A DNA stretch of 53,055 nt from Jiulongibacter sp. GTDB taxonomy: Bacteria; Bacteroidota; Bacteroidia; Cytophagales; Spirosomataceae. The stretch lies in contig JAHEBN010000005.1 in assembly GCA_024645245.1 (NCBI GenBank), forward strand, positions 4,818 through 57,872, read 5' to 3'. The translations under genes were made by a program, and so were the position numbers. Every line of letters begins with the position of its first letter. Position 1 is the first letter of the stretch. Of this stretch, positions 1 to 53,055 are shown one piece after another. The notes below the pieces were generated by a model, which saw nothing but the letters and a program-made list of their open reading frames with translations, ran no database searches and was not told the DNA's origin.

Positions 1-14
1 TGAGGCTTTTTTAT

Positions 15-950
15 TCAGGCTAAGGCATTGTCGACGCATGAATGCATTTTGGAGATTCCTAATTTACAGGCGTCCAATGCATCCATTTTCCAGACATCTT
101 CATTGAATATTTCCAGAGAAAGTGCGATTGGTGTGTTTTTCTTGTTTAGAATGCCCAGAATTTCTTTAAAAGGGGCAACTCCATCTCCAGGCATTACACG
201 CATGGCATCGGTTAGTTTTTCTTTAGCTGGTTCTGCCGGATAATCGTTCATGTGAAACATCTGAATCTTGCTGCCATTGATCATTTCCAGTGCTTCGAAG
301 GGTGATCCTCCGCGGCGTAAATGATAAACGTCAGGTAAAATAACGGCATTCGGGTGCCCACTTTCAGCAGCTACGAAAAGAGTCTCGCCAAACAGATGCA
401 GGTTTTGAGAAAAACCCCAAAGTTCGAGCTGAGGTAAAACACCCATTTCTTTTCCTAATTCCACTACTTTATAAAATCTTTCGGCGGCTTTTCTCAGGTC
501 CAGACCGGGTTCATTGGTCGCACCGAATGGGGGTGCAGCAATACGTTTGCAGCCAATTTGTGCCAGCAAATCCATTTCCCGTTTGATTTGATCCATGGCC
601 TTATTTCGCTCGGTTTCGTCATCTACCACCCATTTAGCAAAACCTATGGAGTCTTCAATTACTATTCCCGAATCAGCAGCTTTTTTTCTAACATCGGCGG
701 TTGTTCCACCTTTTTCCAAAAAATCTTCCAGTGTACGCATCCAAATCTCGATACCGTCGAAACCGACTTTAGATGCAGTTTCTATCTCATTCAATAAGCC
801 AATATTTTGCTTTCGTATGGTGCTGGTATTCAGGCAGAAAGTGAAATTATGCTTTTTCTTTTTAGCCGACTCTTCACGGGCAAATACCGGCATTGCCGGA
901 ATGGCCAAAGCACTTGCGATTCCACCTTTAATTATATTTCTTCTGTTCAT
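15..950 (-). CDS. Exported sugar phosphate isomerase/epimerase (TIM barrel)
   Basis: A 311-residue protein of the AP-endonuclease-2/xylose-isomerase-like TIM-barrel superfamily, whose members isomerise or epimerise sugars, often with a bound divalent metal. Residues 1-25 form a twin-arginine-like signal (MNRRNIIKGG followed by a hydrophobic stretch ending PVFA), so the enzyme is probably exported. Typical barrel pieces are visible: FDGIEIW near residue 65, the ELWGFS segment after mid-protein and FHMNDYP towards the C-terminus. It is the last of three minus-strand genes, after an SMP-30 protein and a DUF1080 lipoprotein, which suggests periplasmic processing of a (keto)sugar. Substrate is unknown. 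The ATG at 948-950 fits the signal peptide. Confidence 0.85.
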   Translation of the reverse strand: MNRRNIIKGGIASALAIPAMPVFAREESAKKKKHNFTFCLNTSTIRKQNIGLLNEIETASKVGFDGIEIWMRTLEDFLEKGGTTADVRKKAADSGIVIEDSIGFAKWVVDDETERNKAMDQIKREMDLLAQIGCKRIAAPPFGATNEPGLDLRKAAERFYKVVELGKEMGVLPQLELWGFSQNLHLFGETLFVAAESGHPNAVILPDVYHLRRGGSPFEALEMINGSKIQMFHMNDYPAEPAKEKLTDAMRVMPGDGVAPFKEILGILNKKNTPIALSLEIFNEDVWKMDALDACKLGISKMHSCVDNALA

Positions 951-1001
951 TTTATTTCAAATAGGTATTATATTATCTTAAATAAACCGGTATTAAATTT
1001 A

Positions 1002-1799
1002 TCAAAAATCAGTGTCCGGTGCTTCGAAATCCATTTCTTTGATCCAGATATTGCGGTACAAAACATCGTGACCTTCGGCCTGAAGTTTTAGTCCGCCCGG
1101 TCGATCTGTAATTCCGCGGCCTTCGTCGTTTCCGCCATCAAGCCCGGAGTTTTCTCCACCCCATACTTGATTGATTTTAATATTGGTATGTACTTTTTTG
1201 CCATTAAAATACATGGATACTACCGGTTTTTCAGATAGGGTATCGTGGTCAAAACGTGCAGCTCTGAATTGGATATCGTAGGCATTCCATTTGCCAATGC
1301 CATTGTAGGCAAAATATGGAGAAGGTGTTTCATTTATAACTGCTCCCATACCGTGTGATGTAGTATCCCCATCCAGTACCTGAATTTCGTAGCGGTTTTG
1401 CAGGTAAACACCGCTGTTACCCCCTGAATCCACTACAAAAAACTCCACATGAGCCCGGAAATCTTTGAATTCTTTTTTGGTTACTATATCTGCCGAACCA
1501 TATTTTCCCCCTTTTGCTGCGGGATCATTGCTGTTTATAGCTTTGCCACCATCCACTTCGTCTACCGACATCCACTTGATCGGCATTTGAGCAGCAAAGC
1601 GTGGACTTTCCCAGTAAATCCATTTATCGTCCAGCATTTCTTTGGAGCCATCCAGGTACATTTCGGCACCTTCAATGGGTTTGGCACCTACGCCGACTAC
1701 CATTTCTTCGGTCATTTCAGCGTTTTCACTTTTTGGGGCACAATTTGTTAGGGCTACTACTGCTGCTGCCAGGTAAAGGAAGTTAAATTTTAATTTCAT
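1002..1799 (-). CDS. DUF1080 lipoprotein (3-keto-disaccharide hydrolase family)
   Basis: A 265-residue protein with a lipoprotein signal (lipobox ending at Cys20, ALTNC), so it is probably anchored in an envelope membrane. The rest matches the DUF1080/3-keto-glycoside hydrolase family, a concanavalin-like beta sandwich: the SGVYLQNRYEIQVLD segment, the WNAYDIQF segment and the C-terminal ILYRNIWIKE-like end (here VLYRNIWIKEMDF) are characteristic. Family members cleave 3-keto-glycosides or related glycosides. It lies 51 nt upstream of the TIM-barrel gene and 23 nt downstream of the SMP-30 gene, so the three are probably cotranscribed. The exact substrate cannot be read from the sequence. Confidence 0.85.
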   Translation of the reverse strand: MKLKFNFLYLAAAVVALTNCAPKSENAEMTEEMVVGVGAKPIEGAEMYLDGSKEMLDDKWIYWESPRFAAQMPIKWMSVDEVDGGKAINSNDPAAKGGKYGSADIVTKKEFKDFRAHVEFFVVDSGGNSGVYLQNRYEIQVLDGDTTSHGMGAVINETPSPYFAYNGIGKWNAYDIQFRAARFDHDTLSEKPVVSMYFNGKKVHTNIKINQVWGGENSGLDGGNDEGRGITDRPGGLKLQAEGHDVLYRNIWIKEMDFEAPDTDF

Positions 1800-1822
1800 A
1801 GTTTTTGAGAAGGGTTTTTGAA

Positions 1823-2710
1823 TTAATTTACCCCTTTTACCTTCATATTGATAGAATACAAAGATTTAGAGGCGGTTATAAATAAAGTTTTTCTGTCGAT
1901 TCCACCAAAAGTTACGTTGGCTGTCCAGCCTTCAGGCACATCAATATGTCCGATTTGCTCACCAGCCGGGTTGAAAATGAATACTCCTTTTCCGGTAAGA
2001 TAGATATTTCCTTGTTCGTCCACAGTCATACCGTCGGAGCCTTTAGAACAAAATAAAGTACGGTCTGTAAGATCACCATTGGGTGCCATTTTAAAGGAAT
2101 ATGTTTTTCCTCCCATTATATCTGCGATATATAATTTACCTGAATTAAGGTTGCCTATTATACCGTTCGGAGCCATAAATTCATCAGCTGCAATTCGCAC
2201 ATTTCCTTTTTTATCTTTGTAATACACCCGCTTTTCAATTTTTTCTTCCGGTTTGCGAGTCCAGTAAGGTCTTTGATAATGCGGGTCGGTAAAATATATG
2301 CCACCTTTTCCATCCGGCCAAAGGTCATTGGGGCCATTAAAGCGGAGATTTTGATAGTTATCGACCAATACTTTTACTTTCTTTTTTTTGTTTATCTGCC
2401 AGATCTGATTGTTTTCATCGGCACAGGAAAGTAGGTTCCCTTTTTTGTCGAAAAACAGTCCGTTGCTTCTACCTGTTTTGTCCATATAGAGGCTTAGATT
2501 ACCTTTTGTGTCGTATTTCCAGATCTTATCGTTGGGTTGATCGGTGAAAAATACATTCCCTGATTTGTCTGCAGCAGGGCCTTCAGTAAAACTAAATTGA
2601 TCGGAAATCAAGGTGAGTTTCGCTCCATCTGCAATCAGGTTTGATTCTGTTTGAGCTTGAACTCCAAATGTTGAAAGTATAAATAGAAAGAAAAATACGG
2701 TTCGGGTCAT
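1823..2710 (-). CDS. SMP-30/gluconolactonase family protein, secreted
   Basis: A six-bladed beta-propeller of the SMP-30/gluconolactonase/LRE family, which hydrolyses sugar lactones using a bound divalent cation. Visible family segments include FTEGPAADKSGNVFFTD near the N-terminus, FNGPNDLWPDGKGGIYFTDPHY in the middle (shortened here to its key residues N, D and the TDP turn) and SDGMTVDEQGNIYLT. I start at the ATG at 2708-2710 because it gives a clean Sec signal (MTRTVFFFLF ending VQAQ). An ATG farther upstream at 2782 would add 24 residues before the signal and is unlikely. It is the first gene of a three-gene minus-strand set with DUF1080 and a sugar epimerase. Confidence 0.85.
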   Translation of the reverse strand: MTRTVFFFLFILSTFGVQAQTESNLIADGAKLTLISDQFSFTEGPAADKSGNVFFTDQPNDKIWKYDTKGNLSLYMDKTGRSNGLFFDKKGNLLSCADENNQIWQINKKKKVKVLVDNYQNLRFNGPNDLWPDGKGGIYFTDPHYQRPYWTRKPEEKIEKRVYYKDKKGNVRIAADEFMAPNGIIGNLNSGKLYIADIMGGKTYSFKMAPNGDLTDRTLFCSKGSDGMTVDEQGNIYLTGKGVFIFNPAGEQIGHIDVPEGWTANVTFGGIDRKTLFITASKSLYSINMKVKGVN

Positions 2711-2947
2711 TTTATTAAAGAATAGGTTTTGAGTTCGAATGAGAATTATACCTTCGTCACGAAAATAAGTATTTATGTACATATTTGGTATTAAAGTAGA
2801 TAAATCAAGGATTTGATCGGGTGTAAGTGTATGAATTGGTTAAAAAAGGTGCATCGGTATGTGTTAATTCATTACAAAAAATAGGATAGTCTTAATGGTA
2901 TAAAGTATATTTTTGACAAGTTCGCGATTTCTCTGCAAATTTGCCGG

Positions 2948-3685
2948 ATGAAATTAAGCGTAGTAATACCGGCCTATAACGAAGAGGAGTCTATAAGTGA
3001 AACCTTGCTTTCCCTGTACGGCACTTTGGATAAGTACGGTATCGATCATGAAATTTGGGTTACCAATGATAATTCAAAAGATAATACGGCAGGTGTTTTA
3101 AAAGAATTACAGAAACAAATACCCACTTTGGTATTTGAAACCAATGCGGGCCCCAATGGCTTTGGATATGCCGTTAGATATGGTCTGGAGCGTTTTTCAG
3201 GCGATTGTGTTGCTGTTTTTATGGCCGATATGTCTGATGATCCGGAAGATTTGGTGAAATATTACCAAACGATGATTAGGGAAAATGTGGACTGTGTATT
3301 TGGTTCTCGGTGGATAAAAGGTGGGAAGGTTATTGATTATCCGCCACATAAAAAAGTTATAAACCGCATAGCAAATTTCATTGTAAGAATGATCATGCGG
3401 ATTGATTATAACGACACCACCAATGCTTTCAAACTTTACAAAAGAGAAACTATGGAAGGCATTAAGCCTTTTTTATCGCCACATTTTAACCTCACGATAG
3501 AATTACCTTTAAAATCTATTGTTCGTGGTTATACCTACGCTATTGTACCTAACAGTTGGACCAACCGGAAATACGGAGAATCAAAACTCAAAATAAAAGA
3601 AATGGGCAGCCGTTATTTCTTTATACTCATGTATTGTTGGGTGGAAAAACATTTCTCGATGGGTGATTACATGAAAAAGAAGTAA
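2948..3685 (+). CDS. Family 2 glycosyltransferase (DPM1-like)
   Basis: A 245-residue GT-A fold glycosyltransferase of family 2. The N-terminus KLSVVIPAYNEEESI is the classic nucleotide-sugar binding start, VTNDNSKDNT follows, and ADMSDDPEDL supplies the acidic metal-binding region near residue 96. No membrane segment is obvious, so it resembles the catalytic domain of dolichol/polyprenyl-phosphate mannosyltransferases without the membrane anchor. Its acceptor is unknown. The gene is 39 nt upstream of the BatA-domain gene on the same strand. Confidence 0.9.
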   Translation: MKLSVVIPAYNEEESISETLLSLYGTLDKYGIDHEIWVTNDNSKDNTAGVLKELQKQIPTLVFETNAGPNGFGYAVRYGLERFSGDCVAVFMADMSDDPEDLVKYYQTMIRENVDCVFGSRWIKGGKVIDYPPHKKVINRIANFIVRMIMRIDYNDTTNAFKLYKRETMEGIKPFLSPHFNLTIELPLKSIVRGYTYAIVPNSWTNRKYGESKLKIKEMGSRYFFILMYCWVEKHFSMGDYMKKK

Positions 3686-3724
3686 ATTTCCTCTAAATAC
3701 TGTAAAAAACGAGATCAAGCTATT

Positions 3725-5797
3725 ATGCAATTTTTATATCCGGCTGTACTTTGGGGACTTTTGGCTTTGGCAATTCCACTCATTATTCACCTTTTTAATT
3801 TTCGCCGAACCCGAAAAGTTCTGTTTACCAATGTAGCTTTTCTTAAAAAAGTGGAAACGGAGACTTCTTCCTTCCGGAAATTAAAACAATGGCTTATAAT
3901 GGCTAGCCGTATGCTTTTTATTGCGGCTTTGGTAATGGCTTTTGCTCAACCTTTTTTACCCGCAAAAACAGATTCAGGGTCTGGAAGTGCGGTAGGAGTG
4001 AATTCACTTTATTTGGATAATTCTTTAAGTATGGAAAATACAGCAGCCAATAAGCGATACCTGGATTTGGCAATTGTAAAGCTTGACGAATTACTTACTC
4101 TTTTTAAAAATGCTCAAAACCTGCAATTCCTAACTAATGATTATTCTGGCGATGATCAGTTTTTGTCGAATGCAAGTAAAATAAAAGACCGACTTACCAG
4201 TATTATTTTTTCTAACTCACATCGCACACTTGGGTCGGTTTATAAGAGGCAGGAAATGTTGGCAGATAAAATTAATCACGACACCGCCAATAATTTTTTC
4301 TGGTTTTCCGATTTTCAAAAAAGCACGTCAGGTAATTTATCAGGTCTTAAACTGGATTCGATAAATAAAATATATTTAGTACCTGTGCAGAGCGAAAACG
4401 TACATAATGTATTCGTGGATTCGGTTTGGATGAATTCGCCATTTGTACGTGAGATGCAAAACAATCAGGTAAAAGTAGAATTGCATAATTCAGGAAATGA
4501 AGCCATTACTGATTTACCCGTTAAACTGGTTATGGATAATACTCAATCGTCTACGGCCTCGGTGAGTATACCGCCAAGTGGTTCGGCAATTGCAAATTTC
4601 AGTTTTACGGTAAGAGAAAAAGGAGTTCATCGTGGGGAAATATCTTTCGAAGATCAGCCGGTAAATTTTGACAATAAATATTATTTCGTAATAAATGCCT
4701 CACCGCCTGTTGATATTTTGCATCTGTATCAAAATAAAAGCCGGGCCGATTACGTGTCCAGAATGTATGCTAATGACAGCATGTTTGTTTACAATTCAGC
4801 GAACGTTAATAATATAGACCCGGCACGGATTCAACTTGCCGACCTGGTGGTTTTAGAAGGCATAATTAGTCCTGATGCGGGTTTACGAACTGCTCTAATA
4901 CCATTTATTACCAAAGGCGGAAGCTTGCTGATAATCCCAGCTGCTAATATGGATTCGGTGGCTTATAATACTTTACTATCGCCTTTTGGCATTTCTAATC
5001 TTAGCAAGCACACTTATAATGCCGATGAGCCGAAAGTGGATATGATGGAGCCGGATAGGGGAAATCCATTTTTTGCCGATGTTTTTGATCGGGGAGAAAG
5101 TAATACGCACATAAATGTACCCGCAGTATGGCCAAATATCCAATGGACTGGGGCGGGAGAGAATTTACTGACTTTGCGAAATGGGAATCGTTTTTTAACC
5201 AAAACAAATTTTGCCGCAGGGCTGGTATATTTACTGGCATCTTCTCTTGAACCCGAATATGGGAATTTTGCCGAACATGCTTTTTTCGTGCCTACCCTTT
5301 TTAAAATTGCCGCTCTAAGTATAAAGCCACAGCGATTGGCCTATAATTTCAGTGAAGCAGTAATTGAGCTACCTTTATCCGATTCACCACCCAATGCTAT
5401 TTATAAGTTAAAAAATAATGAATTAGAAATATTGCCGGTACAAAGAGTGGTTGGTAAAAATGTAATACTTGAATTGCCAAATACTGCGGATATGTCGGCC
5501 GAAGATGAACTGAGATCGGGCTTTTATGAATTACTTATTGACAACAAACCTTCTGATTTACTGGCAATTAATCATGCCTCGGTAGAGTCGGAGATGGAAT
5601 TTTATAAACCAGAAGAACTTAAAGAAATTTTTGCCAAAAATCCCAATGTAACTGTTTTTGACAACATACTGGACGGTGATTTTGTGTCTACTTTTGCAGC
5701 TAATAATTTCGGGAAATCTTTATGGAAATATTTTCTGTTTGCGGCTCTGTTTTTCCTGTTGATTGAGATTTTACTGATTCGGTTTATAAAGTCCTAG
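3725..5797 (+). CDS. BatA-domain membrane protein
   Basis: A 690-residue protein that begins with the BatA (aerotolerance regulator N-terminal) module: a first membrane segment at residues 5-22, the conserved HLFNFRRTRKVLFTNVAFL segment, and a second membrane segment around 57-75. A degenerate von Willebrand A-like domain follows, with LDNSLSM near residue 98 resembling the DxSxS part of a metal site. A long periplasmic region and a C-terminal membrane helix (about 670-688) complete it. Stand-alone proteins of this kind are common in Bacteroidota; their role is unclear. Its stop overlaps the stop of the convergent methyltransferase-like gene by 4 nt (CTAG). Confidence 0.88.
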   Translation: MQFLYPAVLWGLLALAIPLIIHLFNFRRTRKVLFTNVAFLKKVETETSSFRKLKQWLIMASRMLFIAALVMAFAQPFLPAKTDSGSGSAVGVNSLYLDNSLSMENTAANKRYLDLAIVKLDELLTLFKNAQNLQFLTNDYSGDDQFLSNASKIKDRLTSIIFSNSHRTLGSVYKRQEMLADKINHDTANNFFWFSDFQKSTSGNLSGLKLDSINKIYLVPVQSENVHNVFVDSVWMNSPFVREMQNNQVKVELHNSGNEAITDLPVKLVMDNTQSSTASVSIPPSGSAIANFSFTVREKGVHRGEISFEDQPVNFDNKYYFVINASPPVDILHLYQNKSRADYVSRMYANDSMFVYNSANVNNIDPARIQLADLVVLEGIISPDAGLRTALIPFITKGGSLLIIPAANMDSVAYNTLLSPFGISNLSKHTYNADEPKVDMMEPDRGNPFFADVFDRGESNTHINVPAVWPNIQWTGAGENLLTLRNGNRFLTKTNFAAGLVYLLASSLEPEYGNFAEHAFFVPTLFKIAALSIKPQRLAYNFSEAVIELPLSDSPPNAIYKLKNNELEILPVQRVVGKNVILELPNTADMSAEDELRSGFYELLIDNKPSDLLAINHASVESEMEFYKPEELKEIFAKNPNVTVFDNILDGDFVSTFAANNFGKSLWKYFLFAALFFLLIEILLIRFIKS

Positions 5798-6387
5798 TTT
5801 TTTCGCAAACGTATGTTTGGGATAAGCATAGGAGTCTTTTTTCGATAAGCGATATATTCATCTCCATATAAATGAATTAGCTTTTTTTCTTCCCAATAAA
5901 TACCAACCAGAATATAAAGGTGAATAGCTAATGCAAATGCCAGAGCTCCGGCATCTGCCCGATACAAAAAATATCCCCAAACTATGATTAAGGTACTGGT
6001 ATATAGGGGATGGCGTATTATTCCCAGTATGCCTTTTTGTACCAGGGGTTCTGGATTCGTGTCTTCTTTTTTTAGCCCGGAAAACAGCGGGCTGTCGTAA
6101 TTTTTAAATGATTTTTTCAGAAAATAAATACCTGAAAGAAACAAGGCCAAACCGGAATATTTCAACCAAAAAGGATTAACCCAAAGTGTAGGCGTAATTA
6201 AATGCCATTGGTAATATGCAGGAGGAAAAAACAACAGACAAGAGGAGATTATATAAAACAAGCGATATGATTTATGAAACCCAGGAAACCAATTTTTCAC
6301 ATAGTTCTTAAACCTGCCGGAAGCCAATAATGAATGAGATAAACCATAAAAAAGCCAGACGACAAATAGGATTAGTGCGTTTTCCAA
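5794..6387 (-). CDS. NnrU/isoprenylcysteine methyltransferase-like membrane protein
   Basis: An integral membrane protein with about five hydrophobic segments and the C-terminal signature of the NnrU/ICMT/PEMT methyltransferase-like group: RHPLYTS, then EEKKLIHLYGDEYIAYRKK (Glu pair and the Y..Y..K pattern). Related proteins include NnrU of denitrification clusters and methanethiol S-methyltransferase; which reaction this one performs is unknown. The frame is open to a TTG at 6441, but 6393-6432 is a perfect terminator hairpin of the upstream gene, so a start there is unlikely. A TTG at 6385-6387 (or 6391-6393) gives the usual short N-terminus before the first membrane segment. No in-frame ATG is present near here. 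Confidence 0.7.
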   Translation of the reverse strand: MENALILFVVWLFYGLSHSLLASGRFKNYVKNWFPGFHKSYRLFYIISSCLLFFPPAYYQWHLITPTLWVNPFWLKYSGLALFLSGIYFLKKSFKNYDSPLFSGLKKEDTNPEPLVQKGILGIIRHPLYTSTLIIVWGYFLYRADAGALAFALAIHLYILVGIYWEEKKLIHLYGDEYIAYRKKTPMLIPNIRLRKN

Positions 6388-6392
6388 AATCA

Positions 6393-6432
6393 AAAAAGAT
6401 ATTCTCTTAAGACAAACAGAGAATATCTTTTT
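6393..6432 (-). terminator. Intrinsic terminator of the PadR-PspC/GIN operon
   Basis: A perfect 15-bp stem (6393-6407 pairing with 6418-6432) and a 10-nt loop, followed on the minus strand by a run of T. It sits 18 nt after the PspC/GIN stop codon. Confidence 0.85.
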
Positions 6433-6449
6433 AAAATTCAAAATATTTG

Positions 6450-8912
6450 CTACCTGCGTGTTACTTTGGCGGCACCATTTGTATTAGAGTCCAGAGATTC
6501 CACTTTGCCCAAATTTACATCACTTGCACCAGAAGCATTTACTTTAGCATGTGTGATGTTCAGGTTTTCAGCCTCAATTTTGCTTGCACCGGATATATCA
6601 ATATCCAGGTTTTTAACTTCACCCCGGATCGATAATTTAGAAGCACCGGAATCATTAATAGTCAGATTATTCGCTTCGATATCTATCGCTGCTTTAGAAG
6701 CACCTGAAATTTCTACATCCAGGTCATCCATGTTTTTAAACCGATAAACCTGTATTTTAGAAGCACCTGAGATATCCAAACCTTCTATATTTGGCATAGT
6801 GATATACACCACCACTTTTTCCCGGTCTTTAAAGAATCTGTTTTCAAACGCAATGCTTAAGGCATCGCCTGACTTTTCAATATCCAGATCATTGAGGTCT
6901 CGCTCATTTCTGGCGGCAACTTCCAACTTATATTCTGTGCCTTGCTTTACCTTAACATCGAAAGTGCCACCTACTTTAATTTTTTGAAAATCCCTGATTT
7001 CAAAAGTGCGGACATTGGAATTGTTTTCCCTGAAATTATCGTCTTCCATTCCGTAAAAATCGGAATCGTTATTGTAATTATTTTGCAGGGCTTCTCTTTC
7101 TTCATCCGATAATTTAGGACAATCTATGCATTCCAGGTCATTGTCACGATTAATTCGAAAAGTTAACTTATCGTAATCGTCATCCGAAATACCGTATTTA
7201 TAACCCAGATCCCAGGCATGAAGTAGTGAACGGGCAAACTGTCTACTCATCCTGAAATTTTGATTTTCAGGAATTTTTACTATAACCTTAACTTTTTGAT
7301 TTCTAAACGGAACATTCTCTTCCAGTGTGGGTTCAGCATCAAAGATGATCAGGGAATCATTTTGAATCACTTTATAACTCAATTTTTCGGCATTTTCGCG
7401 GGCGTTCTCCCGGGAATAACCGTTTGAGCTGAATTGTTTTTCAATGAACAATTCTTTGCTACCACTATTTTCCAGATCAATATCGAGTTCGAAATTATAA
7501 TCATCGTCATCTTCATTTTGGTTGATGTCAAGATATAAAGTACCACCAGTGCTTGTCATATTTTGTACATCTTTGACGGTATTTTTTCGTGCATAATTTG
7601 CCGAGTATTTGCCTCCAATAGTAGCTAAGCCTACAAAGCCAAGTAACCACAAAGCCAGTCCGGTTAACCAAAAATTCCGGGTTCCAAGTTTCTTATTTCC
7701 GATAAGGGTAATTCCGGAGAGGATAACCCCTATCGCTGGCATAGCAGCAAAAAGAAAGAAAAATAAACCAGTATATTGAGGAATATCCTGCATTATTCTA
7801 CCAAATAATTTATCGAAATGGAAAAATTCATTACTACTGGCCGCACCAAATAAAACACCGGTACCGGTAATAGCTGCCAGCCCAAGACCCAGACCGATAA
7901 ATAGCAAAAGGATTCCAAGTAAGATACGTACTAATGGCCCCAGGTGAGAAAGTAATTTACCCACAGCACTTAAAATTGTACCCAAAGCACGAAATGGAAA
8001 AAGCAAAATGGTGCTTAGTCCGCTTTCGGGCTTGATGGGTTTTGGATCTAAATTTTGCGTGATATTTGTTTTGATATTTTCCAGCGTAACCGCTTCACCT
8101 TTCATTTCCATTTTTTGAGTGATTGACTTGGCTTCAGGAGCTGTAATCCATAGTATCAGGTAGGTTATAAAACCGATACCAAAAAAGAAAAGACCTAGTA
8201 CAAATAATAATCTTACTACGGAGATATCTATTCCAAAATATGCTGATAAACCAGTACAAACTCCGCCAATTACATTCCCTTCCGGGTTTCGGTAAAATTT
8301 CTTTATTCCGGGATCTTCTTCCAGGCTATTATTGGCCGGAAATACAATCCAGCAGACTATATAGGCGATTAAAAGGATGCCGGCTATTCCAGGGCCATTA
8401 CCGTGTACAGCACCAAAACTGATGGATGATGTGCCGAAAAACAAGATCAGAAAAATAATCCTGACCCATGTTACATCCATCCCGAGGTTATGTGCTAAAC
8501 CGGCCAGTACGCCTCCCAATGCTTTGCGACGGGTATCGCGATACATTTTACTTTTGGGCTTAGGATTCGGAGTAGGCTGAGGAATGCCTTGTGCTTTGGT
8601 ATCTTTTATATTTTCACTCTCATTAATTAAGTCTTCTTCTTCTTCGATAGCAGCAAAATCGGCCACAGTACCCATACTTTTTATTACTTTGTCTACTTCA
8701 TCAATGGTGATTATTGGAGCATTTTCAGCCTTATTATCACCCATAAACTTTTCGGCTATACGTGCCTCTATATCACTCACTATTTCTTCGTGGCTTTCGT
8801 AACTGGCGAAATAAGTTTGTATTGCTTTGAGGTAGGCACTTAAGGTGTCGAAAGCGTCTTCTTCAATATTGAAGATGATGCCGGCGATATTTATTTGTAT
8901 TGTCTTTTTCAT
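6450..8912 (-). CDS. PspC-domain membrane protein with C-terminal GIN (DUF2807) domain
   Basis: An 820-residue multidomain envelope protein. Residues 1-100 form an acidic helical N-terminal domain, followed by two tandem PspC domains (about 121-190, containing RKALGGVLAGLAHNLGMD, and about 203-262, containing GNVIGGVCTGLSAYFGID). A group of membrane helices spans about 300-440. The C-terminal part, from about residue 634, is a GIN domain with a beta-helix ladder in which ISGASK-type motifs recur about every 20 residues. PspC proteins take part in phage-shock/envelope-stress responses. The gene follows a PadR regulator by 29 nt, so the pair is probably one autoregulated operon. Two PspC domains plus GIN in one chain is a Bacteroidota-type arrangement. 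Confidence 0.9.
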   Translation of the reverse strand: MKKTIQINIAGIIFNIEEDAFDTLSAYLKAIQTYFASYESHEEIVSDIEARIAEKFMGDNKAENAPIITIDEVDKVIKSMGTVADFAAIEEEEDLINESENIKDTKAQGIPQPTPNPKPKSKMYRDTRRKALGGVLAGLAHNLGMDVTWVRIIFLILFFGTSSISFGAVHGNGPGIAGILLIAYIVCWIVFPANNSLEEDPGIKKFYRNPEGNVIGGVCTGLSAYFGIDISVVRLLFVLGLFFFGIGFITYLILWITAPEAKSITQKMEMKGEAVTLENIKTNITQNLDPKPIKPESGLSTILLFPFRALGTILSAVGKLLSHLGPLVRILLGILLLFIGLGLGLAAITGTGVLFGAASSNEFFHFDKLFGRIMQDIPQYTGLFFFLFAAMPAIGVILSGITLIGNKKLGTRNFWLTGLALWLLGFVGLATIGGKYSANYARKNTVKDVQNMTSTGGTLYLDINQNEDDDDYNFELDIDLENSGSKELFIEKQFSSNGYSRENARENAEKLSYKVIQNDSLIIFDAEPTLEENVPFRNQKVKVIVKIPENQNFRMSRQFARSLLHAWDLGYKYGISDDDYDKLTFRINRDNDLECIDCPKLSDEEREALQNNYNNDSDFYGMEDDNFRENNSNVRTFEIRDFQKIKVGGTFDVKVKQGTEYKLEVAARNERDLNDLDIEKSGDALSIAFENRFFKDREKVVVYITMPNIEGLDISGASKIQVYRFKNMDDLDVEISGASKAAIDIEANNLTINDSGASKLSIRGEVKNLDIDISGASKIEAENLNITHAKVNASGASDVNLGKVESLDSNTNGAAKVTRR

Positions 8913-8941
8913 TTTTCTTAAGATAGAATTTGAGTAATAGC

Positions 8942-9274
8942 TTATTTTTTACGGCTGATTATAGTTTTCACTGAGTCAGAAAGATCAATCCATGTTTCAT
9001 GCAAACCCAGCAGAAATTCATTTCCTTTATCGGTAAGCACATAATACTTACGTGGCGGCCCTGAGTTAGACTCCACCCATTTGTAATCCAGGAGTTCGGC
9101 GTTTTTCAATCGGGTAAGCAGGGGATATAGTGTACCCTCCACCACCATAATGCGGGCTTCTATGAGCTCATCCAAAATTTCGGATGCATAGATTTCGCCC
9201 CGGGAAATTATCTGAAGTATGCAATACTCCAGTATTCCTTTCCGCATTTGTACTTTGGCGTTTTCTAAATTCAT
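8942..9274 (-). CDS. PadR family transcriptional regulator
   Basis: A 110-residue winged-helix repressor of the short PadR type. The N-terminus NLENAKVQMRKGILEYCIL, the EGTLYPLLTRLKNAELL recognition-helix region and the SNSGPPRKYYVLTDKG wing match the family closely. I start at the ATG at 9272-9274, as other PadR proteins do; the open frame extends 27 residues further upstream but runs towards the promoter. It precedes the PspC/GIN gene and probably represses the operon, with a candidate palindromic operator at 9369-9387. The effector is unknown. Confidence 0.9.
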   Translation of the reverse strand: MNLENAKVQMRKGILEYCILQIISRGEIYASEILDELIEARIMVVEGTLYPLLTRLKNAELLDYKWVESNSGPPRKYYVLTDKGNEFLLGLHETWIDLSDSVKTIISRKK

Positions 9275-9352
9275 AATTTTTGTTATCGTTTTCCCTAAGG
9301 AATATTTTAATGTAATAGCTTTTTCAAACTTGTATTTTCCCGTTTGATGTGG

Positions 9353-9360
9353 CAAATATA
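9353..9360 (-). promoter_or_regulatory. Bacteroidota -7 box for padR operon
   Basis: On the minus strand this reads TATATTTG, matching the TAnnTTTG consensus, with a TTG about 20 nt upstream at the -33 position. Transcription would start near 9346, about 70 nt before the padR ATG. Confidence 0.5.
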
Positions 9361-9368
9361 TACTAAGG

Positions 9369-9387
9369 TACTTTGCAATGCAAGATA
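9369..9387. promoter_or_regulatory. Candidate PadR operator palindrome
   Basis: Arms TACTTTGCA and TGCAAGATA around one central base match as an inverted repeat at 7 of 9 positions. The site lies between the -33 and -7 elements of the padR promoter, where a repressor would block polymerase. Assignment to PadR is inferred from location. Confidence 0.4.
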
Positions 9388-9406
9388 CTTGGTTAAATTA
9401 TTTTAA

Positions 9407-9442
9407 AAAAAGGATCGAGACATAATTATCCCGATCCTTTTT
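9407..9442 (-). terminator. Intrinsic terminator after the SDR gene
   Basis: Stem AAAAAGGATCG (9407-9417) with CGATCCTTTTT (9432-9442) and a 14-nt loop; a T-rich tail follows on the minus strand. It ends the sulfatase-SDR operon. Confidence 0.8.
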
Positions 9443-9463
9443 ATACCAATATATTTATATAAG

Positions 9464-10171
9464 CTACTTCGTCCTACTCGGCCTCACCTCGATTTTACTG
9501 GGTAGTGTACGAGCTGGCATTTTGATTAAATCAAGTACGATCTGGCCGATATCTTCGGGTTGGATTTTCCAGGCGTCGGCGTCTGAGGGGATATGGCCAT
9601 TGAAATAGGTGGCTACAGAACCCGGCATAATGGTGCTTACTTTTATATCGTCGTTACGCACATCGAGCATCATGGCTTGAGTAAAGCCCGTAAGTCCGAA
9701 TTTACTGGCGTTGTAGGCAGTGGCTTGAGCAAAGAAATTGGTACCAGCCAAACTCGAAATAGTAATGAAGTAACCTTTGGTGGCTTTCAGGGCATCCAAT
9801 GAGGCCTTGGCCGAGTAGAAGACACCCGTAAGGTTGATGTCAATGGTTTCTTCCCATTGCTCTGGGGTAAGCTCTTGGATAGGAGCGAAATGCCCCACAC
9901 CTGCATTGGCTATGAAATAATCGATTTGCCCCCAGGTATCCATTACTGACTTTACTGCAGCTTTTTGGGAATCCAGATTTCTTACATCCGATTCAATACC
10001 CATTGCCATTCCCGCTTTAATTTTATTTAGATGAGCTGCAGCTTCTTGTGCCGCTTTATCGGAGCGGCTTGTTACTGCCACTTTTATTCCTTCCCTGATC
10101 AGTACTTCGGCAACTCCGAGACCAATACCTTTACTTCCACCTGTAATAAATGCTACTTTTTTGTTTTCCAT
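9464..10171 (-). CDS. Short-chain dehydrogenase/reductase (SDR)
   Basis: A 235-residue classical SDR oxidoreductase. The cofactor-binding TGGSKGIG motif is at residues 10-17, the NAG motif (IANAGVGH) near 90, the catalytic Ser in ITISSLAG near 138, and the catalytic YNASK near 153. The segment RSDKAA after the second beta strand suggests NADP(H). The substrate cannot be deduced. It lies 9 nt downstream of the broken Cys-rich gene and is the last gene of the sulfatase transcription unit. Confidence 0.93.
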   Translation of the reverse strand: MENKKVAFITGGSKGIGLGVAEVLIREGIKVAVTSRSDKAAQEAAAHLNKIKAGMAMGIESDVRNLDSQKAAVKSVMDTWGQIDYFIANAGVGHFAPIQELTPEQWEETIDINLTGVFYSAKASLDALKATKGYFITISSLAGTNFFAQATAYNASKFGLTGFTQAMMLDVRNDDIKVSTIMPGSVATYFNGHIPSDADAWKIQPEDIGQIVLDLIKMPARTLPSKIEVRPSRTK

Positions 10172-10180
10172 TTTGATTTC

Positions 10181-10740
10181 TTAGTTTGTTTCCGGCGTGT
10201 CGAATCCCGGTCTGATAAAGTTTTCAGCTTCCGGGAATAGCTCACCAATTTGACGTAATATCTTTTGTAACAAAGCAAGGATGGAAATGAGTTCGTCGGC
10301 CCGAAGTAATTCTTTTTTCAGCATATAGCCCCAGGCTTGTAAACTTCTCTTTACAGCTATATGGGCAATTTTTGCGGTTCCGTCATAATCCCGTTGAAAA
10401 CCATTTTCAATTTCCCAGCCATCGTCTTCAATTAATCCGTCAATCGCCCGCACCGATTTTACATGAATAAAGTACAGGTACCAATTGATCACTTCCGGGT
10501 AGTCTTTTATTCGTAAAAGTTCTTCTTCGGTTTCTTTTTCTGATGCAAGACCCAATTCAAAATACCGGATCACCTTTTCTTCCAATATTTCGGTATTTAG
10601 TGATTCCAGAAGTTTTTTACCGGTTTTTAAATAGTCTGAAGTCGACAGATACAGGGGGTTTTTCTTTCTTTCCTTTTCCGTAATTCCTTATTTTTATCAT
10701 AATCTGTCCTGTCCAGATTATCCACATCAATGCCCATTTA
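10181..10740 (-). pseudogene. Middle and C-terminal part of a broken Cys-rich hypothetical gene
   Basis: A helical hypothetical protein. The longest open part, from a TTG at 10583-10585, is 134 residues, but coding-like sequence continues upstream in the same frame (NPLYLSTSDYLKTGKKLLE) without an ATG until a stop at 10688-10690. Before that, the frame of the Cys-rich N-terminal fragment continues as MGIDVDNLDRTDYDKNKEL (from the ATG at 10735-10737), and the two meet near a run of five C at about 10655-10659. One missing or extra base there would join them. I read the whole 10181-10938 stretch as one former gene of about 250 codons. A genuine short protein starting at TTG 10585 remains possible. 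Confidence 0.65.
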
Positions 10741-10749
10741 TGTGGCCAT

Positions 10750-10938
10750 TTACCTGGCCATGGTCATCATTTCAGAAAAATTTTGAGAAAGCGTTTCCCA
10801 GAATTTTTCGTTGTCTTTATCCAGGTCTAAGGCATCTTTTTCCTCCAGAGTTCGATATACTTCACACCGGCTGGTAAAAGCACATCGCTCGCACCAGCGA
10901 TCGCAATAATTATGAATTCCTGAAATTTTCTCAGCCAT
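10750..10938 (-). pseudogene. Cys-rich N-terminal part of the broken hypothetical gene
   Basis: A 62-residue reading frame with a metal-binding-like cluster, YCDRWCERCAFTSRCEVY (four cysteines at residues 11-24). Its stop TAA (10750-10752) is followed in frame by ATG GCC ACA, another TAA (10738-10740) and then coding-like sequence. Changing both TAA codons to GAA restores a helical run (MAR-E-MAT-E-MGIDVD), so these look like nonsense mutations in a longer gene. The gene begins 3 nt after the sulfatase stop, so it is in the sulfatase operon. Function is unknown; the four Cys could bind zinc or an Fe-S cluster. Expression as a small stand-alone protein cannot be excluded. Confidence 0.65.
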
Positions 10939-10941
10939 TTT

Positions 10942-12387
10942 TTACTCTTTAAATTCACCAATTGGTCTCCTGCCATTGCCTTCTATTCCTACTATATCAT
11001 CACCCAGATCTTCGCGAACACTGTCGGCATAATCCAGCAATTCTTTAACAATTTCCGGGTTTTGGGTTTGCACATCATACACTTCACCAGGGTCACGACG
11101 TAGATCAAATAGTGCCAGACTTTCCTGGTGGTCTTCGGGAGCGGTACCCGGGAAACCATCTTTGCCAGGCGTATACCCCACATAGGTACGGCCGCGGTGA
11201 GGTAATACCAATTTCCAATGTTCCCTCCTTACCGCTTCCAATGAGTTTTTACGATAATAATAAGCAAAATAAGTGCGGGGTTTGGCATTCATGTCGCCTT
11301 TTAGGGTACTTAACATGTTTATTCCATCAATTTTATGGGCTGGTAAGGTACTACCGGCAATAGCAGCCACCGTAGGGAAAACATCGATGGTGGACAGAAG
11401 TTGGTTATTGATCAAACCTGCCGGCACGGTACCTTTCCACCGGGCAATGGCCGGCACCCGCTGGCCGCCTTCGTAGCTGGTACCTTTTCCTTCTCTGAGT
11501 CCACCTGTGCTGCCGGCGTGGTTGCCGTAATTGATCCAGGGGCCATTATCACTGGTGAAAATTACCAATGTATTTTCATCCAATCCGTTGGCTTTAAGGG
11601 CTTTCATTACTTCACCTATCGACCAGTCAATCTCCATCATCAGGTCGGCATAAAGACCTTCACCGCTTTTTCCTTTATACTTATCTGAGACAGCAATTGG
11701 CACATGCGGCATGGAATGGGGTAAATACAGGAAAAACGGACTTTTGGCATTTCTATTAATGAAATCCACTGCTTTTTCTGTGTAAATCGTAGTTAAACGA
11801 GCCTGATCATCCAATGTTTTGATGAATTCTTTTGGAGAATTACCTTCCACCAAAGGTAAATCGGGATATTGGCCTTTCGGCATTCGGGTGGTAGGCGTGC
11901 CATCGTACCATACAGGCCACATATCGTTGGAATAGGGGATTCCGGTATATTCATCAAATCCATTTTGTAAGGGCAGGAATTGTTTTCTGTCACCCAGGTG
12001 CCATTTCCCGTAAATAGCTGTTTTATATCCTTTTTGCTTTAGAAGCTCGGCCATGGTCATTTCACTTTCGGCAATTCCCACTTTGGCATTGGGTCCATAT
12101 GCACCCCAGAAACCGACCCTATTGGGATAACAACCAGTCATTAAAGCCACTCTTGAGGCACTGCAAACAGCCTGTGCAGCCATAAAATTGGTAAATCGAA
12201 TACCTTCACTTGCCAGTTGGTCTATGTTAGGTGTTCGATAGGTAGTGGCACCGTAGCAACTTAAGTCACCATAACCCATATCGTCCATAAAAATTAAGAC
12301 GATATTGGTCGGTTTATTTTCCAGAAAGGAAGTACTTGATTGAAGTAAAAAACAGGCTGAAATCCAGAGTATTAATTTTTTCATCAT
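10942..12387 (-). CDS. Type I sulfatase (arylsulfatase family), exported
   Basis: A 481-residue sulfatase of the alkaline phosphatase superfamily. The N-terminal metal ligands are in IFMDDMGYGDLS, and the catalytic cysteine is Cys75 in CSASR (pattern C-x-A-x-R), which is converted to formylglycine in active enzymes. Later metal ligands appear in IFTSDNGPW. A signal peptide (MKKLILWISACFLL) precedes it, so it acts outside the cytoplasm. The maturation enzyme is not in this window. It heads a minus-strand unit with the broken Cys-rich gene and an SDR. No SusC/SusD pair is adjacent, so it is not an obvious polysaccharide utilisation locus. Substrate is unknown. Confidence 0.93.
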   Translation of the reverse strand: MMKKLILWISACFLLQSSTSFLENKPTNIVLIFMDDMGYGDLSCYGATTYRTPNIDQLASEGIRFTNFMAAQAVCSASRVALMTGCYPNRVGFWGAYGPNAKVGIAESEMTMAELLKQKGYKTAIYGKWHLGDRKQFLPLQNGFDEYTGIPYSNDMWPVWYDGTPTTRMPKGQYPDLPLVEGNSPKEFIKTLDDQARLTTIYTEKAVDFINRNAKSPFFLYLPHSMPHVPIAVSDKYKGKSGEGLYADLMMEIDWSIGEVMKALKANGLDENTLVIFTSDNGPWINYGNHAGSTGGLREGKGTSYEGGQRVPAIARWKGTVPAGLINNQLLSTIDVFPTVAAIAGSTLPAHKIDGINMLSTLKGDMNAKPRTYFAYYYRKNSLEAVRREHWKLVLPHRGRTYVGYTPGKDGFPGTAPEDHQESLALFDLRRDPGEVYDVQTQNPEIVKELLDYADSVREDLGDDIVGIEGNGRRPIGEFKE

Positions 12388-12477
12388 AAAGGGTCGAAAA
12401 GTTTAAAAAGCTAATTTAGTAAATATTATGAAAAGAGCTTCTTTTCTTTAATTGAAAAAGGGTAAGCAGAAAATGCT

Positions 12478-12485
12478 TAATTTTG
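12478..12485 (+). promoter_or_regulatory. Bacteroidota -7 box for gltX
   Basis: TAATTTTG matches TAnnTTTG and is followed by GCAGCCC, a context seen again before rpsJ in this window. It lies 21 nt before the gltX ATG, giving a very short leader. Confidence 0.55.
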
Positions 12486-12506
12486 CAGCCCAATTTATAA
12501 AAAAAC

Positions 12507-14012
12507 ATGTCAGTACGCGTAAGATTTGCACCGAGTCCAACAGGCCCATTACATATAGGCGGAGTAAGAACCGCTCTTTATAACTACCTTTTTGCCCGCT
12601 CAAAAGGTGGCAAAATGTTGCTAAGAATCGAAGATACCGATCAGGCCAGGTATGTGCCCGGAGCCGAACAATATATTCAGGATGCCCTGAAATGGTTAGG
12701 AATCGAAATTGACGAGGGTCCAGTAGTTGGTGGCCCGCATGCACCCTATAAGCAAAGTGAGCGGAAAGCTATTTATAAAGAATATGCTCAAAAATTGATT
12801 GACGAAGGAAAAGCGTACTTTGCCTTCGATACACCGGAAGAGCTGGATACTATGCGTAAAGAACTGGAAGCTGCAAAAGTGGATAATCCATCATACAATG
12901 CAGTTACACGCATGCAGATGAAAAATTCCATTACACTTTCTGCTGATGAAGTGGCTCAAAAGATAGCGAATGGGGAACCACACGTTATCAGATTGAAAGT
13001 ACCTTTAAAAGATGAGATCAGATTTAAAGATCTTGTAAGAGATTGGGTGGTGGTGCATTCTTCTACCATCGACGATAAGGTTTTGATGAAAGCCGACGGC
13101 ATGCCTACGTATCATTTGGCCAATATCGTGGATGATCACCTGATGGAAATCACCCATGTGATCCGGGGAGAAGAATGGTTGCCTTCCGCTCCCTTACACA
13201 TCTTACTTTATCGTGCATTTGGTTGGCAGCATCCGGAGTTTGCCCATTTGCCTTTGTTATTAAAACCGGAAGGAAACGGCAAATTAAGCAAACGAGATGG
13301 CGTATTAGGAGACTTTCCTGTTTTTCCTTTACAATACACCGATCCGGCTAATGGAGAAGTGGCCCGGGGTTTTAAAGAAGATGGTTTTTTACCTGAAGCT
13401 ACACTCAATTTCCTTGCATTATTAGGTTGGAATCCGGGTACAGAGCAGGAAATCTTCAGTTTAGAGCAATTGATTGATACTTTTAGTTTAGATCGTATAA
13501 ATAAATCCGGTGCTCGTTTTGATATTCAAAAAGCGAAATGGTTTAATCAGCAATATCTAAGAGAGCGTTCGAATGAAGATCTAGCTGGAGCGGTATTGCC
13601 AGAGGCAGGTTCGCCGGAAAAAGCCGCACAATTGGTTAAATTAATGAAAGATAGGGTGACTTTTGCATCTGAAATCACATCTGAAGTACCTTATTTATTT
13701 AAAAAACCCAAATCCTATGATCCGGAAATTGTTGCTTCAAAGTGGAACGATCAGGTAAAAGAGGCGATGCCAATTATTGCCAATATTTTGGAAGGAATAC
13801 CCAGCGAAGACTTCAATTCCACTCAGATACATGATGTGCTTTTCCAGTCTCTTACCGACATGGGAATTAAAGCAGGTAAAATAATGCAAGCTTTTCGCTT
13901 GGCTATTACGGGAGAAGGTAAAGGACCTGACCTCATGCTTATGCTTGAGATATTGGGGAAAAAGGAGGTTCTTGAAAGAATCGAAACCGCTATTCAGGTT
14001 ATTCAGAACTGA
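12507..14012 (+). CDS. gltX: Glutamyl-tRNA synthetase
   Basis: A 501-residue class I aminoacyl-tRNA synthetase that charges tRNA-Glu. The HIGH-type motif is in FAPSPTGPLHIGGVRTALYN at residues 7-26, and the KMSKS counterpart is GKLSKRDG near residue 260. Length and the C-terminal helical anticodon-binding domain are normal for bacterial GluRS. The gene is monocistronic between opposite-strand genes and has a good -7 box 21 nt upstream of its ATG. Confidence 0.98.
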   Translation: MSVRVRFAPSPTGPLHIGGVRTALYNYLFARSKGGKMLLRIEDTDQARYVPGAEQYIQDALKWLGIEIDEGPVVGGPHAPYKQSERKAIYKEYAQKLIDEGKAYFAFDTPEELDTMRKELEAAKVDNPSYNAVTRMQMKNSITLSADEVAQKIANGEPHVIRLKVPLKDEIRFKDLVRDWVVVHSSTIDDKVLMKADGMPTYHLANIVDDHLMEITHVIRGEEWLPSAPLHILLYRAFGWQHPEFAHLPLLLKPEGNGKLSKRDGVLGDFPVFPLQYTDPANGEVARGFKEDGFLPEATLNFLALLGWNPGTEQEIFSLEQLIDTFSLDRINKSGARFDIQKAKWFNQQYLRERSNEDLAGAVLPEAGSPEKAAQLVKLMKDRVTFASEITSEVPYLFKKPKSYDPEIVASKWNDQVKEAMPIIANILEGIPSEDFNSTQIHDVLFQSLTDMGIKAGKIMQAFRLAITGEGKGPDLMLMLEILGKKEVLERIETAIQVIQN

Positions 14013-14131
14013 TCAGCACCTAAATATTTTGGTTTCCCTGATTTACGGTTCCATTACACGAACTTTTTATCGGTACTATTTGAAAGATACAGAAGATATT
14101 TTTAGTCAAAGATGGATTTTGTAATTCCGTT

Positions 14132-14791
14132 TTAACTTAAATTTTTGGTTTCATTTTCGTTATAAAGTGCTATGACATGCATTAAAAGCAATATGGATGT
14201 GGTGAATAGGGTTCGGAATAATAATACTTCGAAATAATATAATTCGAAGAATAAAATGAAACTTCCGATAATCAATGCAACCAACATTAATAGCATACCT
14301 ATAAATATGTTACAGGCGTTTTTTACACTTTCTGAGATGGTTAACAATTGGATAACCAAAACATTGGTCAGTAAAACATAAATAACAACCCATGTTTTAA
14401 TGGGTTCTGGAATATAGGATTTTAAATTCACAAAATAGTAAGCCCAAGGAACGCCAATAAATAAAATTATGGCCTTTATCGGATTTGAATTTAAAAAGAT
14501 TTTGATCTTATTAAGGGTCAATAACCTGGAATTGGCTAGAATAAAAAGCATAATGAAAAGGAAATTGCTAATGAATTCATATTTTACATTATCGGCAAAA
14601 GAAATCGCTTTAAGCAATAAAAAAGGGTACAATACCAACGGTATTACAGGTAATAGTAAACAACGGAATTCCTTATGTTTTGACCTGAAAATTATTTGTA
14701 CATAAATAAGAATTAATAAGTAGTTAATTGATCGTACTGCAAATGAAGGATTTGATAGCGATATATAGTATAAGTAATTCTCTAATAGCAA
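14132..14791 (-). CDS. Hypothetical membrane protein, possibly YhhN-like
   Basis: About 219 residues with seven or eight hydrophobic segments and no clear catalytic motif. The overall pattern (a CLLLPVIPLVLYP segment early, a GSFILF segment and a final membrane helix before a short polar tail) resembles the YhhN/lysoplasmalogenase-like family, but only weakly. The frame opens at TTG 14791 with no ATG. Upstream, in-frame codons encode another hydrophobic segment (KFTFLLLTIVSLLLEN), and an ATG at 14848-14850 would join this frame if a run of five A at about 14840-14844 were six. So the true start may be upstream with a frameshift, or the gene is damaged. Confidence 0.6.
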   Translation of the reverse strand: MLLENYLYYISLSNPSFAVRSINYLLILIYVQIIFRSKHKEFRCLLLPVIPLVLYPFLLLKAISFADNVKYEFISNFLFIMLFILANSRLLTLNKIKIFLNSNPIKAIILFIGVPWAYYFVNLKSYIPEPIKTWVVIYVLLTNVLVIQLLTISESVKNACNIFIGMLLMLVALIIGSFILFFELYYFEVLLFRTLFTTSILLLMHVIALYNENETKNLS

Positions 14792-15067
14792 GCTTACTAT
14801 TGTTAATAGAAGAAAAGTAAATTTAAGACTGCTAAAAAAGTTTTTAACATATATGTAGCCACTCTTTTGTTTTCAATTAAATTTTTCTTTCAAGGTAAAA
14901 AGAGCAATTTTGAATCAAACCAAATGGATTGCTTTATTAAGGAGTGAACTATAAACACATTTTACATTTGAATTGATTAAGTCTTCTGGATATCCATGGT
15001 GAAAAATGAGTTAAAGGCGATATTCAAAGATATATATTTTTTAAATTTGATTATTAAAAAAACTAAA

Positions 15068-15277
15068 ATGAATAAGAAGAAAACAGAAGATCAGGAAAAA
15101 CCCAAAGTCCATCAGGATTTAGATGGTTTTGACATTAAAATAAATTCCTTTGGTGAGATTCAGATGTCTTATGACATAGACAGGTTAAATGAATTTTTAA
15201 ACGAAAAGGTGGATGATAAAAAATTGAAAGGGGTTGATATTGAAGAAGTTAAAAAGAAAACTAAAAAGAAAAAATAA
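15068..15277 (+). CDS. Small conserved hypothetical protein
   Basis: A 69-residue, highly charged protein with a lysine-rich N-terminus ([11 protein letters not shown]), a central [14 protein letters not shown] segment and a lysine-rich tail. I start at the ATG at 15068 rather than the upstream ATG at 14996, because the extra 24 residues are hydrophobic and unlike the rest. Its TAA overlaps the ATG of the next gene by one base (TAATG), so translation of the two is probably coupled. Such small proteins recur before AIM24-type genes in Bacteroidota; their function is unknown. Confidence 0.75.
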
Positions 15278-16056
15278 TGAGAAGTCATGAAATAGACTAC
15301 AAAATTCTGGGCGAAGATATCCAGGTGGTAGAAATCGAATTAGATCCGGCGGAAACGGTAATTGCAGAAGCTGGTTCCATGCTGTTTATGGAAGATGGTA
15401 TCCAGTTTGAAACGAGAATGGGCGATGGTTCGCAAGCCAATCAGAGCATTTTGGGTAAAATATTTAAGGCAGGTAGCCGTGTGTTAATGGGTGAATCGCT
15501 TTTTATGACCCATTTTACGAATAGGGGACACGGAAAAAGAAAAGTGGCTTTTGCCGCTCCTTACCCGGGTACAATAAAAGCAGTGGATTTGGCCACAATC
15601 AATCAAAATACGCTAATTGTGCAGAAAGATGCATTTTTGTGTGCAGCTATGGGCACCAGCATTTCCATCCATTTCAATCGTAAATTCGGAGCCGGCCTTT
15701 TTGGTGGGGAAGGTTTTATTCTGGAGAAAATACAAGGTGATGGAATGGCATTTATTCATTCTGGAGGGGTGGTTATGGAGCGAACGCTGAATAACGAAAC
15801 CCTCAGGATAGATACCGGATGTATAGTTGGTTTTGAGCCACAACTGCATTTTGATATACAGGCAGCTGGTGGGCTTCGTTCCATGATTTTTGGAGGAGAA
15901 GGCATGTTTTTGGCTACTTTATCCGGTTCTGGTAAAGTTTGGATACAATCTTTACCGATTTCGAGATTAATCCAACGCTTAAGCCCATACGGAGGCAATT
16001 CCCGTAAAGAAGGCGGCTCTGTATTGGGAGGTCTGGCGGATATGTTTGAGAGTTAA
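15277..16056 (+). CDS. TIGR00266/AIM24 family protein
   Basis: A 259-residue protein of the AIM24/TIGR00266 family, an all-beta, TRAP-like fold. Characteristic segments are [19 protein letters not shown] at the N-terminus, [11 protein letters not shown] near residue 72, and the glycine-rich [20 protein letters not shown] near the C-terminus. The biochemical role of bacterial members is not established; the mitochondrial relative Aim24 is tied to cristae organisation. It is translationally coupled to the preceding 69-residue protein. Confidence 0.92.
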
Positions 16057-16163
16057 TGTCTCGTATTTCTGTTCTGAAACGACCCTTTTTTAATGGTAAG
16101 CTAAACTTGAAATTACTATTCATTTAATTAGCTTTGTTAATAATATAAAAAATTCAACCTTAT

Positions 16164-17006
16164 ATGAACAGAAGAGATTTTATCATTCAGGGTGGTTCGG
16201 CATTGAGTTTGGCATTGATATCTGGAAAATTAATGGTTGAAAAAGGCACCTTGAGGAAATTCGGTTGCCAGCTTTATAGTGTGCGTGATTTAATGCCAAA
16301 AGATGCCAAGGGCACCATGGAATCGCTTGCCAAAATGGGTTATAAGTTTTTCGAAAGTTATTCCGACGATCCTTTTTGGGGAATGAGTGTGGCCGAGTCG
16401 AAGTCATTCCTGAAAGACATCGGCGTAAAAATGATAAGTACGCATATGTCCATAAAGGGCTATACAGATGAAATGGTAGCGAAAGCAGCCGAAGTGGGCC
16501 TGGAATACATGCTTGTTCCGTTTATCGGTATGCAACCCGATATGGATGCCTGGAAGAAAAAGGCGGATGAATTTAATGAACTTGGCAAGTTGTGTAAAAA
16601 ACACGGCGTGAAATTCGGGTATCACAATCATTCGTATTCTTTTGCATTTGCCAATGGATTGAAAGGTCAGAAGGTGCTTCTAGACAATACAGATCCGTCA
16701 TTGGTTTGCTTTGAATTGGATATGTGCTGGAGTGAAGCCGCAGGCGAAAATACGATTGCTCATTTGAAAGAGTACGGCAGTCGGTACGAACTTTGCCATG
16801 TAAAGCAATTAGTAGCCAAAGCTGAAGAAGGCCAAAGGCCAAAACAAACTGATTTGGCCGATGGAGTAATAGATTATACGAAATTATTAAGAGCCGCAAA
16901 AGACAACGGCATGAAATATTACCTCGTAGAGCAGGAGGAATACCCGGTAGACTCACTCACGAGTATGAAACATGATGCAACATTCATGAAAGATTTAAAA
17001 TTTTAA
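16164..17006 (+). CDS. Sugar phosphate isomerase/epimerase, exported
   Basis: A 280-residue TIM-barrel protein of the AP-endonuclease-2 superfamily, related in type to the one at 15-950 but divergent. The N-terminus MNRRDFIIQGGSALSLALISG is a twin-arginine-like signal. Barrel elements include FGCQLYSVRDLMP, YHNHSYSF near residue 153 and VCFELDMCWSEAAG near 180, where His, Glu and Asp would form a metal site. It appears monocistronic, closed by a terminator at 17042-17070. The substrate is probably a sugar or inositol derivative; this is inferred from family only. Confidence 0.9.
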   Translation: MNRRDFIIQGGSALSLALISGKLMVEKGTLRKFGCQLYSVRDLMPKDAKGTMESLAKMGYKFFESYSDDPFWGMSVAESKSFLKDIGVKMISTHMSIKGYTDEMVAKAAEVGLEYMLVPFIGMQPDMDAWKKKADEFNELGKLCKKHGVKFGYHNHSYSFAFANGLKGQKVLLDNTDPSLVCFELDMCWSEAAGENTIAHLKEYGSRYELCHVKQLVAKAEEGQRPKQTDLADGVIDYTKLLRAAKDNGMKYYLVEQEEYPVDSLTSMKHDATFMKDLKF

Positions 17007-17041
17007 CTCTTATTGAGTTAGAATGGTTGAATAAATATAAA

Positions 17042-17070
17042 AGCACCCTGATTTTCGGGGTGTTTTTTTT
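17042..17070 (+). terminator. Intrinsic terminator after the sugar epimerase gene
   Basis: Short GC stem CACCC/GGGTG with an AT-rich loop followed by eight T, 36 nt after the stop codon. It also separates this gene from the convergent receptor remnant. Confidence 0.8.
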
Positions 17071-17072
17071 GA

Positions 17073-17533
17073 TTAAAAATAAACCCGATAAACTACAATC
17101 GGAATTCAAGCGAAAGGCGTGGTATAACTAATGTTTCTGGGTTCAAGTGGTGAAAAATTTTCATTTAGATGAGCCTTGATATTTTTGGCATTGATTACAT
17201 CAACTGCAAACTCATGCGTGGTTTTATTTTTATTTATTTTAAGGCTTGCCGAAGCATTTATTTGAAACACATTGTCCAATCCATGTTGAAAAGCCTGGTT
17301 TGTAATCTCGAAAATGTCCAATGATTTGATCTGCAGCAATTACCGTTTGCATCCGACATGGCAAATTGCTGATTCCCTGCACTTTGAAGGCTTAAAGGGG
17401 CACCTGCCAATTCGAAATTTCCGTCGATATCTTTAATAGTTCCACGTACAGTTTGATTTATATTTTGTGAAAAAACCGGTAGGGCAAAAAGGATCATGGC
17501 GATACATAATAATCGCATTTTTGTATTCTTCAT
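17073..17533 (-). pseudogene. Remnant of a TonB-dependent receptor gene (internal deletion)
   Basis: The first 55 codons encode a signal peptide (ending LPVFSQN) and the start of a carboxypeptidase-like regulatory domain (QTVRGTIKD, SDANGN). The frame then changes and continues directly into sequence typical of the last strands of a TonB-dependent receptor (VFQINASASLKINKNKTTHE, VINAKN). An in-frame TGA at 17106-17108 interrupts it; beyond it the frame reads IPIVVYRVYF and ends in Phe at TAA 17073-17075, the usual barrel end. The central part of the receptor is missing, so this is a dead gene. It lies downstream of the sigma/FecR/STN genes, where a receptor is expected. Confidence 0.8.
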
Positions 17534-17649
17534 AATTTGTATTTTGTTACTATTTTAAAAGAGAGTACTGGTTTTTGGAATAAAAGCATGGCAAAGGCCA
17601 GCCGCTTAATTGTCGGATGCACTAAATGAAAGTCGTTTAATCCTTAAAC

Positions 17650-19455
17650 TCAGGAAACTTTGTTTGTAAAACGAATACCTAACTTATACCCAAACCAGGA
17701 ATATAAATTTGCAGAATTACCAAACCAATTGACCTGTCTTTCGGCTACCAGAAGTTTGTATTTACTAAAATCTAAAGATTGATTTTGAGTGGCAAATAAA
17801 TTAAGTGTAGGAGCAGCAAAAACAGCAAACCGGCTGCCGATTTTAGCTTCTATACCCAGGTTAAGTTGCCATTGCTGGCTCCAGGTATCGATTTGATCGG
17901 CATTAAATGACTCCGGAAGATAGGTGGTGGAAACCACATCGAGATTAGAACTTAGCCACTTAGTGTATTTCCAGGAGGTACCTAAACCGTACCCGAAGCC
18001 GAACAGGGTTTTGTTTATACGATTGTAATTATACGTGGCCTCAAAAATATTATAAAAGGCGGATGTTCCGGTCTTAAAACTCAATTCGGTGGCGTTGAGC
18101 TCACTAGCCGCAATTTCCAGCCTGCGATAACCGTTTTTCTTAACAAAACTGAAAAACCCTATCGGTACGCCGTGTGCTTCCTGAGCGAAATTGAATACTC
18201 CGATCTGCGTACCCGTAAATACTTTTGCGTAGTTAACAGGAGCGATCTGTAGGCCTTCGTGTTCGCCTAATGTTGCATTAAAAGCCCCGGCTATTTGCAC
18301 GCCAGAACTGTTTTTTAATGTCATGTTGCTCGCACCAGCTATGGCTACTCCTTCGCTATTACCTAAATTGAAATTACTTGCACCAGCTATTTGTATTCCG
18401 GTCATTTTTCTGCCAACAAGATTTACGGATCCTGACACTTGAACGCCATTCATTTGATTACGAATGATATTGGCTACGGTGCCTATTTCCAGTTTATTCA
18501 CATTACCGGTATAGCCCGCAATAATATTGAATGAAATGTCATTGGTGGTAATCGGGCTCAGGCGTTGGTTGGTTCCGATAAAAGGTAAAAATGAAACCTG
18601 AAATGGCCTGTATAGGCTATCTCTGATATTTTCAAAATGCTTCTTTTGCTTGGTGGTCATGAGCCAATTCATAAAATTCTCCTTACCGTTTTTTATGGAA
18701 GAATCCAGAAAAGCGAGTTCGTCCTGAAGGTCAATTTTGGGAAGTGTTATCTTTTCTTTTGACACTTCTACAGTTTCAGGCACAGGTACTTCCGATATTT
18801 TGGTATTGATTTTTTCCGATACGGCATCAATGGTTGTATCGGTTTTAATTGCCTGTGATTTAATCGGTTCTACTGCTACATCAAGTGACTTTTGTATCTG
18901 GTTTAAGTTTATATCTTTCTTGAAATCGATTCGATTGTAGATGGTTTCAATATGTTGCTCGTAAGTTTCTTTCGAAAACCTCAGGTCGATGTCTTTTTGG
19001 CTTTTCGGAAGTTTTATTTTGTAATACCCATGCATGTTGGTGAGGGCAGATGCCAGGGTAATAGGCTCATAAATACTTACATTTTCAATTCGTTCACCTG
19101 TTTCACTGTCGAGTACGTAACCCAGTACGAAGAAGTCTTTTTTTTTGGGAATTTTTCTTTTTTGCAAAATGATGTATTTACCCCTCACTTTAAAAGCTGT
19201 TTCCAATCCGAAAAGATCCTGCAGCACTTTGTCCAGGGTGTTGTCGTCGCAGGAGTAGCTTATTTTCCGGTTAGTTTCAATTTCGGCGGCGTTGAAGGAA
19301 AATTGGGCACCTGTTTTTTGTTCGATCGATTTCAAAACCTGCTCCAGACTTTGCTGGTTTACTTCCAGACTCAGCCTGCTGCTCAGTATGTCGGACTGAG
19401 CACGCAGGGAGCCGGTAATGGTTAGCATAAGAAGTAATGTTATAAGCTTTTTCAT
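17650..19455 (-). CDS. STN-domain outer-membrane protein with surface repeats
   Basis: A 601-residue secreted protein. After the signal (MKKLITLLLML ending LRAQ) comes an STN secretin/TonB N-terminal domain at about residues 22-80 (LEVNQQSLEQVLKSIEQKTG), then a carboxypeptidase-like domain at about 87-150. Past a linker, about residues 320-430 hold repeats of the form GVQIAGxxN spaced about 20 residues apart, as in LA_2272-type surface repeat proteins, followed by a beta-rich C-terminus. I start at the ATG at 19453-19455, which gives the signal peptide directly. It follows the FecR-like gene by 51 nt. STN domains normally receive or pass signals to FecR in transenvelope signalling. Confidence 0.85.
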   Translation of the reverse strand: MKKLITLLLMLTITGSLRAQSDILSSRLSLEVNQQSLEQVLKSIEQKTGAQFSFNAAEIETNRKISYSCDDNTLDKVLQDLFGLETAFKVRGKYIILQKRKIPKKKDFFVLGYVLDSETGERIENVSIYEPITLASALTNMHGYYKIKLPKSQKDIDLRFSKETYEQHIETIYNRIDFKKDINLNQIQKSLDVAVEPIKSQAIKTDTTIDAVSEKINTKISEVPVPETVEVSKEKITLPKIDLQDELAFLDSSIKNGKENFMNWLMTTKQKKHFENIRDSLYRPFQVSFLPFIGTNQRLSPITTNDISFNIIAGYTGNVNKLEIGTVANIIRNQMNGVQVSGSVNLVGRKMTGIQIAGASNFNLGNSEGVAIAGASNMTLKNSSGVQIAGAFNATLGEHEGLQIAPVNYAKVFTGTQIGVFNFAQEAHGVPIGFFSFVKKNGYRRLEIAASELNATELSFKTGTSAFYNIFEATYNYNRINKTLFGFGYGLGTSWKYTKWLSSNLDVVSTTYLPESFNADQIDTWSQQWQLNLGIEAKIGSRFAVFAAPTLNLFATQNQSLDFSKYKLLVAERQVNWFGNSANLYSWFGYKLGIRFTNKVS

Positions 19456-19506
19456 AAATTGTATTATTGTAATCTGAAAGTAAGACAACCCATGCCGGAA
19501 ATCCCC

Positions 19507-20463
19507 CTATTGTATGTGTGGTTTTTTAGAAATAATATAGCTGTTTTCTTCTTTTTTTATTTGTAAATCAAATGTTTCGGCTACTATTTGCAGCACATTA
19601 TCCAGACTTTCATTGTCAAATCTGGTGCTTAGAATGTAGTTTTCAAAATTATTTCCAATAAGCTGTATATTAGCATTATAACCCTTATTCAGGGTGGAAA
19701 CTACTTCCTTCAGAGGTCTTTCTTTAAATTCAAAAACTCGGGTTTTGTAAGCAAAAACATTGGGGTCAAGAATAAACCGGCTTTTGATAGTGTCTTGGAT
19801 AGCGTCAAATTCAGCTTCCTGATCTTTTACCACAATTATATGTGCACCTCTTGCCGAGCTGAATTGTACTTTTCCGCTTTTTACACTCACTTTTACATTT
19901 TCATTCCGGGCATTTATTCCGAAAGAAGTACCCAATACTTTGACTTCTGTACCATTTGCTTCAATAATAAATGGCTTGTCCGGATCAGGGCTGATGTCGA
20001 AAAAAGCTTCTCCTATTAGCTTTACCCTTCTCTCTTTTGAGGTGAATTTTTCGGGTATTTCGATCAAAGAAAATGAATTCAGGGTAATCACGCTTCCATC
20101 TTCCAGCGTTTTTGAAATAGTGCTTTTATCCGAAATCAAGGGAACATAAGTGGCAGATGAAGTATTTGATTTCCAAATCATAAAACTAACAGTGCCTATC
20201 AGGGCCAAAAGAGCAGCCCACCTTAAAAAACCTACATTTTGATTCTTTGGCAGTATCTTTTTTGCCACCAGCTTCCACGCCTGATCGGTATTGGCAAAAT
20301 CTTTATTTTTTTGGGTTTTAAGCCAAATTGAATAGTAGGTTTTGAGTTCCTTGCGATTTTCAGAATCCTGATCCAGCCACAAATCCATTTCCTGCAATTC
20401 GGATTCACTTGCATCGCCTGCAAAATACCTGGCCAGTAATTGATCATTTATTTCATTTTTCAT
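19507..20463 (-). CDS. FecR-type anti-sigma factor
   Basis: A 318-residue single-pass membrane protein. The cytoplasmic N-terminus (about 1-78) is the sigma-binding region; the membrane helix is at about 80-98 (RWAALLALIGTVSFMIW). A periplasmic FecR domain (about 110-205, with EDGSVITLNSFS and VKVLGTSFGI) and a C-terminal DUF4974 domain (about 245-315, ERPLKEVVSTLN) follow. It would hold the sigma factor inactive until an outer-membrane signal arrives. Its ATG overlaps the sigma gene stop by 4 nt, indicating coupled translation. Confidence 0.95.
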   Translation of the reverse strand: MKNEINDQLLARYFAGDASESELQEMDLWLDQDSENRKELKTYYSIWLKTQKNKDFANTDQAWKLVAKKILPKNQNVGFLRWAALLALIGTVSFMIWKSNTSSATYVPLISDKSTISKTLEDGSVITLNSFSLIEIPEKFTSKERRVKLIGEAFFDISPDPDKPFIIEANGTEVKVLGTSFGINARNENVKVSVKSGKVQFSSARGAHIIVVKDQEAEFDAIQDTIKSRFILDPNVFAYKTRVFEFKERPLKEVVSTLNKGYNANIQLIGNNFENYILSTRFDNESLDNVLQIVAETFDLQIKKEENSYIISKKPHIQ

Positions 20464-21065
20464 CGGCCGAAAAAAGTTAGAATTAGAAATAATACATAAT
20501 CGGCAAGTGAAATCCGTAAGTGCTTTAATGCTTTCCCTATTTGGTTTTCCACGGTTTTAATAGATAGGCCAAGCTTTTCCGCAATTTCTTTGTATTTCAT
20601 TTCCTCTATCCGGTTCATTTTGAATATCTTACGGCATTCGGAAGGCAATTCATTTATAGCCATTTCAATTTTGTTTTCCAGTTCGGAATTTTGCAAAATC
20701 TTGTCCGCTGTCAATTCATATTGCATTTCAAATAGCAAATTATAGCTTTGGTAGCTCGTTTTTACTTTCTCGTGTTTAATAGCATTCAGGCAATAATTAT
20801 GCACCGAGCGAAAAAGGTAACTTTGTAATGAACCGGTTATGATGGTCTTTTCTCTTTTTTCCCAAAAATTTACAAAAACCTGCTGCACGATGTCCTCACT
20901 CTCATCCTGTTTTTTTAAAATGGAAATAGCATACCTGCAAAGAGATTGATAATGCTGCCGGAAAACTTCTTCAAAAGCTTTCGCATCACCATTACGGATA
21001 TTGTCCAATCGCGATTCGGGCACTTCGTTATTATTGATAATATATGCGTTTGATGTCACAAACAT
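20460..21065 (-). CDS. ECF RNA polymerase sigma factor
   Basis: A 201-residue extracytoplasmic-function sigma-70 factor of the Bacteroidota FecI-like group. Region 2 spans about 30-95 (FRQHYQSLCRYAISIL, QVFVNFWEKRE) and region 4 about 135-190, with the helix-turn-helix YKEIAEKLGLSIKTVENQI. It is followed by an overlapping FecR gene and an STN outer-membrane protein. The usual receptor target next door is only a remnant, so its present regulon may lie elsewhere. Confidence 0.95.
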   Translation of the reverse strand: MFVTSNAYIINNNEVPESRLDNIRNGDAKAFEEVFRQHYQSLCRYAISILKKQDESEDIVQQVFVNFWEKREKTIITGSLQSYLFRSVHNYCLNAIKHEKVKTSYQSYNLLFEMQYELTADKILQNSELENKIEMAINELPSECRKIFKMNRIEEMKYKEIAEKLGLSIKTVENQIGKALKHLRISLADYVLFLILTFFGR

Positions 21066-21196
21066 AAATTTTTATTTGCCTTTCACCTATATGACAAGCC
21101 AAAAGTCTTTTACCCTCATGTGTTGGAAAAAATAAATTGTATTTGGACATAGGGGGAAAGAAGGTTTGAATTGTCTTAATGGAAAAATAACGAATT

Positions 21197-21922
21197 ATGA
21201 AAAAGCTAAAATTAGTATTTCTCTCTTTATCAACTATTTATGTTTTGTCATCTTGTATTGAAACCCGCGTGGAGCCGGGAGGCAATGTAGCAGATGAAAA
21301 GGTTTTCGATATGGATGATTTCAATGCCATTTCCTTAGGTTCAGCATTTAATGTGGAGGTTATTCCTTCTTCCGAATTTAGGGTAACGGCCAATGGTGCC
21401 CAGCGTGATATTAAAGATTTGTATGTGAGAGTGATCAACAAAACACTTAAAGTGAGCTATCAGAAAGGCGATTGGTTTGGTAATCTTACCCGTGCCAGAA
21501 TGGATTTGGTTATCGAAGTTCCGTATATCGAGGCTGTTGATATTTCGGGTGCTGCCAAAATGAAAATTTCGAAATTTGATAATATGGAAACTTTGGCTGC
21601 CGATCTTTCAGGTGCTTCGAAACTGTGGTTGAGAAATGGAATGAACAAATTAGAAGCCGATTTATCCGGTGCCTCTGTATTGGAATTAAATGCCCATTGC
21701 CCTGCCATAAATGCAGAATTATCTGGTGCCTCGAAATTAGATGCCTACGACGGCGAATCAGAAGAAGTACTTCTTACGCTAAGTGGAGCAAGTAAGGCTT
21801 ATGTTTCTGTAAGTGAGTACCTCCGTATCGATGCGAGTGGAGCCAGTTCACTGTATTACAAAGGCACACCAAGAATAGATCAGGAGGTTAGCGGAGGCAG
21901 CAAAGTAAAACAGGAAAAGTAA
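21197..21922 (+). CDS. GIN-domain (DUF2807) lipoprotein
   Basis: A 241-residue lipoprotein (lipobox ending LSSC at Cys20) with a head GIN domain. The N-terminal head contains VEVIPSSEFRVTANG, and the rest is a beta-helix ladder with five or more DLSGASK-type motifs about 20 residues apart. The same motif recurs in the C-terminus of the PspC protein at 6450-8912. The function of GIN domains is unsettled; an adhesive or envelope-stress role is often suggested. It is divergent from the sigma factor gene and its stop lies 12 nt from the stop of the convergent SNF2 gene. Confidence 0.9.
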   Translation: MKKLKLVFLSLSTIYVLSSCIETRVEPGGNVADEKVFDMDDFNAISLGSAFNVEVIPSSEFRVTANGAQRDIKDLYVRVINKTLKVSYQKGDWFGNLTRARMDLVIEVPYIEAVDISGAAKMKISKFDNMETLAADLSGASKLWLRNGMNKLEADLSGASVLELNAHCPAINAELSGASKLDAYDGESEEVLLTLSGASKAYVSVSEYLRIDASGASSLYYKGTPRIDQEVSGGSKVKQEK

Positions 21923-21934
21923 AATTCCTGATTT

Positions 21935-24868
21935 TCAAGTCAACAAAGCCATAATATCGTTCTGATTTAGCGATTTCATAAAACTCTCTTCGGTGGTAAT
22001 CAATTCATCGAAGAGTTTTTTCTTATTGTTTTGCAAAGCCAGAATTTTTTCCTCGACGGTATTTCGGCTAATGAACTTATAAGTAAACACCGTATTTTTT
22101 TGTCCGATGCGGTGTGCACGGTCTACGGCTTGTGCTTCGATGGCCGGATTCCACCACGGGTCGAGTAGAAAAACATATTCTGCGGCTGTCAGGTTTAATC
22201 CTACTCCTCCTGCTTTTAGAGATATCAGAAAAACCTTTATTTCGGGATCATTCTGAAAGTCATTTACTTCTTTTTGGCGGTCTTTGGTGGAGCCATCCAA
22301 GTAGGCATATTTTATTCCCATGTGATCCAGCATTTTACGAATTATGCTCAGGTGTTTTACAAACTGGCTGAATACCAAAGTTTTATGACCACCTTCCAGC
22401 ACGCCTCGCAGCTTATGTATCACGTCGGAGTCTTTCCCGGAGCTCCCTTCGTAGCTTTCATCCACCATACCCGGGTTATTGGCCAGTTGCCTTAATTTGG
22501 TAAGGCCTTGTAGCACAATCATTTGCGACTTATTCAGTCCGTTTTGCTCGATATGCTTAATAATCGTGTTGCGGTAGTGAGCCTTTGTTTCTTCGTAAAG
22601 TTTTTCCTGGTCTTCGCTCATGTCGCAATATTGTACAGACTCGATTTTTTCGGGTAATTCCGTGGCCACTTGCGACTTATGACGACGAAGCATAAAAGGT
22701 TTTATTTTGCTATAAAGCTTTCTGGTGCTTTCCTCGTTTTGCTGTTTTTCAATCGGTATCTGGAAATTATTCCGAAAATAGCTTTGTGAACCTAACAGGC
22801 CTGGATTGATAAATGTGATCTGGCTCCACAGATCCATAGTGCTGTTTTCCAATGGTGTACCTGTCAATATCAGGCGGTTTTTACAATTTAATAGTCGTAC
22901 AACCTGCGAAATATTGGAAGCCGGATTCTTTATGGCTTGCGATTCATCCAGAATTACGTATTCAAATCGAAACGGTTCTATAAAATCAATATCTAAACGT
23001 AAAACACCATACGAGCAAAGTATAAGATCGTATTTATGGAAGTCTTTCGTGGATTTTTCGCGGCCCGATCCGGTATGTAAAAGTATTTTTAATTTGGGTG
23101 TAAATTTTTCTGCTTCTTTTTGCCAGTTATAGAGTAGGGAGGTAGGCATTGCGAGTAAACTCGGATGCTGGCTACCGTCTTCTTTTATGGATTGCAGAAA
23201 TGCCAGGGTCATAACCGTTTTCCCCAAGCCCATGTCATCGGCCAGACAACCGCCAAAATTATAATTCCGTAGAAAGTGAAGCCAGTCGTAACCGGCTTTC
23301 TGGTAGGGCCTTAAAGTGCCTTTGAAGTTTTTGGGCATGGTGGTTGGAACTATCTCATCGAAATTTTCCAATGCCCGAAGTTTTCGGTCAATCACCGTTC
23401 TGGCCAGGCCATCTTCTTCCAGGTTTTGCACCAGATTGATGTGGTGCTTTTCGAGTAATGGTTCATCATCTACGATTTCCGAAAGATTGAAGAGCTCGTA
23501 ATACCGCACAAACCACTCTTCGGGAATTACGGCTATTCGGCCATCTGGCAGGCGGAATTCTTTTCTGTTAGAAAGTACCAACTCCCGTAATTGCAGAAAA
23601 GGGATTTCAAAATCACCGAAACTTACCTTGGTTTGAATATCGAACCAGTCGTTGTTTTCAACGATGTTTACCTCAATGGATGAAGTACCCAGAAAATACT
23701 GTTTTTCTGCCTCGTGACTTTGCCTTATTTCAATTCCGGATTCTTCAAGTTGGGAAATATTCTTTTGTAACCAGCTGAAAGCCTCCCATTTGGGCAGAAG
23801 TTTTTTGCCGTGTACAATGTTTAAACCCAGATCTAATACTTTTTTAAATATCTCTTTTTCTACTTCCAGCTGCCGGCGAACCTTGTGGAAAGTCCATTCT
23901 TCATTATTTTTCTCAATATCCACATAGGCATAAGCCGCCAGACTGTCGAAACGGAAATTATAAGAACCATATTCAAAGATGAGCTCAAACTGCATGTCGG
24001 CATCGATGTCCGGGAGAGTTTCTGACTCTTCTTCGCCTTCAAATAATTGCAGGCTTTTTGCTGTCATAATATGCTCCGAAACCAGCAGTACCGGTCTCGC
24101 CTCATATTCCTCTTTTCTTATTTCAAATCCATTGGCAAATACATTGAATTGAGCCACAAGTGGTCCAATAAATTTGCGATAATAAGTATCTTCAATTTTC
24201 CGCTCGATCTGGATATTACTTTTATTGAAAAAAGGCTTAAGTTTCTTTGCATCTACATGATTATCAAAATGATATAATTTTTCATTTATTAAAATAAATG
24301 CAGGTTTTTCACATAAAATCTGGGCACCAGAAAACTGAATTTTAACTTTTTCATTACCACATTTTACAATCGGGTAATATACCGTATGTGTTTCGTTTCT
24401 GTCAAAATTGAAATAAACTTTGGATTTCTCCTTCATAATGTCTACCTGTTTCCAGGTAGGATGCCCATCATTACCCATGATAAATAGGGTTTTATTGAGG
24501 AGCTTCGGCATGATTTCCGATTTATATTTGGCCAGGTATTCTTCTATGTAATCCTGAGTTGTTTTATCCGGTTTTTCGCTATCGTAAATTTTTGAAAAAT
24601 AGTCGTAAGCTTTTAACTTTTTCGGGTTGAATTTTTTAAGAATGGCGTCTTGTTGGATAGAATCCATGAGTTTAACCAGCTCAATATCAGTATCATCCAG
24701 GCCTTTCGAAAACTCCCTGATGTTTTTTGAAGAAACATTCTGAAAAGCAAAAGTAAGCTCTCCCCGACGGTTTAATTGCACCACAAAAGACTCAAACAAA
24801 TAGCCCAGATACTGGTGTTCGAAAAGTGAATAAATAATTTTAAAGGGCTCAGTTGTTGATACCGTCAT
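21935..24868 (-). CDS. SNF2-family DNA-dependent ATPase/helicase
   Basis: A 977-residue protein of the bacterial SNF2 (SWI2/SNF2, HepA-like) family. The first 500 residues are a family-specific N-terminal region. The ATPase has Walker A in DDMGLGKT near residue 543, the DExx box as DESQ near 641, the LTGTPLENS motif near 665, and the C-terminal helicase half with SLKAGGVGLNLT and the HRIGQ motif near 917. Such proteins translocate on double-stranded DNA or remodel nucleoprotein. No methylase or nuclease partner is adjacent, so there is no sign of a defence island. It appears monocistronic. Confidence 0.95.
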   Translation of the reverse strand: MTVSTTEPFKIIYSLFEHQYLGYLFESFVVQLNRRGELTFAFQNVSSKNIREFSKGLDDTDIELVKLMDSIQQDAILKKFNPKKLKAYDYFSKIYDSEKPDKTTQDYIEEYLAKYKSEIMPKLLNKTLFIMGNDGHPTWKQVDIMKEKSKVYFNFDRNETHTVYYPIVKCGNEKVKIQFSGAQILCEKPAFILINEKLYHFDNHVDAKKLKPFFNKSNIQIERKIEDTYYRKFIGPLVAQFNVFANGFEIRKEEYEARPVLLVSEHIMTAKSLQLFEGEEESETLPDIDADMQFELIFEYGSYNFRFDSLAAYAYVDIEKNNEEWTFHKVRRQLEVEKEIFKKVLDLGLNIVHGKKLLPKWEAFSWLQKNISQLEESGIEIRQSHEAEKQYFLGTSSIEVNIVENNDWFDIQTKVSFGDFEIPFLQLRELVLSNRKEFRLPDGRIAVIPEEWFVRYYELFNLSEIVDDEPLLEKHHINLVQNLEEDGLARTVIDRKLRALENFDEIVPTTMPKNFKGTLRPYQKAGYDWLHFLRNYNFGGCLADDMGLGKTVMTLAFLQSIKEDGSQHPSLLAMPTSLLYNWQKEAEKFTPKLKILLHTGSGREKSTKDFHKYDLILCSYGVLRLDIDFIEPFRFEYVILDESQAIKNPASNISQVVRLLNCKNRLILTGTPLENSTMDLWSQITFINPGLLGSQSYFRNNFQIPIEKQQNEESTRKLYSKIKPFMLRRHKSQVATELPEKIESVQYCDMSEDQEKLYEETKAHYRNTIIKHIEQNGLNKSQMIVLQGLTKLRQLANNPGMVDESYEGSSGKDSDVIHKLRGVLEGGHKTLVFSQFVKHLSIIRKMLDHMGIKYAYLDGSTKDRQKEVNDFQNDPEIKVFLISLKAGGVGLNLTAAEYVFLLDPWWNPAIEAQAVDRAHRIGQKNTVFTYKFISRNTVEEKILALQNNKKKLFDELITTEESFMKSLNQNDIMALLT

Positions 24869-25044
24869 TTATTTCAAAGCTATTTTACACGTCAAAATTT
24901 ATTCAGTTGTGATGTTTTGATTTTTTATAAACTTCGAATTTATATCCTGCTTGCGATACCAACAAATTAAGTTATCAACATCCCGGATATATTTATCAGG
25001 TGGTAAATGGGTATTTGTTTAACTTTAGCCTATATTCCAATTAA

Positions 25045-25434
25045 ATGAAATCAATGCGGAGCCTTAAATTACTTCCTGTTTTGCTCGTATTTTTACTTAC
25101 AAGTGCATGCATTAAGCCAAAATGTACGAAACATGAAATGTACTTTGGCAGAAATAGTCCGTCAGGTGAAATAAGTGAACAAGACTGGGAAAAATTTGTG
25201 AAGGAGAATATCGCATCCAAACTTCCCGGGTTTACCGTATGGGATGGAAAAGGTTTTTGGACTTCGGACAATGGAAAGGCAGAATTCGAAAAATCCAAGG
25301 TATTAATTTATTTGGATTGCTCCGGCCAAAAGACACTATTGGATAAAAATATTACTGAAATCAGAAAAGAATACATACGGGAGTTTAGTCAGAATTCTGT
25401 ACTGTGGACCAGCTTGAAAGTTTCTCAAAAATAA
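25045..25434 (+). CDS. DUF3574 lipoprotein
   Basis: A 129-residue lipoprotein (lipobox LTSAC, Cys22). The mature part matches the DUF3574 family: MYFGRNSPSGEISEQDWEKF, then LPGFTVWDGKGFW and a VLIYLDC strand. The function of the family is unknown. A second ATG three codons in (25054) is an equally good start. It is convergent with folA and appears to be a single gene. Confidence 0.82.
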   Translation: MKSMRSLKLLPVLLVFLLTSACIKPKCTKHEMYFGRNSPSGEISEQDWEKFVKENIASKLPGFTVWDGKGFWTSDNGKAEFEKSKVLIYLDCSGQKTLLDKNITEIRKEYIREFSQNSVLWTSLKVSQK

Positions 25435-25486
25435 AAATATTTCAGAGTTGGCAGCTATCTTTTTGATAGGAATGGCGAATGAAATT

Positions 25487-25990
25487 CTACTTTATAAGCG
25501 TAAGTATTTCAAAATCAAACTCATTTTTCTCGTCTTTTTCAAACGAGCGTTTTTTAGTAATTTGCCAGTTCTTAAAATGATCAAGCTCAAAATACGCATC
25601 TGCCTCGGGGGATGCATGCACCTTTGTCAGGTATACACGATTGCAATCCGGAAGGGCTTGCTCGTAAATATTAGCACCACCAATTACAAAGATTTCTTCG
25701 CTACCGTCCAATTCAGAAGCCAATTCATATGCTTTCTCCAGCGAATAAACCACATGACATCCCTCTATTTTTAGTTTTTTATTTCTGGTAACAATAATGT
25801 TATGTCTGTTTGGCAATGGTTTACCAATAGATTCGTAGGTTTTTCTACCCATAATGATACTGTGGCCTGTTGTCAATCTTCGGAAACTCTTCAGGTCTTC
25901 CGACAGTCGCCAGATCAATGCATTATTTTTACCAATAGCATTGTTTTCGGCAATGGCAATTATTAGGGAAATGTTCAAGTGTTGTTTCAT
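25487..25990 (-). CDS. folA: Dihydrofolate reductase
   Basis: A 167-residue NADPH-dependent dihydrofolate reductase, which regenerates tetrahydrofolate. Family motifs are IIAIAENNAIGKNNALIWRL at the N-terminus (the catalytic acidic residue is in RLSEDLKSF), the IIMGRKTYESIGKPLP segment and IFVIGGANIYEQAL. Length is normal. It is not paired with thyA here, as it often is in other bacteria. Confidence 0.96.
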   Translation of the reverse strand: MKQHLNISLIIAIAENNAIGKNNALIWRLSEDLKSFRRLTTGHSIIMGRKTYESIGKPLPNRHNIIVTRNKKLKIEGCHVVYSLEKAYELASELDGSEEIFVIGGANIYEQALPDCNRVYLTKVHASPEADAYFELDHFKNWQITKKRSFEKDEKNEFDFEILTLIK

Positions 25991-26104
25991 TTATTACAAA
26001 GTAAAGCTTTTAAAAAATTGCATGAAAATTTTGTTCATTCCCAAGTTGTTAATAATTAATTATTTGCTTTTTACTATCTTCCGCTTTCTGTAAAAACAAA
26101 CCTG

Positions 26105-27409
26105 ATGATTACCGATAAAAAGCAAATTAAAACCGAATTGCTAGCGGGGCTAAGTACCTTTCTCGCCACTTTTTACATCGTTCTTGTAAATCCTGCTATT
26201 TTATCTGAAGCAGGAATGCCTTTTTCGGGAGTAGTAACTGCCACCGTTTTAGTCACTTTTTTTGGTAGCCTGATGATGGGGGTTTATGCCAAAAATCCAA
26301 TTGTAGTAGCACCCGGGATGGGGATGAATGCTTTTTTTACTTACACCGCCGTGAAAGGTTACGGACTGAGTTATGAGCAGGCTTTGGGAGCCGTATTTTG
26401 GGCGGGGGTATTGTTTCTGTTTCTTTCACTTTTTAAGGCCCGCGAAAAAATTGTGGAAGCTATACCTGTACCCCTAAGGCATGCGGTTTCGGCGGGTATT
26501 GGTTTGTTTATTGCTTTTATTGGTTTTCAAAATGCCCATTTCGTGGTGGATAACCCTTCAACCTTGGTGAGTCTGGCTTCTTTGAAAGACCCTGTACCTC
26601 TGACATTTCTGGCGGGTTTACTTTTTACAGCTATTTTGCTTATTAAAAGGAAAACCGGAGCCATCGTTTACGGCATATTCTTTACCACTTTGCTGGCCTG
26701 GCCCATAGGCCGATGGTGGGGTGATGCCTCTCCGATTAATTATGGAATTCCCACTTTAGTAAATTATACTTCGGCATTAGCCTGGCCTGATTTCGGTTTG
26801 TTTTTCAAAGCCGATATTTTAGGTTCTATGAAGTTGGCTTTTATTCCTGTAATTTTTGTTTTCGCATTTACGGATCTGTTTGATAGCATATCTACTTTTG
26901 TGGGTTTGGCAGAAGCTTCCGGCATGAAAGATGAAAACGGGAATCCCACAAATATGAGAAAATCATTGATCACCGATTCGGCGGCTACTTTGTTTGCCGG
27001 AATTTCGGGTAGCAGCCCGGGAACAGCATTTATTGAATCGGCAGTAGGAATAGGGCAGGGAGGTCGCACCGGCTTAACCGCTATTTTTGCCGCGGTCTTA
27101 TTTTTACCCTTGCTGTTTATTTCGCCTCTATTATCACTTATTCCTTCAGTAGCCAGTTCGGTGGCTTTGGTATTGGTGGGCTCTTTTATGATGCGTCCGG
27201 TATTACAAATCAATTGGTCGGATCCTGGAGAAGCAATTCCTTGTTTTTTGTCCCTGGTACTAATCCCTTTTTCCTACAGCCTTACTTTAGGAATAGTTTT
27301 TGGCTTTATAAGCTGGACACTTTTCCAGGTTTTTTCCGGAAAAATAAAAGAAATAAGCCCTGTATTATGGATCATAAACCTTTTGTCTTTGTTTTTGCTA
27401 TGGATATGA
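26105..27409 (+). CDS. NCS2-family purine permease (AzgA/PbuG-like)
   Basis: A 434-residue inner-membrane transporter with about 12 to 14 membrane segments. Hallmarks of the hypoxanthine/guanine/adenine permease group are the N-terminal ELLAGLSTFLATFYIVLVNP, the GMGMNAFFTY segment near residue 80 and DLFDSISTFVGLA near residue 260, plus ISGSSPGTAFIESA. It should take up purine bases by proton symport. Its TGA overlaps the ATG of the next gene, a nucleosidase, which argues that both act in one purine salvage route. Confidence 0.93.
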   Translation: MITDKKQIKTELLAGLSTFLATFYIVLVNPAILSEAGMPFSGVVTATVLVTFFGSLMMGVYAKNPIVVAPGMGMNAFFTYTAVKGYGLSYEQALGAVFWAGVLFLFLSLFKAREKIVEAIPVPLRHAVSAGIGLFIAFIGFQNAHFVVDNPSTLVSLASLKDPVPLTFLAGLLFTAILLIKRKTGAIVYGIFFTTLLAWPIGRWWGDASPINYGIPTLVNYTSALAWPDFGLFFKADILGSMKLAFIPVIFVFAFTDLFDSISTFVGLAEASGMKDENGNPTNMRKSLITDSAATLFAGISGSSPGTAFIESAVGIGQGGRTGLTAIFAAVLFLPLLFISPLLSLIPSVASSVALVLVGSFMMRPVLQINWSDPGEAIPCFLSLVLIPFSYSLTLGIVFGFISWTLFQVFSGKIKEISPVLWIINLLSLFLLWI

Positions 27410-28197
27410 AAAAAAGCTCCTTTATTTTACTCTTTTTCTTTATTTCATTTGGAACCTTGGCCCAAAAAATTGCCATAATGGGTGCATTGGAGGCGGAAGT
27501 GAATTTATTGAAAGATAATTTGAAAGGTATCAGGACCAAAAGTTTTGACGGAGTTACGTTTTACAAAGGAAAATTAGCCGGAAAAAAAGTTGTACTTCTT
27601 CAAGCCGGGGTCGGGAAAGTAAATGCCGCGTATGGTACAGCTATATTATTAAGTCATTTCAAAATAAAATCTGTCCTTTTTACCGGTGTGGCCGGCGGAA
27701 TTCACCCTGAAACCTATCCGGGTGATATAGTGATTGGTAAAAAAATGATACAATACGATTTTGGGAAACTGGATTCTACCGGTTTTAGCATTTGGCCCAC
27801 ACGAAACGCTCTTGCCCCGGATGGGAAGAACCCACTTTATATTCCATGCGATTCTGTTTTGTTTCATTTGGCGGTCAATACAGCAGGAGACACAGAATTT
27901 GAAAATGTGGGCGATAGGAATCCTGAAGTTTTCACGGGAAATATTGCTACCGGAGATATGTTTATCAATCAAACTGTAAAGGCAAAATGGCTCTACCAAA
28001 CTTTTGACGCATACGCCACCGAAATGGAAGGTGCCGCAGTAGCTCAGGTTTGTTATATGCAAAATGTACCTTTTTTGATTATCCGTAGCTGCAGCGATAA
28101 TGCCAATAACCAGGCTCATCTTGATTTTTCAGCTTTCCTGAAACCAGCTGCCAATAATTCGGCTAAACTGGTTATGGCGATTATGGGAAAACTCTAG
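27406..28197 (+). CDS. MTA/SAH nucleosidase-like enzyme with signal peptide
   Basis: A 263-residue nucleoside hydrolase of the 5'-methylthioadenosine/S-adenosylhomocysteine nucleosidase type. The catalytic acid is in GALEAEVNLL (Glu31), the EMEGAA motif is at 206-211 and the catalytic Asp is in SCSDNAN (Asp231). I start at the ATG at 27406, which overlaps the permease stop as ATGA and directly begins a Sec signal (MKKSSFILLFFF ending TLAQ). A signal peptide is odd for this normally cytosolic enzyme and suggests periplasmic release of a purine base for the coupled permease. A start two codons upstream (27400) is possible. Confidence 0.9.
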   Translation: MKKSSFILLFFFISFGTLAQKIAIMGALEAEVNLLKDNLKGIRTKSFDGVTFYKGKLAGKKVVLLQAGVGKVNAAYGTAILLSHFKIKSVLFTGVAGGIHPETYPGDIVIGKKMIQYDFGKLDSTGFSIWPTRNALAPDGKNPLYIPCDSVLFHLAVNTAGDTEFENVGDRNPEVFTGNIATGDMFINQTVKAKWLYQTFDAYATEMEGAAVAQVCYMQNVPFLIIRSCSDNANNQAHLDFSAFLKPAANNSAKLVMAIMGKL

Positions 28198-29099
28198 AAC
28201 ATGCGAGTAATGTGAAAATTAAAGGCGTTTTTCAATGCCAATTCTCCATTACTTAATTGCTGTGCTACAGGTATTTGCGTATTAAAACCAATGGCATTTT
28301 TACCTAAATAGGCTTCGGTGCCAAGAGAAACTGCTGCCAGCCAGCCGCCGGTATTTACATTCTTAATTTTATCCACTTTATCTTGTGAGGTAGCTTCACC
28401 ATACATGCCAACAATAGGCATTACCGTTGCATTGCCTATATTGAAACTATGAAATGCAGTAAAAGAAACATTGGATCGATTGGCAAAATGGTAGCCATTC
28501 TGGTTGGTGCCATTTATTTTGTATGTACCGTTGACATTAAGGCCGCTTTGTTTGTATTTCAAGGTGTAAATAACATTTAATGGAAAATCCCAACTACCTG
28601 TGCCCAATTGAAAATTGGCATTGGCCACTTCTTCCACATTGTACATGTCGTATTTGAATTTACCCGTAGGTGCTTTTATTCCTGCTCCGATTAATAAATT
28701 ATGATCCACCCTTCTGATTTTGGTCGTATCTGTAAACGTGTTTAAGAGATTATAATGAACTAAAACCGATACATCCCCCAAGCCCTGAATACTGTTTTTT
28801 GCTGCATCATACAGGCGTGTTTGGGTATTGAAATTTATGGGGGCAAAAAACATAAGTTGGGTTCTTTTTACTGGATAAAATCTGCCCCACAGCTCTGTCG
28901 TTTCGAAATGCTCGGTGGTTTTCAATACCTGGCTGCTTAAATGTGAATCGTAATTTTTAATTCGATATCGCATACCCATAAACTGCATGTGCGATTGCGG
29001 TAACATGCCAAAAAACGACCCTCCATTATTGCATCCACATATATCACAGGCATAGGAAGTGTTTGACAATAAGATTATTAAATAAATAAATTTCTTCAT
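28194..29099 (-). CDS. Outer-membrane beta-barrel-like protein with CDICGC motif (copper module)
   Basis: About 301 residues, beta-rich and without internal membrane helices, resembling transporter-type outer-membrane barrels. The signal peptide (MKKFIYLIILL ending TSYA) is followed at once by CDICGCNNGG, putting three cysteines at the mature N-terminus, a plausible metal ligand set. The protein ends in RMF, a usual barrel end. The ATG at 29097-29099 comes one base after the stop of the di-haem enzyme gene, so it is surely in that operon. Proteins of this kind occur beside MbnP/MbnH-like pairs in Bacteroidota. Its role in moving copper or a copper ligand across the outer membrane is inference. 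Its last codons overlap the convergent nucleosidase gene by 4 nt. Confidence 0.82.
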   Translation of the reverse strand: MKKFIYLIILLSNTSYACDICGCNNGGSFFGMLPQSHMQFMGMRYRIKNYDSHLSSQVLKTTEHFETTELWGRFYPVKRTQLMFFAPINFNTQTRLYDAAKNSIQGLGDVSVLVHYNLLNTFTDTTKIRRVDHNLLIGAGIKAPTGKFKYDMYNVEEVANANFQLGTGSWDFPLNVIYTLKYKQSGLNVNGTYKINGTNQNGYHFANRSNVSFTAFHSFNIGNATVMPIVGMYGEATSQDKVDKIKNVNTGGWLAAVSLGTEAYLGKNAIGFNTQIPVAQQLSNGELALKNAFNFHITRMF

Positions 29100-29100
29100 G

Positions 29101-30162
29101 TTAGTTGGGTGCAGCAAAACGTTTATCAGTTATAAACTCCTTGTCGCTTAGTGTTTTTAGAAACAAAATAATTTTCGATTTTTCATCATCTGTCATTTCA
29201 ATTCCCCTTTTATTATCGCCATAGAAGAAAACAGGATCAAGATTTAAAGAATAACTCATATCATTTTGATAATGATTCAAAACATCTTCTAAAGTGTTAA
29301 ATCTTCCATCATGCATATATGGAGCAGTAAAAGCAATATTTCGAAGACTTGGTGTTTTGAAGGTATAGCGGTCCTGTCTTTCGCCAGTTATATTATATCG
29401 GCCATAGTCTATATCTCTGAATGAAATGTCTAAACCATTATTGTGAAACTTCTCGTCTGAAAAAAGTGGCTCCTGATGGCAGGAACTGCATTTTTGTTTA
29501 AATAAAGCTAAACCTTCCAATTCGTCGGCACTCATTTCTCCACCTGTCTCTTTCCGGATATACTTATCGTATTTTGAATTATCAGAAATAAGTGCATTCA
29601 TAAACTGAGAAAGTGCTTTCAGAAACCTTTCTGTAGTGATTTCTTCGCTACCATAAGCTTCTTTAAACCTGGCTGTATAAGCAGGATCGGCTCGTAATTT
29701 TTTTAAAACATTTCCCAGTTCTTCGTCCATCTCTACCGGATTGGTAATAGGGGCAATTGGAAATAAGTCCAAATCAAAAACACCCCCATCCCAGAAAAAT
29801 GATCGCATAAAAGCTGTATTTTGAATTGGAGGAGCATTTCGGGTACCTATTCTGTTGTCGATTCCATGGCTCAGGGTATGGCCGTGATGTGTAAAAGCAT
29901 AAGATTGAGCGTGGCATTCTGCACAACTTATGGTGCCGTCACGCGAAAGTTTACCATCGTAAAAAATCTTCTTCCCTAACTCAAAACCAGCCTCTGTAAC
30001 CGGATTTTTGCTCATATCGTATACAGGCATAGGAAAATTATCCGGTTGGTAAAAAAGGGGCTTATCTTGAATCAATTCAGTTTCTGGAACTGCTGATGTC
30101 TCTGTACAAGACACCAGCAGAACTGTGAAAACCGGAACGTATATTAAATATTTCCTTAACAT
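29101..30162 (-). CDS. MbnH/MauG-like di-haem enzyme, lipoprotein
   Basis: A 353-residue member of the bacterial cytochrome c peroxidase/MauG superfamily. The lipobox ends at Cys19 (LLVSC). Two c-type haem sites are visible: CAECH at residues 80-84 and CSSCH near 228. Other family segments are GKKIFYDGKLSRDGTISC, GTRNAPPIQNTAFM and TPSLRNIAFTAPYMHDGRF. In methanobactin loci, MbnH is a di-haem enzyme that oxidises a tryptophan of its partner MbnP to kynurenine, creating a copper site. The gene here directly follows an MbnP-like gene (2 nt gap), which favours that role over plain peroxide removal. Confidence 0.9.
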   Translation of the reverse strand: MLRKYLIYVPVFTVLLVSCTETSAVPETELIQDKPLFYQPDNFPMPVYDMSKNPVTEAGFELGKKIFYDGKLSRDGTISCAECHAQSYAFTHHGHTLSHGIDNRIGTRNAPPIQNTAFMRSFFWDGGVFDLDLFPIAPITNPVEMDEELGNVLKKLRADPAYTARFKEAYGSEEITTERFLKALSQFMNALISDNSKYDKYIRKETGGEMSADELEGLALFKQKCSSCHQEPLFSDEKFHNNGLDISFRDIDYGRYNITGERQDRYTFKTPSLRNIAFTAPYMHDGRFNTLEDVLNHYQNDMSYSLNLDPVFFYGDNKRGIEMTDDEKSKIILFLKTLSDKEFITDKRFAAPN

Positions 30163-30164
30163 GT

Positions 30165-30962
30165 TTAATCTAAATGTACATGATCAATCATAAATGCTTC
30201 TGCGTAATTTTCAGAAATATCAATACCCAGTTTAGGGTTGTGAATAACGGGATTGGCCACCAGACTTACCTTTTTAGTACCATCGAAAACTTTGGCTACA
30301 TCAAATATTACATGAACATCCGGAGCGATATCGCGACGTACAGTGGCGGTCTGATTCATATGTAGTTCAAGATTACGGATATTATTGGGTGTGGGAGCAT
30401 CTTTTCCGCCGAATCCACCAATATGTAATTCATATTTTGTACTTCCATTTACATTCACTTTCGATGAGTTACCTTCCATTTTAAAGAAGATATAACCCAT
30501 ATTCCAGCTCCAGTACATATTGTCGTCGCCATATCCGGCCGGATCAAGTACCCCTGTTCTCAATGACACATCCGAAACGCTATGAATGCTATCCACCCCA
30601 ATGGTATACATTAAATGGTTATAATCTCCTGCTGGCACATCTTTAAGTTCGATCACCTGCGAATTTGTGTCTGATTCTTTCACCAGAGAATACTGGTCAG
30701 GAAAAGAAACAGTTTCACCCGTGGCAGACATTAATTTAATATTGGAGATGAAGTAATTGAGGCGGGTAATAGTGAAATCTTCACTTGTGGAATTGGTTCC
30801 TTTAGTAGTGCCCAAAACGATTTCTTCCGCACCCAGTCGGTTATCAAACTCAATAAAAACAGAGTTTTTGTCACCCGGCTTTATTTCGTCCGTTTTTTCG
30901 CATGAAGATATAAAAAATATCAATAAAAGGCTTATAATCAAATAATTAAATTTGGATTTCAT
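30165..30962 (-). CDS. MbnP-like copper-binding lipoprotein
   Basis: A 265-residue lipoprotein (lipobox FISSC, Cys21) of the MbnP family. The family pattern is visible: FIEFDNRLG at the mature start, ITRLNYFISNIKL, the TIGVDSIHS segment, and the tryptophan-rich NMYWSWNMGYIFFK at 148-161 with Trp151 and Trp153, followed by LHIGGFGG. MbnP proteins bind copper after a conserved tryptophan is oxidised to kynurenine by MbnH; an MbnH-like gene follows directly. A His-containing C-terminus (MIDHVHLD) may add ligands. Which Trp would be modified is not decided here. Confidence 0.87.
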   Translation of the reverse strand: MKSKFNYLIISLLLIFFISSCEKTDEIKPGDKNSVFIEFDNRLGAEEIVLGTTKGTNSTSEDFTITRLNYFISNIKLMSATGETVSFPDQYSLVKESDTNSQVIELKDVPAGDYNHLMYTIGVDSIHSVSDVSLRTGVLDPAGYGDDNMYWSWNMGYIFFKMEGNSSKVNVNGSTKYELHIGGFGGKDAPTPNNIRNLELHMNQTATVRRDIAPDVHVIFDVAKVFDGTKKVSLVANPVIHNPKLGIDISENYAEAFMIDHVHLD

Positions 30963-30998
30963 TTCTTAGTTTTTAATAATTAGTAAATTGTGACATGC

Positions 30999-31014
30999 CC
31001 GAAATTGATTTCGG
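30999..31014. other. Small palindromic hairpin between the Cys protein and mbnP-like genes
   Basis: CCGAAAT and ATTTCGG form a 7-bp stem around a 2-nt centre. There is no T run, so it may be an RNA-processing or regulatory hairpin within the operon. Confidence 0.35.
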
Positions 31015-31045
31015 TTTGCCATGAAAAAAATAAAATGAGATGAAA

Positions 31046-31432
31046 TCAGGCTTGAGGAGGATGGAAAATTACCTGACTTCGCGTGCCAGGTAAAAATTTA
31101 ATATAGGAAACTAAAACTTTATCCACTTGAATAAAAATGTCGTGCTGAAATTCAAATGTTGTTTGAGAAAGGGACGTTTCTGTATGAAAGAGTTTACTTA
31201 CAAAGGTGTTGGTGGCTTGCTTCTCGTCTTTTTGTTCGGCAGCCTTAATTTGTTTTGCCAAATAACACTGCCCATCGCAATGCAATTCTGGTTTGTCTTT
31301 ATTGACGCAGTAATTTTTAATAATAAAATCTTTTCTTAACTCGTAATTTACAAACAAAGCAGGCACGATCATCGCTTTTATAAAAAGCAAGCATACCATA
31401 AAAAGTGCTCCTGTTTGCTTAAGTTTATTCAT
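31046..31432 (-). CDS. Small Cys-containing hypothetical protein (first gene of copper module)
   Basis: A 128-residue protein with one N-terminal hydrophobic segment (about 9-28, signal or anchor), then a compact cysteine motif, YCVNKDKPELHCDGQCYL (Cys42, Cys52 and Cys56), and a lysine/glutamate-rich stretch. The C-terminal half holds several His. I recognise this Cys pattern from uncharacterised Bacteroidota proteins, not from a named family. It is the first gene of the unit leading into the MbnP/MbnH-like pair, 83 nt apart. Metal (copper) binding is likely from composition and context but unproven. Confidence 0.75.
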   Translation of the reverse strand: MNKLKQTGALFMVCLLFIKAMIVPALFVNYELRKDFIIKNYCVNKDKPELHCDGQCYLAKQIKAAEQKDEKQATNTFVSKLFHTETSLSQTTFEFQHDIFIQVDKVLVSYIKFLPGTRSQVIFHPPQA

Positions 31433-31449
31433 TTTCCTATAACAGACTA

Positions 31450-31457
31450 CAAAGGTA
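31450..31457 (-). promoter_or_regulatory. Bacteroidota -7 box for the copper module
   Basis: Reads TACCTTTG on the minus strand, matching TAnnTTTG, about 18 nt before the ATG of the small Cys protein. It suggests transcription separate from the nos operon upstream. Confidence 0.5.
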
Positions 31458-31510
31458 AGACGGAAATGGTTTGAAAAAATTGCGTTTGGTCATAAAATGG
31501 CAATAAATTT

Positions 31511-31539
31511 CCCAGCCATTTAATAATAAATGGCCAGGG
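31511..31539 (-). terminator. Hairpin at the end of the nos operon
   Basis: GCCATTTA pairs with TAAATGGC around a 4-nt loop, extended by CCC/GGG. It follows the fasciclin gene stop by 6 nt. The following T tract is weak (AAATTTATT), so termination may be partial. Confidence 0.6.
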
Positions 31540-31544
31540 ATTAT

Positions 31545-32087
31545 TCATTTTGGCAGAATGACGGTATCAACCACATGTACCCATCCATTTGAAGCTTTTA
31601 CTGAACCAATAATTTTGGCACCGTCAACACTCACTCCATTATCGTCGACCTTGAAAGTGACATTTGTACCATCTACCATTCCCATAGTTTGGCCATCCTG
31701 GAAAAAATCTGCAGTTAAGGCAGAAGTCATTACATGATGCTGCAAAATATCCGAAAGTTTATCTTTGTTTTCTGGTTTTAATAAATTTTCAACTGTGCCG
31801 GCAGGTAATTTGTCGAAGGCGGCATTGGTTGGAGCAAAAACGGTAAACGGACCCGCATTTGCTAAAGAAGTTACCAAATCTGCGGCTTTTAATGCAGCTA
31901 CTAATGTGGTATGATCTGGTGATCCTACAGCCACTTTTACCACATCTTTTTCTGAGACATCATCAACTACGGCTTCCTGTCCGGCCAAAACCGGAGTTTC
32001 ACTTGCTTGGTTATCAGATGTGCCGTTGCTACCTTGGCAAGCACAAATTCCAAAAATGATCAGTAGAGAGAGAGCAATTGTTTTCAT
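31545..32087 (-). CDS. Fasciclin-domain lipoprotein in the nos operon
   Basis: A 180-residue lipoprotein (lipobox ending GICAC, Cys17) with one fasciclin (FAS1) domain at about residues 55-178: FTVFAPTNAAFDKLPAGTVENLL, then LQHHVM, and the final WVHVVDTVILP. A low-complexity acidic linker precedes it. FAS1 domains mediate adhesion or protein contacts. Its gene is 18 nt after nosY on the same strand and ends the nos transcription unit, so it may be an accessory factor of N2O reduction, but no role is known. Confidence 0.92.
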   Translation of the reverse strand: MKTIALSLLIIFGICACQGSNGTSDNQASETPVLAGQEAVVDDVSEKDVVKVAVGSPDHTTLVAALKAADLVTSLANAGPFTVFAPTNAAFDKLPAGTVENLLKPENKDKLSDILQHHVMTSALTADFFQDGQTMGMVDGTNVTFKVDDNGVSVDGAKIIGSVKASNGWVHVVDTVILPK

Positions 32088-32105
32088 TGTTTTGATTATT
32101 AAAGT

Positions 32106-32873
32106 TTATAAATCTTTCTTATTAAATTTTGAAAATGCTACCAGTACCGGTGAGATAAACCACACAATAAGTGCGGTTAATGAAACTGCAAGCCCGCTTG
32201 CAGACCCGAAAAAGCTTTGGAATACAGCTCCTGTGATACCCATAAGAGCTGATACATCCATTTTTATTAGGACCAGAATCCTGGCTAGGTCAATTGGATT
32301 TAATAACGAAAAAAGAACTGTGGCTTTTTCCATTGGATAATCACTAAAGTTTAGAAAAATGGAAAGCACCAAGCCGTCGTATACTACTGAGAAATAAAAC
32401 CAAATGGCCAATGCCAGCCCCATCCCTTTGGCTTTATCGCGGGTAATTACAGCAGATAAAAAAGCAAGGGAAACAAAAATTAAAGTGAGAATAGACCCGG
32501 TAAGCACTAAGCGAAACCCGGTGATAGTACCCTCATAAACCAATACTGGTAAGCCAACTCCGATTAAAAAAGCCATTAAAAGTGAAATGGAAACCCCCAA
32601 ATATTGGCTGAAGAAAATAGTTTTGCGAGAGAGTGGCTGAGAGGCCAGCAGTTCCAGAAATTCATAGGAATTATAAAAATGGGTACTGGCAAAAATTATA
32701 CTTACCAGTGGCACCACTATTAAATTGATATTAAGTAGACTGATAACCCCTTTTCCCGGATTTACTTCAAACCCAAAAAAGGCAAGGCTGATAAGCAAAA
32801 GCAATAAGGTATAGGCGATTACGAAGCGATTTCGCAATATATCATACAATACATATTTGAGCACTTTTTTCAT
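32106..32873 (-). CDS. nosY: NosY, ABC permease of the Nos maturation system
   Basis: A 255-residue inner-membrane protein with six hydrophobic segments, of the ABC-2-type NosY family. It forms a complex with NosF (ATPase) and the periplasmic NosD needed to build the copper-sulfur CuZ cluster of NosZ; the exact cargo is debated between a sulfur species and mechanical action on NosD. It starts 21 nt after nosF and has the usual length. Assignment rests on the fold and on its place in a complete nosLDFY order. Confidence 0.9.
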   Translation of the reverse strand: MKKVLKYVLYDILRNRFVIAYTLLLLLISLAFFGFEVNPGKGVISLLNINLIVVPLVSIIFASTHFYNSYEFLELLASQPLSRKTIFFSQYLGVSISLLMAFLIGVGLPVLVYEGTITGFRLVLTGSILTLIFVSLAFLSAVITRDKAKGMGLALAIWFYFSVVYDGLVLSIFLNFSDYPMEKATVLFSLLNPIDLARILVLIKMDVSALMGITGAVFQSFFGSASGLAVSLTALIVWFISPVLVAFSKFNKKDL

Positions 32874-32894
32874 TTTTGATGGGTTTGCAAGACG

Positions 32895-33638
32895 TTAAAC
32901 ATATGTTGGAATTAACTCAGATTTGGCTTTTTTTTTCATCAAACAGGCTATTATTTTGCCCAGTTTTCCTTCCTGATATTTGTCTCGGAGAGCTTCAGTT
33001 TTTTCAAAGAATTGAATCTGAGAATCCTGAATATAAAGCACATGATCGGTTAATTCTTCCAGATCTGCCATGATATGTGAGGTAATTAATATCAACTTTC
33101 CTTTTTCTCTTTCTTTTTGAATTTTATCTTTCAGAATTTCACAGGAAGCCGGGTCTAAACCTGCCGTAGGCTCGTCCAGAATAAGTACGCTTGGGTCAAA
33201 ACGAAATGCCAAAGCTGCACCCACTTTTTGTCGGGTTCCACCACTAAGGGTACTCATTGTTTTGTTTTGAAAAGTTTCAATATCAAAAGCTTTTATAAGC
33301 TCATTGTCGGGCGTTCCCTTCCAGCCGGCATTTTTACGAATATCCGTCATCATTTCAATTAGCTGATAGATTTTAAGGTTTGGCGGGTATTGGCTGATTT
33401 GCGGCATGTAGCCTATCTTTCCACGGTATTTATGATTATTTGCTATTAATATATCATCGAAAAACAGGTTACCTTTATCAGGAATTACCATGCCCAATAA
33501 TATTTTGATCAGGGTGGTTTTTCCGGAGCTATTCGGACCTACAATAGCTATAGATTGCCCCATTTCAAAGTCTATACAGATATCATGAAGCACTACCTGA
33601 TTTCCGAATTTCTTATATATATTTTCAAAGCGGATCAT
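32895..33638 (-). CDS. nosF: NosF, ABC ATPase of the Nos maturation system
   Basis: A 247-residue ABC ATPase. Walker A is GPNSSGKT at residues 34-41, the signature LSGGTRQK is near 135, and Walker B LILDEPTAGLD is near 158. The Q-loop lies in GYMPQISQYPPNLK. It energises the NosDFY complex that matures the catalytic copper cluster of NosZ. Its start overlaps the nosD end by 14 nt, so the two are translationally linked. Confidence 0.95.
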   Translation of the reverse strand: MIRFENIYKKFGNQVVLHDICIDFEMGQSIAIVGPNSSGKTTLIKILLGMVIPDKGNLFFDDILIANNHKYRGKIGYMPQISQYPPNLKIYQLIEMMTDIRKNAGWKGTPDNELIKAFDIETFQNKTMSTLSGGTRQKVGAALAFRFDPSVLILDEPTAGLDPASCEILKDKIQKEREKGKLILITSHIMADLEELTDHVLYIQDSQIQFFEKTEALRDKYQEGKLGKIIACLMKKKAKSELIPTYV

Positions 33639-34896
33639 AATCTGAGGTTATAATTTTAAAGGGTAACATTAGAGGTCGATCGTCTTTTAGGTTTTCCGGG
33701 GTGAAACTGGGGATCACCTTTTCAATTTTATCAAGAAGGGTAGCCGTAAAGCTTCGCAACAACATCATTGCTTGTGGCATTCTTTCAATCAGTGTCGAAA
33801 ACAAACTTACTGGTCGATAATTGATATCACCAATTCCATTTTTATCTAAATCATAGCCTTCGTATTTGTCCCAATAGTTGCTATCTAAAGTATTACTGAC
33901 TACATTTCCATTGGTAGCTATATCGAAAGTGTTATTGATAAAATTGTTGTTAACAATAGTGTTTTCTTCACAATTAGCCTGAATTCGCATAGCCACCCCA
34001 TTGTGTTTAAATTCGTTTTGTACGATATTAATCCGGTTGCATCCTTCCAAAAGAGCTCCCATCGTATTATTATCAAAAATGTTATATTCTATTTCACTAT
34101 CTGTTATGTCTTTAAGTAAAATTCCGTATGCTGCACTACCCCAGTTGTTTTTAAAAATGTTGTGGTGCATTTTTACAAATTTGGTATACATAACTGCCAC
34201 CCCTGCACCGTTGCTATCGAATGTATTGTAAGCATAACTATTCTTATGAGAAAACATGAAATGTAAGCCATAACGGATATTACGTATGCTTACATTACGC
34301 TCTACAGTGGTATTGGTGACAAATTCAAAATAGAGTCCATCGCGTTGACCTTCTACAAAATTGTTTTTCACAAATAAACTATCACATTTCCAGAAGTGAA
34401 TGCCATTACCTGTATTTTGTTCATTTGACGGCGAACCATGTACTTCGTTGTTATCAACGGTACAATTATTTGAGGCAGATAAGTAAATTCCGAAGTAACA
34501 ATCAATGATTTTGTTTTTTTCAATCAAAACATTCCTGGATTCAATAACTTTAATAGCTGCCCAATCAATAACACTAGTTACACCCACATGTTGAAATTGA
34601 ATTCCGCTTACTACAACATTATCTGATTTTATAGTTAAAATTTCTCCTTTGTAAAGGCCGTCAAAGATTGGTAAGTTTTTACCAATGAGCTCGATAGGTT
34701 TATTAATTAAAAGATTATTTACCTGATACTGCCCCTCATAAACCCATATTTTATCTCCTGCTTTTGCATTTCTCAGTGCTTCCAATAATTCACTTTGCTT
34801 TTGCACTTTAATGATCCGGGCATTTACATTCAGTGCATAGAATTGAAGAAGTGAAAAGGTGATAATCAGCAACAATATGTTTTTTAGGTTAATCAT
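33625..34896 (-). CDS. nosD: NosD, periplasmic maturation factor of nitrous oxide reductase
   Basis: A 423-residue exported protein with a signal peptide (LLLIITFSLLQFYALNVNA) and a right-handed parallel beta-helix built from CASH/PbH1 repeats; runs such as NNFINNTFDIATNGN and NKIIDCYFGIYLSASNN show the ladder. NosD hands copper or cluster parts to NosZ in the periplasm, working with NosF and NosY, whose genes follow. Length and position match clade II nos clusters. Confidence 0.94.
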   Translation of the reverse strand: MINLKNILLLIITFSLLQFYALNVNARIIKVQKQSELLEALRNAKAGDKIWVYEGQYQVNNLLINKPIELIGKNLPIFDGLYKGEILTIKSDNVVVSGIQFQHVGVTSVIDWAAIKVIESRNVLIEKNKIIDCYFGIYLSASNNCTVDNNEVHGSPSNEQNTGNGIHFWKCDSLFVKNNFVEGQRDGLYFEFVTNTTVERNVSIRNIRYGLHFMFSHKNSYAYNTFDSNGAGVAVMYTKFVKMHHNIFKNNWGSAAYGILLKDITDSEIEYNIFDNNTMGALLEGCNRINIVQNEFKHNGVAMRIQANCEENTIVNNNFINNTFDIATNGNVVSNTLDSNYWDKYEGYDLDKNGIGDINYRPVSLFSTLIERMPQAMMLLRSFTATLLDKIEKVIPSFTPENLKDDRPLMLPFKIITSDYDPL

Positions 34897-34917
34897 GATA
34901 AAAGTTTAATTAGCTGA

Positions 34918-35349
34918 TTAAAACAAGTTTTTTAGTTCATTCCAGTTCAATTCTTTTGCCTCATTCCCAATCTGAATTGGCATGGTTTCTCTTGAATTAT
35001 TGACCTGAATTGCTGCTGTTTGTCCACCCATAGGGCTTTTAATATTTTCATCTTTAATAAAATGAGCTTCTTTGACAGGAATAAATGTTTTACTAGTAAA
35101 TTCATTTATTAATATGTGGGAATAGTCGGCCTCTGAATTATTATCCATTTTAATGTATTTTATCAAACAGGAGATATCGTCGAATTTGAATACCTTACTT
35201 TTCTGAGTGACCAGTTCACCTGCAAATTCGGGTTCCATAATGGTCATTTTGCAAAACTGGCAATAATCTTTCCCATAGTTAATTGGTTGCGGTTCTGCTT
35301 TACAAGATATCAGACAATAAATCAATAAAACTGGGATAAGGCTTTTCAT
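34918..35349 (-). CDS. nosL: NosL, copper chaperone lipoprotein
   Basis: A 143-residue lipoprotein (lipobox LISC, Cys16) with the conserved CQFCKM copper-binding motif at residues 30-35 and the FDDISCLIKY segment of the NosL family. NosL binds Cu(I) and passes it to the NosD/NosZ assembly pathway. It lies between the small membrane protein gene (1 nt gap) and nosD (21 nt), inside the nos operon. Confidence 0.94.
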   Translation of the reverse strand: MKSLIPVLLIYCLISCKAEPQPINYGKDYCQFCKMTIMEPEFAGELVTQKSKVFKFDDISCLIKYIKMDNNSEADYSHILINEFTSKTFIPVKEAHFIKDENIKSPMGGQTAAIQVNNSRETMPIQIGNEAKELNWNELKNLF

Positions 35350-35350
35350 T

Positions 35351-35923
35351 TTATTTATTGGTTTTTATTTCAAAAAATAATACAGCGAAAGTAATCACAG
35401 CCAGCAATACAAAAATCCAACCTCCGCTGGCTGGTATGGAATAAGCTCCGAAATTCAAAAGTTCTTTATATCCTATCAGAGGAGGCTGGTAGGTCATTCC
35501 CGGTACTTTAATAGCGGCATCATCAGATAAATTGTGACCGTATTCATACCCCCATTTATAATAATCAACCAGTGCAATTATACCACTAAGTACCAATGTT
35601 ATTGCAAATGCAATTAGCACTTTACGGCTTTTCGAAAAGGCTGTAAAAAGCCCGAAGGCTACAAGAAAAGCTACGATAAAGGGTAAAATTTTGAATTCGG
35701 GGAACATTTCTTCTTTAATGTGGGCCATACCAATGTAATGGTTGAGTCCATTTATAATATCAACCTGGCCGGATAACTTATATAGCCAAATTTGCATAGA
35801 AAGCCCTTCCGGATATTGTGGTGCCCACAAGTCGATTCTCCAGATTGGTAAAAAATATGTTGCAATTAATAATATAGAACCTATCGCAATTAAGGTACTG
35901 GATAATTTCTTCAAAGGTTTCAT
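35351..35923 (-). CDS. Nos-cluster membrane protein
   Basis: A 190-residue protein with four membrane segments (about 10-28, 85-104, 108-127 and 167-185) and a periplasmic loop rich in Trp/Tyr (IDLWAPQYPEGLSM). A gene of this type sits between nosZ and nosL in many Bacteroidota clade II nos clusters. It carries no CxxC or haem motif and its function is unknown; a role in electron supply or copper handling would be only inference from position. Confidence 0.82.
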   Translation of the reverse strand: MKPLKKLSSTLIAIGSILLIATYFLPIWRIDLWAPQYPEGLSMQIWLYKLSGQVDIINGLNHYIGMAHIKEEMFPEFKILPFIVAFLVAFGLFTAFSKSRKVLIAFAITLVLSGIIALVDYYKWGYEYGHNLSDDAAIKVPGMTYQPPLIGYKELLNFGAYSIPASGGWIFVLLAVITFAVLFFEIKTNK

Positions 35924-35949
35924 TTTTTTTTCATTTTTACCTGATAATT

Positions 35950-35981
35950 ATTAAGGAGGGAGTAAATCTCCACTCCTTAAT
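35950..35981 (-). other. Intercistronic stem-loop after nosZ
   Basis: ATTAAGGAG/CTCCTTAAT extended by GGAG/CTCC gives a 13-bp stem with one bulged base and a 5-nt loop. No T run follows on the minus strand, so it looks like an mRNA-stability or processing element rather than a full terminator. Confidence 0.6.
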
Positions 35982-35992
35982 AAAGGCATATT

Positions 35993-37993
35993 TTATTTAG
36001 TTTTTTCATCCGCCTGATTCATGGCAGTTTTGCCAACATGCCAGCTAAGGGGAATATTACTATTGGCAGGAGATACCCTCATGTACCCTTGCATTTCCTG
36101 GTGCAGTGCCGAGCAAAAGTCGGTACAATAGAAGGGAGTTATGCCTATGCGATCGGCGGTCCATTTTAAAGTTTGAGTTTCGCCCGGCATAATCAATAAC
36201 TCGGCGTTATTAGCACCTCGAATAGCAAATCCGTGAGGTACATCCCAGTCTTGTTCCAGATTGGTTACATGGAAATAAACTTCATCACCCAGCCTTACGC
36301 CTTCTATATTATCCGGAGCAAAGTGCGATCTTGACGAAGTCATATATACGTGCACTTCTTTTCCTTTTCTTTCCACTTTTGTTTCTTTTTCTCCTTTGGC
36401 TACATAGGGGTGCTTATTCTCTTCAATTTTGAAGATTTTTACTGATTTACTTTCAATCAGGCTGGCTGGTATAGCTTCGGCATAATGGGGCTCGCCGATG
36501 GTTGGAAAGTCTAACAAAAGCTTCATTTTTTCGCCGGAAATATCATATAACTGGGCAGATTGTGTAAGTTCAGGGCCTGTTGGCAAATACCTGTCTTTTG
36601 TGATCTTATTATAGGCAATTACATATTTACCATAAGGTTTAGTGGTGGGTCCGCCGGGGATACTCAAGTGTCCGACAGAATAGTAAGTAGGCACGCGGTC
36701 TAACACTTCCAGTTTTTCAATATTCCATTTTACAATTTCGGAAGAAACGAACATGGAAGTATAGGCGTTTCCTTTTCCATCAAACTCGGTATGTAAGGGA
36801 CCAAGACCTGGTTTTTTTACCTCCCCATGTAATACGGCGTCATAATTCATCACCGGAATCCCTTCAAATTCGCCATCGAAATTTTTAGCGGCTATTGCTT
36901 TTTGAAGTTTATCGAAAGAGAATACCGGAATTACGGCAGCCAGCTTTCCTGAGCCAATAATGTATTGACCAGTAGGGTCTACATCGCAACCATGAGGCGA
37001 TTTAGGACAAGGAATAAAATACAACATATCCGGACAGTCTTTTGGGTCCAATGTCATCACTTCATTCATTATAGTAGAAGTACCGGAATGCGTCACTTCA
37101 CTATACACATTATGTGCATATTTAGCCGGAGTTTTCTTTCCTTTGCCTTGTGCCAGATATTCTTCCGCTTTTTTCCAGTTTATAGCAAGTATGAAATCCT
37201 TGTCTTTTTGTGAAGCATTCACTTCCAGTAAGGTATTGGCTTGCTCGGTGTTATATGAAGAGAAAAATATCCAATCTTTTGATGGGCCTTTACCTGCCCG
37301 AGCCAAATCATAACTAATTGCGGGAGTGGTTAATTGGAATTTCAGAGCCATACGACCGGTTTCCTTATCAATACTTACAAAACTAATATATCCCTTAAAA
37401 TTTTGTTTGAATGAGTTAATTGACACATCTCCAAAATTATCTGGTGGTACAGAAAAGCGAGTTCCTGCCACGGCGTATTCTGTATTAAATGTGACAAAAG
37501 GAGAGGAGTGATTACCACCTGAGTTGGGTAGTTCGATAATTTCATCAGTTCGGAATGTTTGCAGGTTAATCCTCGCAATTCTTGGCGTATTGTTACCATT
37601 AATAAAAACCCAGCGGCCATCATGTTCACCGTTTGTGACGGATAGCGTGGTATGGTGGGCGTCGTCCCAAGGTACAAATCCATGAGAGGTATTTAGCATA
37701 GGCTTAGTTTCTTCACTATATCCCCAGCCACTTTCGGCATGTTGTGAAAATATCGGGATAATTCGGAGAACTCTACCCGAAGGCAACCCTACCACAGACA
37801 TTTGACCATTAAAGCCGCCAGAAACAAAATCGTAAAGTTCGTCATGGGTCCCTGGAGCCACGTATACTTTTTCTGCGGCATCTCCTGCAATTGTAGAGCC
37901 ACCAGAGCCACCTTTACCTGCTGGTTTACAGGCATTTATTATAAGGAATAATGAGGCTATTGCCGCAAAGCCTAAAAGTTTTTTATTTTTCAT
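35993..37993 (-). CDS. nosZ: Nitrous oxide reductase, clade II (Sec-type)
   Basis: A 666-residue copper enzyme that reduces N2O to N2 in the periplasm. The N-terminus is a Sec lipoprotein signal (IINAC, Cys22) without a twin-arginine motif, marking clade II. Catalytic CuZ histidines are in WDDAHHTTLS (113-114), EHDGRW (124), GGNHSSPF (162), and later SPHGCDVDP, GPLHTEF, SVGHLS and GEPHYAE. The C-terminal cupredoxin carries the CuA site YCTDFCSALHQEM (Cys623, Cys627, His631, Met634). It follows a cytochrome c gene by 13 nt and leads nosL, nosD, nosF and nosY. All key ligands I can identify are present, so the enzyme is probably active. Confidence 0.98.
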   Translation of the reverse strand: MKNKKLLGFAAIASLFLIINACKPAGKGGSGGSTIAGDAAEKVYVAPGTHDELYDFVSGGFNGQMSVVGLPSGRVLRIIPIFSQHAESGWGYSEETKPMLNTSHGFVPWDDAHHTTLSVTNGEHDGRWVFINGNNTPRIARINLQTFRTDEIIELPNSGGNHSSPFVTFNTEYAVAGTRFSVPPDNFGDVSINSFKQNFKGYISFVSIDKETGRMALKFQLTTPAISYDLARAGKGPSKDWIFFSSYNTEQANTLLEVNASQKDKDFILAINWKKAEEYLAQGKGKKTPAKYAHNVYSEVTHSGTSTIMNEVMTLDPKDCPDMLYFIPCPKSPHGCDVDPTGQYIIGSGKLAAVIPVFSFDKLQKAIAAKNFDGEFEGIPVMNYDAVLHGEVKKPGLGPLHTEFDGKGNAYTSMFVSSEIVKWNIEKLEVLDRVPTYYSVGHLSIPGGPTTKPYGKYVIAYNKITKDRYLPTGPELTQSAQLYDISGEKMKLLLDFPTIGEPHYAEAIPASLIESKSVKIFKIEENKHPYVAKGEKETKVERKGKEVHVYMTSSRSHFAPDNIEGVRLGDEVYFHVTNLEQDWDVPHGFAIRGANNAELLIMPGETQTLKWTADRIGITPFYCTDFCSALHQEMQGYMRVSPANSNIPLSWHVGKTAMNQADEKTK

Positions 37994-38006
37994 TTTTTTA
38001 TTGAGT

Positions 38007-38462
38007 TTATTTTACACCATCATTGTTTCTCATAAATTCCAGAATACCCCGTGCCTGATCGGGTTCTACGTTTTGATTTGGCATGCGTACCAAACACTCT
38101 TCGAGCATTTTTTGAGCCTCCGGATCAGTTTCAAGCATCATGTCTACATTTGTTATCATATTAATAATCCATTCGGGTGTTCTTTTTGAGGTGACTCCCT
38201 CCCAACCTGGGCCAACTAATCTTTCGGAGTTCAGCCTGTGACAAGCAGAACATTTCATATCATATATTTCCTGACCAGTTTTGACCATCGCCTGATTTAA
38301 TGGGGTGCTTAGGTCAACTTTTTTTACTTCGGTGCCATGAATTTCTTCTTGTTTTAAAAGTACCGAATCGTCGGTTTCTGGGCTTTCAGCCCTTTTTTCG
38401 GCTCCTCCGCAATTCCAAAGAAGTAAGGCCAGCAGCCATAAGAGTAGAGGTTTTTGTTTCAT
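38007..38462 (-). CDS. Cytochrome c lipoprotein of the nos operon
   Basis: A 151-residue mono-haem cytochrome c with the haem site CSACH near residue 80 and a Met axial ligand probably in MPNQN near the C-terminus. A lipoprotein-like signal (LLLWNCGG) anchors it. It is the first gene of the nos operon and is the likely electron donor to NosZ, as in other clade II clusters. I start at the ATG at 38460-38462; the open frame reaches 38567, but the -7 box at 38524-38531 lies inside that extension. Confidence 0.9.
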   Translation of the reverse strand: MKQKPLLLWLLALLLWNCGGAEKRAESPETDDSVLLKQEEIHGTEVKKVDLSTPLNQAMVKTGQEIYDMKCSACHRLNSERLVGPGWEGVTSKRTPEWIINMITNVDMMLETDPEAQKMLEECLVRMPNQNVEPDQARGILEFMRNNDGVK

Positions 38463-38523
38463 TGCATTCACAGTTTTTATGATTAAAGAATAAAAGATAT
38501 TATTCTCTTTTATTTTGATACCA

Positions 38524-38531
38524 CAAATGTA
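38524..38531 (-). promoter_or_regulatory. Bacteroidota -7 box for the nos operon
   Basis: Reads TACATTTG on the minus strand (TAnnTTTG), placing the transcript start near 38517 and a leader of about 55 nt. An imperfect repeat ATTTTG...CAAAT (38512-38528) overlaps the start region and could bind a regulator. Confidence 0.5.
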
Positions 38532-38580
38532 TTTTTCAGGCAAATCCTTAAATATGACCGATTGCATATTTGGATTATGA

Positions 38581-38602
38581 TTATTATCATATAAAATAAT
38601 AA
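38581..38602. promoter_or_regulatory. AT-rich inverted repeat between the divergent nos and ric units
   Basis: Perfect 7-bp arms TTATTAT and ATAATAA with an 8-nt spacer, upstream of both the nos operon and the RIC gene. It is a candidate binding site for the neighbouring Rrf2 regulator. AT-rich repeats arise by chance, so support is weak. Confidence 0.3.
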
Positions 38603-38649
38603 AAGACCTTAATATCTTTATATATTATTTTATACTTTATTCTGGAAGG

Positions 38650-39381
38650 ATGGAAGAGACAATTATTGATCAAACAGTAGGAGAAATAGTTAGGAAATCG
38701 CCTGCTACAGCCCGTTTATTCAGAAAATTAAATATTGACTTTTGCTGTGGAGGTAATGTTACCTTAAAGTCCGTATGTGATAGAAAAGGCTTGGATTATG
38801 CTCGGGTAATTGAGGGTATTGCTGATTTAAATATCAAAAAAGGGGCTACTCATGAACTTAATTTTGATGAAATGACTTTGAGTTTTTTAGCCGAATATAT
38901 TTACCAAATTCACCATAAATATTTGTACCGCAATTTACCCGAGGTAGGCTTTTTTGTTAATAAATTATATGAAAAACACAAAGAAAAATACCCCTGGCTC
39001 TATGAACTTCATAAATTGTATACGGAATTAGAAAAAGATTTACTGGGTCATATGTCTAATGAAGAAGATATATTGTTTCCTTATATTAAGGATTTAGAGG
39101 AAAAAAAGAAAACAAATGAGGTTTTCAAAAAATCCATTTTTGGTTCATTTGAAAATCCTTTGGTTATTATGAAAAGTGAGCACGATCATGTGGGTGAAAT
39201 TATACACCGGCTGGGAGAGATTACGAATGATTATTCAGCTCCGGGTGATGCTTGTAATTCACATTTGGTGATGTTGCAAAAACTTAAAGAACTCGTAGAA
39301 GATTTGATTCAACATATTCATTTAGAAAACAATATTTTATTTCCAAAAATTGTAGATTTGGAGCAAAAATATTTTTCATAA
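38650..39381 (+). CDS. ric: RIC-type iron-sulfur cluster repair di-iron protein
   Basis: A 243-residue protein with a ScdA N-terminal (DUF542) domain at about 5-60, including the paired cysteines of NIDFCCGGN (Cys32-Cys33), and a hemerythrin-like domain at about 80-240 with His/Glu ligands in YQIHHKYL, HMSNEEDILFPY, KSEHDHVGE and HIHLENNILFP. Members (YtfE, ScdA, DnrN) repair Fe-S clusters damaged by nitric oxide or oxidants. It is divergent from the nos operon and followed after 10 nt by an Rrf2 regulator, fitting an NO-stress unit in an N2O-respiring organism. Confidence 0.95.
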   Translation: MEETIIDQTVGEIVRKSPATARLFRKLNIDFCCGGNVTLKSVCDRKGLDYARVIEGIADLNIKKGATHELNFDEMTLSFLAEYIYQIHHKYLYRNLPEVGFFVNKLYEKHKEKYPWLYELHKLYTELEKDLLGHMSNEEDILFPYIKDLEEKKKTNEVFKKSIFGSFENPLVIMKSEHDHVGEIIHRLGEITNDYSAPGDACNSHLVMLQKLKELVEDLIQHIHLENNILFPKIVDLEQKYFS

Positions 39382-39391
39382 ATCAGACTAA

Positions 39392-39823
39392 ATGATATCA
39401 AAAACATGTGGATATGCAATCAGGGGCATTTTATTGCTTGCTCTGGAAGGAAATCGGGAGCGTAAGTTGGGTATTCAGGAAATTGCTGAAGAATTAAAAG
39501 TACCCCAACATTTTATGGGTAAAATAATGCAGGAACTTGTGCGTAAGGGCTTAATACTTTCTGTTAAAGGCCCTCATGGGGGTTTTTATCCTAAAACCGA
39601 TGTTTTGGAAATAAGCCTTATACAAATAGTTGAAGCAATCGACGGACTAAATATTTTAAGAAAATGCTTTTTAGGCCGTGAAGAATGTTCCAGTGAAAAT
39701 CCATGTCCAATGCACGATGATTTCGATAAATGCAGAAGTGCAATATTTCAAATTTTTGAAAGTAAAAAAATAGGAGAATTAATAAATAATGTAGAAGATA
39801 ATTTAACCTTTATATCTACTTGA
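39392..39823 (+). CDS. Rrf2 family regulator with three conserved Cys (NsrR/IscR-like)
   Basis: A 143-residue winged-helix regulator. The DNA-binding part contains QEIAEELKVPQHFMGKIMQE (about 29-48) and the wing KGPHGGFY. Cys92, Cys99 and Cys105 (CFLGREEC...NPC) are placed as the Fe-S ligands of NsrR and IscR. Its coupling to a RIC gene and location beside nos genes favour nitric oxide sensing, as by NsrR, but the sequence alone cannot separate NsrR from other Fe-S Rrf2 types. Its stop is 1 nt from the stop of the convergent DUF2480 gene. Confidence 0.92.
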   Translation: MISKTCGYAIRGILLLALEGNRERKLGIQEIAEELKVPQHFMGKIMQELVRKGLILSVKGPHGGFYPKTDVLEISLIQIVEAIDGLNILRKCFLGREECSSENPCPMHDDFDKCRSAIFQIFESKKIGELINNVEDNLTFIST

Positions 39824-39824
39824 A

Positions 39825-40334
39825 TTAAATTTTACGCTTATAAAGTGGCACAGTGCTGCAGGGCTCACCATACATGAGGCTTTTAACAATCGGTTTCAAT
39901 TTCCGGCTGATTTCCACATATATTTCAGTAGGAACTTCCACCTTACTGCATCCTTTTATTACTACCCTTGCATCCCGAAATTGCTCCAGATTGATTTGAT
40001 TTAAGGCATTTTGAAAAAGCTTTTTCTCCAAGTCTTTTAAATTTCCGAAAACCACACAATTGGCAAAAGACTCTAGTTGTAAGGCAAGCAACATATATGC
40101 CCAGGTAGGCACTATGGCATCAGCCGAACAAATTATGGCAACGTTTTTTCCGGCATAAACCGACCAGTCATTTGTTTTTAAAAAGTCCCGAAAATCTTTT
40201 TCTTTCAGGATCAATTCCATAAAAAGATTGTCTTTCAGGTCATAAATCACTCTTTCGCCAGGATGATAATAATCTTCCAGATCCAGGCTAATTAAGCCAC
40301 TCGAAGCTACCCGGTTTACTATTTCTTCTTGCAT
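39825..40334 (-). CDS. DUF2480 family protein
   Basis: A 169-residue protein of the Bacteroidota family DUF2480. Characteristic segments are NRVASSGLISLDLEDYY, LILKEKDFRDFLK and CSADAIVPTWAYMLLA. No signal peptide or membrane segment is visible, so it is cytosolic. Function is unknown. It is 20 nt downstream of the membrane protein gene at 40355-41362 and probably in its transcript. Confidence 0.9.
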   Translation of the reverse strand: MQEEIVNRVASSGLISLDLEDYYHPGERVIYDLKDNLFMELILKEKDFRDFLKTNDWSVYAGKNVAIICSADAIVPTWAYMLLALQLESFANCVVFGNLKDLEKKLFQNALNQINLEQFRDARVVIKGCSKVEVPTEIYVEISRKLKPIVKSLMYGEPCSTVPLYKRKI

Positions 40335-40354
40335 AGTTTTAAAACGAAAAGCAC

Positions 40355-41362
40355 TTAAAGAAAGTTTTCGGGCTTTTCGGTTGAAGCTTCGTTGTCCCCT
40401 TCTGGTTCTTGCGATTCATCCGGTTGAGTCATCGTAATTTCATCGGGTTCTTCTGTTAGCAAAGCCGCCAATTTTTCTTTTTTAGAGGTAAGATCGATTG
40501 GGTATAATTCCACAAAATCGATTGCCAAAGCATAATTCCAATGCTTTAGTATAATTCTGGAAAAGATAAATACCTGTTGAATACAAACTAAAATGGCTAC
40601 AGTAAAGCTTGATTTCATTCCGATGTATTTATCGAGCAGCAGGTAAACCAATAGCAACAAAAAGCCAATAAATAAGGTCATAAGAAACAGGAGAATGCTT
40701 TTCGGGTGATAAAAAACATAAGAAAATGACTTCCAAAAGGCTTCTGTAACTTTGAATTGTGCATTTTGGTAAAGGAATGTTTTGGCATAGAAACTAACAA
40801 CCAAACCAAAGCAAATAAAAGTAAAAAGCAGAATGGCTGGGCTTAAAAGCCAGAAAAAGTAGCCACGCTCGGTACTGCCTTCGGCAAATAGGATAAACAG
40901 GAAAAAGAAAACTCCTGAAATCAGAAAAAGGCTAAAAAGCAGTAAACCAGTAAAAATTAAAAGGACAAAATACCGGGAAAAATATTTTGTGGAATTTTTA
41001 AAAAACCGGGAAAAAGAGAATGGGATTTTTGGGTTTGCCAATTGATCGATCACACCACCTGCCAGGAATGTGTAAATGATGGAATAGAGAAAACCAATTA
41101 ATGCCGAAATTCTTAATACAGGCTTGAAGTTATTTGCATTTTCACGCATAAAATCGCTGAAAATCATGTATTTAAAATCAGGCATCAATGCTTCTAAAGC
41201 CATACTGTTACCGATACTTTTCTTTAAAATACCCCAAAAAAGAATGCCTGGTATTAAGCTGATTGCCAGAGTTAGTAAATAAATAAACCCATTTAATTTC
41301 CAGTTTGCTTGTATTCTTTCCCACGATTGTGGAATTACTTCGTTGGTAATTTTTGATTTCAT
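40355..41362 (-). CDS. Hypothetical multi-pass membrane protein
   Basis: A 335-residue protein with about six membrane helices (near 25-48, 85-108, 130-160, 170-195, 215-240 and 250-270), an N-terminal amphipathic SWERIQANWKLNG segment and an acidic disordered tail. The layout resembles the membrane domain found in glycerophosphodiester phosphodiesterase-like DUFs, but I see no catalytic motif. Its ATG overlaps the MazG stop by 4 nt, so it is cotranscribed with mazG-like and DUF2480 genes. Confidence 0.78.
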   Translation of the reverse strand: MKSKITNEVIPQSWERIQANWKLNGFIYLLTLAISLIPGILFWGILKKSIGNSMALEALMPDFKYMIFSDFMRENANNFKPVLRISALIGFLYSIIYTFLAGGVIDQLANPKIPFSFSRFFKNSTKYFSRYFVLLIFTGLLLFSLFLISGVFFFLFILFAEGSTERGYFFWLLSPAILLFTFICFGLVVSFYAKTFLYQNAQFKVTEAFWKSFSYVFYHPKSILLFLMTLFIGFLLLLVYLLLDKYIGMKSSFTVAILVCIQQVFIFSRIILKHWNYALAIDFVELYPIDLTSKKEKLAALLTEEPDEITMTQPDESQEPEGDNEASTEKPENFL

Positions 41363-41691
41363 CCGTTCTTAAGTTTTTGATTCGATTGGTGGCGGTCAAA
41401 ATCGCGTACTGTTTTCTTATGCATATTCTTATGAAAAGCCTCTGTGAGGTCAATTCCTGTTTGATTGGCAAGGCAAATCAGGACAAAAAGTACATCGGCC
41501 ATCTCATCACCCAAATCTTTATTTTTATCCGATTCTTTTTCCGACTGCTCTCCGTATCTGCGAGCCATAATACGAGCAACTTCACCCACCTCTTCCATGA
41601 GCATGGCTGTATTTGTAAGTTCATTAAAATACCTCACGCCGATAGTTTGAATCCAGTCATCTACGCTTTTTTGTGCCTCTTTTATTGTCAT
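41359..41691 (-). CDS. MazG-like nucleotide pyrophosphohydrolase
   Basis: A 110-residue all-alpha NTP pyrophosphatase. The metal-binding motifs are EEVGE (near residue 33) and EMADVLF (near 66), with the C-terminal helical pair closing the fold. Single-domain members hydrolyse non-canonical or surplus (d)NTPs. I start at the ATG at 41689-41691; the longer frame to 41805 would add 38 residues with no family match and run into the divergent mutarotase gene. The stop overlaps the next gene by 4 nt. Confidence 0.92.
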   Translation of the reverse strand: MTIKEAQKSVDDWIQTIGVRYFNELTNTAMLMEEVGEVARIMARRYGEQSEKESDKNKDLGDEMADVLFVLICLANQTGIDLTEAFHKNMHKKTVRDFDRHQSNQKLKNG

Positions 41692-41781
41692 TTCGAAAAA
41701 AAATAGAATACAAAGTAAATCAATTTGACGGATCATGCGATATTTATGATCCCGCGGATACAAAATCAAATTATAATCACA

Positions 41782-42651
41782 ATGATCTGTATTGAAAACG
41801 AACATTTAAAAGCCTGGATAAAACCCAAAGGAGCCGAACTGAAAAGCTTGGTAAATAAACATAATAAGATCGAACACATTTGGGATGCTAATCCCTTCTA
41901 CTGGGCCAAATCATCACCCGCACTTTTCCCGATTGTGGGTGCTTTAAAAGACGGTATTTTTAATTTTAAAGGTAAAACCTACTACATGGAAAGGCACGGT
42001 TTTGCCCGTGATCAGGTTTTTGAAGTGGAAAGTAAAACAAAAGAATCGGTGACTTTTGTCTTGCATGATAGCGATGTAAGTTTGAAAATGTTTCCATTTG
42101 CATTTAAGCTCGCCTTACATTATTCGCTTAACGAGAATGTTTTATCATTGAAGTATGAAGTGATAAATACAGGAGAAAATGAAATGTATTTTTCGCTGGG
42201 AGCACATCCGGCATTCCAAGTGCCTTTTGATTCGCAAGGAGGCTACAATCAATATGTTCTTGAGTTTAATAGAGATTCCAATTTATGCCGGTGGCTTATT
42301 AATAATGATGGTTTATTAACAGGTGAAAAAAGAGATATGGAGCTAAATGGTAATCAATTGGCCTTATCGCGAGAGCTTTTCGACGAAGATGCTCTGGTAA
42401 TGAAAGACCTGAAATCGAATGTAATTACCCTAAAAACTACCCAGAGTGATAACTACCTGAAATTTAATTTTGAAGGCTTTTCTTATTTCGGAATCTGGGC
42501 GGCAAAAAAGGCCCCTTTTGTATGCCTGGAACCGTGGTGCGGCATTGCCGATTCCACTGAACATAATCACGATTTAACCAAAAAAGAAGGAATTAATAAA
42601 TTAGAAGTGGGAAGCGTTTTTGAAAGAAGCTGGAGTGTGGAAGTGGGGTGA
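41782..42651 (+). CDS. Aldose 1-epimerase (mutarotase) family protein
   Basis: A 289-residue galactose-mutarotase-like beta protein of the LacX/YeaD-type branch. Family features are the N-terminal IKPKGAELKSL, the AHPAFQVP segment near residue 146 with the catalytic-type His, and FVCLEPWCGIAD near the C-terminus. It may interconvert sugar anomers, or bind a phosphosugar. I start at the ATG at 41782, because the upstream 19 codons of the open frame lie in the promoter gap. A terminator-like hairpin follows at 42677-42706. Confidence 0.92.
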   Translation: MICIENEHLKAWIKPKGAELKSLVNKHNKIEHIWDANPFYWAKSSPALFPIVGALKDGIFNFKGKTYYMERHGFARDQVFEVESKTKESVTFVLHDSDVSLKMFPFAFKLALHYSLNENVLSLKYEVINTGENEMYFSLGAHPAFQVPFDSQGGYNQYVLEFNRDSNLCRWLINNDGLLTGEKRDMELNGNQLALSRELFDEDALVMKDLKSNVITLKTTQSDNYLKFNFEGFSYFGIWAAKKAPFVCLEPWCGIADSTEHNHDLTKKEGINKLEVGSVFERSWSVEVG

Positions 42652-42676
42652 TTATAATTTTTAGTTTATTGTTTTC

Positions 42677-42706
42677 AAGGGAATTTAGCACTTTGCAATT
42701 CCTTTT
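42677..42706 (+). terminator. Terminator-like hairpin after the mutarotase gene
   Basis: AAGG(G)AATT pairs with AATTCCTT with one bulge, followed by TTTT, 25 nt after the stop codon. It can also serve the convergent antitoxin gene. Confidence 0.6.
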
Positions 42707-42719
42707 AAAACCCTAAATG

Positions 42720-42917
42720 TTAATTTCCGTTGCTCCGCATTTCATTTAATTCACCTTCCCAATCAACTTTGCCTTTTAATTCAAAAAGTTTCAATTTGGC
42801 TTGCTTAGCTATTAATTCCTTAATTGCTTTTTCAAAAATTGCTTTTTTTGTTTTTAAGCCCGTCAATTCCATGGCTATTTTTTTATCCTTCTCATTAAGT
42901 TCAATATTTGTTCTCAT
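42720..42917 (-). CDS. VapB-type (DUF2191) antitoxin, no toxin partner
   Basis: A 65-residue protein with an N-terminal ribbon-helix-helix-like start, MRTNIELNEKDKKIAMELTG, and TKKAIFEKAIKELI, matching the VapB/DUF2191 antitoxin type. Its C-terminus (KGKVDWEGELNEMR) resembles the toxin-binding tail. A vapC gene normally follows within a few bases, but only a hairpin and the end of the mutarotase gene lie downstream, so it is an orphan or a remnant. Confidence 0.8.
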   Translation of the reverse strand: MRTNIELNEKDKKIAMELTGLKTKKAIFEKAIKELIAKQAKLKLFELKGKVDWEGELNEMRSNGN

Positions 42918-42994
42918 TAAACTTATTTTTATCGTTCAAATATAGATTTTTTATTCACATCTTAAATTTCCATCCATTAGCCGTTCAAATTCCC

Positions 42995-43002
42995 TAATTT
43001 TG
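42995..43002 (+). promoter_or_regulatory. Bacteroidota -7 box for valS
   Basis: TAATTTTG followed by GCATTC matches TAnnTTTG, 49 nt before the valS ATG. Confidence 0.5.
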
Positions 43003-43051
43003 CATTCTTATAGTAAAAAACAAGACTCAGGCTTAGCCGTAATTAGCGTAG

Positions 43052-45667
43052 ATGGAACTTTCGAAAACATACAATCCCAAAGAAACCGAAGATAAATGGT
43101 ATAAATACTGGATGGATAACGGCTTTTTTAAGTCGAAACCCGATCCGGATAAGGAGCCATACACCATAGTAATACCACCGCCTAATGTCACCGGGGTATT
43201 GCACATGGGTCACATGCTCAATAATACCATACAGGATGTATTGATTCGTAAGGCCAGAATGGAAGGGAAGGAAGCACTGTGGGTGCCAGGTACCGACCAT
43301 GCCTCTATTGCCACCGAGGCCAAAGTGGTAAATAAACTAAAAGAAGAGGGAATAAAGAAAACCGATATAGGTAGAGAAGAATTTTTGAAACATTGCTGGG
43401 AATGGACCGATAAATACGGGGGTATTATTCTTTCACAACTGCGGAAATTAGGTGCCAGTTGTGACTGGGATCGCACCCGATTTACTATGGAGGAAAGTCT
43501 CTACGATGCTGTAATTGAGGTGTTTGTTGATTTGCATAACAAAGGAGATATTTACAGAGGTTACCGAATGGTAAATTGGGATCCGGAAGCTAAAACCACG
43601 GTTTCGGATGAAGAGGTAATTACCGTTACCAAGCCGCAAAAACTGGTTTACATAAAATACGAAGGCAATGAAGGCGATGTGGTAATAGCCACTACCCGGC
43701 CGGAAACCATTATGGCCGATGCTGCTATTTGCGTAAACCCGGCGGATGAAAGATACCAGCATTTAATCGGCAAAAAAGTTCGGATTCCTTTGATTAACAG
43801 AGAGATAGCGGTAATTGCCGATGAGTATGTAGAAATGGAATTCGGTACGGGCTGCCTGAAAGTAACTCCGGCTCATGATCAGAATGACTTCGAATTGGGC
43901 AAAAAGCATAATCTGGAAGTAATTGATTTGTTAACAGATGATGGTAAGTTAAATGAAAAAGCTCAGATTCTGGTGGGTGAGGATCGCTTTATCGCCCGCA
44001 AAAAAATCATCAAAATGCTGGAGGAATCTGGCAATCTGGTAAAAGTTGAAGACTACAACTCTAATGTGGGAACATCGGAAAGAACAGGTGCGATCATCGA
44101 GCCAAAAATATCACTTCAGTGGTTCTTAAAAATGCAAAGATTGAGCGAGCCGGCATTGAAAAATGTAATGGATGATACCATACAGCTGATACCTGCAAAA
44201 TTCAAGAATACCTATAACCATTGGATGGAAAATGTACGCGATTGGTGTATAAGTCGCCAGCTTTTGTGGGGGCACCGTATACCGGCATATTACCTGGAAG
44301 ATGGCACGTGCATTGTGGCCAAAACTAAATTAGAGGCTCTGCGAATAGCCCGGGATAAATATCAACTTTATGCATTAAGTGAAAAAGATCTTACACAAGA
44401 TGAAGATGTGTTGGATACCTGGTTTAGCAGTTGGCTGTGGCCCATATCTGTATTCGATGGCTTTAAAGACCCTCAAAATGAAGATATTAACTATTACTAT
44501 CCAACTAATGATCTGGTTACAGGTCCGGATATTTTGTTTTTCTGGGTAGCCCGAATGATAATTGCCGGATATGAATTCAAAGGTCAGTTTCCTTTCAAAA
44601 ATGTGTATTTGACAGGTATTGTAAGAGATAAGCAGGGGCGTAAAATGTCTAAATCTTTGGGTAATTCGCCCGATCCTTTGGAATTGATAGAAAAGTACAG
44701 TGCCGACGCCATGCGTACAGCCATGTTGTTCAGTTCGCCGGCAGGAAATGATTTGCTTTTTGACGAAAAACTTTGCGAGCAAGGACGAAATTTTACCAAT
44801 AAAATCTGGAATGCTTTCCGCTTGATAAAGGGATTTGAAATTGCAGAAAAGGAAGATCAAAATCCGGCTGTGGAGTGGTTTCACTCTAAACTCAATGCCA
44901 CCGTGGCAGAGGTTACTGATCATTACAGCAAATTCAGGATGTCAGATGCACTGCTTTCCACTTATAACTTGATCTGGAATGACTTCTGCTCACAATACCT
45001 GGAGATGATAAAGCCGGCATTCGTGGATGGCAAAGCAGAACCGATTGCCAAAAATATATACGAATCTACCATTGGATTTTTTGATGAGTTGATGCGTTTG
45101 GTTCACCCATGGACGCCTTTTATTACGGAAGAAATCTGGCAGAATATCGAGGAAAGAGGAGAGAAGGCAACGATTTGTAAGGCTCAGTTTCCAATTGGTG
45201 GGGATGTGGATGATAAAATACTGGGCGATTTTGAAATGCTTACCGAGCTTATCACCTGGGTACGGAATACGCGTCAAGCCAAGCAACTTTCACCCAAGGA
45301 TGCCCTGCCTTTATTGGTTAAAACCAGTGATGCAAATAGAATTGAAAAACTTAAAACCTTGATTATTAAGTTGGGGAACATCTCCACGGTTTCATTCTCA
45401 GATCAAGTAGATGGAGTAACACTGGTAATTAAAAACGATGAATTCGGTTTGGATTTGGGTGAAAAACTCGATACCGAGACAGAAAAAGAAAACCTTAGGA
45501 AAGAGCTGGAATACACAATTGGCTTTAAAAAATCGGTGGAGGCAAAATTATCTAACCAGCGTTTTGTAAATAATGCAAAGCCTGATATTGTTCAACGCGA
45601 AAAAGACAAGCTTGCTGATGCGGAATCTAAAATTAAGGCGATTGAGGAGGCTTTAGGTAAATTGTAA
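43052..45667 (+). CDS. valS: Valyl-tRNA synthetase
   Basis: An 871-residue class I synthetase that charges tRNA-Val and edits mischarged threonine. The HIGH motif is in PPNVTGVLHMGHMLN near residues 42-55, and KMSKS is in GRKMSKSLGN near 530. The editing domain carries TTRPETIMAD. The C-terminal coiled coil that clasps tRNA (about 810-870) is complete. Length is normal. The next gene, murI, starts 13 nt downstream and is probably cotranscribed. Confidence 0.98.
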   Translation: MELSKTYNPKETEDKWYKYWMDNGFFKSKPDPDKEPYTIVIPPPNVTGVLHMGHMLNNTIQDVLIRKARMEGKEALWVPGTDHASIATEAKVVNKLKEEGIKKTDIGREEFLKHCWEWTDKYGGIILSQLRKLGASCDWDRTRFTMEESLYDAVIEVFVDLHNKGDIYRGYRMVNWDPEAKTTVSDEEVITVTKPQKLVYIKYEGNEGDVVIATTRPETIMADAAICVNPADERYQHLIGKKVRIPLINREIAVIADEYVEMEFGTGCLKVTPAHDQNDFELGKKHNLEVIDLLTDDGKLNEKAQILVGEDRFIARKKIIKMLEESGNLVKVEDYNSNVGTSERTGAIIEPKISLQWFLKMQRLSEPALKNVMDDTIQLIPAKFKNTYNHWMENVRDWCISRQLLWGHRIPAYYLEDGTCIVAKTKLEALRIARDKYQLYALSEKDLTQDEDVLDTWFSSWLWPISVFDGFKDPQNEDINYYYPTNDLVTGPDILFFWVARMIIAGYEFKGQFPFKNVYLTGIVRDKQGRKMSKSLGNSPDPLELIEKYSADAMRTAMLFSSPAGNDLLFDEKLCEQGRNFTNKIWNAFRLIKGFEIAEKEDQNPAVEWFHSKLNATVAEVTDHYSKFRMSDALLSTYNLIWNDFCSQYLEMIKPAFVDGKAEPIAKNIYESTIGFFDELMRLVHPWTPFITEEIWQNIEERGEKATICKAQFPIGGDVDDKILGDFEMLTELITWVRNTRQAKQLSPKDALPLLVKTSDANRIEKLKTLIIKLGNISTVSFSDQVDGVTLVIKNDEFGLDLGEKLDTETEKENLRKELEYTIGFKKSVEAKLSNQRFVNNAKPDIVQREKDKLADAESKIKAIEEALGKL

Positions 45668-45680
45668 ATTTTAATAGTTA

Positions 45681-46442
45681 ATGATTGGCGTTTTCGATTC
45701 TGGAATTGGCGGGCTAACCTTACTGCATGAGCTCACACGCTTGTTGCCTCATGAAGACTTTATCTATTTCGCAGATACCGATCATGTGCCGTATTCATAT
45801 CACCATCCCGAAGAAATCAGAATATTTGTTGAGAATGCCGTCTTATTCCTTCGCGAAAAAGGATGTGATGCTATTGTATTGGCTTGCAATACGGCCACAA
45901 ATGTTGCCGTGGAATATTTGCGATCCAAATATGATTTTCCCATTATAGCCATTCAACCGGCTGTAAAAGTAGCAGCAGACCACAGTGAAGACCACAACCG
46001 AATTCTTACCTGTGCCACACCGGTTACCTTGAAATCGGAGCGATACAATAACCTGGTTAAAACTTTAGGAATTGAAAATCGACTTGATAATTTGCCCCTT
46101 CCTAAATTGGTGGAATTTGCGGAAAAAGGAATTTTTGAAGGACCTGAGGTCGAAGAATATTTAAGAACAGAGATTGGTAAGTTGAATTCTGCAGACCACC
46201 ATTTTATAGTTCTGGGCTGTACGCATTTTACATTTTATGAAAAGTTGATCGAAAAATTGTTCCCCAATCTGGAAGCTGTAGATGGAAACGAAGGTACAGC
46301 CCGACAGGTTAAACGTATTTTGGAAAAAGAAAACCTGTTAAAAGTTTCTCGATCAGGCTACATTACTTTTTATGAATCCGGCAGAAAGGTTAAATACTTA
46401 GATAAATATCGAAATTTACTTGCAAAATTAAGGCTTAGCTAA
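45681..46442 (+). CDS. murI: Glutamate racemase
   Basis: A 253-residue cofactor-independent racemase making D-glutamate for peptidoglycan. The two catalytic cysteines are in VLACNTATN (near residue 73) and VLGCTHFTF (near 183), and the N-terminus IGVFDSGIGGLTLL is characteristic. It follows valS closely, and its end overlaps the convergent recO gene by 8 nt. Confidence 0.97.
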   Translation: MIGVFDSGIGGLTLLHELTRLLPHEDFIYFADTDHVPYSYHHPEEIRIFVENAVLFLREKGCDAIVLACNTATNVAVEYLRSKYDFPIIAIQPAVKVAADHSEDHNRILTCATPVTLKSERYNNLVKTLGIENRLDNLPLPKLVEFAEKGIFEGPEVEEYLRTEIGKLNSADHHFIVLGCTHFTFYEKLIEKLFPNLEAVDGNEGTARQVKRILEKENLLKVSRSGYITFYESGRKVKYLDKYRNLLAKLRLS

Positions 46443-47124
46443 GTACTTCCTTTAAAACCGTGAGCGATCGCAGTTCGCCAAACTCGGCTTGGTGGAGTTT
46501 GTAAAAGGCAAGTAAAATATCAAGTAGATGATTCCGGAAAGTTTTATTCATGTGCAAGGTTTCTTCATATTCGGAATTGAACAATGCATTCAAATAAATC
46601 CGCGTATTTTCATCAATCGGAATCCCAATACCAGCTTCACGAAATTGTTCCTCAATTTCTGCAGCATTTTCAGGAATAAAACCGAGATATAAGGCAAGTT
46701 TAGCCAAAAATTTCAAATGGAAATTTTCAATCCCAATTTTAGCATGATCTAAGGTCAATATGGAATGGTATAGAAAAAAGAATAAAGCTTCATTTTCTGT
46801 ATGCTCTTTAAGAGTTTTGTTCAGAATTTCGGTAAGAAAAATACCAATTGTGGTTTTATAGACTTCAAAGGGAATACCGGTGAGCGGATTCGGACATTTA
46901 ATTTCTGAAATGCGGTGGAGATCTTTTTTCTGATCGTGATAAACCACCAGTTCCAGTAAGGTAAGCGGTTGAAAAAGAGCGATTTTGTTTTTCCCTTTGC
47001 TGCTTCTCACTCCATTTTCAATATAACTCTGCACTCCGAATGCCTCCGTATAAATCTTCACGATCACCGAGGTTTCACGGTAAGATATATAATTAATTAC
47101 TATGCCTTTGGTTTTATGAAGCAT
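46435..47124 (-). CDS. recO: DNA repair protein RecO
   Basis: A 229-residue recombination mediator that helps RecA load on single-stranded DNA. The N-terminal OB fold contains KTKGIVINYISYRETSVIVK and TEAFGVQSYIENGVR, followed by a helical C-terminal domain. Bacteroidota RecO proteins often lack the zinc-binding cysteines, as here (a single CPNP). I start at the ATG at 47122-47124; the longer frame to 47169 overlaps the upstream oxidase gene too deeply. The 11-nt overlap with that gene implies translational coupling. Confidence 0.94.
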   Translation of the reverse strand: MLHKTKGIVINYISYRETSVIVKIYTEAFGVQSYIENGVRSSKGKNKIALFQPLTLLELVVYHDQKKDLHRISEIKCPNPLTGIPFEVYKTTIGIFLTEILNKTLKEHTENEALFFFLYHSILTLDHAKIGIENFHLKFLAKLALYLGFIPENAAEIEEQFREAGIGIPIDENTRIYLNALFNSEYEETLHMNKTFRNHLLDILLAFYKLHQAEFGELRSLTVLKEVLS

Positions 47125-47701
47125 GCCAAAGAAAAAACATAAAAATGATAAGCCAAACCACATCCACAAAATGCCAGTAAATGCTCACAAGCCTAAGCCT
47201 CAGTTGATTAGGTGGATTTACGCTGTATACATAAGAATCCACATAATTGGTATTGCTAAAGGCATCTTTAATCAAGTAGGTAATGGCAATCAGGCCGCCA
47301 AGCGAATGCAATAGGTGTAAGCCGGATAAAATATAAATAAATGCCCCACCGGTATTATTGGCAGGAGTTATCTGACTTTCATACATGATTTGCCAGCCTA
47401 ATATCTGAAAAACAATAAACAGTAAGGCAAACAAAAAGGTCAATGTGATAAAGCTGCGGTAACGGGCAAATTGCTCGTTTCTAATTGCCTGAGCAGCCAA
47501 ACTGATAAAAAGGCTACTAAGTAAAATAGAAAAGGTGCTTAGCCAGAAAACCCGCGGCAAATGAACCGGGATATCCTGGTTAGCCAGTTCTTTTTTTACA
47601 AATACCAAAAATATAAAGCCAAATAACAAAGCTGAGCTTGCCAAACCCAGGTATAACATAAAACGAAAAGGTTCTCTTCTTTTGGTAATCGGATTGGACA
47701 T
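47114..47701 (-). CDS. Cytochrome c oxidase subunit III-like protein
   Basis: A 195-residue membrane protein with five helices, of the haem-copper oxidase subunit III family. GLHLLHSLGGLIAI and the C-terminal YWHFVDVVWLIIFMFF are typical. It is short for the family (which usually has seven helices) and stands apart from other oxidase genes, between ispE (3 nt gap) and recO (overlap). In many Bacteroidota the oxidase operon holds two subunit III genes, so this may be a second copy with the main operon elsewhere. Confidence 0.9.
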   Translation of the reverse strand: MSNPITKRREPFRFMLYLGLASSALLFGFIFLVFVKKELANQDIPVHLPRVFWLSTFSILLSSLFISLAAQAIRNEQFARYRSFITLTFLFALLFIVFQILGWQIMYESQITPANNTGGAFIYILSGLHLLHSLGGLIAITYLIKDAFSNTNYVDSYVYSVNPPNQLRLRLVSIYWHFVDVVWLIIFMFFLWHAS

Positions 47702-47704
47702 GTA

Positions 47705-48514
47705 TCAGAGTTTACCTTCCCAAACAATGTAATCAGGAAATAGGTTTTTTAAATGTGTTTCTTTCTCAAAAATCCCATAGACAGTGGAGCCGCTGCCCGT
47801 CATAGAAGCGTAAATAGCCCCCGAATTATACAGATTTTCCTTTATCTCTTTAAGCACGGGGTATTTTAAAGAAAGGGGCTTTTCAAAGTCATTAACAATT
47901 TGGTTTTGCCATTCATTAATTGGTAGTTTTATCAATTTTTTAAGACTTAATTCAGGAGATTGGGGCGAAATAGAAGCATAAGCTTCCGCGGTACTTATAT
48001 GTATTTCAGGATTAACCAAACAAATGAAAAACGAGCTTAAGTCCAGATCAATTTCCTGAAATTTTATCCCTCTGTCATAACAAAAGACAGGTTTGTTTTC
48101 AATAAAAAAAGGGCAGTCGCTGCCCAATTCGGCAGCCATTTCTTCCAATTTGTTATCTGAAAGCGACAATTGGAATGTTTCATTGAAAAGTTTCAAGGCA
48201 AAAGCACCATCCGCCGAGCCACCACCAAGACCGGCCCCCATCGGTATAATCTTATGCAAATGTATTTTTGCAAATTGGTCGGCATTTAATAAAGATTTTA
48301 TCAAATGAAAAGCTTTGATTATCAAATTACTATCCGCATTCCCTGGAATAGCAAGACCGGTAGATTGAAAATCCAACTTATCGGAAGGAATGACTTCCAG
48401 GGCATCTTTCCAGCCAATTGGATAGAAAACGGACTCAATATTATGAAAACCATCGGTACGTTTTTCAGTAATATTTAATCCTATATTGATTTTGGCATTT
48501 GGAAAAACCAGCAT
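47705..48514 (-). CDS. ispE: 4-diphosphocytidyl-2-C-methyl-D-erythritol kinase
   Basis: A 269-residue GHMP kinase of the MEP isoprenoid pathway. The N-terminus PNAKINIGLNI, the ATP-binding PMGAGLGGGSADGA near residue 92, and the C-terminal MTGSGSTVYGIF are diagnostic. Length is normal. It is the first gene of an ispE-coxIII-recO minus-strand unit. Confidence 0.97.
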   Translation of the reverse strand: MLVFPNAKINIGLNITEKRTDGFHNIESVFYPIGWKDALEVIPSDKLDFQSTGLAIPGNADSNLIIKAFHLIKSLLNADQFAKIHLHKIIPMGAGLGGGSADGAFALKLFNETFQLSLSDNKLEEMAAELGSDCPFFIENKPVFCYDRGIKFQEIDLDLSSFFICLVNPEIHISTAEAYASISPQSPELSLKKLIKLPINEWQNQIVNDFEKPLSLKYPVLKEIKENLYNSGAIYASMTGSGSTVYGIFEKETHLKNLFPDYIVWEGKL

Positions 48515-48550
48515 TCAGAAAAAAGAGTTTTAAATTGAGAGGTATGATAT

Positions 48551-48641
48551 CAATGTCGTTTAGTTAAGCAATTTTTCAAAACCTCACCCTTAATCCCTCT
48601 CCGATTGAGAGGGATTAAGGACTCTTAATAAAACGACATTG
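48551..48641. repeat. Nested inverted repeat (MITE/REP-like palindrome)
   Basis: Outer arms CAATGTCGTTT (48551-48561) and AAACGACATTG (48631-48641) are perfect complements and continue imperfectly inward. Inside, CCTTAATCCCTCTC (48588-48601) and GAGAGGGATTAAGG (48607-48620) form a second perfect stem with a 5-nt loop. There is no coding capacity. It lies upstream of both ispE and rpsJ, so it is not an operon terminator; it resembles a small non-autonomous repeat. Confidence 0.65.
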
Positions 48642-48685
48642 GGTACGATATTACAAAAATATTTCAATCTTTAAGAAATAATTTC

Positions 48686-48693
48686 TACTTTTG
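48686..48693 (+). promoter_or_regulatory. Bacteroidota -7 box for rpsJ
   Basis: TACTTTTG followed by GCAGCCC matches TAnnTTTG. It would give a 5' leader of about 70 nt before the rpsJ ATG. Confidence 0.55.
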
Positions 48694-48768
48694 CAGCCCA
48701 ATTAGCTGAAGCCGGAGTTTATGGTTCTTTCGGGGGAGGCAATTGATCACATAAATAAAACGAACCAA

Positions 48769-49074
48769 ATGTCACAAAAAATCAGAATCAAACTGAAGTC
48801 ATTTGACCACAATCTAGTGGACAATTCGGCTGAAAAAATTGTTAAAGCTGTAAAAAGCACCGGTGCTATTGTTAGTGGCCCGATTCCTCTTCCAACCAGA
48901 AAGGAGAAATTTACAGTACTTCGTTCTCCTCACGTTTCCAAAAAATCAAGAGAGCAGTTTCAATTGTGTACCTACAAAAGATTGATCGATATTTTCTCGG
49001 CTAATCCTAAGACTGTAGATGCACTAATGAAATTAGAATTGCCATCTGGTGTGGATGTGGAGATCAAAGTTTAA
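48769..49074 (+). CDS. rpsJ: 30S ribosomal protein S10
   Basis: A 101-residue ribosomal protein, also the antitermination factor Nus[21 protein letters not shown] at the start and the [12 protein letters not shown] segment are diagnostic. I start at the ATG at 48769 because the upstream ATG at 48721 adds 16 residues not found in S10. Unusually, it is not followed by rplC and the S10 operon: a terminator comes at once, then a convergent YceI gene. Confidence 0.98.
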
Positions 49075-49096
49075 GTTTTTTGTTTTCCAGAACAAA

Positions 49097-49131
49097 GAAA
49101 AAGCCCGCTTGGATTTCCAAACGGGCTTTTC
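49097..49131. terminator. Bidirectional terminator between rpsJ and yceI-like genes
   Basis: Long stem AAAGCCCG...CGGGCTTT with an inner TTGG/CCAA pairing; T runs on both strands. It closes both convergent transcripts. Confidence 0.88.
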
Positions 49132-49151
49132 TTTTTAAGTCTTTTTTTAAA

Positions 49152-49718
49152 TTAGTCTTTTATAAACTCACCACTTGCAGTGATTTCTAATTCTTGTGAA
49201 ACAGGCATCTCGCTTTCGCCACCCACAGCCCAAAGGGTGCGGTTTATGGTAGCTGTAGCTTTCAAGCCAAGCTTTTGCTTCTGCGAACGCTGATCGGTCA
49301 CAGGTCCGTTCATCGTTACATCTAATGTAACCGGATTGGTTTTACCTTTCATGGTTAGATTACCGGTCATTTTGTATTTGTTACCTGCTACTTTAGTGAA
49401 AGACGTGCTTTTGAATGTCATCTTCGGGTATTTAGCGGCATCAAACCAGGATTCACCTTGCAGGTGACCATTACGCATCTCATTATCTGTATCAATGCTT
49501 GAGATATCAGCTGAGAAATCAAAAACGGCATCTGAAAGATCAGCTTTTTCGGCAGTGATTTTTGCATCAAAAACCTTGAATTTACCGGTTACTTCGGTAA
49601 GCATCATGTGTGTAATGTCAAATTTAACACCGGAATGAGCCTTATCAGGAGACCAGGTTTGTGCTTTTACTCCAAGAGCCAACACAGATAGTACAAAAAG
49701 GGAAAGAAACTTTTTCAT
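49152..49718 (-). CDS. YceI family protein, secreted
   Basis: A 188-residue lipocalin-like protein with a signal peptide (MKKFLSLFVLSVLALGVKA). YceI features are WSPDKAHSGVKFDITHMML, the FDAAKYPKMTFKST segment and GNLTMKGKTNPVTLDV. The family binds polyprenoid or fatty-acyl ligands in the periplasm; the physiological role is uncertain. The ATG at 49716-49718 places the signal at the N-terminus. It appears monocistronic. Confidence 0.93.
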   Translation of the reverse strand: MKKFLSLFVLSVLALGVKAQTWSPDKAHSGVKFDITHMMLTEVTGKFKVFDAKITAEKADLSDAVFDFSADISSIDTDNEMRNGHLQGESWFDAAKYPKMTFKSTSFTKVAGNKYKMTGNLTMKGKTNPVTLDVTMNGPVTDQRSQKQKLGLKATATINRTLWAVGGESEMPVSQELEITASGEFIKD

Positions 49719-49851
49719 TGGATAAATAATTATAAGTTGATACATATTTTGTCAATACAAATGTCTTAAAAATCTACTAAACTAATAGACTTTTTATATC
49801 ATTAACTTCGTGTTAACGATAAACCGGCTTTTTTCATCTATAATTGCCGGA

Positions 49852-50580
49852 TTATACTTTTCTGCTTTCAATAAAATCACGGAAATTTTTCTTGTAGGAA
49901 TCGCTTACACTCAGGTATTGATCTCTGATTTTTATCCGGTCTTTTTCGATTTCCTCTATGGCATCAAATGCGACGATATTGCTGTTATGAATGCGTATAA
50001 AACGATCAGAAGGTAAACTTTCTTCTAAAGATTTCATGGTTTGCAAGCTAATAATTTGTTTATCTTTAGTGATTACCCTCACGTAATCTTTCAAACCTTG
50101 TATATAGAGAATGTCTGATAGTTTTACTTTGAAAAGTTTGCTTCCATCTTTTAAAAAGATAAAATCAGTTTGATGGTTTGATGAAAAAGTAGCTTCAGCA
50201 GGTGTTGTTTTTGTTTTCCCTTCTTTTATTCGTTGCGAAGCTTTTTCCACAGCTTTCAGAAATCGCTCGAATGTGATTGGCTTGAGTAGATAGTCTAACA
50301 CGTCCAGCTCATAACCTTCCAGAGCAAATTCGGAATAGGCGGTTGTTAGAATTACCAATGGTTTTTTGGTCATCAGTTTCAACATAGAAATTCCGGTAAT
50401 CTCCTTCATTTGGATATCAGAAAAAACCAGGTCAACCTCATTCTCCCGGATGAATTCTAAGGCAAGCAATGGATTTCCAAAAGACTTTAGCAGTTTTAAG
50501 GATGGACTATTGCCAATATACTCCTCCAGCAGTTTTCTGGCTAAAGGTTCATCTTCAACTACGATGCATGATATTTCCAT
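49852..50580 (-). CDS. LytTR response regulator
   Basis: A 242-residue regulator with an N-terminal receiver domain (about 1-120; phospho-acceptor Asp in LVFSDIQM near residue 54, with VVEDEPLARK at the start) and a C-terminal LytTR DNA-binding domain (about 140-240; FIRIHNSNIV). It follows its histidine kinase gene by 3 nt, so the two form a two-component system. Target genes are unknown; the nearest is the TonB-dependent receptor divergent from the kinase. Confidence 0.95.
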   Translation of the reverse strand: MEISCIVVEDEPLARKLLEEYIGNSPSLKLLKSFGNPLLALEFIRENEVDLVFSDIQMKEITGISMLKLMTKKPLVILTTAYSEFALEGYELDVLDYLLKPITFERFLKAVEKASQRIKEGKTKTTPAEATFSSNHQTDFIFLKDGSKLFKVKLSDILYIQGLKDYVRVITKDKQIISLQTMKSLEESLPSDRFIRIHNSNIVAFDAIEEIEKDRIKIRDQYLSVSDSYKKNFRDFIESRKV

Positions 50581-50583
50581 ATA

Positions 50584-51624
50584 TCAGAGCTTTATGGTTA
50601 ATTTGGCAAGGTAGTTTTCGTCGCTTTCAATAATTTGTAAACTGTGTTTACCTTGATATTCCAAATTTAGTCTTCTTTTTATATTCGAAAGTCCTATTCC
50701 TGATTTTTCACTACTTGTATTATTAAGTGCAATACGGTTTTCAACAGAATAAGTACATTGATTCTTATCAAAACTCAGGCTTACATTTATTTTGCCGTTT
50801 TCCAATCCACCGCCAGTACCATGTTTAAAGGCATTTTCTAAAAATGTGATAAAAATAAATGGTGCAATTTGAAGGTTGTGGTAATCTCCGATTTTGGTAA
50901 AATTTATTTCAAAGTCATCTTCAAGCCTCATTTTTTCCAGACTGATGTAATTTTCTATGTATTCTATTTCTTTGCTCACCGGAACTCTATCCTGATTAGA
51001 GTCGTATATCATATACCGCATGATTTGCGAAAGCTTGGCTATTACATCCTTTGTCTTTGTTGATTGAGAATGAGCCAGGTAATATAAGTTGTTAAGCGTA
51101 TTAAATAAGAAATGTGGGTTTATCTGATCTTTCAAAAAGCGTAATTCAGCTGTAAGTTTTTCGTTTTCGATTTGTTCCCTTCTAACTTCCAGTTCAAACC
51201 AGTCTTTGGCAAATCGCAGCATGGCAATAAAGGCAACTACAAAAATTGAATTAAGCGTATGCTGAATAATGAATGATGGACGAGTGAAAAATTCGTTACT
51301 ATTCGGAAAAGCCTCCCGATAAAGCCACCTTTTATATATAACCTGTAAAAAAACAATAATTATAAGCGTAGGAATAATTTCCAATATGTACTTCCAGCTG
51401 TTTTTATGTTTTAAAAATTTAGGCAGGAAGAGAAAATAATTCAAATAACTTATGGTTACCAAAAGTAAAATCTGAATGACCGCATCCATAAGAGATAGGG
51501 TATAATTGGTAGTATCCCGATTGCCTTTTCCCATCGAAATCTGATAAAAAAAGAAAGAGAAATACATACACCAAAAGAAAATATGGATTATAATAAGTCG
51601 GTTTTTTTTGATCGATTCCAGCAT
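50584..51624 (-). CDS. LytS-type sensor histidine kinase
   Basis: A 346-residue membrane kinase. Four hydrophobic segments fill the first 150 residues, followed by the His_kinase domain, with the phospho-acceptor His in QINPHFLFNTLNNLYYLA near residue 188 and an ATPase part with FLENAFKHG and GIGLSNIKRRL. I start at the ATG at 51622-51624. The frame opens at a TTG at 51648, but the -7 box lies there. It acts with the LytTR regulator; the signal is not known. Confidence 0.93.
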   Translation of the reverse strand: MLESIKKNRLIIIHIFFWCMYFSFFFYQISMGKGNRDTTNYTLSLMDAVIQILLLVTISYLNYFLFLPKFLKHKNSWKYILEIIPTLIIIVFLQVIYKRWLYREAFPNSNEFFTRPSFIIQHTLNSIFVVAFIAMLRFAKDWFELEVRREQIENEKLTAELRFLKDQINPHFLFNTLNNLYYLAHSQSTKTKDVIAKLSQIMRYMIYDSNQDRVPVSKEIEYIENYISLEKMRLEDDFEINFTKIGDYHNLQIAPFIFITFLENAFKHGTGGGLENGKINVSLSFDKNQCTYSVENRIALNNTSSEKSGIGLSNIKRRLNLEYQGKHSLQIIESDENYLAKLTIKL

Positions 51625-51645
51625 TTGTAAATTACTAATTGAATT

Positions 51646-51653
51646 CAAATGTA
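51646..51653 (-). promoter_or_regulatory. Bacteroidota -7 box for the LytS/LytTR operon
   Basis: Reads TACATTTG on the minus strand (TAnnTTTG), with a TTG about 21 nt upstream. The position excludes the TTG start at 51648 for the kinase. Confidence 0.5.
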
Positions 51654-51890
51654 AACTATTAATTGGTTCATTTACAATGATATGCAGGTCTTTTTAGAGG
51701 TAAAATGCTTTCTATTCGATGCTTTCCGCCTCAAGTTCGATAAATAGCCCTGTTTTACCGACATGTGCATATTTAGGTGATTTTAAGCCAAATGTCGAAG
51801 GCTTTGGGCATCTGGTAGAATAAGCAAAAACGGAAGCTAAACCTTTATCATATTTGTTAAGTCGAAAGGCCAAACATTAAAATTAGCAAA

Positions 51891-53055
51891 ATGAAAAATC
51901 TATTAAAACTATTAATTCTGAGTTTCCTCGTCACAGGCACTTCATATGCACAGTTTGGCCCGCCACCGGGTGGCGGTGGTGATGGTAATGGCAGGTCGGG
52001 CCGTACCCCTGCACCGCAGCCAACTTTAGACTTGGGTGATAATTTACCTAAGGGTAATTCTAAAATCACAGGATTTGTAATTGATTCAGCCGTAACAACC
52101 GCTGTGGAATATGCCAACATTGCTATGAAGGATGAGAAGACTGGAAAAGTAATAGACGGTACCATGGCAGACGAAAAAGGCAAGTTTCAGTTTACAAAAG
52201 TTGCTCCTGGGAAATATTCTTTTACAATCAGTTTTATTGGATACGAAGATGCGAAGCTGGAACATGTAATTGTAAAAAAGGGAGAGGATAATGACCTGGG
52301 AGTAATCAAATTAAATATCAGTTCCAATATTCTCAATGAAGTTACGGTAACCGGTGTAAAATCACTGATTGAAGAAAAAGTAGACAGGTTAGTATATAAT
52401 GCTGAAAATGACCTGACTTCTAAAGGCGGGGATGGTGCAGATGTACTTCGTAAAGTTCCCATGCTATCGGTAGATTTGGATGGTAATGTATCATTACGTG
52501 GGAGTGAGAATATCAAGGTTTTGATCAATAATAAGCCATCCACAATTGTGGCTTCCTCTGTTGCTGATGCATTAAAGATGATTCCTGCTGACCTCATTAA
52601 GTCGGTAGAGGTAATTACTTCGCCATCTGCCAAATACGATGCAGAAGGTACAAGTGGTATTATCAATATTATTACTAAAAAATCGACAATTGAAGGCTAT
52701 ACGCTGAATCTGAATACCGGTGCTGGAATAAGAGGATCAAATCTGGGTCTTAATGCCAGCTTGCGTACCGGAAAATTAGGCTTCACACTCGGTGGTTTTG
52801 GCCGTTCATTTTACAATAAGGCCATGACAGAGCTTTATCAAACCACATTTGATGTGGTTGACAGAACTTCCGGGATTGCTCACGATATTACCACCAATCA
52901 AACTGCCGATGCCAAGGATTTCGGAATGTTTGGACGCTACAATCTGGGCATAGATTATGAAATCAGCAAGTCATCTTATCTTACAGGCTCAGTTGCATTT
53001 GGTACCCGTAATTTCAAAAGAGATCAGAACTACACTACCAACAGCTTGTCAGATA
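51891..53055 (+). CDS. TonB-dependent receptor, OMP_b-brl_3 type (N-terminal part, cut by window end)
   Basis: At least 388 codons, open at the window end. A signal peptide (MKNLLKLLILSFLVTGTSYA) is followed by a Gly/Pro-rich linker (FGPPPGGGGDGNG), a carboxypeptidase-like regulatory domain (about 58-145, with GKFQFTKVAPGKYSFTISFIG), and a TonB plug (about 150-250: VLRKVPMLSVDLDGNVSLRG, VLINNKPS, SAKYDAEGTSGIINIITKK). Barrel strands follow. The sequence matches the outer-membrane beta-barrel family group without SusD. The start is the first ATG and fits the signal. The opposite-strand frames in 51857-52666 are shadows. Confidence 0.92.
   Translation, partial: MKNLLKLLILSFLVTGTSYAQFGPPPGGGGDGNGRSGRTPAPQPTLDLGDNLPKGNSKITGFVIDSAVTTAVEYANIAMKDEKTGKVIDGTMADEKGKFQFTKVAPGKYSFTISFIGYEDAKLEHVIVKKGEDNDLGVIKLNISSNILNEVTVTGVKSLIEEKVDRLVYNAENDLTSKGGDGADVLRKVPMLSVDLDGNVSLRGSENIKVLINNKPSTIVASSVADALKMIPADLIKSVEVITSPSAKYDAEGTSGIINIITKKSTIEGYTLNLNTGAGIRGSNLGLNASLRTGKLGFTLGGFGRSFYNKAMTELYQTTFDVVDRTSGIAHDITTNQTADAKDFGMFGRYNLGIDYEISKSSYLTGSVAFGTRNFKRDQNYTTNSLSD

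Follow-up and report, generated by a model that had tools for sequence, protein, structure and literature searches.

Protein-borne copper sites that incorporate kynurenine come from a few methanotrophs, and the closest described relative of the locus presented here is the MbnP/MbnH pair of Methylosinus trichosporium OB3b (structures 7l6g and 6e1c). In MbnP, the first Trp of a WxW motif is the kynurenine precursor and a Met and a His are the copper ligands; in enzymes of the MbnH type, a Tyr is the axial ligand of the second haem. Such pairs are conserved far beyond the methanobactin producers, with their partners there left unnamed in the available text of the source (PMC3621798). The MopE/SACCP and CorA/CorB proteins of methanotrophs likewise combine a copper protein bearing a Trp-derived kynurenine with a di-haem c-type partner, and are both copper-repressed and surface-associated (PMC3912023, PMC3621798); as far as the accessible portions of those sources go, they differ from our locus in belonging to another protein family, in using two His ligands and in having no described barrel partner. 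For the outer membrane, the accessible portion of a third source describes OprC and NosA as TonB-dependent copper receptors, with NosA once proposed as a feeder of NosZ and OprC found in non-denitrifiers too (PMC8610252), such that outer-membrane copper handling, a proposed role in our case, and an occurrence beyond N2O reducers are features shared with the cassette described below. Within the literature collection searched, the matches listed included nothing on a Bacteroidota MbnP, and the collection had no paper joining nosZ with MbnP.

A four-gene cassette recurring in related bacteria

Four open reading frames, evident both in the ORF list and on reading the sequence, occupy the minus strand at 28194-31432 of the window (the whole 53,055-nucleotide stretch of Jiulongibacter sp. 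DNA analysed here), and encode the small Cys protein, MbnP-like lipoprotein, MbnH/MauG-like enzyme and outer-membrane protein that an earlier note had listed; signal-peptide cleavage sites and lipidation were judged by eye. Together they form a single cassette, common to many related bacteria: MbnH is present in 77, MbnP in 76 and the small Cys protein in 72 of the 79 named barrel loci, a recurrence that places the gene set beyond chance. In the co-occurrence counts, MbnP and the barrel are found together in 43 genomes (15.3 expected), with 41 of the 43 pairs lying within 6 kb, and MbnP and the small Cys protein in 58 (23.6 expected; the small-Cys list holds 97 genomes). The barrel and small Cys protein, both undescribed, are thus constant partners in the named loci, as their earlier designation as module parts would have it. 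A search of the window's genome gave no match to MbnB, and by that marker the locus is not counted as a methanobactin operon.

The lipoprotein (265 aa, minus strand, 30165-30962) belongs to the MbnP family (PF20243, 170.9 bits against a cut-off of 27), and carries a lipobox-like ISSC at Cys21, its sole Cys; the four-Cys motif that appears in the molecule name of 7l6g is absent. Its sequence alone found no solved-structure match; however, the predicted model (pLDDT 89.8) matches 7l6g with a Z-score of 18.4 over 217 residues (rmsd 2.9, 17% identity), against 5.2 for the runner-up entry, and an MbnP profile reaches the same structure (E 0.0025), pairing MYWSW (residues 149-153) with MAWNW and LHIG with VHVG. 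Met149, Trp151-x-Trp153 and His180 thereby align with their equivalents in 7l6g. Both Trp residues are invariant across 37 homologues, and Met and His are both kept in 82 of 96 pattern-matched MbnPs (102 named in all). The protein scores 53.3 bits against TIGR04052, the MbnP_like_WxW equivalog, below its cut-off of 140, and ends in His261-x-His263.

The neighbouring enzyme (353 aa, minus strand, 29101-30162) is, from its sequence, a di-haem protein of the MauG/MbnH type within the PF03150 superfamily (189.7 bits, cut-off 25.6), with two CxxCH motifs, CAECH at 80 and CSSCH at 225. TIGR04039 (MbnH) is its best NCBIfam match, at 227 bits and below the cut-off of 362.85; its best match among solved structures is 1iqc, which places it among bacterial di-haem peroxidases, and Tyr298 aligns with the Tyr of the MbnH structure 6e1c. 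Modelled fold, conserved WxW, Met and His support the earlier identification of the two proteins as a putative kynurenine-type copper pair; compared with its counterpart in M. trichosporium OB3b, this pair falls below both equivalog cut-offs, has the barrel and the small Cys protein as additional partners, and bears a His-x-His tail on MbnP.

The small Cys protein (128 aa, minus strand, 31046-31432) has a single N-terminal membrane or signal stretch and the motif C-x-N..P..C-x-G-x-C-Y-L; of its four Cys residues (14, 42, 52 and 56), the last three are invariant in 15 homologues. No Pfam or NCBIfam family scores above cut-off, and we rejected a relationship to ribonucleotide reductase, the sole Pfam match (19.6 bits, cut-off 33.6). 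The protein is also found beside TonB receptors. One receptor near a cassette (locus L048) scores above the cut-off of a siderophore family, so a metal other than copper is possible; a copper-receptor family is the best match only in L146, and its score of 218.5 bits there is well short of the 472.45 required, so that we do not class the cassette-adjoining receptors as clear copper receptors.

The CxxCGC barrel and the tail of MbnP

We place the start of the barrel gene (minus strand, 28194-29099) at the ATG at 29099, from reading the sequence, rather than at the TTG of the ORF table. The 301-residue product carries CDICGC directly after a signal-like stretch, with Cys18, 21 and 23 (counted from that ATG) invariant among 37 homologues. 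It has no Pfam or NCBIfam match, and a 37-row profile found no PDB sequence match. The predicted model (pLDDT 85.4, residues 1-29 disordered) has about 12 strands without a plug, unlike the large TonB receptors OprC and NosA, and resembles the channels FapF (5o67, E 4.0e-11) and COG4313 (4rl8, E 4.5e-9), its nearest solved folds, which appear to share the same barrel at about 15% identity. Sequence and model thus agree with the earlier description of an outer-membrane protein with a mature N-terminal CDICGC. To our knowledge, FapF lacks a CxxCGC N-terminus, and neither channel is known for copper.

A new observation concerns the C-terminus of MbnP: the proteins that end in His-x-His are almost exactly those adjoining a CxxCGC barrel, with the tail present in 45 of 47 beside a canonical barrel and in 1 of 81 without one. 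For these counts, 99 of 118 over-cut-off MbnP places were fetched (the rest being 3 already included and the 16 weakest), and 6 of 131 fetched loci gave no MbnP ORF. On a quick tree of 122 related rows, built with the last 25 MbnP residues left out, the tail needs 12 changes, although well-supported branches require no more than 4 of them. Phylogenetically independent pairs number 3 concordant and 0 discordant (p 0.25); for this comparison we scored row L174 manually as having a barrel, since a separate search finds one there. We therefore reject the tail as the mark of a single clade, noting that the independent pairs are too few to carry a test. The pairing argues that the barrel and MbnP work together.

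A proposed copper route

Synthesising these findings, we propose that the cassette is a Bacteroidota version of the kynurenine-copper system typified by MbnP and MbnH, devoted to general copper handling with nos as one client, a reading to which we give about even odds (probability roughly 0.5). Inferring copper as the metal and kynurenine as the modified residue, we suggest that the di-haem MbnH would oxidise Trp151 of lipid-anchored MbnP, and that the resulting kynurenine, together with Met149 and His180, would hold one copper ion. The His-x-His tail may then exchange copper, in one direction or the other, with the partner barrel, an outer-membrane channel resembling FapF and COG4313 whose flexible N-terminus would put the three thiols of CDICGC in the periplasm. 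Anchored at a membrane by its N-terminal segment, the small Cys protein could follow as a further thiol carrier, or act as a sensor. Such a module would supply periplasmic copper enzymes, nos among them in this lineage; further potential clients in the window's genome are a CoxB-like protein (best match at 133.5 bits, just under the cut-off of 147.7) and three SCO proteins.

A bolder form of this model, which we regard as doubtful, is a TonB-independent outer-membrane copper route, in which the kynurenine-site lipoprotein docks by its His-x-His on a dedicated 12-strand channel and Cu(I) moves to the periplasmic CxxCGC thiols and on to a membrane-held thiol carrier; this would be a copper importer of a novel type, common to many Cytophagales and Flavobacteriia, and in nos-bearing members it would answer to anaerobic Crp/Fnr regulation.

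Protection from excess copper, by binding or export rather than supply, strikes us as unlikely: a cluster of the small Cys protein with a TonB receptor (L158) includes a CusB/HlyD-type membrane-fusion protein, and a 12-strand channel could serve export, but it is in cells starved of copper that the kynurenine site has been described, and the known relatives CorA and MopE are described as copper-repressed in the available part of PMC3912023. Less probable again is an account that assigns MbnH and MbnP to redox or peroxide reactions and takes the barrel to be either unrelated or a FapF-like channel for polypeptide export that happens to share the operon. The place of the enzyme among di-haem peroxidases is in keeping with it, as is FapF being the nearest fold; FapF is a polypeptide exporter, so the barrel fold gives no pointer to a metal. 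Against this stand the copper-site Met and His kept in MbnP, the MbnH-type Tyr298 and the pairing of tail with barrel. The case gives MbnP/MbnH a fixed partner set, a barrel whose presence can be read from the MbnP tail, and a test ground in simple organisms.

Promoter and nos neighbourhood

The cassette has, by motif counts, its own promoter upstream of the small Cys gene, with a Bacteroidota-type -7 box, TACCTTTG, at 31450-31457 (minus strand). With start codons picked by our own rule, here and in the Crp/Fnr box counts, the 100 nt preceding the small Cys gene contain TAnnTTTG at 56 of 66 named loci, where shuffling gives a mean of 4.8; ahead of mbnP the motif occurs in 2 of 74. A Crp/Fnr-type box, ATGACCAAACGCAA (31480-31493, minus strand), stands 22 nt from the -7 box and is degenerate, matching at 7 of 10 positions; among 61 homologous promoters, 10 have such a box with a score of at least 8 at this spacing, and 3 at the next best. 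The box at some relatives' cassettes resembles that before nos operons: the core of the palindrome TGATAATAATCA, found at 38578-38589 (minus strand) upstream of the nos operon in the window, precedes 8 of 12 examined nos operons (shuffled mean 0.37).

That operon (nosY, nosF, nosD, nosL, a 190-aa membrane protein, nosZ and a cytochrome c, assigned with Pfam and NCBIfam; 32106-38567) lies upstream of the cassette on the same strand, in a gene order repeated in L031, and its nosZ (35993-37993), rightly named earlier as the cassette's neighbour, is of the Sec type (TIGR04246, 920.6 bits, cut-off 625). A lack of statistical association with nosZ, which the earlier note had named as refuting its proposal, is what the co-occurrence counts show: MbnP and nosZ are both in 26 of 395 genomes, against 30.9 expected (Fisher p 0.26), and barrel and nosZ in 21 against 20.3, and nosZ is missing from 36 of 50 cassette-bearing genomes (one fragment counted as present; the search covered 50 of the 79 cassette loci). 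A set of 39 genomes has MbnP in 28 and nosZ in 9.

A weaker connection persists in physical linkage. Of 26 genomes with both genes, 3 have MbnP no more than 20 kb from nosZ (0.33 expected; p 0.041); for the small Cys protein the corresponding figure is 9 of 44 (0.53 expected; p 8e-8; 112 of 155 genomes), both p values excluding the window's genome and ignoring kinship. At 5 of the 79 named loci, from Lacihabitans and a single Cytophagales MAG, the cassette adjoins nosD and nosL. The Crp/Fnr-type box is commoner in cassette genomes with nosZ (8 of 13) than without (10 of 35; p 0.049), although it also occurs in the nosZ-free L085, L087, L106 and L070 and is therefore not proof of nos control. 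A module dedicated to N2O respiration, acquiring copper for NosZ as the earlier note suggested, is not supported and, for all this adjacency, linkage and box sharing, is the least probable account, given co-occurrence at expectation, the many cassette genomes that lack nosZ, the degenerate box in the window and a cassette with its own promoter and a hairpin before it. What stands of that suggestion is a putative copper role that touches N2O respiration: linkage, and a box shared in some relatives, without co-occurrence make nos plausibly a client of the module in this lineage, not its purpose. Copper is a known limit on N2O removal, and the module, though not N2O-specific, bears on the copper supply of N2O-reducing Bacteroidota.

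Between nosY and the cassette lie two features absent from the earlier note, a hairpin (31511-31539, minus strand) and a fasciclin-domain gene (31545-32087, minus strand; PF02469, 113.9 bits). The segment 31495-31548 folds at -18.6 kcal/mol against -9.5 for shuffles (z -3.3), with no strong T run after the hairpin, and the fasciclin gene, which adjoins nos genes in L144, L145 and L150, travels with nos clusters.

The MbnP/MbnH pair and its neighbours

The four minus-strand genes at 28194-31432 stand as an earlier note had described them: a small Cys protein, an MbnP-like lipoprotein, a di-haem MbnH/MauG-like enzyme and a barrel protein with a mature N-terminal CDICGC, whose gene starts, as read from the sequence, at the ATG at 29099 (minus strand). 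The proposed MbnP-like and MbnH/MauG-like identities are borne out by Pfam (PF20243, 170.9 bits; PF03150, 189.7 bits), with both proteins falling under the NCBIfam equivalog cut-offs (TIGR04052, 53.3 against 140 bits; TIGR04039, 227 against 362.85 bits); for the barrel and the small Cys protein, no Pfam or NCBIfam family scored over cut-off. Upstream on the same strand lies a Sec-type (clade II) nos operon (nosZ, 920.6 bits), and a hairpin (-18.6 kcal/mol, z -3.3) separates the cassette from an upstream fasciclin gene (31545-32087, minus strand). A fasciclin-domain protein adjoins nos clusters repeatedly, here and in L144, L145 and L150 (L-numbers denote loci from other Bacteroidota genomes). 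Divergent from nos, at 38650-39823, are a di-iron RIC-like protein and an Rrf2-type regulator, both named by eye from translations and both of types typical of nitric-oxide stress.

Judged by its predicted structure (pLDDT 89.8, built from 37 aligned homologues), the lipoprotein is a genuine MbnP. At E up to 0.001 the model matches six chains of the Methylosinus MbnP structure 7l6g and no other structure, and VIA-align 2 superposes 217 residues on it at 2.9 A with a Z of 18.4, as against 5.2 for the next-ranked entry. A profile of the 37 homologues also finds 7l6g (E 0.0025), aligning the Met, Trp-x-Trp and His residues, of which we take the Met and His, together with kynurenine, to form the copper site of 7l6g. 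Both Trp are invariant in the homologues and His180 is kept in 90% or more; across cassette loci, Met and His are both retained in 82 of the 96 MbnPs that match the motif pattern (102 MbnP ORFs in total). The MbnH has two CxxCH motifs (80, 225), a single Trp (124) and Tyr298, which aligns with a Tyr of the MbnH structure 6e1c, presumably the MauG/MbnH-type haem ligand. Taken together, the recognised components suggest that the di-haem enzyme creates a kynurenine copper site. Second MbnP paralogues at L103:11615-12406, L118:13499-14290 and L131:10976-11776 (motifs LSWMWH, IAWMWH and ISWMWH), each with its own mbnH, keep WxW without the Met and His, and may have the Trp modified yet form no copper site; at L061:8501-9283, an MbnP-like protein lacks WxW and the locus lacks mbnH.

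A conserved cassette with a matching tail

A profile of 13 barrels located 79 loci, within whose fetched stretches MbnH is present in 77, MbnP in 76 and the small Cys protein in 72, several of the loci lacking a member being short stretches at contig ends; these counts support the earlier proposal that barrel and small Cys protein are partners of MbnP/MbnH. The common order is small Cys gene, mbnP, mbnH, barrel; 11 of the 79 have an extra mbnH between the first two of these (L065-L068, L091, L092, L094-L097, L141). MbnP and the barrel (restricted to hits with E below 1e-9, a threshold passed in 63 of the 86 genomes that gave a match) occur jointly in 43 of 395 Bacteroidota genomes, where 15.3 would be expected (p 3e-16), and lie within 6 kb of each other in 41 of those 43.

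Alignments first revealed that cassette MbnPs end in His-x-His, whereas other MbnPs do not. Among 128 MbnP ORFs from 131 loci found via MbnP rather than via the barrel, 45 have both the tail and a canonical barrel (a CxxCGC barrel within 5 kb), 2 the tail without such a barrel, 1 the barrel without the tail, and 80 neither, 9 of these 80 sitting beside a divergent barrel. Of the two tailed exceptions, L174 does have a barrel according to the barrel-profile search and L259 has a longer His-rich tail; the third exception, L043_10 (barrel, no tail), is a second paralogue that adjoins a regular pair. In cassette loci, tailed MbnPs are followed by a barrel in 69 cases and not in 4, untailed ones in 2 and not in 23. 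A quick MbnP tree from which the tail was left out requires 12 changes of the trait, of which at least 4 fall on supported branches, and all 3 independent pairs that differ are concordant, too few for significance; numerically the pairing is thus strong, yet its independence from descent is only partial.

The barrel model (pLDDT 85.4; one extra leading residue in the modelled sequence) has as its nearest solved folds FapF (E 4.0e-11, TM 0.65) and the COG4313 channel 4rl8; its Cys-bearing N-terminus is disordered, the three Cys being invariant in 37 homologues. The constant presence of this ‘thiol-tipped’ barrel, together with the tail that accompanies it, suggests that a hand-off takes place at the outer membrane.

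Nitrous oxide reductase as a possible client

An association of MbnP with nosZ was not borne out by co-occurrence: of the 395 genomes, 96 have MbnP and 127 nosZ over cut-off, both being found in 26 against 30.9 expected (p 0.26); for the barrel, the overlap with nosZ is 21 genomes (20.3 expected), and 13 of 50 cassette genomes have nosZ over cut-off, one more having a fragment. The cassette also has a promoter of its own: TAnnTTTG, the -7 motif of Bacteroidota, precedes the small Cys gene by no more than 100 nt in 56 of 66 loci (mean of shuffles 4.8), and it precedes mbnP in 2 of 74 (4.9). Other copper clients exist in the window's genome, namely a CoxB-like protein just under cut-off and three SCO proteins; NirK gave none over cut-off there. 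Cassettes in genomes without nosZ, the own promoter and these other clients point to a general rather than a nos-specific role.

The dedication to N2O respiration proposed earlier is therefore not upheld, given the cassettes without nosZ and the own promoter, but a tie to nos does survive in linkage and a shared box. Of the 26 genomes with both MbnP and nosZ, 3 have them no more than 20 kb apart (expected 0.33, p 0.0046; 0.041 when the window's genome is excluded). For the small Cys protein and nosZ, the figure is 9 of 44 among the matches listed, which cover 112 of 155 genomes (expected 0.53, p 5e-9; 8e-8 on the same exclusion). All are Poisson values, which treat positions as random and genomes as mutually independent. 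In the relatives set, MbnP and nosZ are within 20 kb in 2 of 8 genomes with both, and nosD and nosL adjoin the cassette in 5 of 79 loci. A Crp/Fnr palindrome scoring at least 8/10 lies upstream of the -7 box, at a spacing of exactly 22 nt, in 10 of 61 cassette promoters (next best spacing, 3), four of the ten from Lacihabitans species; the core TGAYNNNNRTCA precedes 8 of 12 nos operons (mean of shuffles 0.37, maximum 3) and occurs four times in the window, once before nos (38578-38589), the window cassette's own box being degenerate (7/10). Among cassette genomes, the box is found in 8 of 13 with nosZ against 10 of 35 without, a weak association (p 0.049) that ignores kinship. This linkage, together with the common Crp/Fnr-type box, makes nos look like a preferred client in certain lineages.

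MbnP reportedly occurs in varied genomic settings, according to a 2021 paper. In the literature searched, no paper deals with nosZ and MbnP jointly, and neither ‘metallo-mystery pair’ nor ‘MbnP family’ turns up as a phrase. PMC3621798 describes the MbnP/MbnH pair as conserved far beyond methanobactin producers; a fair parallel to the cassette is OprC/NosA, once tied to NosZ and, according to PMC8610252, also found in non-denitrifiers.

Relatives outside the cassette

The reach of the small Cys protein exceeds that of the cassette, with matches in 155 of 395 genomes. It is present in 14 of 20 loci hand-picked for reading, and in 11 (L143-L147, L156-L161) the next or next-but-one gene is a TonB-receptor-like ORF, assigned to a family in L143, L146, L147 and L159 and recognised from similarity in the others; PepSY, BNR or HlyD/CusB-like proteins lie beyond. 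This set comes directly, or nearly so, after nosY in L143 and L145. The small Cys gene precedes TonB-dependent receptors away from MbnP in L142-L147 and L156-L161, several near nos operons. A wider barrel family, with the N-terminal Cys patterns GCCS, ACCSAG and TCGC, also occurs without MbnP (L148:8743-9756, L153, L154, L155), the L148 gene being convergent to nosY.
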